Shown in pieces: positions 1 through 35,361 of a DNA stretch of 35,361 bases; within the stretch, counting starts at the first letter, position 1, and each line of letters begins with the position of its first letter. Both the position numbers and the translations under genes were made by a program. Source of the stretch: an uncultured Verrucomicrobiales bacterium (GTDB lineage: Bacteria > Verrucomicrobiota > Verrucomicrobiia > Verrucomicrobiales > Akkermansiaceae); contig CALDZJ010000025.1 of the NCBI GenBank assembly GCA_937944055.1, positions 1 to 35,361 of the forward strand. The letters are read 5' to 3'. The notes below the pieces were generated by a model, which saw only the letters and a list, made by a program, of their open reading frames with translations, was not told the origin of the DNA and made no database searches.

Positions 1-432
1 CTCCAGCTCCTCCTCATATTGCTCATCGGTGTATTCACGAATCTCAAACTTCTTTTTATCAGCATAGTTCCCCGGATTCACCCGTACCTTCTCCACCCAT
101 TTAGCAGCCTCAAAGGCCGCATCCGGCTTAAAATGAATATCCGCCACCAAAGGGACCTCACAACCTGCAGCTCTGACTCCATCTCGGATGTTCTCCAAAT
201 TTTGCGCATATTTTTTAGTCTGCGCCGTGATCCTCACGATCTGGCAACCCGCCTCTGCCAGCTGGAGAACTTCCGCCACGCAGGCCTCAGTATCCCGAGT
301 GTCAGAAGTGATCATCGACTGCACCACCACCGGATGCCCTCCTCCCATTTTCACCTTCCCTACCGTAACCACCCGCGACTCGCGGCGAGAGTAATTGAAA
401 AGATCTTCGCAGTAACGTAATTCAGCCGACAT
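1..432 (-). CDS. ispG: 4-hydroxy-3-methylbut-2-enyl diphosphate synthase, N-terminal part
   Basis: IspG (GcpE) converts methylerythritol cyclodiphosphate to HMBPP in the MEP isoprenoid pathway, using a [4Fe-4S] cluster. The first 144 residues are present and read off the left edge of the window. I see the TIM-barrel start with VVVQSMITSDT, the QIVRIT strand, the PLVADIHF motif and KVRVNPGNYAD. The stretch EYTDEQYEEELE that follows matches the large-form IspG of chlamydiae and plants, which carries an extra domain, rather than the shorter E. coli type. The cluster-binding cysteines lie in the missing C-terminal part. The start is ATG at 432, followed by MSAELRYCEDLF. The gene is divergent from the TraB-like gene, with about 95 bp between them. 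Confidence 0.93.
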   Translation of the reverse strand, partial: MSAELRYCEDLFNYSRRESRVVTVGKVKMGGGHPVVVQSMITSDTRDTEACVAEVLQLAEAGCQIVRITAQTKKYAQNLENIRDGVRAAGCEVPLVADIHFKPDAAFEAAKWVEKVRVNPGNYADKKKFEIREYTDEQYEEELE

Positions 433-526
433 TTGTTTAGACCGGACTTCTACGGCAAAAAGACCAAGCCCGCAACGCCCACATTCTCCGATTGCGTCAT
501 CTGCCAATCTAGGGAAGCCTCGTTTC

Positions 527-1360
527 ATGAAAATCGCCGCTTACTTCCTTGCTGCGCTTCCTCTGCTGGCAACTGCCAAAGAGGTCCCGGACCCCACGAA
601 TCAAGCGAGCGATTTCATCCGCGTTCATCGCTCCGAGAATCAAGTCCTCCTTCAGCCCGCTGCGGTAACTTACCAAAAAGAAGAGATCAAAGTCACCCTC
701 ATCGGCGCTGTCCACCTCGCCGATCAAGCCTACTTCGAGCACCTCAACCAACACTTCAAAACCTACGATCGCCTCCTCTACGAAATGATCGGAGGAGAGC
801 GCTTCGCCGAGCCCGGGAAACAAAACACCGAGAAAAAAAAAGTAAAACCCACTCCCCTCGCAGACACCTACCAACTCCTCTCTGATTCTCTGGAACTCGC
901 TGAACAAAAGAACGAGATCGACTACCGTGCAAAAAATTTCGTCCACGCTGACCTCAGCTTTTCTGAATACCGAAAGCTCCAAAAAAAACGAAAAGAATCC
1001 CTCCTCAGCTTTGCCTTAGAAGCTGCTCAACACATCGAACCAACAAACGATCCCTCCCCCCAATCACTCACGGAGGCCCTCATGGCCGGAGATTCTCGCA
1101 AAGCAAAACTTCTCCTCATCGATGCCCTAGCCGGGGGAGATGAAGCCATCGCGAACCTCGTTCATCCTTCCGTCATCATCACGGATCGGAATGCCAAAGC
1201 CCTCCAAGTCCTCACTTCAGAAATTAAAAAAGGGCACCAAAATTTAGGCATTTTTTATGGAGCCGCTCACTTACCCGACCTCGAAAAATCATTACGAGCC
1301 CTCGGATATCAAAAGACCAAGCAGCGATGGATCACTGCTTGGTCTCTCACTAATGACTAA
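527..1360 (+). CDS. Exported TraB/GumN (TIKI)-like protein
   Basis: A 277-residue protein with a cleavable signal peptide (MKIAAYFLAALPLLATAK). It carries the two G-x-x-H motifs of the TraB/PrgY/GumN/TIKI superfamily, GAVH near residues 60-63 and GAAH near 245-248, plus an acidic LYEMIGGE segment after the first. In animal TIKI proteins these motifs belong to a metal-dependent peptidase; the role of bacterial members is poorly known. It should act in the periplasm or at the outer membrane. The middle (about residues 110-200) is helical and charged. The ATG at 527 has GGGAA about 10 nt upstream. It is a single gene that converges on the anti-sigma gene, 27 bp away. The family call is fairly good; the substrate is unknown. 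Confidence 0.75.
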   Translation: MKIAAYFLAALPLLATAKEVPDPTNQASDFIRVHRSENQVLLQPAAVTYQKEEIKVTLIGAVHLADQAYFEHLNQHFKTYDRLLYEMIGGERFAEPGKQNTEKKKVKPTPLADTYQLLSDSLELAEQKNEIDYRAKNFVHADLSFSEYRKLQKKRKESLLSFALEAAQHIEPTNDPSPQSLTEALMAGDSRKAKLLLIDALAGGDEAIANLVHPSVIITDRNAKALQVLTSEIKKGHQNLGIFYGAAHLPDLEKSLRALGYQKTKQRWITAWSLTND

Positions 1361-1387
1361 CCGCTTAAAGGTTACCTTATGAAAAAT

Positions 1388-2296
1388 TTAAAACACTTCC
1401 GCTAGACCATCTGCATCTTGCTTACTGAGAAGGAAGTAAATGTGCTCGGCATCAGCCCAGCGGGTCACCGCCCAGCCCTCATTCTCATCACAGTCGTGAC
1501 AGGTTTCAGCCGCGGAATTAAGCCCACCTAGCTCCTCTGGAGCTAGCGCATCACGCTCCATCATAACAAGGTGCACCACTTCCCCCTTTAGCTTGTAGCA
1601 AACTAACGAGGCCCGGCTTTCTTGATCACCCACCTTGAGGAACTTACAACCGACCCCTTTCAAGCCCCTGAGACCTTCCGGTAATTCCTCAGGAGAAGGG
1701 AGATTTTTTCCATCGAGCCACTCATAGAGAGCAGCCTGGCGATCATTGCGGAGATCGAGCGAGAAGAAGGGAGACTCTAGCATATCGATCGCAGAGTAGG
1801 TCACCTGCGTCGAAGTGGTCCCAGCGAGCGCACTGCCACCAGCTCCTGCGAAAAATACCGTCACGGCGAACATGATCGCCACCACCGCTGCCGCAGAAGT
1901 CGTCCACATAAAGGTCTTTAAAAAGCCCCGCTTATGCTGGGTCGGCATTTGCACCACCTTCCGCTCCACTTCCATGGCACCAAGAATCTGCGAACGCAGG
2001 TCCTTTGGAGGGCGAATGCCAGAGAGTGCACCCACGAATTCTGCGTCAAATTCGGCAGGATGCTCCTCATTCCCACTGAGAACCTCGAAGATTGCCTCAC
2101 GGAGATTCTCGGGGATTTCCACATCGGAAAGCATCGCCGCAAAGGCGGCATCTTGAGCCCGCTCCCCCGCTAACCACTCTCCTAACTCACGATCCTTCGC
2201 CGCCAGGTCTAAAGCCTCAGCGAAGGCACTATCTTTAGCGTCTTCACCGTCAGGGCGAAAACTCTGAAGAATAAATTTTGCACGTTCTTTATCCAT
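1388..2296 (-). CDS. Membrane-anchored anti-sigma factor-like protein
   Basis: About 302 residues. The N-terminal part (1-140) is acidic, helical and presumably cytoplasmic. One transmembrane segment follows (FMWTTSAAAVVAIMFAVTVF), then an extracytoplasmic domain of about 130 residues with conserved-looking Cys (GCKFLK, LVCYKL, CHDCDENEGW) and a GWAVTRWADAEHIYFLLS end. This layout, directly after an ECF sigma gene, indicates an anti-sigma factor. I chose ATG 2296 over an upstream start because AAAGGA precedes it and the sigma-factor stop overlaps it by 8 bp, suggesting translational coupling. No classic zinc-binding HxxxCxxC motif is visible in the N-terminal part, so the sigma-binding mode is not clear. 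The cysteine-bearing C-terminal domain could sense a ligand or redox state (inference). Confidence 0.72.
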   Translation of the reverse strand: MDKERAKFILQSFRPDGEDAKDSAFAEALDLAAKDRELGEWLAGERAQDAAFAAMLSDVEIPENLREAIFEVLSGNEEHPAEFDAEFVGALSGIRPPKDLRSQILGAMEVERKVVQMPTQHKRGFLKTFMWTTSAAAVVAIMFAVTVFFAGAGGSALAGTTSTQVTYSAIDMLESPFFSLDLRNDRQAALYEWLDGKNLPSPEELPEGLRGLKGVGCKFLKVGDQESRASLVCYKLKGEVVHLVMMERDALAPEELGGLNSAAETCHDCDENEGWAVTRWADAEHIYFLLSKQDADGLAEVF

Positions 2297-2834
2297 TGTT
2301 CCTTTGAATGTTATTGCTTTGAAAATCCACAATCCGAGTGGGCGCACTTGCTGGTTCAGTGCTCATTTTTTTGCGAAGCTGCTCTTTTCCACGAGAGATT
2401 CGCGACATCACAGTGCCCATCGGCACGTCCAAAATTTCGGCAATCTCCTTATAAGAATGCTGTTGAAGGTAAAAAAGAGTCAAGGGAGCGCGGAATGTCT
2501 CATCGAGTCCCCCAAGTAATTTCACCGCCCTTTGCGCATCTAATTGACGTCCGGACTCATCCTCATCCGTCGGTAACTCATGCTCCACCTCGCTGATTTC
2601 CAGCTCAGGATGACGCTGCGACTTACGAGCATTCCCTAAGTGCTCACGGTAAAGAGTCGTGAAAAGCCAAGTCTTCGCCTTCGAGCGATCCTTTAATTGA
2701 TGCCCCTTCTGCGCCCAAATCACGAAAGTCTGCTGCACTAAATCAGCGGCCCGATCAGGATTCTTAGCAAGCGAAAAACCAAAGCGGTAAAGCGCTTGGT
2801 AATGTTGATCCACTAATTGTTCAAATTCATCCAT
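2289..2834 (-). CDS. ECF-type RNA polymerase sigma factor
   Basis: About 181 residues with sigma region 2 at the N terminus (EQLVDQHYQALYRFGFSLAK, then DLVQQTFVIWAQ) and region 4 at the C terminus (LFYLQQHSYKEIAEILDVP followed by GTVMSRISRGKEQLRK, a helix-turn-helix). This is the standard two-domain layout of sigma-70 group 4. I prefer the ATG at 2834 (MDEFEQLVDQ); a GTG at 2849 in the same frame would add five residues and neither start has a strong ribosome site. The 3' end overlaps the anti-sigma gene by 8 bp. It faces away from tamB across about 200 bp, so the pair may be autoregulated from that intergenic region. Confidence 0.93.
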   Translation of the reverse strand: MDEFEQLVDQHYQALYRFGFSLAKNPDRAADLVQQTFVIWAQKGHQLKDRSKAKTWLFTTLYREHLGNARKSQRHPELEISEVEHELPTDEDESGRQLDAQRAVKLLGGLDETFRAPLTLFYLQQHSYKEIAEILDVPMGTVMSRISRGKEQLRKKMSTEPASAPTRIVDFQSNNIQRNNG

Positions 2835-2975
2835 TGGTCTTATTTTCACTCACTATGAGTTCCATGTCGCCCCCTTATTCCAGCGATTTCATCTTTTTTT
2901 TGAAAACCCCTCCACGCTCGCCGCCATTGAAGGGCGGAAACATACAATTCACCGCGCACAAAAACCGCCCTTCTA

Positions 2976-2999
2976 ATTATTTCATATTCATGAAATAAT
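2976..2999. promoter_or_regulatory. Perfect 10-bp inverted repeat between sigma gene and tamB
   Basis: ATTATTTCAT and ATGAAATAAT face each other across a 4-bp spacer (ATTC). The site is AT-rich in GC-rich surroundings and lies about 50 bp before the tamB start and about 140 bp from the sigma-factor start. It could be an operator or part of the tamB leader. A terminator is less likely because both arms are AT-only at the base and no T-run follows. Confidence 0.45.
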
Positions 3000-3051
3000 A
3001 ATAACGATGAAAGCAGCCGTTCTCACGTCCTAACACTGGAGACTCTCAATC

Positions 3052-6000
3052 ATGACGCCCAAAGAGGAAACGCCCCAAGCCCCCCCCGAAACTCAAAAAC
3101 CTCGCCGCCGCTGGAAGCGCTGGGTCTTTGCCTTTCTCGTCGTCCTCATCGCCTTCTTCATCTGGTTTAACGGCCCGGGGATCCGCTGGACTGTGGAAAA
3201 AATCATCGCAACACAACTTGCTACCCAAAAGCTCTCCGGCTCCTTCGAGGTCACCGGAACCGCCCTTCAAGGCCTCGCCGTGCAAAACATCGCACTGCAA
3301 GGAGAGTCCAAAATCAAATCCCTCCACTCAGATCTCCTCACGCTTAGCTGGTCACCCACCTCTCTTCTCGAAAAACGGATCGATTCCCTCTCCCTCGAAA
3401 AATTCCACCTCGTCATCGACCCAGAAGCCCCTCCCATTCCTAAAAAAATCCGCGACCGCTCGGAAGATGATATTGAATACAGCCTCTCGCGAAGTCTCAA
3501 ACTCGTCCGAGAGCTCATCCTCCCCTCAGAAATCACGCTCCGCGACCTTCGGGTTGAAGTGATCGGCAGCAGCAGCGTCTCGCTCGCAGCCCTGACCCAC
3601 ACCGCCGGATCTGACCAATTCATCCTCCGTGACCTCCGTAGCAGTGATCACCTCAACCGCGCCATCCACGATCCCAGCTCCACCCTCACTTGGACGGAGA
3701 CCAGCCTCGCGCTAAACCACCTCAGCCTCCTCCCTAACCTTTCCCTCCAAAATTTCGTCTTCCATCCAGACCAAGACGCCTCCGGTGAGCTCTTCATCGA
3801 CCGTAAAAAAATCTCCCTCTTCTCGGACCTGAAGTCCTCACACCGCATCACTCTGCACACCCCTCCGCTCGATATCCGCACCCTCGCTGACCTCGTCAAA
3901 CCAGGCCTCATTCCCGAGGGCCAAGCCGAAGGGAAAATCACCGCCCTCGAAGTCGACACCTCAAAAGGCTTCGTCAATTTCCAAGCCACGGACCTCCGCT
4001 GGAAGGAACAAAAAATCGCCTCCGCCTCCCTCCAAGCCCACACCCCAGATCTCCTCTCCCCATTTGAACAAGCCATCCTCATCGAGGCGAAATTAGAGGA
4101 TCGCCTCACCCTCAGCGGCACCCTCAGCCCAGCCCCTAAGCTCCAAGACTCCACCGCAGAACTCTCCTTCACCTTCCGCGATCCCGCCATCCCAGACGTC
4201 ACCGGTGACATCCACTACCACTCGCGCCAAGTTCAGCTTGAGGCCAGCATGCTCGCCGACCTACTTGTCAGCGGCACCTACTTCCTCGACTCATCCACCT
4301 ACACGGCCCGCGCTAGCTCCACACTCCAAGACGCCAGCCAGCTAGATCCCCTCCTCTCCGGCCCCTTAATTTTCAGCCACCAAGGCAGCGGTAATCTAAA
4401 AGAAAAATCCCACTCCGGCACCCTGCATCTTAATGCCCTCCAGCTCCAGCAAGCTGAACTTACCGAGGCCACCACCGCCGCAATCATTCAATACGATTGG
4501 CCAAAAAAAATCACAGTTCAGGAACTCACCACCACCGCTCCCGAGGGTCAGCTCCGAGCCGAACTCGCCTGGCAGGACGATGTCCTCACCGTCTCCCAGC
4601 TCGACCTCATCGAAGATCAGCGCACCCTGCTCAATGCCACCGCCACGCTCCCAGCTCCTCTCAAAAAACAATCACTTGAGGAAATCCTCAACTCCCCCGA
4701 GAAAATCTCCCTACAACTCAAATCACAACCCCTCTCCCTCCAAAAACTCTCAGCCTACCTCCCCCTCCCACCCCAGCTCTCCGGAGTTCTCCTCGCAGAC
4801 CTGAATCTCACCGGAACCCTCGCCGAGCCAAAGCTAAACGGCTTCGCAAATCTTGATGGCTTCCGCAGTCCCTCCCAACCCGATCTCCCCCCCATCGATC
4901 TCGAACTTGAGTTCAACACTGAAGATCAACAACTCATCTTCACCTCCCTCACCAGTGAAACCAGCGGCCCCCTGCTCCATCTCGACGGATCACTCCCCTT
5001 CCTCCCTCGCCTCTGGATTAAGAAACAAAGCATCCCAGATGAAAACACCCTCATCCACCTCCACCTCTACTCACCAAAACTCGATCTCCAACGCCTCAAT
5101 CGCCTCCCAAACATCCCTGAACAATTCGCCGGCACCCTAGAAACCAATCTCACTCTCACCGGCTCGCTCGCCAAACCCACCCTCGATGGCTTCCTCAACA
5201 TCGACTCCTTACGCCTCGGCAGTCAAAAAAATCTCCCTCCCCTCAATCTCAACCTCGACTTTAAAACCGAAAATCAAAGGCTCATCCTCAACACGAAAAC
5301 CAGTGAACCCAGCGGCCCCCTTCTTAACATCACTGGCAGCCTCCCCTTCCTCCCCGAGCTTTGGCTCAAAAATAAACCCCATCCCGCAGACAGCCTCATC
5401 GACCTCCGCATCTCCGCTCCCAATCTCGACCTAAAACGCTTCAACCAAATTCCAGGCCTCCCAGAAGAAATCGAAGGCCTTCTTCGGACCGATCTCAGCC
5501 TCGCAGGCTCTCTCGAAAAACCCCGCCTAGACGGCTTCCTCACCATCACCGCCTTCCGCCTGCAAAACCAAGCAGACCTCCCTCCCGTAAGCGTCAATCT
5601 CAACTTCGACACCACCGAGCAAACCCTCGCCCTCTCCGCAAAGGTCACCGAGCCCGGCGGACCCCTCGTCCAAATTAACGGACAACTCCCCTTTCTCCCA
5701 AAAGCTTGGATCGAGCGGAAAAAAAACCCGAATGACACCCCCATCCTCATCCGCGCCACCTCCCCAGATCTAGACCTCCGCCGCCTCCAACCCTTCATCC
5801 CAATCATTAAAAAAATCGACGGCAAAGCCCAGTTTGACCTCCTCATCACCGGCACCATTTCCGAGCCGGTTTTCGATGGCGCCGCCAAGACCCTCATCGC
5901 GAATATGCGGCTCACAAAATCGCCCATGTCGACCTTCCGCCAAACCAAAATCGACGTCTCATTTAACAATGACACCATCAAAATCCTCCCCTCCATCATC

Positions 6001-6990
6001 AAGACCTCAGGCGGCACAGCCAGCGTCTCAGGTGACATTAACTTCGGCGGGACTGAGCCCGTCTTCGACATCGCGCTCAACGGTCAACACGTCCTCCTCC
6101 ATCGCACCCCTGATTACACCTTCCGCGGCCATCCTAAGCTTCGCCTAATCGGTCCCTACTCCGCCGCTAAAATCTCTGGATCCCTGCAAATCACCGAGAG
6201 CCTATTCTATAAAAACCTCGAGATTCTCCCCTTCGGCGTCCCTCGCACCACCGAGATTCCGCAACCAAAGCTCCCCACTTTTTCACAAAAAAACTCATCC
6301 CTCGCCAACTTAGCCCCCCCCACCGGCGTCGAGAACTGGCAGCTCGAAATCGACGTCACCACCGCAGACCCCATCCTCATCCGCGGGAACCTCGCCCGGG
6401 GAGAAATCACCGGAACTGTCAAAGTCACCGGCACTATTAATGACCCGAGAACCTCCGGCACCCTCACCTCCAAGGACCTCCGGGCCGACCTCCCCTTTAG
6501 TGATTTAGAAATCCAATCCAGCCTCGTCACCCTCCGGCCAGAATCTCTCACGAACCCTCTCATTGATCTCCGTGGCAGCTCCACCATCGGCAAATACACC
6601 GTAGAAGTTTTCCTCACCGGCCCCGTCCAAAAACCCACCCTCATCCTCACCTCAGATCCCCCTCTCCCAGAATCAGAAATCATGCTCCTCCTCGCCACCG
6701 GCTCCGCTTCCGCCGAGCTCGAGGATCGCCAAGTCGCCTCCCAAAAAGCCCTTCAATACCTCCTTGAAGGACTCCGCAGACGGAACCGTGGAAAAGACAA
6801 ATCCGTCCTCCAACGACTCCTCAAAAATTCCGACCAAATCGAGCTCTCACTCGGAGACACCAACCAATTCTCCGGCCGTAAGTTCTCCTCCGCCACTCTT
6901 GAAATCGCAGACCAATGGGACTTCACCACCCAGATTGATGAACTTGGACAAACCCGCGCCCTCATCGTCTTCTCCCTCCGCCTCAAGTAA
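3052..6990 (+). CDS. tamB: TamB/DUF490-family translocation and assembly module protein
   Basis: A 1312-residue AsmA/TamB-type protein. It starts with a basic cytoplasmic tail (PRRRWKRW) and one transmembrane anchor (VFAFLVVLIAFFIWF). A very long periplasmic region of amphipathic beta repeats follows, then a C-terminal DUF490 domain with the family hallmark LPESEIMLLLATGSAS near residue 1205 and a final beta-rich end. TamB family proteins bridge the periplasm as lipid-transfer grooves and work with the Omp85 protein TamA. The tamA-like gene starts 20 bp downstream, so this is a tamB-tamA operon. Residues about 576-940 consist of near-identical repeats (see the repeat entry). The ATG at 3052 has GGAG about 10 nt upstream. 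Several long antisense ORFs inside it are compositional shadows. Confidence 0.92.
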   Translation: MTPKEETPQAPPETQKPRRRWKRWVFAFLVVLIAFFIWFNGPGIRWTVEKIIATQLATQKLSGSFEVTGTALQGLAVQNIALQGESKIKSLHSDLLTLSWSPTSLLEKRIDSLSLEKFHLVIDPEAPPIPKKIRDRSEDDIEYSLSRSLKLVRELILPSEITLRDLRVEVIGSSSVSLAALTHTAGSDQFILRDLRSSDHLNRAIHDPSSTLTWTETSLALNHLSLLPNLSLQNFVFHPDQDASGELFIDRKKISLFSDLKSSHRITLHTPPLDIRTLADLVKPGLIPEGQAEGKITALEVDTSKGFVNFQATDLRWKEQKIASASLQAHTPDLLSPFEQAILIEAKLEDRLTLSGTLSPAPKLQDSTAELSFTFRDPAIPDVTGDIHYHSRQVQLEASMLADLLVSGTYFLDSSTYTARASSTLQDASQLDPLLSGPLIFSHQGSGNLKEKSHSGTLHLNALQLQQAELTEATTAAIIQYDWPKKITVQELTTTAPEGQLRAELAWQDDVLTVSQLDLIEDQRTLLNATATLPAPLKKQSLEEILNSPEKISLQLKSQPLSLQKLSAYLPLPPQLSGVLLADLNLTGTLAEPKLNGFANLDGFRSPSQPDLPPIDLELEFNTEDQQLIFTSLTSETSGPLLHLDGSLPFLPRLWIKKQSIPDENTLIHLHLYSPKLDLQRLNRLPNIPEQFAGTLETNLTLTGSLAKPTLDGFLNIDSLRLGSQKNLPPLNLNLDFKTENQRLILNTKTSEPSGPLLNITGSLPFLPELWLKNKPHPADSLIDLRISAPNLDLKRFNQIPGLPEEIEGLLRTDLSLAGSLEKPRLDGFLTITAFRLQNQADLPPVSVNLNFDTTEQTLALSAKVTEPGGPLVQINGQLPFLPKAWIERKKNPNDTPILIRATSPDLDLRRLQPFIPIIKKIDGKAQFDLLITGTISEPVFDGAAKTLIANMRLTKSPMSTFRQTKIDVSFNNDTIKILPSIIKTSGGTASVSGDINFGGTEPVFDIALNGQHVLLHRTPDYTFRGHPKLRLIGPYSAAKISGSLQITESLFYKNLEILPFGVPRTTEIPQPKLPTFSQKNSSLANLAPPTGVENWQLEIDVTTADPILIRGNLARGEITGTVKVTGTINDPRTSGTLTSKDLRADLPFSDLEIQSSLVTLRPESLTNPLIDLRGSSTIGKYTVEVFLTGPVQKPTLILTSDPPLPESEIMLLLATGSASAELEDRQVASQKALQYLLEGLRRRNRGKDKSVLQRLLKNSDQIELSLGDTNQFSGRKFSSATLEIADQWDFTTQIDELGQTRALIVFSLRLK
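4777..5880 (+). repeat. 345-bp tandem coding repeats within tamB
   Basis: Three full units and the start of a fourth repeat with a period of 345-348 bp (115-116 residues). Each begins with a GxLxxxLxLxGSLxxPxLDGF pattern, followed by LPPxxLxLxFxTE, then SEPxGPLLxIxGSLPFLP and a PxLDLxRLN segment. Marker glycines lie at 4783, 5131, 5476 and 5821. This is seen directly in the translation. Such repeats suggest that the TamB groove was lengthened by unequal crossing-over. Confidence 0.85.
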
Positions 6991-7010
6991 ATGTAAGCAA
7001 ACCTCAAGAA

Positions 7011-8945
7011 ATGCGCCCGCTCATCGTCACCCTCTTCCTCCTCTTTGCCGCCTCTCTTCAGGCTGCGAGGATCGAGTTTGTGGGCCTGCGCTCCTACACC
7101 CAAAAAGGCCTAAAAGAAGCCATCGCGGGCCGCCTTGACTACATCCTTAAGCGCTCTGCTACCCCCTTCCGCGCGGACGATGCCGCCTTCCTCGTCGAGA
7201 CATACCTTCGCAGCCACGGCCTACCAGACGCCACCGTCTCATGGGATCTCGGCGCAGAAGATGACATCATCCTCACCGTCAATGAAGGCCTCCCAAAGTT
7301 CCTCGGCCTCATCGAAGTGCAAGGATATGACGACCAATCCGCCATCCAAAACCAATTTAAAGCACCCTTCCCAGAATCAGGCGACAAGCGCGCCTTTGAC
7401 GCCGAAGCCATCGCCACCGGAATCTCCCGCGTCATCGCTCTCCTAAACTCAGACGCCTATTGGGAGGCTTCACTCACCTCTCAGCAAGGAACCCGCAACG
7501 CGGAAGGTGACATTCCTTTCACTCTTGAAATCAAAAAAGGACCGCTCTTTACCCTCCTACCTCCCCAATTAAAAAGCCCCGTTCCTGCTCCCGCAGACCT
7601 TAACGAGAAGCTGCAAAATCTCCTCGACCGTAAGGCCACCGCCGAAATCATCGTCGGCATTCGTAAAACAATCGCAGAAAGCTATCGCCGCCTCGGATAC
7701 AGCGAGATCAGCTTGGAAATGGAGAAAGAAACCGTCGGCCAAAAACTACGCCTCATTTTCACCCTCACCCCTGGTGAAAAATTCACGGTCCGCTCCTTCA
7801 CTTCCACGGGACTGAAAAAAACAAAGCCCTCTCGCATCCGCCAGCGCTTCGCCCGTCTCATTGGCCAAAATTTCGACGAAGACAGCGTCAATGATGAGAT
7901 TAGAAAACTCCTCTCCACCGGAGCCTTTAATAGCGTCCGCCTCAAATCAGAAGAAACAAACGGCAACGAGCTAGACCTCACCCTCCATCTCAGTGAAGCT
8001 AAGGCCCGAGGATACTCCCTCGCCCTCGGCTTCGGCTCCATCGAGGGATACATTCTCGGCACTCGCTACCATGATCGTAATTTCTTAGGCCGCCTCTGGA
8101 ACCTCTCCGCCGGAATCGAGGCCACCTCACTGGGCGTCCTCGGCGAGGTCGCCCTCACCGATCCCTACTACCTCGGCAAGGACCTCAGCCTTAACAATCG
8201 CGGCTTCCTCATCAGCCGAGAATACGAAAGCTACCGCAAGCTAGAGGGAGGAATCAGCAATGAACTTTCATGGAAAATCGGCAAGCACTACTCCGCGACG
8301 ATCGGCCTCGACAACTCCCTAAACTCGATCAACTCCACCCTTCCTGATAATCTCACCGGTCCAGAAAAATACTTTAACCACCGCCTCAATTTCCGCCAAA
8401 CCTACGATAAGCGAGATGACCCCACCCTCCCTGCCGATGGCTGGTTCGCCCGCTTTGATACCTCAGTCGGCTTTGTCCACGGGGACGTATCCCTCAGCTA
8501 CTTCGAGACGGATGCCCAACTAAGCTACTACCGCACCCTCGGAGATAATACCTCCTACGCTCTGGGCCTGCGCGGCGGCCTCATCCTCTCAACGGGCGAA
8601 GAAGAAGATCTCCCCATCGACCTACGTAGATTCATCGGAGGAGCCAATTCCGTTCGCTCTTTTCCCGAGCGCGAGCTCGGAGCAAACTTCAATGGTGATC
8701 CCCTCGGCGGAACCACTTGGTGGCTCGCCAATGCCGAATACTCTCACACCCTGAAGGGCCCCGTTCGCGGCCTCATCTTTCTTGATGCTGGAGCTCTCGA
8801 TGACGAGCTAGAATTCGCTGCTGGTCTAGGCCTCAGGATCGATCTCCCCGTCGGCCCAATCCGCCTTGAATACGGGCACTCACTCTCCCGTGATAAGGGC
8901 GAGCCACGCGGAGCCTTTCACTTCGCGATTGGCTCCACTTTTTAA
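7011..8945 (+). CDS. tamA: TamA/BamA-like Omp85 outer-membrane protein
   Basis: A 644-residue Omp85 protein. A signal peptide (MRPLIVTLFLLFAASLQA) is followed by POTRA-like modules to about residue 320 (for example FTVRSFTSTGLKKTKPSRI, then NDEIRKLLSTGAFNSVRLK). A 16-strand-type barrel domain fills the rest. The lid-loop motif of the superfamily is visible as RRFIGGANSVRSF near residue 540 (cf. RGY/RGF), and the protein ends in a C-terminal Phe typical of barrel assembly signals. Its position just after tamB identifies it as the TamA partner rather than BamA. It inserts or remodels outer-membrane proteins together with TamB. The gap to tamB is 20 bp with no promoter visible, so the two are cotranscribed. 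Confidence 0.9.
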   Translation: MRPLIVTLFLLFAASLQAARIEFVGLRSYTQKGLKEAIAGRLDYILKRSATPFRADDAAFLVETYLRSHGLPDATVSWDLGAEDDIILTVNEGLPKFLGLIEVQGYDDQSAIQNQFKAPFPESGDKRAFDAEAIATGISRVIALLNSDAYWEASLTSQQGTRNAEGDIPFTLEIKKGPLFTLLPPQLKSPVPAPADLNEKLQNLLDRKATAEIIVGIRKTIAESYRRLGYSEISLEMEKETVGQKLRLIFTLTPGEKFTVRSFTSTGLKKTKPSRIRQRFARLIGQNFDEDSVNDEIRKLLSTGAFNSVRLKSEETNGNELDLTLHLSEAKARGYSLALGFGSIEGYILGTRYHDRNFLGRLWNLSAGIEATSLGVLGEVALTDPYYLGKDLSLNNRGFLISREYESYRKLEGGISNELSWKIGKHYSATIGLDNSLNSINSTLPDNLTGPEKYFNHRLNFRQTYDKRDDPTLPADGWFARFDTSVGFVHGDVSLSYFETDAQLSYYRTLGDNTSYALGLRGGLILSTGEEEDLPIDLRRFIGGANSVRSFPERELGANFNGDPLGGTTWWLANAEYSHTLKGPVRGLIFLDAGALDDELEFAAGLGLRIDLPVGPIRLEYGHSLSRDKGEPRGAFHFAIGSTF

Positions 8946-9013
8946 GTGCCTCAAAAAGCACCTCTAGTTTACTAGGCAATTCTCCACTTTTTTGCCTTAC
9001 TCCCCTCCGCTTA

Positions 9014-9907
9014 ATGAAACCCGCCTACCTAGTCCTCCCGGTCATCATCATCACCGCCATCTTCGCCTTCAAAACTACGAAAGATGAGCCCAGAGTCACC
9101 CCGATCTCCGCTGAACTGCGTGAAAGCTTCAAGCTCGGAGACTTCTACAAAAAAACCATCATCCTCGAGGGCTTCCCCATTCTTGCGTCAGAAAAAACGC
9201 CCGACGCCGCCCTCTATGAAGCAGCCTACGTCATCAATCGTATGCTGAAAAATCGACCAGATATCCTCCGCGAACTTGGGAAAAATAAAATCCGCTACTC
9301 GATCATGGCCGTCGACGAGCGCACCTGTGACATCCCAGAACACTCTGATCTAGCCCCCCCCGCCTACTGGAACCGCCGCGCCCGAGGTCTCGGAGCCTCT
9401 CCCCAGCGCCCCTCCGTCTCCTGCGGGGAAGAAAACCTCCTCGCAAATGAGGGTGATCCCTACTTTAGCGAATCAATCTGCATCCACGAATTCGCCCACG
9501 CCATTCACGATACCGCCTTAAAAACAATCGACTCCACCTTTGATGACCGTTTGAAAGAAGTCTATCAATCCGCAATGGCCAGAGGGCTCTGGGCAGGCAA
9601 ATACGCCGCCACGAATCGTCAAGAATATTGGGCTGAGGCCGTGCAATCATGGTTTGGCACGAACCGCGAAAACGACCCATCTCACAACCACGTCAATACT
9701 CGCGTAGAACTCGTCGCCTACGACCCTGCCGTCGCCCAGCTCTGCGCTGAAGTCTTCGGCGAAAATGACTGGGTTTATCAACGCCCAGACCACCCCTCTC
9801 GCCTCAATGACCCCCACCTCAAAGACCTAGACCGCTCCACCCTCAAGCCCTTCGCCTGGACTGCCGAAGAGCAAGCCGCCTTTGACGCACTCCCTCCAAG
9901 ACAGTGA
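9014..9907 (+). CDS. Exported zinc metallopeptidase-like protein (HExxH)
   Basis: A 297-residue protein with an N-terminal membrane or signal segment (YLVLPVIIITAIFAF). It contains the zincin motif HEFAH near residues 158-162 and, about 45 residues later, EYWAEAVQSWF, whose glutamate is a good candidate for the third zinc ligand (gluzincin-like, as in the anthrax-lethal-factor/Pro-Pro-endopeptidase type fold). Two cysteines (TCDIPE and VSCGEEN) flank a loop before the motif and may form a disulfide. The C terminus is charged and carries no anchor. It probably acts in the periplasm or outside the cell on peptides; the substrate is unknown. It stands alone after tamA and converges on pgk. Confidence 0.65.
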   Translation: MKPAYLVLPVIIITAIFAFKTTKDEPRVTPISAELRESFKLGDFYKKTIILEGFPILASEKTPDAALYEAAYVINRMLKNRPDILRELGKNKIRYSIMAVDERTCDIPEHSDLAPPAYWNRRARGLGASPQRPSVSCGEENLLANEGDPYFSESICIHEFAHAIHDTALKTIDSTFDDRLKEVYQSAMARGLWAGKYAATNRQEYWAEAVQSWFGTNRENDPSHNHVNTRVELVAYDPAVAQLCAEVFGENDWVYQRPDHPSRLNDPHLKDLDRSTLKPFAWTAEEQAAFDALPPRQ

Positions 9908-9981
9908 ATCAAAAAAACCCATTTTCGGCTTCTTAAGCTCCCCTCACAGAAAGCCCGATCCTTAAAAAATCAAGCGCTCGA

Positions 9982-11181
9982 CTAGGCCTCCGAAAGCGCA
10001 GCCACTCCAGGCAGAGTCTTCCCTTCCAAAAGCTCCAGACTCGCGCCGCCGCCCGTCGAAATGAAGCTCATCTTATCAGCCACCCCGAACTTCACCGCAG
10101 CCGTCACAGAGTCGCCTCCGCCCACAATACTCAGCGCCCCACTTTCCACCACCGCCTCAGCGATTGCTTGAGTCCCTTTTGAAAAACTATCTTTCTCAAA
10201 GACCCCCATCGGACCATTCCACAGAACAGTCTTCGCAGTCAGAAGGACCTCCTTGAACTCCGTAATCGCCACATCGCCGATGTCGATGCCTTCCTTATCC
10301 GCCGGAATCGCACCGCCCTCGCCATAGATCTCGGTATTCCAAGTCTCCGCTCCCTCCTTAAACTCCTGAGTGATGCGAGTATCCGCAGGGAGTAAGAAAT
10401 TCACGCCCTTCTCTTCCGCCTTTTTAAGAATTTCTAATGCCAACTCCTGCTTATCATCCTCCACCAAACTCATCCCCACCTCATAACCCTGCGCCTTGCG
10501 GAACGTATAAGCCATCGCTCCGCCGATCAAAATCGTATCCGCCTTCTCTAGAAGAGCTGAAATGACCTCGATCTTATCACTCACCTTCGCCCCCCCCATG
10601 ATCACCACGAAGGGCCGCTCCGCATTCGCCAACTTCCCCTCCAGATACTCCAACTCCCGCTCGATGAGTAATCCCATCACGCTCGTTTCCACATGCCGCG
10701 TCACGCCCTCAGTCGAGGCGTGCGCCCGGTGTGCCGTGCCAAAGGCATCATTCACAAAGATCTTCGCCGACCCCGCCAGAGCTTTCGCAAACTCGGCATC
10801 ATTCTTTTTCTCCTCAGAATAATAACGGGTATTTTCTAACAAAAGAACATCTCCCCCCCCCATCTCAGCCCGTAAGGCTGCCGTATCATCCCCGATGCAG
10901 TCTTCTGCAAAAGTGACATCCTGCTCCAGCAATTCACAAAGCCGTGCCGCCACCGGCTCGAGCGAATACTTCTCCTCACGCGCCTCCGTCGGCCGCCCCA
11001 TGTGCGAGCACAAAACCAGCTTAGCTCCCTCCGCAAGGAGATGCTTAATCGTAGGTAGCGCGGCCTGAATACGAGTCTCATCCGTAATTTCAAGAGCCTC
11101 GTTTTTAGGGACATTAAAATCGGCCCGCATTAACACCTCTTGACCGGCCACATCGACATCACGAATCGTAAGTTTACTCAT
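9982..11181 (-). CDS. pgk: Phosphoglycerate kinase
   Basis: A glycolytic enzyme that transfers the acyl phosphate of 1,3-bisphosphoglycerate to ADP. About 399 residues, normal for bacteria. Visible family motifs: VLMRADFNVP near the N terminus, CSHMGRPTE (substrate binding), GGAKVSDKIEV, TVLWNGPMGVFE and the nucleotide-binding GGGDSVTA near the C terminus. I chose ATG 11181 (MSKLTIRDV) because homologues start there and GAAG precedes it; the frame is open 14 codons further upstream but that extension is not family-like. It is divergent from the GalU-like gene with about 120 bp between them. No gapA or other glycolytic neighbour is present. Confidence 0.98.
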   Translation of the reverse strand: MSKLTIRDVDVAGQEVLMRADFNVPKNEALEITDETRIQAALPTIKHLLAEGAKLVLCSHMGRPTEAREEKYSLEPVAARLCELLEQDVTFAEDCIGDDTAALRAEMGGGDVLLLENTRYYSEEKKNDAEFAKALAGSAKIFVNDAFGTAHRAHASTEGVTRHVETSVMGLLIERELEYLEGKLANAERPFVVIMGGAKVSDKIEVISALLEKADTILIGGAMAYTFRKAQGYEVGMSLVEDDKQELALEILKKAEEKGVNFLLPADTRITQEFKEGAETWNTEIYGEGGAIPADKEGIDIGDVAITEFKEVLLTAKTVLWNGPMGVFEKDSFSKGTQAIAEAVVESGALSIVGGGDSVTAAVKFGVADKMSFISTGGGASLELLEGKTLPGVAALSEA

Positions 11182-11303
11182 ATCTTCAGAACTATCCGTG
11201 CCGGAGAGAGCTTCCCCTGTCAAGAGATGGATCGGCAGCCCAGAGCCCGCAGGGCTTGCGTCTTGTCATCAAAGAGAATCCCCCCATACTTTAAGAAGAT
11301 CCT

Positions 11304-12137
11304 ATGACGATTAAAAAAGCTGTCATCACTGCCGCCGGCCTTCAGCAACAACACCTCCCCCTCCAGACCCTCGTCAGCCCGCGTGGCCAGACAAAGACCG
11401 TGGCCGCTTTTCTTCTCGATGAAATCTTTGCTAGCGGCATCGAGTCCGCCGCTATCATCATCGCACCCGGAGCCGAGCGAGACTTCTCTTCAGCCATCGC
11501 TGATCACCTTGAAAAAGTCACCTTCATTGAACAAAGCTCCCCTCTTGGATACGGCCATGCCGTTCTCTGTGCTCAGAACTTCATCGGCGAGGACCCCTTC
11601 CTCCTCATGATGAGTGACCATCTCTATCTCTCTTTCACCGAGAGCTCCTGCCTCCAGCAACTCCTCTCCGTTGCCAGCACGACCGATGGCCCCGTCTCCG
11701 CAGTCCAAGCCACCCACGAGAGCAAACTCCCCTTTTATGGCACCATCGCCGGAAGCAGAATCAGCGGACAAAAAAACCTCTACGAGGTCTCCCACGTGCT
11801 CGAAAAACCAACCCCCACCATCGCCGAGCAAGAACTTATCATCCCAGGTTTACGCGCCGGGAATTACCTCTGCTTCTTTGGCATGCACGTTCTCACCCCC
11901 AGCGTCATCCAGCACCTTAGCAACTCATTCTCAGAAAAGAGCGAGCTAGGCCTCACTCCCAGCCTTGCCGCCACTGCTAAGAGTGAAAACTACCTCGCCT
12001 GTGAAATTCAGGGACTACGTTTTAACATTGAGGAACCCCATGGCCTACTCCGCGCCCAGCTCGGCATGGCCCTCTCCGGGGACTCACGCGATGAAGTCAT
12101 GGGCTCCATTATCGAGCTCATCTCCGCCACTCGCTAA
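11304..12137 (+). CDS. GalU-like nucleotidyltransferase with altered active-site motifs
   Basis: A 277-residue protein with the Rossmann-type layout of UTP-glucose-1-phosphate uridylyltransferases (GalU): KAVITAAG at the N terminus, then GYGHAVLCAQ (cf. GLGHAVLCA), LMMSDHLYL (cf. the LGDD metal site), a KP in the middle and GNYLCFFGMHVLTP (cf. GRYVL). The nucleotide-binding G-x-G-T-R loop and the PKEM segment of GalU are not conserved: here they read AAGLQQQHLPLQTLVSPRGQ. It may therefore be inactive, regulatory, or use another nucleotide or sugar. It is followed after 47 bp by the kinase/pyrophosphorylase fusion in the same direction, suggesting joint sugar-nucleotide metabolism. Confidence 0.7.
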   Translation: MTIKKAVITAAGLQQQHLPLQTLVSPRGQTKTVAAFLLDEIFASGIESAAIIIAPGAERDFSSAIADHLEKVTFIEQSSPLGYGHAVLCAQNFIGEDPFLLMMSDHLYLSFTESSCLQQLLSVASTTDGPVSAVQATHESKLPFYGTIAGSRISGQKNLYEVSHVLEKPTPTIAEQELIIPGLRAGNYLCFFGMHVLTPSVIQHLSNSFSEKSELGLTPSLAATAKSENYLACEIQGLRFNIEEPHGLLRAQLGMALSGDSRDEVMGSIIELISATR

Positions 12138-12184
12138 AAGCGAACTCGGTCACCTCATCACCAAGTAAGCCAACCACCTCCCCC

Positions 12185-15100
12185 ATGCTCCTCACCCTCA
12201 TCACCTCAGAAGATCCCAGCACCCGAGACCGCGCGCTCGCCGAGGCCTGCTCCCCTCTTGATCCCTCCGCCCTCCTCTCAGAATGCGCAGAGCTAGACAT
12301 CTTTCGCCGCCGCTCAGACAACCTCTATCACCGAGTCCGCGCCCTCTTTTTCCTGCAAGCGATCTACCGCTTCCACCTCCCAGAAAAACTCCCAAGCTCC
12401 GCCACCGGCTCCATCCCCTTCGCAGGATATGAAGACCTGCTCGCGCGCCACTTTGAAGAAGCGATCGAGGCCTTCCTTGCCACCCAAAAGCAAGAAGGCC
12501 CATCGGATGGCATTTGCTCCGCCCTCGCCACCGCCTACCGTCAGCTCGCCTTCCAAACCCTCGCCGATCAAGTTCGGAAATCTGTTCGCAGTGTGCGAGG
12601 AAACCAATGGATGTTCCGCATGGGCCATCCCTTAGATCACCCCCTGCGGATCCGCCGCGAGCTCCTTGCACAGTCTCAGAACCTCTTCCCTATTCTCTGC
12701 GAGCGCACCCCCGTTCGCATGGATCTCACGCACTCCGCCTGGTCAGACATCTTCTTCCTCGGCATGGATTTCCCGCAGGGCGCCCGCGTCGTCAATGTCT
12801 CGGTAGATCTCGCAGTGCATGGGCGGGACGCCAAGCCTACCCCCCCAGTCGAGGCCTACTTCCGCATCATCGATAAACCCGTCCTCCGCCTGACCTCGAT
12901 CGATCTCAAAATCAGCGCCGAGATTCACGCACTCGCAGACGTCTTCGACTTCGCCAAAGATCACCTAGGCCTCCTGAAAGCCGCCATCATCGCCTCCGGC
13001 ATCATCCCCCCCGGCATCGAGGGGTCTGGAAAATCACTCGCTGACCTCCTAGCGCGTATCGCCGGCCCCGGACATGGCATTGAAATGATCTCCTCCGTCA
13101 ATGACATCCCCAAAGGCTCCCGCCTCGCCGTCTCTACCAACCTCCTCGCGGCCCTCATCAGCGCCTGCATGCGCGCCACCGGCCAAACCAAATCTCTTGA
13201 GGGAGAACTCACCGAAAGTGAAAGACGGCTCGTCCTAGCGAGAGCCATCCTCGGCGAGTGGATCGGCGGCTCCGGTGGCGGCTGGCAAGACTCCGGCGGC
13301 GTCTGGCCTGGCATCAAGCTCATCGAGGGCGAACTCGCCGGGGAGAATGACCCAGAGAACGGCATCTCAAAGGGCCGCCTCATGCCCAAGCATAAAATCT
13401 TCAACACCACTGAAATCCCGAACTCCGCCCGCCAAGCCCTCACCGATTCCCTCATCCTCGTTCACGGTGGGATGGCCCAGAACGTAGGCCCCATCCTTGA
13501 GATGGTGACGGAAAAATACCTCCTTCGCTCCAGCGCCGAGTGGCAGGCACGCCAAGACGCCCTCCAGCTCCTCGATCAAATCGTCAAGGCCCTCTCCCAA
13601 GGCGATATCCGGACCCTCGGCCGCCTCACCACCCAGAACTTTCGCGGACCACTCCAAACAATCATCCCCTGGGCCACGAACCATTTTACCGAAACTCTCA
13701 TCGCACGCGTTTCCGAGAAATTCCGCGACGACTTCTGGGGATTTTGGATGCTCGGCGGCATGTCCGGCGGCGGCATGGGCTTCATTGTTGCCCCCTCCCG
13801 CAAGCAAGAAGCACTGAACATCATTCACGACCTCATGCTGCAAACGAAACGTGAATTAGAAAATGCCCTCCCCTTCGCAATGGACCCCGTGGTCTATGAC
13901 TTCGCCATTAACTCACGGGGCACCTTTGGTGAGCTTCGCCACGGTCACGAAGCCCTCCTCCCACCTTCTTACTACCACCTCTCCCTTGGCGATACCCTGC
14001 GCACCCCCCCTAGCGAACTTTCCCCCACCGCTCGGGCCGAGCTGGATCTCTTCGCGCAATCCTGCCACAGCAACCCCGCCTTCGAGTCCTCGATCCAAGC
14101 CCTCTTCGATGTCCTCATCCCCCGCTCCACCAAAGATCAGGGAGATGATCACTCCCTCGAGCAGACCCTGAAAAAGAACGGCTTCGACCGAGCGCAGCAT
14201 GAGCAAATCCGCAAGGATCTCCGCGAGGGGCGCATCGGACTTGCACAAAATCGCCTCCCAGCCAACACCAACATCACGGATGTTAGCTCACAAGATATTT
14301 GCGATTTCACCAGCAAGGATCCTAGTTCAGCAAATCTCGTACTTGGGGAAAATTCGCTCGCCGCAGGAGAAGTCGCAGTCATCACCTTAGCCGCCGGAGC
14401 AGGCTCCCGCTGGACCCAAGGCGCAGGGGTCTGCAAGGCTCTCCACCCCTTCGCGCGCCTCGGCGGAAAGCACCGCACCTTTATCGAAACCCACCTCGCT
14501 AAATCTCGCAAACGCGGAAGCGTGGCAGGCAAGACCATCCCTCACTTTTTCACCACCTCATACCTCACCCAACAACCCACCCACGACTTTCTCAACACCG
14601 TTTCAGACTACCACTACCCCGGCCTGCTTCAGCTCTCACCCGGTCGCTCCGTAGGCCTGCGCATGGTTCCCACCCTTCGCGATCTCCGCTTCGCCTGGGA
14701 AGAGATGCCTCAGCAAGTGCTCGATGAACAGCAACAAAAAATGCGTGACTCAGTCCGGAGCGCTCTCATCAACTGGGCCCAGCACGCGGGGGAGGCCTCC
14801 GACTACTGCGATAATCTCCCCCTCCAATGCCTCCACCCAGTCGGTCATTTTTACGAGGTCCCCAACCTCCTCCTCAATGGCACCCTCGCCAAGCTCCTCA
14901 ACGAGCGCCCACAGCTCAAAACCCTAATGCTCCACAACATCGATACCCTTGGTGCCGATGTCGACCCCGCCCTCTTAGGCCACCACCTCGCCAGCAATGC
15001 GGGCCTCACCTTCGAAGTCATCACCCGCCGTCTTGAGGACCGCGGAGGCGGCCTCGCCATGGTCAACGGCCGCCCTCGCCTTCTCGAGGGACTCGCCATG

Positions 15101-15517
15101 CCGCGCGAGGAAGATGAGTTTAAACTTTCCTACTACAACTCAATGACCACTTGGATCGACCTAGACAAACTTCTCCAACTCTTCGACCTTTCAAGAAAAG
15201 ACATCCTCGCCCGTGACCAAGAAAAAACCGCCGCTGGCATCCGCGCCGTCGCCACGAAGCTCCCCACTTACATCACCCTCAAGGAAGTCAAAAAACGCTG
15301 GGGCCATGGCCAAGAAGACATCTTCCCCGTCCTCCAATTCGAAAAACTCTGGGGCGACCTCAGCACCCTCACCAGCATCGACTCAAAGTTCATCGCCGTC
15401 CCTCGCTCCCGCGGACAACAACTAAAAGACCCCGCCCAACTTGACGCTTGGCTCCGCGATGGCTCCGCCAAACACCTCGAGTCGATCTGCGAATGGCAAA
15501 CCGTAGCCCAACCATAG
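12185..15517 (+). CDS. Fusion of fucokinase-type GHMP kinase and UDPGP-type sugar pyrophosphorylase
   Basis: An 1110-residue protein. Residues 1-160 form an N-terminal helical region of unknown role. Residues about 170-560 resemble a fucokinase/heptose-kinase-type GHMP kinase: TPVRMDLTHSAWSD (about 175-188), NDIPKGSRLAVSTNLLAA (about 306-323), GGSGGGWQDSGGVWPGIKLI (about 361-380) and GGMSGGGMGFIVAP (about 523-536). Residues about 730-1100 resemble a UDPGP family pyrophosphorylase: VITLAAGAGSRW, a following CKAL lysine, LMLHNIDTLGADVD (about 914-927) and RRLEDRGGGLA. The likely role is sugar to sugar-1-phosphate to NDP-sugar salvage in one chain. In known FKP/FKGP enzymes the pyrophosphorylase comes first and belongs to another family; here the order is reversed. 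The phosphate-binding loop GSGLGTSS of fucokinases is degenerate (GSRLAVST). Confidence 0.75.
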   Translation: MLLTLITSEDPSTRDRALAEACSPLDPSALLSECAELDIFRRRSDNLYHRVRALFFLQAIYRFHLPEKLPSSATGSIPFAGYEDLLARHFEEAIEAFLATQKQEGPSDGICSALATAYRQLAFQTLADQVRKSVRSVRGNQWMFRMGHPLDHPLRIRRELLAQSQNLFPILCERTPVRMDLTHSAWSDIFFLGMDFPQGARVVNVSVDLAVHGRDAKPTPPVEAYFRIIDKPVLRLTSIDLKISAEIHALADVFDFAKDHLGLLKAAIIASGIIPPGIEGSGKSLADLLARIAGPGHGIEMISSVNDIPKGSRLAVSTNLLAALISACMRATGQTKSLEGELTESERRLVLARAILGEWIGGSGGGWQDSGGVWPGIKLIEGELAGENDPENGISKGRLMPKHKIFNTTEIPNSARQALTDSLILVHGGMAQNVGPILEMVTEKYLLRSSAEWQARQDALQLLDQIVKALSQGDIRTLGRLTTQNFRGPLQTIIPWATNHFTETLIARVSEKFRDDFWGFWMLGGMSGGGMGFIVAPSRKQEALNIIHDLMLQTKRELENALPFAMDPVVYDFAINSRGTFGELRHGHEALLPPSYYHLSLGDTLRTPPSELSPTARAELDLFAQSCHSNPAFESSIQALFDVLIPRSTKDQGDDHSLEQTLKKNGFDRAQHEQIRKDLREGRIGLAQNRLPANTNITDVSSQDICDFTSKDPSSANLVLGENSLAAGEVAVITLAAGAGSRWTQGAGVCKALHPFARLGGKHRTFIETHLAKSRKRGSVAGKTIPHFFTTSYLTQQPTHDFLNTVSDYHYPGLLQLSPGRSVGLRMVPTLRDLRFAWEEMPQQVLDEQQQKMRDSVRSALINWAQHAGEASDYCDNLPLQCLHPVGHFYEVPNLLLNGTLAKLLNERPQLKTLMLHNIDTLGADVDPALLGHHLASNAGLTFEVITRRLEDRGGGLAMVNGRPRLLEGLAMPREEDEFKLSYYNSMTTWIDLDKLLQLFDLSRKDILARDQEKTAAGIRAVATKLPTYITLKEVKKRWGHGQEDIFPVLQFEKLWGDLSTLTSIDSKFIAVPRSRGQQLKDPAQLDAWLRDGSAKHLESICEWQTVAQP

Positions 15518-15596
15518 CCCAACCGTCACGCAGACTCCCAGTCTCCTCACCCTTCCGCTCCGCGCCTTTTTGGAGGATTCTAAAAATGCCGTAACG

Positions 15597-16979
15597 TCAC
15601 TCGCTCGGCGTGTAAACAAAGCGGAAATACCTCGCCGAAGGCGCTGCTTGCATGAGGAAAGTAAGCTCACCATCGGCGCTTGCCGTGACCGGGACCCCCT
15701 CATCCCAATTTTTCATATCAGTGGAGCTGCGTAAGAGGTAGGTGACGCGAGGCACTCCCGAGCTGCGGAGGGTGATTTGGCGACTTCCGTTCTGCATCTC
15801 AGCGTCGAAAGTCACCTGCGTCGGAAGCAGGACGAAGCTGAGCTCATTCGCCTCATTAAAGGGCGATGACCACTTCTCATCTTGGTAAACCGCGGAGCCC
15901 GTCAGAGTTTCCAGAAACGCCACGAGCGCTTCCTTCTCGTTTTGTGCAAGGTTAAGCTGCTGTCCCTGAGGGCGCGGCTGCCTACCCGCCAAGCGGCGAT
16001 CAAGGCCGGGAGTCACTGTAGAAATCGAGTCATAGTGATTCACGACATCCAGCAAAGTCGCCAATGACCCATCATGCATAAATGGTCCGTGCCCGCGCCC
16101 TTCAGGATCGATCAAATCTCGTAAACTCGGCGAGCGCGTATTACTCAGATCCTGCCCACCCTCAAGAGACCCCGTGACGCCATTGTGACCAGAATTAGGA
16201 TCGATGTCGAAGGTCGGTGGACTGTGACAGCTGGCACAACCTGCGCCACCCCCCGCTCCGGGAGGCGAGGTGAACAGCCGCTTCCCGAGATTTTCCTCCG
16301 CCGTGAAATTTGTAAAATCAGCGCCCGGGTTCGGAGCCGTGACGAGGCCCTGATCATAGCGACTATCGAAGGACTGAATGCTACGCACGAACTGAGCGAG
16401 AGCCTGCTGCATCCTTACCTCCGTCACCGCAGAGCTCCCATAAACCGCCGTAAAAAGAACCCGATAGAGCTCGATTTGGGAAATCCGCTCCACCAAAACA
16501 CTGAAATCTTCATCTCCATTGCTACCACTGAAGCCCATCTCAATATGATCCCGGATCGGTTGAGTTGTCTGAGCCTCTAAGGACGCGGCCCGCTCATCCC
16601 AGAAAAATTTCGCCTCGCGGGAGAAGCGGGCATTGATCAAACGCATCGAGTGGCGGCCCGTCATTCCAGCCACTCCAGTGCTCGCCCGATTCACATCACC
16701 GAAGGCGCGCGCTTGCTGATGGCATGAAGCACAGGAAATGCTGCCATCCTTCGAGAGTCGCTGATCGTAGAAAAGAACCCGTCCTAAAGTTGCTCCGATA
16801 TCGCTGATCGGGTTATTTGCCGGAGTATTATCAGGATTGATGTAAGCCGGAACTTCCTGCCCTGCATAGCGATGGAGATCGGTGAGATCCAAGACTCCCT
16901 CCTGCCCGCTCGCCCACGGAGCAAGGAGAACACAAAGCTTCAAGAGAAGGAAAAATCCGAGGAGAGAATGCCGCTTCAT
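15597..16979 (-). CDS. Di-haem cytochrome c peroxidase (MauG/CcpA family) with C-terminal extension
   Basis: A 460-residue exported protein with a signal peptide ending near ASGQ. It has two haem c sites, CASCH at residues 83-87 and CASCH at 248-252, in the arrangement of bacterial di-haem cytochrome c peroxidases. RVLFYDQRLSKDGSISC before the first site and FMHDGSLATLLDVVNHYDS after the second are family-typical. It reduces hydrogen peroxide in the periplasm or oxidises a partner. After about residue 390 there is an extra beta-rich tail (SRQITLRSSGVPRVTYLLRS, ending in ARYFRFVYTPSE) of the kind often found at the ends of exported Verrucomicrobia proteins. It is convergent with the kinase fusion and divergent from the RlpA-like gene; no operon partner is visible. 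Confidence 0.9.
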   Translation of the reverse strand: MKRHSLLGFFLLLKLCVLLAPWASGQEGVLDLTDLHRYAGQEVPAYINPDNTPANNPISDIGATLGRVLFYDQRLSKDGSISCASCHQQARAFGDVNRASTGVAGMTGRHSMRLINARFSREAKFFWDERAASLEAQTTQPIRDHIEMGFSGSNGDEDFSVLVERISQIELYRVLFTAVYGSSAVTEVRMQQALAQFVRSIQSFDSRYDQGLVTAPNPGADFTNFTAEENLGKRLFTSPPGAGGGAGCASCHSPPTFDIDPNSGHNGVTGSLEGGQDLSNTRSPSLRDLIDPEGRGHGPFMHDGSLATLLDVVNHYDSISTVTPGLDRRLAGRQPRPQGQQLNLAQNEKEALVAFLETLTGSAVYQDEKWSSPFNEANELSFVLLPTQVTFDAEMQNGSRQITLRSSGVPRVTYLLRSSTDMKNWDEGVPVTASADGELTFLMQAAPSARYFRFVYTPSE

Positions 16980-17105
16980 ACGCCGACCATGACAGGAAAA
17001 ACCTGAATGGGAGATGAAATTCGAGCATTTGCCCCCCCCTGAAAAAAAACTCTCAGCGCGAAATGACCTTCCAATGCGGAGTTCTAAACTGTTAGAGTCT
17101 CACTC

Positions 17106-17573
17106 ATGGATTTTCTCCGTCTCTCGGCTCTCCTCCTTTGCAGCTTCCTCACGCTTTCATGCAGTGACCGTAGCTTCGTGAACCTCGAAGTAGCCACTCC
17201 GCCCGTCAAAAAAACTGAGAAGAAAAACCAGAAAGCCAAAAAAAGGGCACTCAAAACTTACCACGGGATCGCCTCCTGGTACAGTATAAAAACCAATAAG
17301 GGCCGGACTACCGCAAGCGGCCGCCTCCTCTCCAATGATGCTTACACCGCCGCTCATAAGTCACTCCCCTTCGGCACCCGGGTCCGCGTCACAACCCTCT
17401 TCAATGGCAAATCAGAAATCCTCCGCATCACTGACCGGGGACCCTACGTAAAAGGCCGCATCATTGACGTCACCATCGGCAGCGCAAAGCGCCTCGGCTT
17501 CTACTCACGCGGCATCACTAAGGTCAAAGTTGAGGTCCTCAGCTGGGGAAATTGGAAATATAAAAAGCCCTAA
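17106..17573 (+). CDS. rlpA: RlpA-like septal ring lipoprotein (double-psi beta-barrel)
   Basis: A 155-residue lipoprotein: the lipobox LTLSC puts the lipidated cysteine at residue 19. A basic linker (KKTEKKNQKAKKRA) leads to one double-psi beta-barrel domain with GIASWYS, GRTTASGRLL, YTAAHKSLPFGTRVRVT and RITDRGPYVKGRIIDVT, the core RlpA signature. RlpA proteins cleave glycan strands lacking stem peptides at the septum; this one lacks a SPOR domain, so its location may depend on the lipid anchor alone. It is a single gene whose stop shares four bases with the convergent hflX stop. Confidence 0.9.
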   Translation: MDFLRLSALLLCSFLTLSCSDRSFVNLEVATPPVKKTEKKNQKAKKRALKTYHGIASWYSIKTNKGRTTASGRLLSNDAYTAAHKSLPFGTRVRVTTLFNGKSEILRITDRGPYVKGRIIDVTIGSAKRLGFYSRGITKVKVEVLSWGNWKYKKP

Positions 17574-18865
17574 GCCTCCTCCAAAAAACCTTCTAACTGG
17601 CCCTCGATATTCTTAGGAACAATCACGCTAAGAATCACATCATTCCCATCATACTCCGTCTCTAGCACCTTCCCTTCACGGTGGAGCAGCCCAGAGATAT
17701 CTCCCCGAGATTGCGGCACCCGATAGACTAACTTCTTCACTCGATCCGCGAGGAAATCCGTGAAACGTAAAGTGAGCGCCTCTAGTCCCTCACCTGCCAC
17801 CGCAGAGGTTTCAAGAGCCCCGGGAAACTCTGCTCGCAGCCCGAGTAGCACCGTTTGATTCTCTACTTTATCAACCTTATTTAGCACAATCAAAACCCGC
17901 TTATCATCCGCTCCCAGCTCCCCCAAAACCTTCCGTGTGGTATTGTAGTGATCAATGATCTCATCCGAAGACGCATCCAGCACATGGATCAAAAAATCCG
18001 CTAAAATCGCCTCTTCCAAGGTCGCCTTAAAGGACTCCACCAAACGGTGTGGGAGATTCCGCACGAATCCCACCGTGTCACTCAGAAGGAGGTCTTGACC
18101 ATCTTCCAGCTCCAGTCGCCGGGTCGTAGGATCCAGCGTCGCGAAAAGCATATCCGCCTCCATAATGTCGGAGCCTGCCAGCTTATTGAGAAGGGTCGAT
18201 TTCCCAGCATTGGTGTAGCCCACGATCGCCGCCGTCGCAATGTTGTTATTCTGACGTTCTTTCCGCTGGGTTGAGCGCTGCATCCGCACGGCTTCCAACT
18301 CCGCTTTTAATTTACTAATCCGCTTGCGGGCAAGACGACGATCAATCTCGATTTGCTGCTCACCCATACCGCGAGAGGCACCGCCCCCGCCGGATCCACC
18401 CCCGCCACCTTCCCGGTCTAGGTGACCCCACATCCGCGCCATCCGTGGAAGGGCATACTGCATCCGCGCCAGTGAAACTTGCAGGCGGGCCTCCTTCGTC
18501 CTGGCCCGCTTTGCAAAAATATCTAAAATCACCTCCTCACGGTCCAGCACCGTCATGTCTGTGAGCTCCTCCCAATTCCTCTGTTGCATCGGGGAAACCT
18601 CATTATCAAAGACGAGACAGTCACAGCCCCGGTCCTTTGCGAGCTGCGCTAACTCATCCGCTTTTCCCGTGCCACAAATCAAACCACGATGGCGGTCACG
18701 CACCCGCACGAGCTCGATCCCCACAATCTCGATCCCCAGAGTCCCTACTAATTCATCGAGCTCCGCCAAAAGAAGCTGAGTTTCCTCCTCCTCTGACTTA
18801 TCAAAGCAAAACCCCACCAGCATGGCCTTCTCGACCATCTCCGGCTTTTCTCGTACTTCAAACAT
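17570..18865 (-). CDS. hflX: Ribosome-dissociating GTPase HflX
   Basis: A 431-residue GTPase that splits stalled or heat-damaged ribosomes. It has the N-terminal HflX domain (residues 1-110; LICGTGKADEL and CLVFDNEVSPMQQRNWEE are typical) and a linker with a glycine-rich run (REGGGGGSGGGGASRG) that holds the family's conserved region. A coiled-coil segment (RRLARKRISKLKAELEAV) leads into the G domain: G1 GYTNAGKST near 215, G2 FATLDPTTR, G3 LSDTVGFVRNLPH, G4 LNKVDKV and G5 ETSAVAGEG. It starts at ATG 18865. The gene converges on rlpA with a 4-bp overlap. No hfq neighbour is present; hflK and hflC lie about 8 kb away in another operon. Confidence 0.96.
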   Translation of the reverse strand: MFEVREKPEMVEKAMLVGFCFDKSEEEETQLLLAELDELVGTLGIEIVGIELVRVRDRHRGLICGTGKADELAQLAKDRGCDCLVFDNEVSPMQQRNWEELTDMTVLDREEVILDIFAKRARTKEARLQVSLARMQYALPRMARMWGHLDREGGGGGSGGGGASRGMGEQQIEIDRRLARKRISKLKAELEAVRMQRSTQRKERQNNNIATAAIVGYTNAGKSTLLNKLAGSDIMEADMLFATLDPTTRRLELEDGQDLLLSDTVGFVRNLPHRLVESFKATLEEAILADFLIHVLDASSDEIIDHYNTTRKVLGELGADDKRVLIVLNKVDKVENQTVLLGLRAEFPGALETSAVAGEGLEALTLRFTDFLADRVKKLVYRVPQSRGDISGLLHREGKVLETEYDGNDVILSVIVPKNIEGQLEGFLEEA

Positions 18866-18959
18866 AAATGAGGGGCCCGGAGAGGCTAGATCGTCCGTTG
18901 AAATTCACCAACAATAGCAGAACTCCGCGAACTCACCTCACAGATTTTTAAGGCGATTT

Positions 18960-19328
18960 TCATGGAGCTATCAGAGTTTTTTGACCCGCTTCATCGAGAT
19001 TCACAAAACTCACCTGCGTTGTGAAAATTGGCTCCTGTGAGTCAGAGGCATCCTCCCCACCGGCACGACCGCGGAAAACTTCCACATCATAAGTGATTGA
19101 AGTTTTCCCAAGCCGAGACTGCCTCGACCTAATCGCGAGAATACTCCCTTCCCGGACGCTATGACGAAAGACCACTTGATCCAGTGAAATCGTGACGAAG
19201 CGGCACTCCGGGAAATCTAAACTCGCGGCAATCCATGAAGCTTCATCGACCCACCCTAACAAGCGACCTCCGAAGAGATATCCGTATTGGTTTAAATCCT
19301 CAGGCAGGACGAGGCGATGCGTTTCCAT
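18960..19328 (-). CDS. Hotdog-fold acyl-CoA thioesterase
   Basis: A 122-residue single hotdog domain of the YciA/BFIT-type acyl-CoA hydrolase family. The opening LVLPEDLNQYGYLFGGRLLGWVDEASWIAA matches the family's N-terminal helix and catalytic Asp region (cf. NxxGxxFGGxLxxWxD). FVTISLDQVVFRHSVREGSIL is the next strand pair, and TSITYDVEVF follows. The expected reaction is hydrolysis of acyl-CoA to free acid and CoA in the cytoplasm; chain preference cannot be told. The gene begins 5 bp after khpB and is presumably cotranscribed with it. Confidence 0.9.
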   Translation of the reverse strand: METHRLVLPEDLNQYGYLFGGRLLGWVDEASWIAASLDFPECRFVTISLDQVVFRHSVREGSILAIRSRQSRLGKTSITYDVEVFRGRAGGEDASDSQEPIFTTQVSFVNLDEAGQKTLIAP

Positions 19329-19333
19329 GAAGC

Positions 19334-19786
19334 TTACTTCAAGCGGATTAAAATCTTCTTGTTCCGGGCCCCGCTATCCTCAGACACGGTCTCGATCTCT
19401 GGATCATCAACCAGAGCATTATGCACCAGGCGACGATGGTAGGAGTTCATGGGATTCATCCAGAGCTCACGGCCACTTTCACGCACTTTATCCGCAAGCT
19501 TGAGCGCCTTTTCAGCCACCCTTTGCTCCTGCTCAGCTCGGTAGCCATCACAATCCACGCGGTAACGGGGCGCCTCTGGATGAGAGGCGCGCGTAATACG
19601 ATTGACGAGATATTGGAGATCATCCAAGCGGTCCCCATTTTTCCCGATCAAAAGAGCGGAGTCTTCTGAAACGATATTCAAAGTTTCGTGACTAGGTTCA
19701 CCAGCCACTTCCACCTCGAATTCAAATCCAAGTTTTTCAAGCATGCTCGTGAGAGCCTCCTTCGCATCAGTAATCGCGTCTGCCAT
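19334..19786 (-). CDS. khpB: KH-R3H RNA-binding protein KhpB/Jag
   Basis: A 150-residue RNA-binding protein. A KH domain carries the GxxG loop as LIGKNGDRLDDLQYLVN (about residues 46-62). An R3H domain near the C terminus has MNSYHRRLVHNAL, followed by ETVSEDSGARNKKILIRLK. It resembles the C-terminal part of Jag (SpoIIIJ-associated protein) but lacks the N-terminal Jag-N domain. In Firmicutes KhpB binds many RNAs with KhpA; its role here is inferred only. Unusually it is not beside yidC or rnpA; it is the first gene of a two-gene unit with the thioesterase. Confidence 0.9.
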   Translation of the reverse strand: MADAITDAKEALTSMLEKLGFEFEVEVAGEPSHETLNIVSEDSALLIGKNGDRLDDLQYLVNRITRASHPEAPRYRVDCDGYRAEQEQRVAEKALKLADKVRESGRELWMNPMNSYHRRLVHNALVDDPEIETVSEDSGARNKKILIRLK

Positions 19787-19880
19787 AGGGCTCTAGTCTA
19801 GGTGCTGTCAGGAGCGGGTCAAACCCATACCTTAAAACTCACGAAGGAAAATTCGGCATGCCTCAGCGGACCACTCCTCA

Positions 19881-19913
19881 GCTCGCTCCCAAACTTCTTA
19901 ATTTAGAGCGAGC
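19881..19913 (-). terminator. Possible hairpin terminator overlapping the end of the UxxU gene
   Basis: GCTCGCTC and GAGCGAGC form a perfect 8-bp stem around a 17-nt AT-rich loop. The hairpin overlaps the last codons and stop of the minus-strand thioredoxin-like gene. No T-run follows, so it may be a processing or 3'-end stabilising structure rather than an intrinsic terminator. Confidence 0.35.
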
Positions 19914-20949
19914 GAGTCGATAATCTCAGGAAGTAGCGTGACTCTTGCGGAGGCAAAGTGACCGTGACACTCTCTACACCGCTCGAGCTTGCGCCCACCT
20001 CCTCCAAGCCATCAGTGTCTAAGAGCGTTTCCGAGGACAGATCATTCCCCGCCATAATCGCGAGAGGCGTGACCTGAGCCATGATGTTCCGTTGATAGCG
20101 GAGTCGAGCTTGGCCATCTTGAACCACGATCCGAGGACCTTGCTCAGAGTCTGCAAGCTCAGGATTCGTGCCATAAGCGTATTCGAGTAAGTTACTCATT
20201 CCATCGCGGTCCGGATCATCATTTTCTCCACGCTGCGTCGTATCAGAAACATTAGCAACAGCCCAAGAGCTGAAAGATTCCATTTCCTCGGGAAGCTCAG
20301 CCGCATTCACGGCAGCACGAATATTTGAGACCTGATCATCGCTTAAGCTCACAAAAAAATCCGGAAGCACGCTATTATAGAGAACGGTCTGTGTGCTCCC
20401 ATCCACCACAGCTAACCAGCGGCGATTGGTGCTATTCGGAGCAGTCGTAGAGCCAAGCTCTCCCCGCGCAAAGAAATTAAAGCTATGAAACCTTTGCTCG
20501 TTTCGATTCTCCCCGAAGGCATCATAGCCGATCATCTGATAAGCGGAGCTTGAGAGACCGGGAGGCCTAGAATTCACCACAAGATTCCCATCATTCCCGC
20601 TCTCGATGGCCACATTGACCAAGATCGAACGATAGACGACTCCATTCTCATTTCGCCCAGCCTGATGATTATCACCCTCAGACTGGAAAAATCCATTAAT
20701 AGTGCTCGCAACCTGCGAGGCAGCAAAACTTCACCGCGGTCACCATGAGGCATGATAAACCACCACCAGAACCTCGCCCTCGGCATCCAAGAAATCAAAA
20801 TTAGATAAATTGGTCAGCGGAAAGGAAGGTGAAGCTTGCGTGAAACCAATGGGATCTGGCAACTCAGCCCCCACTAAGGCCTGCCCCGATACATGCGACA
20901 TCGAAGCCAGTCCCATCCCGGCGATAAGCGTTATTTTTTTGAAGTTCAT
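19903..20949 (-). CDS. Exported thioredoxin-like putative selenoprotein with UxxU active site
   Basis: A standard ORF stops after 69 codons (ending VVVYHASW), but the same frame continues through UGA (20740-20742), Pro-Arg and UGA (20731-20733), then stays open to TAA at 19903-19905, giving 348 residues. Read as Sec, the site is ASW-U70-P-R-U73-SFAASQ, exactly where a thioredoxin has WCxxC after the strand EVLVVVYHAS. Residues 1-23 are a signal peptide. Thioredoxin-like sequence follows the site (VVYRSILVNVAIESG). Near residue 235 comes a DPDRDGMSNLLEYAYGTNP calcium-type linker, then a beta-rich C-terminal domain. No frameshift is needed. A SECIS-like hairpin follows (separate entry). The UxxU motif recalls the diselenide SelL family of fish and marine bacteria; I cannot say whether it is homologous. 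It is the third gene of the operon, 18 bp after the barrel gene. Confidence 0.85.
20703..20722 (-). promoter_or_regulatory. Candidate bacterial SECIS element of the UxxU gene
   Basis: In the mRNA sense, CUCGCA-GGU-UGCGAG forms a perfect 6-bp stem with a GGU loop. Two further pairs below (UG with CA) form around a bulged C. The core GCA-GGU-UGC closely resembles the E. coli fdhF SECIS apex (GCA-GGUC-UGC). The loop begins 18 nt after the second UGA and 27 nt after the first. Both distances lie in the range (about 16-37 nt) expected of bacterial SECIS elements, so one hairpin could serve both codons. Confidence 0.75.
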
Positions 20950-20967
20950 AGTCCTATTATTGATACA

Positions 20968-22092
20968 TTAAAATTGATGAGTCAGCGCCAGTCGGACGGC
21001 CGTGAAGTCACGATCCTGATAAAGCGCCGTAAAGAAAACATTCCCGGTAGCGACCACGCTATCGTAGTCGATGGAGTAAAGGCCCACACTCCCGAGCACA
21101 CTTGTGGAGCCGTTTGACCAGCGGACTCCCGCCGCTAATTCACGGGTCCGGATCGCCGGAGCAGCAGTGTTAAAATTCGAGCTATTAATTTCCCCCGTAT
21201 CCTCGTAATAGCGATAATTCAAACTCAGCTGCCAACGTGAGTTCACATCATAAACAAAACCGAGGCCCCCATAGCGCGCAATGAAGGTCGGGTCCTCATG
21301 CGCCCCGCCGAGCTGCATCCGAGCCGTCAATTGATTCGTCAAAGCATACGCCCAGTCACTCTGGAACTGCGTCCGAATACGCCGCCCATCAGTCCGCCCG
21401 ATTCTGAGCGTCTGCTGAGTCCTCAACCGTGAATTAATCACAGTGCTCCAGACCGCCGTGCCAGTAAAAGTGCGCAGAACCTCATCGGTAGAAAACAAGC
21501 TCGCCTCCCCCGTCAGATCATTCACATCAAATTCCCAACCTGGGACAATCTCGGTATCCGCTTGAGCAAGCGTCACTGATAAGAAGCTCTTCCCCGGTTG
21601 GTAATTCCACTGCAAACCTAATGACCCCGAGAAACTCTGCGGATCAGCTTCACGATAAGCGGGATTCTCCCCATTCAATTGATCGTAATATTCAGAGATC
21701 CAAATCGAGCGATGATCCGTGAAGCCCTGACTATAAGCCAAGCTCCCAGTCACGGTGAAGTAAGGATTGATCACTTTTTCGACGCGGAAGTCATAAGTCT
21801 GCGCATTCTCACGGCGAATCGCCTCAGAAGTCACAAAAGTCGGAGTGTATTCCACGTTGTGGTAAATGTGACCCACACTTGCAGAGAAATTCCAACTCCC
21901 CCGAGTCTGCTCAAAGTTTAAGCGAGAAGTGATCACATCAATGTCATCGCTAAATAAGCCATCGGTCTCGACATCAAGCCGGTTCCCCCCCTCCGGAAAT
22001 AAATCCGCCCCCTTCGGGAGCAGATCTGCGCTTTGGCCAAGCAGGCCCTGAGTCAGAGAAAGAGGGATGAGAACTAGAAAAGGAAGTTGCAT
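20968..22092 (-). CDS. Outer-membrane beta-barrel protein, DUF3570-like
   Basis: A 374-residue protein with a signal peptide (MQLPFLVLIPLSLTQGLLGQ), then repeated amphipathic strands with aromatic ends (for example RGSWNFSASVGHIYHNVEY, WQLSLNYRYYEDTG, DFTAVRLALTHQF). The final Phe is typical of outer-membrane barrels. I assign it to the DUF3570 type from its general look and its place between a DUF4266-type lipoprotein and a thioredoxin-like gene, a gene neighbourhood I recall from proteobacteria (often with an ApbE flavin transferase, absent here). No cysteines or UGAs occur in it. It could be a channel or an outer-membrane scaffold for the two flanking redox proteins (inference). It starts 54 bp after the lipoprotein stop. 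Confidence 0.65.
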   Translation of the reverse strand: MQLPFLVLIPLSLTQGLLGQSADLLPKGADLFPEGGNRLDVETDGLFSDDIDVITSRLNFEQTRGSWNFSASVGHIYHNVEYTPTFVTSEAIRRENAQTYDFRVEKVINPYFTVTGSLAYSQGFTDHRSIWISEYYDQLNGENPAYREADPQSFSGSLGLQWNYQPGKSFLSVTLAQADTEIVPGWEFDVNDLTGEASLFSTDEVLRTFTGTAVWSTVINSRLRTQQTLRIGRTDGRRIRTQFQSDWAYALTNQLTARMQLGGAHEDPTFIARYGGLGFVYDVNSRWQLSLNYRYYEDTGEINSSNFNTAAPAIRTRELAAGVRWSNGSTSVLGSVGLYSIDYDSVVATGNVFFTALYQDRDFTAVRLALTHQF

Positions 22093-22128
22093 GAAAATTG
22101 AGAATTCAGAGTCGTTTCTTAAATTTGG

Positions 22129-22148
22129 AAGGAGCCAACTGGCACCTT
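22129..22148 (-). promoter_or_regulatory. Candidate SECIS element of the small lipoprotein gene
   Basis: In the mRNA sense, AAGG-U-GCC and GGC-U-CCUU pair as a 4+3-bp stem with one U-U mismatch, closing the loop AGUU. The loop contains the GU expected in bacterial SECIS apices, and its G is 26 nt after the UGA at 22165-22167. The hairpin overlaps the UAA stop and extends into the spacer before the barrel gene. It lacks a following T-run, arguing against a terminator. Confidence 0.65.
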
Positions 22149-22353
22149 AGTTAGAGCAAGATGATCATCCACCGCCGGCAGACTGGCTCCCGCTCGCCCT
22201 CCCCTTTTCAAACTGACTGACCAAACCGCACTCCCCAAAATCCGCCCCCTGTTGGCCAAAGTTCATCGCCGTTTTATTCAGATCCGGCGTGGCCTGAGAG
22301 CAAGCTGACATCCCAAATGCCGCTGCTGAGAGAGAGAGTAAAAAGAGTTTCAT
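22147..22353 (-). CDS. DUF4266-like lipoprotein, putative C-terminal selenoprotein
   Basis: A small lipoprotein with signal MKLFLLSLSAAAFGMSAC, lipidated Cys at residue 18. A short hydrophilic middle leads to EKGRASGSQSAGGG, where a UGA (22165-22167) ends the normal ORF at 62 codons. The frame continues UGA-SSCSN-UAA, giving 68 residues with U63 and C66. DUF4266 lipoproteins, as I recall them, end in GGGCGCN-like motifs, so the UGA stands where the first Cys of that motif should be. A hairpin with GU in its loop follows (separate entry). It is the first gene of the putative selenoprotein operon and is divergent from the Lon-like pair. The Sec-x-x-Cys tail could form a selenylsulfide or bind metal (inference). 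A simple stop at UGA cannot be excluded from this gene alone. Confidence 0.75.
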
Positions 22354-22487
22354 AATGTGTTCGTTTGGAGCTTGGAATTAAGAGTCAAGAGCTCAGCCCT
22401 TATTCCGTATTTTCCAAAAAAAAATCCGCCGTCAACCTAGCGGATAGAACTTTGAAACAAAATCATTCCCGCTAAGGTAACTTCATT

Positions 22488-24308
22488 ATGAGAATTTTTC
22501 TCACCATTTTCACCCTTGCTTGGATCTCCCCGGCCCTCGCATCCGTAAAGTTCGTCCCGCCAAACGACTCCCAGCCCCTCCTCCGGCGGGACCTCATCCC
22601 ACTAGATGTAGACGCCATTCGTGAACTCGCCGCTCACCTCGCGATCCTCGCAGACGGACCGCCCGCCAACTCCCCCGCCCAGCTCCGCAAGCAAGTCCAA
22701 GCCCTCACCCTTAGTCAACGACTCGCCCCCACGCAGGCCAGAGCTCGTGAAATCATGCAGGCCCTGAGCCAACCCTCCGAGGACTCCATGCGCCCCGCGC
22801 TTGACCCTAAGCGCACCACTTCAGCTCAGCGCTCCCTCCTCACCTCAGCCCGCTGGCTTGTCAAACTCCCCCCTGACTCAGAAGGCCACCACCTCGCCCA
22901 ACTCCTCCTCGATATTCTCCACGGACAAATCAAACAAGACCGCATCTTCACCCTGCATCACTCCGAAAAATCCCCACAGCGCTGGGAGGGAGTCGTCGCC
23001 AAGCTCGCCGCCTTTGAAGAAAAGCCCAAAGCTCCCATCCTCAGCGAAAATAACCACAACACCCCTCCAACGCCCCTCGGCACCCCGCCGAGAAACACCT
23101 CGGATGAGAGCCCCGCACCCACACCCACACCCACACCCACACCCACACCCGCACCCGCACCCAAGAAATTCCTCACCACCACCCTCCTCACCGAGGTCCC
23201 CATGATCGCCACCGGCCCTAAAAAAGAATCCCCAACGACCGCCGGACTCGTCAAAACCACCCTCGTCATCACAAAACAAAATCCGCCAAGCCCAGAACAA
23301 CTTCGCCTCCTCCCTAAACCTGACTTCTCCACCGCCCCCCTCCAAAGCACCCTAATCGACCTCTTCAAAGCCCTCCAACAAGACCTCCCCACCGGCCATC
23401 ATTTCAACGTCAACACTGACGGCCGACGCTACCTCTCAGAAAATCAAGAAAACCTCGCCGCCCCCATCGCCATGATGCTAGACGCCGCCCTCTCAGGGCG
23501 CTCGCTCCGCAACCACAGCATCCTCCTCGCGCACCTCCACCCAGACGGCTCACTCGGCAAGCCCGCACAAGCCTGGAAACTCCTCCTTGATCTAGAACGC
23601 CTCCGCATCCCCGAGGGCACCCGCCTCATCGTCGGCCCTGACATGATCGAAGAATTAACCGCCCTCCTCGTCTTTGAAAAAGCCCCCTTCTTCACCAAAT
23701 TTGAAGTCATCGAGGCTCCCACCTTCCAAGCAGCCCGTGAACTCTTCTATCAAGATGGCCAAGCTAGCGCTGCCCTCGCCGCCGCCATCGCCGGATACCA
23801 AGAAGTCCGCGAAAAAGCCCAGCTCGCCAGCAACTTCAACACCTTCTTCAGCCTCTCAGCCGTTGAAAAACGCCTCATCAAAGCCCGTGACCACTCCCCC
23901 CAACATCTCTCCGCCCGCATGCTCGCCACCCAATCGATCCGCCGCCCCGCCTACCTCTCCCGCTTCATGTGCGCTCAAGAACTCGACCGCAAGCTCGAGG
24001 GCATCTCACAACTCAAAATCAGCAACAAAATCGAGGACCTCAACAACCGAGCCATCAAAGACGCATACAAAACCGCTCGAGAATCGATCGACCCCCTCGA
24101 GCGTCTCCTCCAACTCTCAGAACGCGCCCTCCTAGACGACACCCTCGACCTCCTAAAAAAACTCAACTCCATAGGACGCATCGGCTCCACATCCTCCGAT
24201 CAGCAAAAAATCGAACGTAAGACAAAAGACTTCGCAGAATTTCAAACTGAACTCACCCAACTCCGAAAAAAACTCCGCCGCATCTATCACAAAAACTATA
24301 AAAAATAA
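22488..24308 (+). CDS. Exported Lon-protease-like protein lacking the catalytic serine
   Basis: A 606-residue protein with a signal peptide (MRIFLTIFTLAWISPALA). Residues about 20-190 are helical. A Pro/Thr/Ala linker (about 205-226) is encoded by a hexanucleotide repeat. Residues about 285-430 match the Lon peptidase fold of the next gene: NLAAPIAMMLDAALSGRSL parallels SAGTAMSIILDSLFTGLEL, and HPDGSLGKPAQAWK parallels TADGKVTRIGGVAGK. The catalytic Ser is missing (Glu321/Asn322 stand there), while a Lys (K364) aligns with the dyad lysine. The C-terminal 200 residues are helical, charged and coiled-coil-like. It is probably a pseudoprotease partner or structural subunit of the downstream Lon-like protease. 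A weak terminator separates the two genes. Confidence 0.6.
   Translation: MRIFLTIFTLAWISPALASVKFVPPNDSQPLLRRDLIPLDVDAIRELAAHLAILADGPPANSPAQLRKQVQALTLSQRLAPTQARAREIMQALSQPSEDSMRPALDPKRTTSAQRSLLTSARWLVKLPPDSEGHHLAQLLLDILHGQIKQDRIFTLHHSEKSPQRWEGVVAKLAAFEEKPKAPILSENNHNTPPTPLGTPPRNTSDESPAPTPTPTPTPTPAPAPKKFLTTTLLTEVPMIATGPKKESPTTAGLVKTTLVITKQNPPSPEQLRLLPKPDFSTAPLQSTLIDLFKALQQDLPTGHHFNVNTDGRRYLSENQENLAAPIAMMLDAALSGRSLRNHSILLAHLHPDGSLGKPAQAWKLLLDLERLRIPEGTRLIVGPDMIEELTALLVFEKAPFFTKFEVIEAPTFQAARELFYQDGQASAALAAAIAGYQEVREKAQLASNFNTFFSLSAVEKRLIKARDHSPQHLSARMLATQSIRRPAYLSRFMCAQELDRKLEGISQLKISNKIEDLNNRAIKDAYKTARESIDPLERLLQLSERALLDDTLDLLKKLNSIGRIGSTSSDQQKIERKTKDFAEFQTELTQLRKKLRRIYHKNYKK
23115..23162 (+). 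repeat. Hexanucleotide tandem repeat (8 units) encoding a Pro-Thr/Ala linker
   Basis: Eight in-frame copies of (A/G)CACCC lie in a row, five with A followed by two with G after an initial G copy. They encode alternating Pro with Thr or Ala. Copy-number slippage would change linker length without shifting the frame. Confidence 0.9.
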
Positions 24309-24311
24309 GAC

Positions 24312-24340
24312 AAAAAAAGAGTGCAACTTCACCTTTTTTT
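24312..24340 (+). terminator. Weak intrinsic terminator or attenuator between the Lon-like genes
   Basis: AAAAAAAG pairs with CTTTTTTT and GTG with CAC, with one bulged A and a CAACTT loop, ending in seven Ts. The stem is AT-rich, so readthrough into the next gene is likely. Confidence 0.5.
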
Positions 24341-24378
24341 CTAGAGCCTCTCTCCGTCAACTATCGCGCAACAACACC

Positions 24379-26097
24379 ATGACCACACGCCTCATCACCC
24401 TCTTCTTTCTCCTAGCTGGAGCCCTTTTTGCCGACTCCTACCGTCCGCCAAATATGGACAAGGAACTCTTTAAAACAGACAAACTCGCCATTGATAAAAT
24501 CTCCCGTACCGCCCTCTTTTCTGGGCTCATCTCCGTCGCCCGGGACTTTGATGATAAAGAAAACGAGGTCGACTATGAGCTCCGCTCAAATGCCCTCGCC
24601 ATCGCCGGTCGCCTCGACCCAGAATCAGAAACCTTCAAAGATACCGCTGACGACCTCGAAACTCGCGGCAAAACAAACGCTGAAGACGGCGCGACAAAAT
24701 CCGCCATCTCCGCCAAAATCTACCGCGGCATCCGGGCCCTCCTTCGTAAAAAAGGAAACAGCGATAACGAGAAATGCGCCGCCTACTGCATCGACATCGC
24801 CCTTCGCCTCGATCCTGATGGAAAATACGAAAGCAAGCTCACCACCTATCGGGATAAAGTCGGCAAAGCTGACTGGAAAGACATGCTAAAAGCCCCAACC
24901 TCTCGCAGCCCGTGGGATCGTAATGAAGATAACGAGTTCAAGGAACGCTCAGAAACCATCCCCGGAGGTGATGCTGAGAAATTCGCCGCCACCCAGCGCG
25001 TCGTTTATGGCCTCTCCGTCCTCACCCTCTCCAATGGCCGCCAAGCAGGCGCCGCCTCATCTCTCAGCGCCACCGCCCTCCGTGATAAAGACACCGAGGG
25101 CATCGAGTTCCACATCGACCAAAAAGTCGGTAACATGACCGGCAACTCGCTAGAAGAGATTCAGAAACTCATGCGCGTGCGCCACGAGGAAGCAGGCCGC
25201 ATCCCCTCCGGCTATAAAGTCGAAATCACCTTCGAAGATAAAGACCAACTTCTTGACGGACCCTCTGCCGGCACCGCCATGTCCATCATCCTAGACTCCC
25301 TCTTCACCGGCTTAGAGCTAGATGACCGCTTCGCGATCACCGGCGCCATCACCGCTGACGGGAAAGTCACCCGCATCGGCGGCGTCGCCGGCAAAGTCCG
25401 CGGAGCCACCAAAAAAGGCTGTAACCTCGTCGGCGTCCCTCATGAAAACATCAAAGGAGTCTCCGACATCCTCGTCCTCGGCGGGATTGACCCACTCATC
25501 AACATTCAGGTCTTCAGCTTCAAAACCCTCGATGAAGCCCTCATGGTCGCCTCGAAGAACAAACCGGAAAAAGTCCAATCCACCATCGATGACTTTAATA
25601 AAGTAGCCTCCATCATTAAGGAAAAAGGCATCAGCTCCCTCTCCGATCGCAAAGTCATCTCCCTCCTCGAAAGCGTAGTCGAAAAAATGCCCCATCATCA
25701 ATCAGCCCAAATCCTCCTAAGCGTCGCCAAAAAGAAAGAAGCAAAGATCCTCTCAGTTGGCGGATCCTTCCACCAAATTAACATCAAAACCTCCGCCATG
25801 GTCGAGAAAGTCCAAATGATGACTTGGTCCGGAAAATTCAACTACACCTCCTCAGACCGACAAGATGCCAAAGAGTCCCTCGCCGAGCTTGAAGAAGTCG
25901 CCGAAAAGCTCGATCCACGCCTCAAGGACTATAACGAAGCCATGCTCTCCATCTTAAAGGTCTACTCAAATGGCCGCGATGAAGATGAAGATGACGAGAG
26001 CTTCATCAAGCGCCTCAAAAAAGAATGGGAAGAGCTCTCAGCTAAGCGCAAAAAACTCATGGGAGATCCCGAAATCGTCGAAGAACTCTACGGCTAA
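24379..26097 (+). CDS. Exported Lon-like (S16) serine protease
   Basis: A 572-residue protein with a signal peptide (MTTRLITLFFLLAGALFA). The Lon proteolytic domain spans about residues 205-395. The catalytic Ser lies in LLDGPSAGTAMSI (S296) and the dyad Lys in GGVAGKVRGA (K339); their 43-residue spacing equals that of E. coli Lon (S679/K722). There is no AAA+ ATPase domain, so it is an ATP-independent, exported Lon-like protease. The N-terminal 200 residues are helical and charged (DFDDKENEVDYELRS). The C-terminal part (about 400-572) is acidic and helical with DEDEDDESF. It follows the serine-less relative by 70 bp, and a strong bidirectional terminator ends the unit. Substrates are unknown; both genes probably form one periplasmic complex (inference). 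Confidence 0.82.
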   Translation: MTTRLITLFFLLAGALFADSYRPPNMDKELFKTDKLAIDKISRTALFSGLISVARDFDDKENEVDYELRSNALAIAGRLDPESETFKDTADDLETRGKTNAEDGATKSAISAKIYRGIRALLRKKGNSDNEKCAAYCIDIALRLDPDGKYESKLTTYRDKVGKADWKDMLKAPTSRSPWDRNEDNEFKERSETIPGGDAEKFAATQRVVYGLSVLTLSNGRQAGAASSLSATALRDKDTEGIEFHIDQKVGNMTGNSLEEIQKLMRVRHEEAGRIPSGYKVEITFEDKDQLLDGPSAGTAMSIILDSLFTGLELDDRFAITGAITADGKVTRIGGVAGKVRGATKKGCNLVGVPHENIKGVSDILVLGGIDPLINIQVFSFKTLDEALMVASKNKPEKVQSTIDDFNKVASIIKEKGISSLSDRKVISLLESVVEKMPHHQSAQILLSVAKKKEAKILSVGGSFHQINIKTSAMVEKVQMMTWSGKFNYTSSDRQDAKESLAELEEVAEKLDPRLKDYNEAMLSILKVYSNGRDEDEDDESFIKRLKKEWEELSAKRKKLMGDPEIVEELYG

Positions 26098-26124
26098 TTC
26101 ACCCTAATTGCACCCTCCCTCAGC

Positions 26125-26168
26125 AAAAAAAAGGACCGTCACTCTTCAAAAGAGGACGGTCCTTTTTT
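26125..26168. terminator. Strong bidirectional intrinsic terminator
   Basis: AAAAAAGGACCGTC and GACGGTCCTTTTTT form a perfect stem, extended inside by CTCTT/AAGAG around a CAA loop. T-runs lie on both strands. It sits between the converging Lon-like protease and hflC genes and serves both. Confidence 0.95.
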
Positions 26169-26186
26169 GTACCGAGAAGAGCCTCC

Positions 26187-27131
26187 TTACTCGCTCCCAT
26201 TTAAAAGCTTAAAAAGCTCCGAATCGGTCGAGAGAATCACCGTCGTCTTATCATCCAAAATCCTATCATAGGCCTCTAGCGTTTTCACAAACTGATAAAA
26301 ATTCTCCTGCTCTAGAGTTCCACCATAAGCCTCCGCATAAATCCGGGTAGACTCCGCATCAGCCTCACCCAGAATCGCTTGCACCTTACGATAAGCCTCT
26401 GACTCAATCTTCTTCACCTCACGCTCCATCGTCCCCTTGATCCGAGCCGCTTCACCAGCACCCTCTGAGCGGAAACGCTCCGCGATCTGCTGGCGCTCCG
26501 AAATCATGCGCTGGTAAATCTGTGGCGCCACCTCGTTATTATAATTGATCCGCTTAAAGCGTAGATCCAACAAAGTGATGCCAAAATCTTCCAATTTTGC
26601 CTTCGCCGTCTCAAAGACATTACGCTCGATCATCCGGCGCCCGACCTTGATCTCCTCAAAATCGACCTCCTTCTCAATCTGCACATCTGTCGTCGCCGGC
26701 TTACGCCCCTTCGTAGATCTCACCACCTCGATCAAATCATGCTTAGCCACCGCGTTCCGCGTTTCAGAGCCCAAGATATCATCCAGCCGTGAGAGCGCGC
26801 TCCGCTCATCACGCAGCTTTTGAAAATAAGCGAGAGGATCAGAAATCTTCCACCGTGCGAAAGTATCCACCTGAATGTAAGTCTTATCACGCGTCGGCAT
26901 CTGCGAGCTCACCCCATCCCATGCCAAGACCCGCTTCTCAATCTCATTCACCTTCACCACGAAGGGGACCTTAAAATGCAGACCAGCTTCATCGATCGGA
27001 TCGCCCACCGGCTTCCCGAATTGCGTTAAAATCACCTGCTGATCCTCTCTTACGGTATAAATCGTACCTGTCACAAATAAGAGGACGATCACCACGAAGG
27101 CAAAAATCATCAACCCCACCGCCTTTTTCAT
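26187..27131 (-). CDS. hflC: HflC, SPFH-family FtsH modulator
   Basis: A 314-residue SPFH/band-7 protein. An N-terminal membrane anchor (VGLMIFAFVVIVLLFVTG) precedes the band-7 domain with TVREDQQVILTQFGKPVG, KRVLAWDG, IQVDTFARWKISDPLAYF and LLDLRFKRINYNNEV. A long coiled coil follows (RMISERQQIAERFRSEGAGE, EREVKKIESEAYRKVQAILGEA). With HflK it forms a cage around the FtsH protease at the inner membrane and limits its access to membrane substrates. Its ATG overlaps the hflK stop by 4 bp. A shared bidirectional terminator lies 19 bp beyond its stop. Confidence 0.95.
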   Translation of the reverse strand: MKKAVGLMIFAFVVIVLLFVTGTIYTVREDQQVILTQFGKPVGDPIDEAGLHFKVPFVVKVNEIEKRVLAWDGVSSQMPTRDKTYIQVDTFARWKISDPLAYFQKLRDERSALSRLDDILGSETRNAVAKHDLIEVVRSTKGRKPATTDVQIEKEVDFEEIKVGRRMIERNVFETAKAKLEDFGITLLDLRFKRINYNNEVAPQIYQRMISERQQIAERFRSEGAGEAARIKGTMEREVKKIESEAYRKVQAILGEADAESTRIYAEAYGGTLEQENFYQFVKTLEAYDRILDDKTTVILSTDSELFKLLNGSE

Positions 27132-28123
27132 CGAGCACCTCCTCTTCCATTCAGGGCATTATTAAGATCCAGAAGCGGAAGCGGCTTACTCGCCTCCCCA
27201 TCCATAATCACCTTACTCTTCAGAAGCGGGAGCACATCCTTCATTTTTTCTAAATAAAGGCGCTTTCGCGTAATCGCAGGCGCCTTTTGATATTCGTTAA
27301 AAAGCGCCACAAAGCGCTCAGCATCACCCGTCGCCTCGTTCACCCGCTGAAGCCGGTCCCCCTCCGCGCTGCTGATCTTTTGATCCGCTTCGCCCAAGGT
27401 TCTCGGCACCGCCTTATTGTAGAGCCCCTTCGCCACGTTGATCTGCTTTGCCTTATCCTGCTGAGCTTGATTCACCTCATTAAAGGAAGACTGAACCGGC
27501 CTTGGCGGATTCACGTTCTTAAGTTGCAGCTGATCAATCTGTAAGCCCAAGCCGTAAGAATCGACCAACTCTTGCAGCTTCACCAAGGCATCCACCTCGA
27601 TGGACTGCCGCCCAATCGTAATCACCTCATCCACCGTGCGATCACCCACCACTTCACGCATCACCGACTCCGAGGCATCACGCATCGTATCCTCAGGATC
27701 GCGAACTAGGAAGAGATAAGCCTGTGGATCACTGATTCGATACTGCACCACCCACTCCACCAAGGCTGAGTTCTTATCACCCGTGATCATCGTTTGCTCA
27801 GCCTCCCACTCCCTTGGACGACTTTGGTAAGAATTAGTCGCCCCCTGCGTTCCGAACCCGAATTCCATTTTTAAAGTCCGCGCCACCGGTATCACCTCCT
27901 TCGTCTCGAACCAGAAAGGTAATTTAAAATGCAGCCCCGGCTCCGCCGTCCGATTGTATTTCCCAAAGCGCAAGATTACCGCTTGAGAATCAGCTGGGAC
28001 CGTGAAGTAACTCGTCAACACCGTTGCGAGCAACATGACCCCAGGAATGATCAAGCCCGCTCGCAGGCCCACCTTCCGCAAGGCCTGACGCGCCGCCTCA
28101 TTATCAATTCTTATTTCTGCCAT
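27128..28123 (-). CDS. hflK: HflK, SPFH-family FtsH modulator
   Basis: A 331-residue partner of HflC. It has one transmembrane segment (GLIIPGVMLLATVLTSYF), then the band-7 domain with DSQAVILRFGKYNRTAEPGLHFKLP, EEWAEQ-like EWEAEQTMITGDKN, VVQYRISDPQAYLF and IDQLQLKNVNPPRPVQ. A coiled-coil region with alternating charge (FNEVNQAQQDKAKQINVA) follows. The length is shorter than E. coli HflK because the Gly/Pro-rich N-terminal tail is missing. It is 51 bp downstream of the DUF937 gene, likely in the same operon, and overlaps hflC by 4 bp. Confidence 0.94.
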   Translation of the reverse strand: MAEIRIDNEAARQALRKVGLRAGLIIPGVMLLATVLTSYFTVPADSQAVILRFGKYNRTAEPGLHFKLPFWFETKEVIPVARTLKMEFGFGTQGATNSYQSRPREWEAEQTMITGDKNSALVEWVVQYRISDPQAYLFLVRDPEDTMRDASESVMREVVGDRTVDEVITIGRQSIEVDALVKLQELVDSYGLGLQIDQLQLKNVNPPRPVQSSFNEVNQAQQDKAKQINVAKGLYNKAVPRTLGEADQKISSAEGDRLQRVNEATGDAERFVALFNEYQKAPAITRKRLYLEKMKDVLPLLKSKVIMDGEASKPLPLLDLNNALNGRGGAR

Positions 28124-28174
28124 AGGGCCTGAGACTCATCACTGATCTCCGAAGCGGCAATGAGAATCTCAGCC

Positions 28175-28792
28175 TTATTTACGCCCCAACAAGAGAGAAA
28201 GGAGCCACCGGAAGATCCCGCCGCGACCTTGCGACATTCTCCCCTGCCCACCACCCATCACCATCCCGGCAATGTCATCAATGATTGAGCCATCTCCATC
28301 CCGATCCAGAATACTACTAATCCCCCCAGCTAAGCCTCCCCCTCGGCTCTGTGCTGCACTTTCCCGAGCAGGCCCCTGCCCGCCTTTTTTCATTAGCATT
28401 CCCAGAATAATCGGAGCTAACATCGGCAGAATTTTCTTAGCTAACTCCCCGCCGATATTAAATTTCTTAGAAAGCGCCTGCGCCGTTTGCTCCTGCTCCT
28501 CATCTCCAAAGATCGCGCGCGTCTGTGAACGATGCCCCGCCAAGCCCTTCTCAAAAACATCATCGATATGATCGGCTTGATCAGAGGTGATCCCGGCCTG
28601 CGCGAGGAGTTCTTCAATCCCGCCTTCACCCAGCTCCTCCTTCTTACGCTTCAGAGAACCGAGTACCAGCGGAGAAATTGCCGAAAGAGCTTGGATTGAT
28701 TGCTCAGGAGTCAGCTCCGTGGCGGCACTTAGCTTACTCGCAACTTGCTCACCATGGCTCTCGATCAGGGACTTTGTAAATTCATCATTCAT
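28175..28792 (-). CDS. DUF937-family protein
   Basis: A 205-residue protein of the DUF937 type: an N-terminal helical repeat (VASKLSAATELTPEQSIQALSAISPLVLGSL), a second one (ALSKKFNIGGELAKKILPMLAPIILGMLMKK) and a Gly-rich tail (GGGLAGGISSILDRDGDGSI) with hydrophobic segments, ending in RWLLSLLLGRK. The function of the family is unknown. It lies upstream of hflK and hflC, suggesting co-expression with the FtsH-modulator genes. Confidence 0.85.
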   Translation of the reverse strand: MNDEFTKSLIESHGEQVASKLSAATELTPEQSIQALSAISPLVLGSLKRKKEELGEGGIEELLAQAGITSDQADHIDDVFEKGLAGHRSQTRAIFGDEEQEQTAQALSKKFNIGGELAKKILPMLAPIILGMLMKKGGQGPARESAAQSRGGGLAGGISSILDRDGDGSIIDDIAGMVMGGGQGRMSQGRGGIFRWLLSLLLGRK

Positions 28793-28893
28793 TGCTGTTA
28801 GAATAGTGACACTTCTTCAGCTCTCTGTCCATGAAGAGTCGCGATAAATCAAATGCCGCGCGCACGCTCGAATGTTAGACCGCCTTCACATGC

Positions 28894-29934
28894 TCACTTA
28901 AGCATCGCCATCACCTCATCCAGAGAAGTTGCGATTTCATAATCCTTCCGATCGCAAACCCTCTCCATCAGCGGGAGTAAGGAATCCCAAAAGCCCTTCC
29001 CAGTCGCGTCTGGACGATTAAAAATCACCACCTTCTTCCCCTTCATCAACTCACTTCCCTGCTGCTTAAAGATCATAAGAGCAAAGAGCTCCTGCACCGT
29101 TCCTGCACCGCCCGGGAAGATCACAAAGGAATCAGAATTCTCAATCATGACCTCCATCCGAGTGTAAATATCATCACGTAGCCAGAAGCACGATAAGCCT
29201 TCCGGCAGACCCTCTAGCTCGATGATGTGCGGCACGTTTGATCCAGCCGTCCAGCCGCCCGCGCCCACCGATCCACGCACCACCGCACCCATAATTCCCG
29301 TTTTGCCCGCTCCCGAAACACAGCCAAATTTATTTTCTGCGAGACGCCGCCCCAGTTCTTCACCATCAGAAATGTAGGCCGGATCCTCCAAGCTCGCCGA
29401 ACAAAAGACACAGACACTCCCCACCAAATCACTCGGAGCCGGTGTATCCGCCTTCGGGATCTCAGTCTTTATCGCGATTTCACGTCCCGCATCTGGCATC
29501 CCCTGCTTCGCCGCTAAATGCAGACGCTTGATCACCTTCTCCGGCGTCGAGGCACTCAGCAAAAAATCGCGATGATCCTGCCTCACCGTCCCCAATTCCC
29601 GCAGCTCCGCAAACAAGCGGAACAAGGGATCCCATGAAAAATCGCTATTTAAAATCACGGTCGGCTTCCCCGCCAAGTGCTTATCAAGAGTCTGGTAGCC
29701 CACAAAAACCGATGTGGCCTTAAACATATCCTCCAGCGAGGCACCGGGCGTAAAGACGAAGGCATCTGACTCCACAATCTTCTCCTCAATATTCGCCAAA
29801 GTGATCTTCTGATTCCCGTTTGAATTAGAAATATCCCACCCAGCATTATAGAGGAGAAATAGGAGCTTAGCGCGCGTAGAGCGGCCCTCATCTTCAGCAC
29901 CAAGAACAGTTCCAGAAAGTCTAACCAATGGCAT
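28894..29934 (-). CDS. Tandem LOG-family protein (lysine decarboxylase-like fold)
   Basis: A 346-residue protein with two LOG/Rossmann domains. The C-terminal one (about 165-346) has SVCVFCSASLEDPAYISDGE, GCVSGAGKTGIMGAVVRG, a TRMEVMIENSD arginine and the catalytic PGGAGTVQELF motif, as in nucleotide 5'-monophosphate phosphoribohydrolases. The N-terminal one (1-140) is shorter and degenerate: VESDAFVFTPGASLEDMF stands in place of PGGxGTxxE and only part of the Rossmann fold is present. The usual reaction is cleavage of a nucleoside monophosphate to base and ribose phosphate. It is divergent from the cytosine deaminase gene, suggesting linked nucleobase metabolism. Confidence 0.85.
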   Translation of the reverse strand: MPLVRLSGTVLGAEDEGRSTRAKLLFLLYNAGWDISNSNGNQKITLANIEEKIVESDAFVFTPGASLEDMFKATSVFVGYQTLDKHLAGKPTVILNSDFSWDPLFRLFAELRELGTVRQDHRDFLLSASTPEKVIKRLHLAAKQGMPDAGREIAIKTEIPKADTPAPSDLVGSVCVFCSASLEDPAYISDGEELGRRLAENKFGCVSGAGKTGIMGAVVRGSVGAGGWTAGSNVPHIIELEGLPEGLSCFWLRDDIYTRMEVMIENSDSFVIFPGGAGTVQELFALMIFKQQGSELMKGKKVVIFNRPDATGKGFWDSLLPLMERVCDRKDYEIATSLDEVMAMLK

Positions 29935-30010
29935 TTTCGTAAAAGTAATGATTCACCGCCTCGGAAACTTCTCCCTCGCGCGGTCCCTAAAGATAACCGA
30001 TTCTTCTCAA

Positions 30011-30451
30011 GTGAAACCACATTTTTTAAAAGAAGCATTTTTGGAAGCCCGCCTTGGACTCGCTGAAGGCGGCATCCCCATCGGCAGCATCCTCGTCCAC
30101 CAAGGAAAAATCCTCGGGCGGGGCCACAACCGCCGCGTTCAAAAAAATAGCACCATCCTCCATGGTGAAATGGATGCCCTCGAAAACGCCGGCCGCCAAA
30201 GCGCTGCCGTCTATCGCGAATGCCAGCTCTACACCACCCTCTCCCCCTGCTCCATGTGCAGCGGAGCCATCCTCCTCTACGGCATTCCAAAAGTCATCAT
30301 CGGCGAGAATCAATCCTTCATGGGACAAGAAGACGTTCTCCGCGCCCAAGGAGTCGAAATCGAAGTCGCCCAAGATGCCGACTGCCTCGCCCTCATGCAC
30401 AACTTCATCAAAAATCACCCCCAGCTCTGGAACGAGGACATCGGCCTTTAA
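30011..30451 (+). CDS. Cytosine deaminase of the small yeast FCY1 type
   Basis: About 146 residues, matching small zinc-dependent cytosine deaminases. The zinc site is HGEMDALENAGR (His and Glu) and LSPCSMCSGAILLYGIP (two Cys). Strikingly close to yeast Fcy1p are GIPIGSILVHQGKILGRGHN, the QKNSTILHGE stretch and the ending HPQLWNEDIGL (cf. RPQDWFEDIGE). It converts cytosine to uracil and ammonia. The start is uncertain: the GTG at 30011 places the first helix (LKEAFLEARLGLAEGG) as in homologues and leaves promoter room, while an in-frame ATG at 29948 would add 21 unrelated residues. Divergent from the LOG gene and 31 bp before a methyltransferase gene. Confidence 0.85.
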   Translation: MKPHFLKEAFLEARLGLAEGGIPIGSILVHQGKILGRGHNRRVQKNSTILHGEMDALENAGRQSAAVYRECQLYTTLSPCSMCSGAILLYGIPKVIIGENQSFMGQEDVLRAQGVEIEVAQDADCLALMHNFIKNHPQLWNEDIGL

Positions 30452-30482
30452 AGACTCCACTACTCCACACCTCAAACCACCC

Positions 30483-31127
30483 ATGACCCTTCGCCAACTC
30501 CCCCTCAGTCCTGAGCCACCTCCGCCCCCCAGTGAGCTCCCTCCAGCCGTCACCCAACTCCTCGAGGAAGCCGAAAAACGCTGCGATGCCTTCTTCGATG
30601 CTGGCCTCGATCGGCGCTACCCGCGCTACCTTCCCAGCAATCCACAAAAGGTCTTCGCCGCCATCACCGCGCTCAAAGACTCACAGCTCCTCCGCGGCAA
30701 TCTCTTCTGCGAATGGGGATCCGGCTTCGGCATCGCCACCTGCATGGCCTCCCTCTTAGGATTTGAGGCCACCGGCATCGAGCTCGAGCCCGGCCTAGTC
30801 GAACTCTCCACCCAACTCGCTCAGGACCTTCACATCCCAGTCGAGTTCCTCTGCACCAGCTACCTTCCTGAAGGATACGAGGAAGTAGAAGGCATCGGCG
30901 GAAAAGACCTTCTCGTCCCCGAGGCCACCACCTCAGGCGGAGCAAACATCGACATCACCCCCATCTACGATGGACTCGATCTTGACGAAGTGGCCCTCTT
31001 CTTCGTCTACCCCTGGCCCGGCCAAGAAGAATTCATGATGGACCTCTTCCAAGCCATCGCCTCAGAAGACGCCATCCTCCTCATCTACCACGCCGACGCC
31101 TCCACCACCGCCTACCGCAGAAGATAG
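30483..31127 (+). CDS. Class I SAM-dependent methyltransferase-like protein
   Basis: 214 residues with a Pro-rich start (PLSPEPPPPPSELPP) and a Rossmann methyltransferase fold: motif I FCEWGSGFGIATCMASLLG (about 78-96), the acidic end of strand 2 ATGIELEPG, and ALFFVYPWPGQEEFMMDLF as strands 4-5. The substrate cannot be told from the sequence. I chose ATG 30483; the frame is open about 140 codons further upstream but that part overlaps the deaminase gene and looks like a shadow. It is probably cotranscribed with the deaminase. Confidence 0.75.
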   Translation: MTLRQLPLSPEPPPPPSELPPAVTQLLEEAEKRCDAFFDAGLDRRYPRYLPSNPQKVFAAITALKDSQLLRGNLFCEWGSGFGIATCMASLLGFEATGIELEPGLVELSTQLAQDLHIPVEFLCTSYLPEGYEEVEGIGGKDLLVPEATTSGGANIDITPIYDGLDLDEVALFFVYPWPGQEEFMMDLFQAIASEDAILLIYHADASTTAYRRR

Positions 31128-31210
31128 CGCCTCCTTCCCCTTTCCTAGAAATCTCGTCACAGCAGAAACCGCATAAACAAAGAGGCTCAATCTAAGGATT
31201 GATCGAAATC

Positions 31211-31696
31211 ATGCGTTCCTATGAAAAAGCTATGACGCGCAAAAAAAGATCCCCCTCTCCCTCCCATGACCATCCTGAACTCAATCTCTCTTCTCTCGTA
31301 GATGTCTGCTTTCTCCTCCTCATCTACTTTCTCATCACTTCTCAAATCATCAGAAAAGAGAACGATCTCAGCACTGCTCTCCCCTCCTATCATCACTTTC
31401 ATCAACCCATCGAGCAGAGTCCTCTCATCCTGCTCATCGAGGACAATGGGAGCATCTCAATCCGTAACGAAGCCGGCAGCCTCGAATTAGTAGAGCCCAA
31501 ATTTTCATCCCCAGAACTTCCCACCCTCTCCCAGCGCCTCCTCCTTCACAGAGACCTCTCGCTCACCTCCGGCCACAAGGCACTCGTCAAAGTCAAAGTA
31601 AGTGGGCAGGCAAAACAACAACGAGTCACCGATGTCCTAAACGCCCTCGCTGGAGCAAAGATCACTGAAATCATCTTCCTCGAATCATCATCATAG
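31211..31696 (+). CDS. ExbD/TolR-family protein, orphan
   Basis: About 161 residues. The single transmembrane segment carries the family signature: HPELNLSSLVDVCFLLLIYFLITSQ, in which the Asp of SLVDVCFLLLIYF is the proton-pathway residue of ExbD/TolR. A basic N-terminal tail (TRKKRSPSPSHDH) is cytoplasmic, and the periplasmic domain is about 100 residues (ALVKVKVSGQAKQQRVTDVLNALAGA is typical of the fold). These proteins use the proton motive force with ExbB/TolQ to energise TonB or TolA. No ExbB, TonB or TolA gene is near, so partners must be encoded elsewhere. ATG 31211 has AGGA about 12 nt upstream; an ATG at 31232 is possible. Confidence 0.82.
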   Translation: MRSYEKAMTRKKRSPSPSHDHPELNLSSLVDVCFLLLIYFLITSQIIRKENDLSTALPSYHHFHQPIEQSPLILLIEDNGSISIRNEAGSLELVEPKFSSPELPTLSQRLLLHRDLSLTSGHKALVKVKVSGQAKQQRVTDVLNALAGAKITEIIFLESSS

Positions 31697-31761
31697 GCCT
31701 CGCCCAAGCCGCATAATCTCCTTCTTGGCATCAAGCCCCCGCGGGCTACCTTGCTTGCGTC

Positions 31762-32877
31762 ATGAAAACCTTCCCCCATTCCCTCGCGCTCTTTTACTGC
31801 CTCTCTCTGAGCCTCCCCAGCCAAGCCCAGCTCTCAAAGATTCCCACTTGGTCCCCTCTCAAAACGAGCTCAACGGCCACCACGCTCCGCTCCGGCGGCG
31901 CCAGTTACATCCGCTCACTTCAATACCTCACGCCCCAGCCCGCCACTACCGCCGCTCAACTCAGCGCGATCAATCCACACCTCCCAAAGATCCTCCCCGA
32001 CTTCAATCTCCTCCTCGAAAACGCCCAGCTTTCTTCCCGCTTTCAACAACTCTACGACACCAAGCACAAGACCAACCGCTCCGGTAGTCTCCTCACCTCG
32101 CATAACTACTTCGATTGCGAAACCACTCTCCTCCTCACCCATCCCAGCACTCAGCAAAAAGTCTTCCTCCTCCAGTCCGATATGGACGTCGTCACCGATG
32201 GCTCCGACCCCGGACGCTCTCCCCTCATCTCAAACTACGACTTAGCTCGTACTTCCGACTGGTTCCTCCCCGAGACCTCATACTCTTGGGTCAACACCAC
32301 TTCAGAGCCAAACCCCTTCCTCAATTACTACCCCGAAACCCTCAGCAAACTTCAAAAGCTCCGCACACAACTCGAAGCCGAAGCTAAAAAAGACCCCGGC
32401 GTCGTCTGGCGCGAAATGATCCGCGCTTGCGACTCACAAATTTACCGTGTCAAAGAACGCGGCCTTCATTCTTACACCAAAACCAACCTCAAAAAACGCC
32501 GCTTCCTCCTCGCGACCGAAGACCCCTTCGTCGTCCTCCCCGTCCCCTGGGTGAAATCCACCGCTCCCTTCTCCCCTCGCATGGGCGACTACGCCGCCGT
32601 CATCTATAAAGACAAAATCTACCCCGCGATCCTCGGCGACGCCGGCCCTTCTTCAAAAACGGGCGAAGCCTCCCTGCGCCTCGCCCGCGCCCTCAACCCA
32701 AAGGCCAATGGCAAAACCCGCGCCGTCTCCGATCTCAGCGTCACCTACCTCTTCTTCCCCAAATCCGCCGGCCCACGCAAAGCACCAAACCTCCCCGAAT
32801 GGCACGCCAAAGTCACCTCTCTCTTAAACAACATCGGCGGCCTTGGCCCCAACTACACCCTCCATACGTGGGATTGA
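31762..32877 (+). CDS. Exported GH75 chitosanase-like protein
   Basis: A 371-residue protein with a signal peptide (ALFYCLSLSLPSQA). The C-terminal half resembles family 75 glycoside hydrolases (fungal-type chitosanases): DMDVVTDGSDPGR for the DxDG acid motif, DPFVVLPVPWV, GDYAAVIYKDKIYPAILGDAG, then TGEASLRLARALNP, which is like the conserved GEAS segment of the family. The insert between the first acid motif and the LATEDPFVVLP strand (about 90 residues) is helical. If active, it would cleave chitosan or a related amino-polysaccharide outside the cell. The match is from motif recall only. It is the last conserved-looking gene before the accessory end. Confidence 0.6.
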   Translation: MKTFPHSLALFYCLSLSLPSQAQLSKIPTWSPLKTSSTATTLRSGGASYIRSLQYLTPQPATTAAQLSAINPHLPKILPDFNLLLENAQLSSRFQQLYDTKHKTNRSGSLLTSHNYFDCETTLLLTHPSTQQKVFLLQSDMDVVTDGSDPGRSPLISNYDLARTSDWFLPETSYSWVNTTSEPNPFLNYYPETLSKLQKLRTQLEAEAKKDPGVVWREMIRACDSQIYRVKERGLHSYTKTNLKKRRFLLATEDPFVVLPVPWVKSTAPFSPRMGDYAAVIYKDKIYPAILGDAGPSSKTGEASLRLARALNPKANGKTRAVSDLSVTYLFFPKSAGPRKAPNLPEWHAKVTSLLNNIGGLGPNYTLHTWD

Positions 32878-32908
32878 TCCCCACCGTAATTCAGCCTACC
32901 GTAAGAGC

Positions 32909-33214
32909 GTGATTCACCAAATCTCCGCCGCAGACTTCTCATCCCACCTCTTTTGGGATGTCAATGTCTCTTCGGTGGACCTTGAGAAAAACCGCGCTTG
33001 GATGGTCCGGCGCGTCTTGGAAAAAGGCCTCCTCGTAGACTGGCTTCTTTTAAAGGAGTGCTACTCCAAAGACGAACTGAGAGAGGCCGTCACCTCCCTT
33101 CGCTCACTCGAAAAAAAGGCCACCACCTTCGCCTGCGCCGTCCTCGACTTGGACCGAACCAAACTGAGATGCTACACTACCAAACAGTCCCAAGCCACAC
33201 CCTGGAACTACTAA
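32909..33214 (+). CDS. AbiE-type antitoxin-like protein (upstream partner)
   Basis: About 101 residues: SHLFWDVNVSSVDLEKNRAWMVRRVLEKGLLVDWLLLKECY and, at the end, DRTKLRCYTTKQSQATPWNY. Small proteins with FWD-x-D and RCYTTKQS motifs typically precede AbiEii-type nucleotidyltransferase toxins and overlap them, as here by 46 bp. I chose the GTG at 32909; an earlier start at 32843 would overlap the GH75-like gene. It should act as the antitoxin of the pair, but no helix-turn-helix is obvious. Translation of both genes is probably coupled. Confidence 0.68.
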   Translation: MIHQISAADFSSHLFWDVNVSSVDLEKNRAWMVRRVLEKGLLVDWLLLKECYSKDELREAVTSLRSLEKKATTFACAVLDLDRTKLRCYTTKQSQATPWNY

Positions 33215-33777
33215 AGCTCGCTTCGCCCCGACTCAGCGAACTCGGTTTCTATCTGGCTGGCGGCACCGCCTTAGCTCTGCGACTAGGACACCGAATCTCC
33301 GTAGATCTGGATTTTTTCAAGAACGGCCAATTCTCCCCTCCTGAATTGATCGATGAATTGGAAACCCTCACTGGCAGTTCGTCAAAAATCATTCAGCAAT
33401 CCAAAGGCTCAATCGCCGTGACACATCAGGACAGTAAGTTGGAGTTCCTCAGATACGACACTCCCCTTCTCGAACCTCTCGATCAAATCGATGGCATCTC
33501 ACTCGCTTCCCTTCCCGACAACGTCGCCATGAAGCTATCGGCCTTGGTCGGCCGAGGATCCAAAAAGGATTTTGTAGATGTCGCCGCCCTACTCGAAACA
33601 ATCGATCTCTCCCAGATGCTCGACTGGTATCAAAGGAAGTATCTGGACTCAGACCCCTTCCTCGTCATGAAAAGCTTCACCTGGTTCGACGATGCCGAAG
33701 CTGAACCTGATCCAGTTTTCTTAAAGTCACAGAATTGGAAACAGGTGAAAGAACTCATTCTCAAAGCCGCCAAATAG
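33169..33777 (+). CDS. AbiEii/AbiGii-family nucleotidyltransferase toxin
   Basis: 202 residues from ATG 33169 (MLHYQTVPSHTLELLKL). The nucleotidyltransferase motif is GGTALALRLGHRISVDLDFF with the GG and the DxD pair (VDLDFF). Later LPDNVAMKLSALVGRGSKKDFVDVAALLE is the conserved helical region of AbiEii proteins. These toxins add nucleotides to tRNA or other targets, causing growth arrest or phage abortive infection, and are controlled by an upstream antitoxin (type IV-like). The gene overlaps its presumed antitoxin gene by 46 bp. It lies in a stretch of lower C-over-G bias on the plus strand than the preceding operons, consistent with transfer. Confidence 0.88.
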   Translation: MLHYQTVPSHTLELLKLASPRLSELGFYLAGGTALALRLGHRISVDLDFFKNGQFSPPELIDELETLTGSSSKIIQQSKGSIAVTHQDSKLEFLRYDTPLLEPLDQIDGISLASLPDNVAMKLSALVGRGSKKDFVDVAALLETIDLSQMLDWYQRKYLDSDPFLVMKSFTWFDDAEAEPDPVFLKSQNWKQVKELILKAAK

Positions 33778-33823
33778 AAGGCTGCCGTGTGTGCTCCGAA
33801 AGCAGGAGCCTTCGGCTGCGGCA

Positions 33824-33856
33824 TAAAAAAAGCGCCTCCGGTTCCCCAGAGGCGCT
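33824..33856 (-). terminator. Intrinsic terminator reading on the minus strand
   Basis: AGCGCCTC and GAGGCGCT form a perfect 8-bp stem around a 10-nt loop. On the minus strand it is followed by seven Ts. No intact minus-strand gene ends just before it, so it may be a relic of a displaced gene. Confidence 0.7.
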
Positions 33857-33978
33857 GGGTGATTTTTCGAGTCAGAGCGACTTAGCCGAAGGTCACGACT
33901 TCTTCCTCGGAAGGAGAACGCCGCCGCAAGGAGGAAGGGCCCGCGAGTCAATTCCTCCTCTCGAACGCAGAGTCCCCT

Positions 33979-34263
33979 TTGGCAATCACACCAACCAACG
34001 CCGGAGAAATCGCCTGCGGAAATAGCATGAGGGATCGGATCTCTTGGGAGAAGTATCTTGGCTTTTTTACCTGCCTTGAGATCACCCGCGAGGTGAGTTG
34101 GCATTATGGTGAGATTTTCCGCCATCTCAAAGAAAGCGGCAAAATGATTGGTCAAAATGATCTTTGGATCGCCGCCACTGCCTTGGCTCACGATCGCGCT
34201 ATCGTAACTCGAAACACTTCGGAGTTCACCCGCGTTCCGGGTCTAGAAGTACGAGAGTTTTGA
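33979..34263 (+). pseudogene. Truncated PIN-domain (VapC-like) toxin gene
   Basis: The frame reads LAITPTNAGEIACG, then FTCLEITREVSWHYGEIFRHLK, QNDLWIAATALAHDRAIVTRN and TSEFTRVPGLEVREF, the middle and C-terminal part of a VapC PIN domain with its Glu (AGEI) and Asp (QNDLWIAA). The first third, which should hold the LDTN metal-binding Asp, is missing. The frame is open back to 33886 but gives only low-complexity basic sequence. No ATG and no VapB antitoxin gene precede it. It is a decayed toxin remnant, ending 2 bp before the converging nucleotidyltransferase gene. An 8-bp inverted repeat (AGGAGGAA/TTCCTCCT, 33929-33959) lies just upstream. Confidence 0.72.
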
Positions 34264-34265
34264 GT

Positions 34266-34955
34266 CTAATCGGTTCTGCGCTCCTCTAATAACTCCTTCG
34301 CGAAAGGATCTCCATCGGCAGCAAGCTGCTTGATCTCACGCCAGATGACATCACGGACTTCTGGGAGAGGATTATCAAGGCCGCGCTCAAGAACCGCGTA
34401 ATCATAAAACTCATCCATCAAGACCAAGGCCTCGTCTTGATTTAAAGCAGATGCTAAGGCCTCGCCTTGGGTCCTACGAGCAAGCGACATCAAGTAGACG
34501 TGATCGGTTTGGTCATGATCGCGGTTGGTGTCTTCTTTCGTGCGAACCAAGTCGAGAGGATGAGGGAGTCCAATGCGGTCAGGAAGACTACGAGACCTCT
34601 TCCAAATTTCATCAAATTCCTCAATTTCTACGCCGTTGGGTTTGCGGAAAAGATCGAGCGGAACACCCAATCCTTCTACCCGAACCATTCCCACCTGCTC
34701 CAAATTTTCGACCAGGTCAGCTCCCCAAAGATCCTCCCAACCGGGCAGAGTTACGATTCTTGCCCCGTCAAATTGACCCAATACCGAATTTAGGATTTTC
34801 AACCAACTCTCTGCTGAATCCATTGGCTCCATCCAAAGATCGGCATCTTTTGTTCCACGATCCATTCCATGGCCGATCACAGCCAGCCCCCCGAGTAAAA
34901 TCACGCGAGTTTCCTGCGTAAGTCTCGCCACGAAATCTACCAATTCTCTCTGCAT
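34266..34955 (-). CDS. Nucleotidyltransferase-superfamily protein of a second toxin-antitoxin-like pair
   Basis: 229 residues. LLGGLAVIGHGMDRGTKDADLWMEP (about 20-44) holds the GG-x9-DxD pattern of the minimal/AbiEii nucleotidyltransferase superfamily. VPLDLFRKPNGVEIEEFDEIW and LVRTKEDTNRDHDQTDHVYLM follow. The C-terminal 60 residues are helical and acidic. It could be a toxin or a nucleotidyltransferase regulator; the target is unknown. It overlaps the small upstream gene by 19 bp, as in many toxin-antitoxin operons. Confidence 0.65.
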   Translation of the reverse strand: MQRELVDFVARLTQETRVILLGGLAVIGHGMDRGTKDADLWMEPMDSAESWLKILNSVLGQFDGARIVTLPGWEDLWGADLVENLEQVGMVRVEGLGVPLDLFRKPNGVEIEEFDEIWKRSRSLPDRIGLPHPLDLVRTKEDTNRDHDQTDHVYLMSLARRTQGEALASALNQDEALVLMDEFYDYAVLERGLDNPLPEVRDVIWREIKQLAADGDPFAKELLEERRTD

Positions 34956-35164
34956 CGCTTGGTAAGGGCATTCACCTGCTCAGAAACCCATAAAAAGTCC
35001 TGAAGAGTTTGAGGCTTTTCCATCCAGCGCTCACTATTATCAATGATGTTGGACTTGGGAATCGGACGACCTAGCTTTGCCTCTCTCTTCTTCCGGAGTC
35101 GACGCATCGTGAGAACGTCCGCGTATTCACGCATGACAAACTCTCGTGGCGTCCGGTACTTCAT
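34937..35164 (-). CDS. Small basic protein, candidate antitoxin
   Basis: 75 residues, strongly basic in the first half (MREYADVLTMRRLRKKREAKLG), then RPIPKSNIIDNSERWMEKP and a short helix (DFLWVSEQVNALTKR). I recognise no family. Its position as the overlapping first gene before a nucleotidyltransferase suggests an antitoxin or accessory role. The start is ATG at 35164; upstream lies the end of a transposase gene. Confidence 0.5.
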   Translation of the reverse strand: MKYRTPREFVMREYADVLTMRRLRKKREAKLGRPIPKSNIIDNSERWMEKPQTLQDFLWVSEQVNALTKRCRENW

Positions 35165-35230
35165 GAGAAGACCTTAGCAGTTGGGCTCCTCAGGCGCAAG
35201 GTTCCGAAAGCGGGTGCAATCTCAGGGCGA

Positions 35231-35361
35231 TCAAGCTAGGGAGAGGACAGATTCGCGGTAGTCGTAGTTCAGGAGAGCTTGGCGACGTTTCCTTGGGAGT
35301 GATTTGATCGTCGATCCGTCTTGATTCAGTAAGTTCAGCACGATTCGTCTCACCGTTCCCA
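35231..35361 (-). mobile_element. C-terminal end of an ISAs1-like transposase (partial)
   Basis: The last 42 codons read into the window from the right edge: TVRRIVLNLLNQD, then SLPRKRRQALLNYDYRESVL and a TGA stop. This resembles the C terminus of ISAs1-family (DDE) transposases, which end with a RRIALNLL segment, a K/R-rich stretch and a D-x-Y-x-x-x-L motif. The catalytic residues lie outside the window. The insertion sequence end was not located; it should lie between 35165 and 35230. Confidence 0.65.

Follow-up and report, generated by a model that had tools for sequence, protein, structure and literature searches.

How a bacterial gene that carries two in-frame UGA codons within a thioredoxin-type motif is read, and what its product does together with the products of the adjacent genes, is the question raised by a locus in an uncultured Verrucomicrobiales bacterium (GenBank assembly GCA_937944055.1). 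The whole stretch of DNA analysed here, referred to as the window, comprises 35,361 nucleotides of contig CALDZJ010000025.1 (positions 1 to 35,361). An original prediction, made from the letters alone, put this gene forward as a candidate for a protein with two selenocysteines, and comparative sequence analysis supports that interpretation.

The reading frame of gene 3

The gene in question (gene 3; 19903..20949, minus strand) runs from an ATG at 20949 to a TAA at 19903, and its frame of 348 codons continues, as had been predicted, through two UGAs in a W-U-P-R-U motif. These are the only in-frame stops inside the gene. The first, codon 70 (20740..20742, minus strand), and the second, codon 73 (20731..20733, minus strand), stand at the first and second Cys of a CxxC motif, respectively, so that the 348-aa product would be an exported thioredoxin-like protein with a UxxU motif. 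When TGA is translated as Sec, the protein reads MNFKKITLIAGMGLASMSHVSGQ...EVLVVVYHASW-U-P-R-U-SFAASQVAST...DPDRDGMSNLLEYAYGTNP...; under the standard code, gene 3 is visible only as an ORF of 239 aa at 19903-20622.

Several parts can be discerned within this protein. An N-terminal signal peptide (20881..20949, minus strand) was assigned by eye, and export of the product is predicted from this appearance of the N-terminus. The sequence contains a DPDRDG-type (TSP3-like) linker (20158..20220, minus strand); matches to the TSP3_bac model, all below the cut-off, were found in two of six family members scanned, the window's own protein not being among them. The C-terminal part that follows (19906..20157, minus strand) is, by protein search, common to other, often large, proteins of related genomes. 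Among the matches listed, many genomes match the gene 3 protein at approximately query residues 200-345 alone, which bears out the earlier claim that a Verrucomicrobia-type C-terminal part is fused to the thioredoxin-like part. The thioredoxin-like part itself, in 17 members compared with Pfam, matches Thioredoxin (12/17), Redoxin (11/17), and AhpC-TSA (11/17), all weakly, and PDB profile matches of gene 3 are to PDI and thioredoxin domains around the motif (best E 4.4e-7). The best NCBIfam match of the family is Amuc_1099 (E 7.9e-6; model cut-off 50 bits), and the next lies at E 0.006. AlphaFold models, with pLDDT values of 38.5 and 35.1, are too poor to be used for the fold.

Coding constraint is alike on the two sides of the UGAs, as the prediction had it. 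Between the window gene (L017) and a homologue (L018), identity is 59% before and 60% after the UGAs, with pN of 0.29 and 0.27 and pS of 0.64 and 0.76, respectively. In all 10 comparisons made (five pairs, namely L017/L018 and four others, each before and after the UGAs), pS exceeds pN. Furthermore, a protein search of 58 related genomes revealed at least eight other genomes with two TGAs at the codons corresponding to 70 and 73, and at least six more with one TGA in the gene 3 homologue; further two-TGA homologues were seen in an order-wide profile search. The like constraint on both sides and the recurrence of the TGAs elsewhere thus place the interrupted frame beyond chance, and since the same TGAs recur in other assemblies, sequencing error, which could have undone the prediction, is excluded.

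Exchange of selenocysteine and cysteine in the UxxU family

Homologues with Cys in place of either UGA had been proposed as a check, and the family provides them. The 34 members kept, which are non-redundant matches with the motif in view and a score of at least 60 bits, comprise 18 UxxU, 9 UxxC, and 7 CxxC proteins, and all 34 have exclusively UGA or Cys codons at both sites. This set excludes five matches below 60 bits (L073-L077), in each of which both sites hold Cys, as well as eight alignments that do not extend to the motif column. At least six changes among the three states are required on the tree of the 34 members. Exchange can be seen even within a close group, in which L027 has WUPTC and L025 and L026 have WCPTC (UGA versus TGC).

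With a 17-row profile of the thioredoxin-like part (A3), matches at E 1e-6 were obtained in 26 of the 260 genomes searched from the taxonomic family, five of these matches being weak, of WCGPC or similar type, and not counted as family. At 1e-8, the profile matched 27 of 386 genomes of the order (two with the weak WCGPC-like type) and, at 1e-12, 2 of 387 genomes of the phylum, which belong to the window's bacterium and to another member of its taxonomic family. The UxxU family thus seems to be confined to the order Verrucomicrobiales. Against named genomes, the single gene 3 protein as query found no relative; a three-row alignment found two, in the Akkermansiaceae bacterium isolate ANT-87 and in an uncultured Verrucomicrobiales bacterium. 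Two partial members, G333:C375 and G352:C57, carry an extra stop besides the UGAs (TAG and TAA, respectively). Multiple copies also occur: one genome of the order (G365) has five UxxU/UxxC family matches (L109-L113), one of them in a 712-aa frame, and another (G050) has three, of which two are in tandem and one is at a separate place.

A hairpin within the coding sequence

Bacterial SECIS elements have been delimited by a loop of 3-9 nt with a G among its first two nucleotides, a spacing of 16-37 nt, and an MFE of -7.5 or lower (PMC13188914). The hairpin with a GGU loop that had been noted downstream of the UGAs is present within the coding sequence of gene 3, at 20703..20721 (minus strand), and covariation and these published limits mark it as SECIS-like; the distances given for it, 27 and 18 nt, need correction, however, since its loop lies 26 nt past the first UGA codon and 17 nt past the second. 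Its MFE is -9.6 in a 39-nt stretch. Among the UGA members, the loop follows the first UGA at a distance of 25-26 nt and the second at 16-17 nt, and this latter spacing is at the lower limit of the published range. With loops of 3-6 nt that lie 23-27 nt past the first codon, and with the MFE computed on a 39-nt stretch, the published limits held for 15 of 18 UxxU and 7 of 9 UxxC genes (22/27 UGA members) and for none of the 7 CxxC genes. The five UGA members that fall outside miss the free-energy limit.

From the first UGA onward, the 27 UGA members align without gaps, and over their 7-pair helix, 75.1% of cells are paired, 46 cells are changed on both sides, and the covariation score is 0.588, values that were each matched by 0 of 500 shuffles. 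On further pair types, 4 of 500 shuffles did as well, and on one of the five covariation measures, the number of pairs with change on both sides, 235 of 500 did. When the helix is shifted by 1-3 columns, the covariation score lies between 0.108 and 0.241. The two outermost pairs of the helix are unpaired in 20 and 14 of the 27 members. The loop region opens with an A and a G that never vary among the 27 UGA members but do so among the 7 Cys members; a T and a G that come next are constant in both sets. Compared with synonymous recodings, the mean folding z is -1.1 for UxxU, -0.72 for UxxC, and +0.68 for CxxC genes, with negative values in 17 of 18 UxxU genes and positive values in 6 of 7 CxxC genes; taken singly, 4 of the 27 UGA members fold better than their recodings at p < 0.05, and three (L082, L084, and L021) fold no better at all. 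The hairpin is thus covarying and in range of both UGAs, consistent with the proposal that one element serves the two.

A covariance model (R1) built from the family hairpin gives gene 3 a score of 43.8 bits in the window, the next best place having 11.6, and does not detect the hairpin of a second gene, gene 1, described below. Over 27 genomes of the genus, it finds 25 places, which are 14 training members, one CxxC member (G018), and 10 others, all of them weak (E 0.05 to 0.9 per genome). Nine of these 10 start at an in-frame UGA in ASWU[PG]PC, the motif of another thioredoxin group of the same genus (L165, L166, L172, L167, L169, L170, L171, L173, and L175); as they are mutually alike, they count as one further group, and their R1 score may in part reflect the W-U-x-x-C coding that they share with the family. 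In the window's own genome, R1 at E 1 finds a single place and is therefore uninformative on the genome's other selenoproteins.

The selenium machinery and the meaning of UGA

The prediction had been tied to the presence of Sec machinery, and the genome contains selA (486 bits), selB (over its cut-off, 307 bits), selD (380 bits), and a tRNA-Sec gene (selC) above the gathering score, with anticodon UCA. The selD gene (L048, G000:C45:95847-96776) has one in-frame TGA, and thus SelD is probably itself a selenoprotein. tRNA-Sec is over the cut-off in 12 of 15 genomes with UGA-bearing members; in the remaining three, G008, G020, and G026, all of them drafts, it was not over the cut-off, the filters of this search being stricter.

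UGA also serves as a stop here. Five of 19 ORFs picked in the window end in TGA, and internal TGA is found among the 19 in genes 1 and 3 only. In three homologous loci (L018, L020, and L021), the UxxU/UxxC gene itself appears to end in UGA as a true stop, in which case UGA would have both meanings within one gene. Beyond this terminal UGA, the frame of L018 and of L020 continues in phase into a downstream jag/KhpB-like gene.

Given the exchange of UGA and Cys codons, a hairpin that covaries and lies within the published limits, and the full Sec machinery, both UGAs of gene 3 almost certainly encode selenocysteine, with one hairpin serving both.

A second candidate selenoprotein gene

Approximately 1.2 kb upstream of gene 3 in the same unit lies another UGA-bearing gene, which the original prediction did not include. 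Gene 1 (22147..22353, minus strand) was recognised by homologues and a profile match and would encode a small DUF4266-like lipoprotein of 68 aa, with a lipobox-like Cys18 (by eye) and a C-terminal GGG-U-SSC-SN, the family's tail being GG-[U/C]-xx-C. Its in-frame UGA is codon 63 (22165..22167, minus strand). In 20 homologues, this site has UGA in 6 (the window, L050, L089, L090, L091, and L099) and Cys in 14. A SECIS-like hairpin, AAGGTGCC-AGTT-GGCTCCTT (22129..22148, minus strand), starts in the gene 1 stop codon, with its loop 24 nt past the UGA; as most of it lies 3' of the stop codon, protein constraint does not explain it.

With a search that required G in the first two loop places, the best hairpin in all six UGA lipoprotein genes has 7-9 pairs and lies 23-24 nt past the UGA, a size reached by 1 to 19 of 200 plain shuffles. 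The best hairpin in the 14 Cys genes has 2-6 pairs, which 26 to 184 of 200 shuffles reach, and none of the 14 has a hairpin at that place comparable to those of the UGA members. Each of the six UGA lipoprotein genes adjoins a UGA-bearing thioredoxin gene; the converse fails, as in L092. These results suggest that gene 1 is a selenoprotein gene. Of 32 loci scanned, 20 have a lipoprotein gene (19 recognised by pattern, plus L105), several of the other 12 being short stretches; pattern matches in L101 and L103, chance matches away from the unit, were dropped.

The gene unit and its relation to DUF4266/DUF3570 clusters

Gene 2 (20968..22092, minus strand), which lies between genes 1 and 3, probably encodes an outer-membrane beta-barrel protein of 374 aa, although its matches to beta-barrel models are below the cut-off. 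The conserved unit thus consists of the small lipoprotein gene, which precedes the barrel gene, then the barrel, and last the UxxU protein. The two genes of the plus strand at 22488-24308 and 24379-26097 are related to each other, the second having a Lon-type C-terminal protease domain, and in 13 of the 26 loci compared their cluster occurs close to the unit.

Clusters with DUF4266, DUF3570, a thioredoxin-like protein, ApbE, and, in part, DsbD have been described; there, [S/T]GA[S/T] is the flavinylation site of DUF3570, and DUF4266 carries a CxC motif at its C-terminus (eLife 2021, PMC8238504). The proteins of the present unit fall short of the corresponding Pfam cut-offs in every member (20 lipoproteins and 17 barrels). 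DUF4266 (PF14086) is matched by 2 of 20 lipoproteins, with a best E of 0.0036 and one stretch at 19.5 bits against a cut-off of 27, and DUF3570 (PF12094) by 2 of 17 barrels, with a best E of 0.0048 and one score of 11.8 against a cut-off of 25. The barrels' best Pfam match is YaiO (6/17, best E 2.9e-5), and the best NCBIfam match of the lipoprotein stands at 0.023.

For comparison, a sample of 288 genomes from the phylum was scanned for DUF4266, which exceeded its cut-off in 28 of them, and 14 such regions were examined; in one canonical region (L143), DUF3570, ApbE, thioredoxin, and DUF4266 follow in that order, by eye. In hhalign, the lipoprotein aligns with 11 canonical DUF4266 sequences at 95.3%, in an alignment that includes the signal region, and the thioredoxin part with 13 canonical sequences at 97.3%, mainly around the motif; the barrel reaches 16.7% with DUF3570, and five mismatched controls give 0.1-1.9%. 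The [S/T]GA[S/T] motif is found in 9 of 13 canonical DUF3570 candidates, chosen by place and size. In the present unit, it occurs once, in 1 of 17 barrels, and the idea of a flavinylated DUF3570 system was therefore rejected.

The likeness between the present unit and the clusters of that paper is one of composition: a small secreted protein with a C-terminal Cys motif, a DUF3570-type protein, and a thioredoxin-like protein are encoded by adjoining genes. The differences are that no apbE was seen directly beside the unit in the window (two matches in the genome are both on other contigs), that the barrel mostly lacks the flavin motif, and that the gene order is not the same. In addition, the lipoprotein tail is CxxC or UxxC here rather than the CxC of DUF4266 in that paper, and the thioredoxin part has Sec and a C-terminal extension, unlike the thioredoxin of the canonical cluster. 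On this basis, the unit probably works like a DUF4266/DUF3570/thioredoxin cluster and is kin to it, though it is not assigned as a member.

A proposed relay and its alternatives

Taken together, these comparisons lead to a model in which genes 1 and 3 are selenoprotein genes whose products would form an exported relay, a selenium version of the DUF4266/DUF3570/thioredoxin electron-transfer clusters that dispenses with covalent flavin; we regard this model as quite likely. In it, the gene 1 product would be an exported lipoprotein that has a UxxC tail at its C-terminus and is held at the barrel, the outer-membrane protein encoded by gene 2. The gene 3 product would have a thioredoxin fold with a UxxU diselenide/diselenol centre, a selenenylsulfide could form in the UxxC tail of the lipoprotein, and electrons would be exchanged between the UxxU protein and this tail at the barrel, perhaps in extracytoplasmic electron transfer or repair. 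We infer an extracytoplasmic selenol/thiol relay as the function of the unit. A more specific version, in which the unit is an outer-membrane redox module where selenium replaces covalent flavin, with a diselenide thioredoxin and a selenenylsulfide lipoprotein tail, both relay partners being selenoproteins of one gene unit, can be put forward only tentatively.

It is also conceivable, if rather unlikely, that both UGAs are Sec but that the gene 3 protein acts on its own in the periplasm, as a peroxidase, reductase, or disulfide catalyst of the Prx/TlpA type, with functionally unrelated neighbours. The best, if weak, Pfam matches to Redoxin, AhpC-TSA, and Thioredoxin and the PDI and thioredoxin profiles from the PDB would fit such an enzyme, as would the four of 26 loci (L104, L112, L113, and L114) in which no barrel was seen directly upstream. 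However, a barrel gene is directly upstream of the UxxU-family gene in the other 22 loci, which span eight genera (20 by cluster and two, L089 and L102, on reading frames), and the lipoprotein is as frequent as given above; by contrast, the jag-side genes lie on differing sides of the unit among the loci compared.

Another possibility concerns the second UGA. If the first alone were decoded well as Sec and the second often terminated translation, part of the product would be truncated. The hairpin, at mid-range from the first UGA and so close to the second, would agree with this, and UxxC members, in which only the first site is a UGA, have their hairpin at the same place; yet both UGAs are kept in 18 of 27 UGA members and constraint continues past them, which makes frequent termination there quite improbable. 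There is hardly any chance that gene 3, for all its two in-frame stops in a draft genome, is a decayed pseudogene or a product of sequencing errors, given the same two TGAs elsewhere, the uniform excess of pS over pN, and the covarying hairpin, and just as little that this genome has reassigned UGA to an ordinary amino acid or reads through it as one, as a frame open through UGA might by itself suggest, since other ORFs of the window and the homologous genes cited end, or appear to end, in UGA and internal TGA is confined to genes 1 and 3.

Relation to known selenoproteins and implications

In the SelL family, which has a UxxU motif, a single SECIS serves both Sec. A diselenide bond within a redox motif of two Sec has been reported for it (PMC2397514), and its likeness to gene 3, by description alone, is this two-Sec motif. 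Table 1 of a 2026 survey, which has 119 prokaryotic selenoprotein families or subfamilies, gives as UxxU entries a PF00578 oxidoreductase (UxxC/UxxU, a Prx-like thiol:disulfide protein), a metal-binding protein, and FmdB (PMC13188914). By their descriptions, none of its rows corresponds to the gene 1 or gene 3 protein, and there is no DUF4266 row. The PF00578 protein shares with gene 3 the use of UxxU for CxxC in a protein that is, or in the case of gene 3 would be, of the thioredoxin-fold type; unlike it, the gene 3 family has best PF00578 matches of E 0.0005 or weaker and carries a TSP3-like C-terminal fusion. GOS Prx-like 2, which is UxxC with several UxxU members and fusions and is near pfam04592 (PLoS Genet 2008, PMC2398784), resembles the gene 3 family in these motifs and fusions, again as judged by its description. 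At E 1, pfam04592 matches none of 17 family members, a weak test, as the E of the GOS proteins themselves for pfam04592 is >0.001 (PMC2398784).

The word "selenocysteine" is absent from the main text of the DUF4266/DUF3570 cluster paper (PMC8238504), and the papers found on selenoproteins and Verrucomicrobia/Verrucomicrobiota/Akkermansiaceae make no mention of genes 1 and 3 in their titles and abstract openings. The lipoprotein gene would thus be a second, previously unreported gene for a selenium protein, a small one that is easily missed. Few families in the table of PMC13188914 have two Sec in one motif, and the gene 3 family would add one. It provides a natural instance of two UGAs, nine bases apart, that both lie within range of a single bacterial hairpin, and because UxxU, UxxC, and CxxC versions occur naturally among its relatives, a direct test of what each Sec contributes is possible. 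The unit would also represent a selenium-based form of a type of outer-membrane electron-transfer cluster that is itself poorly understood.
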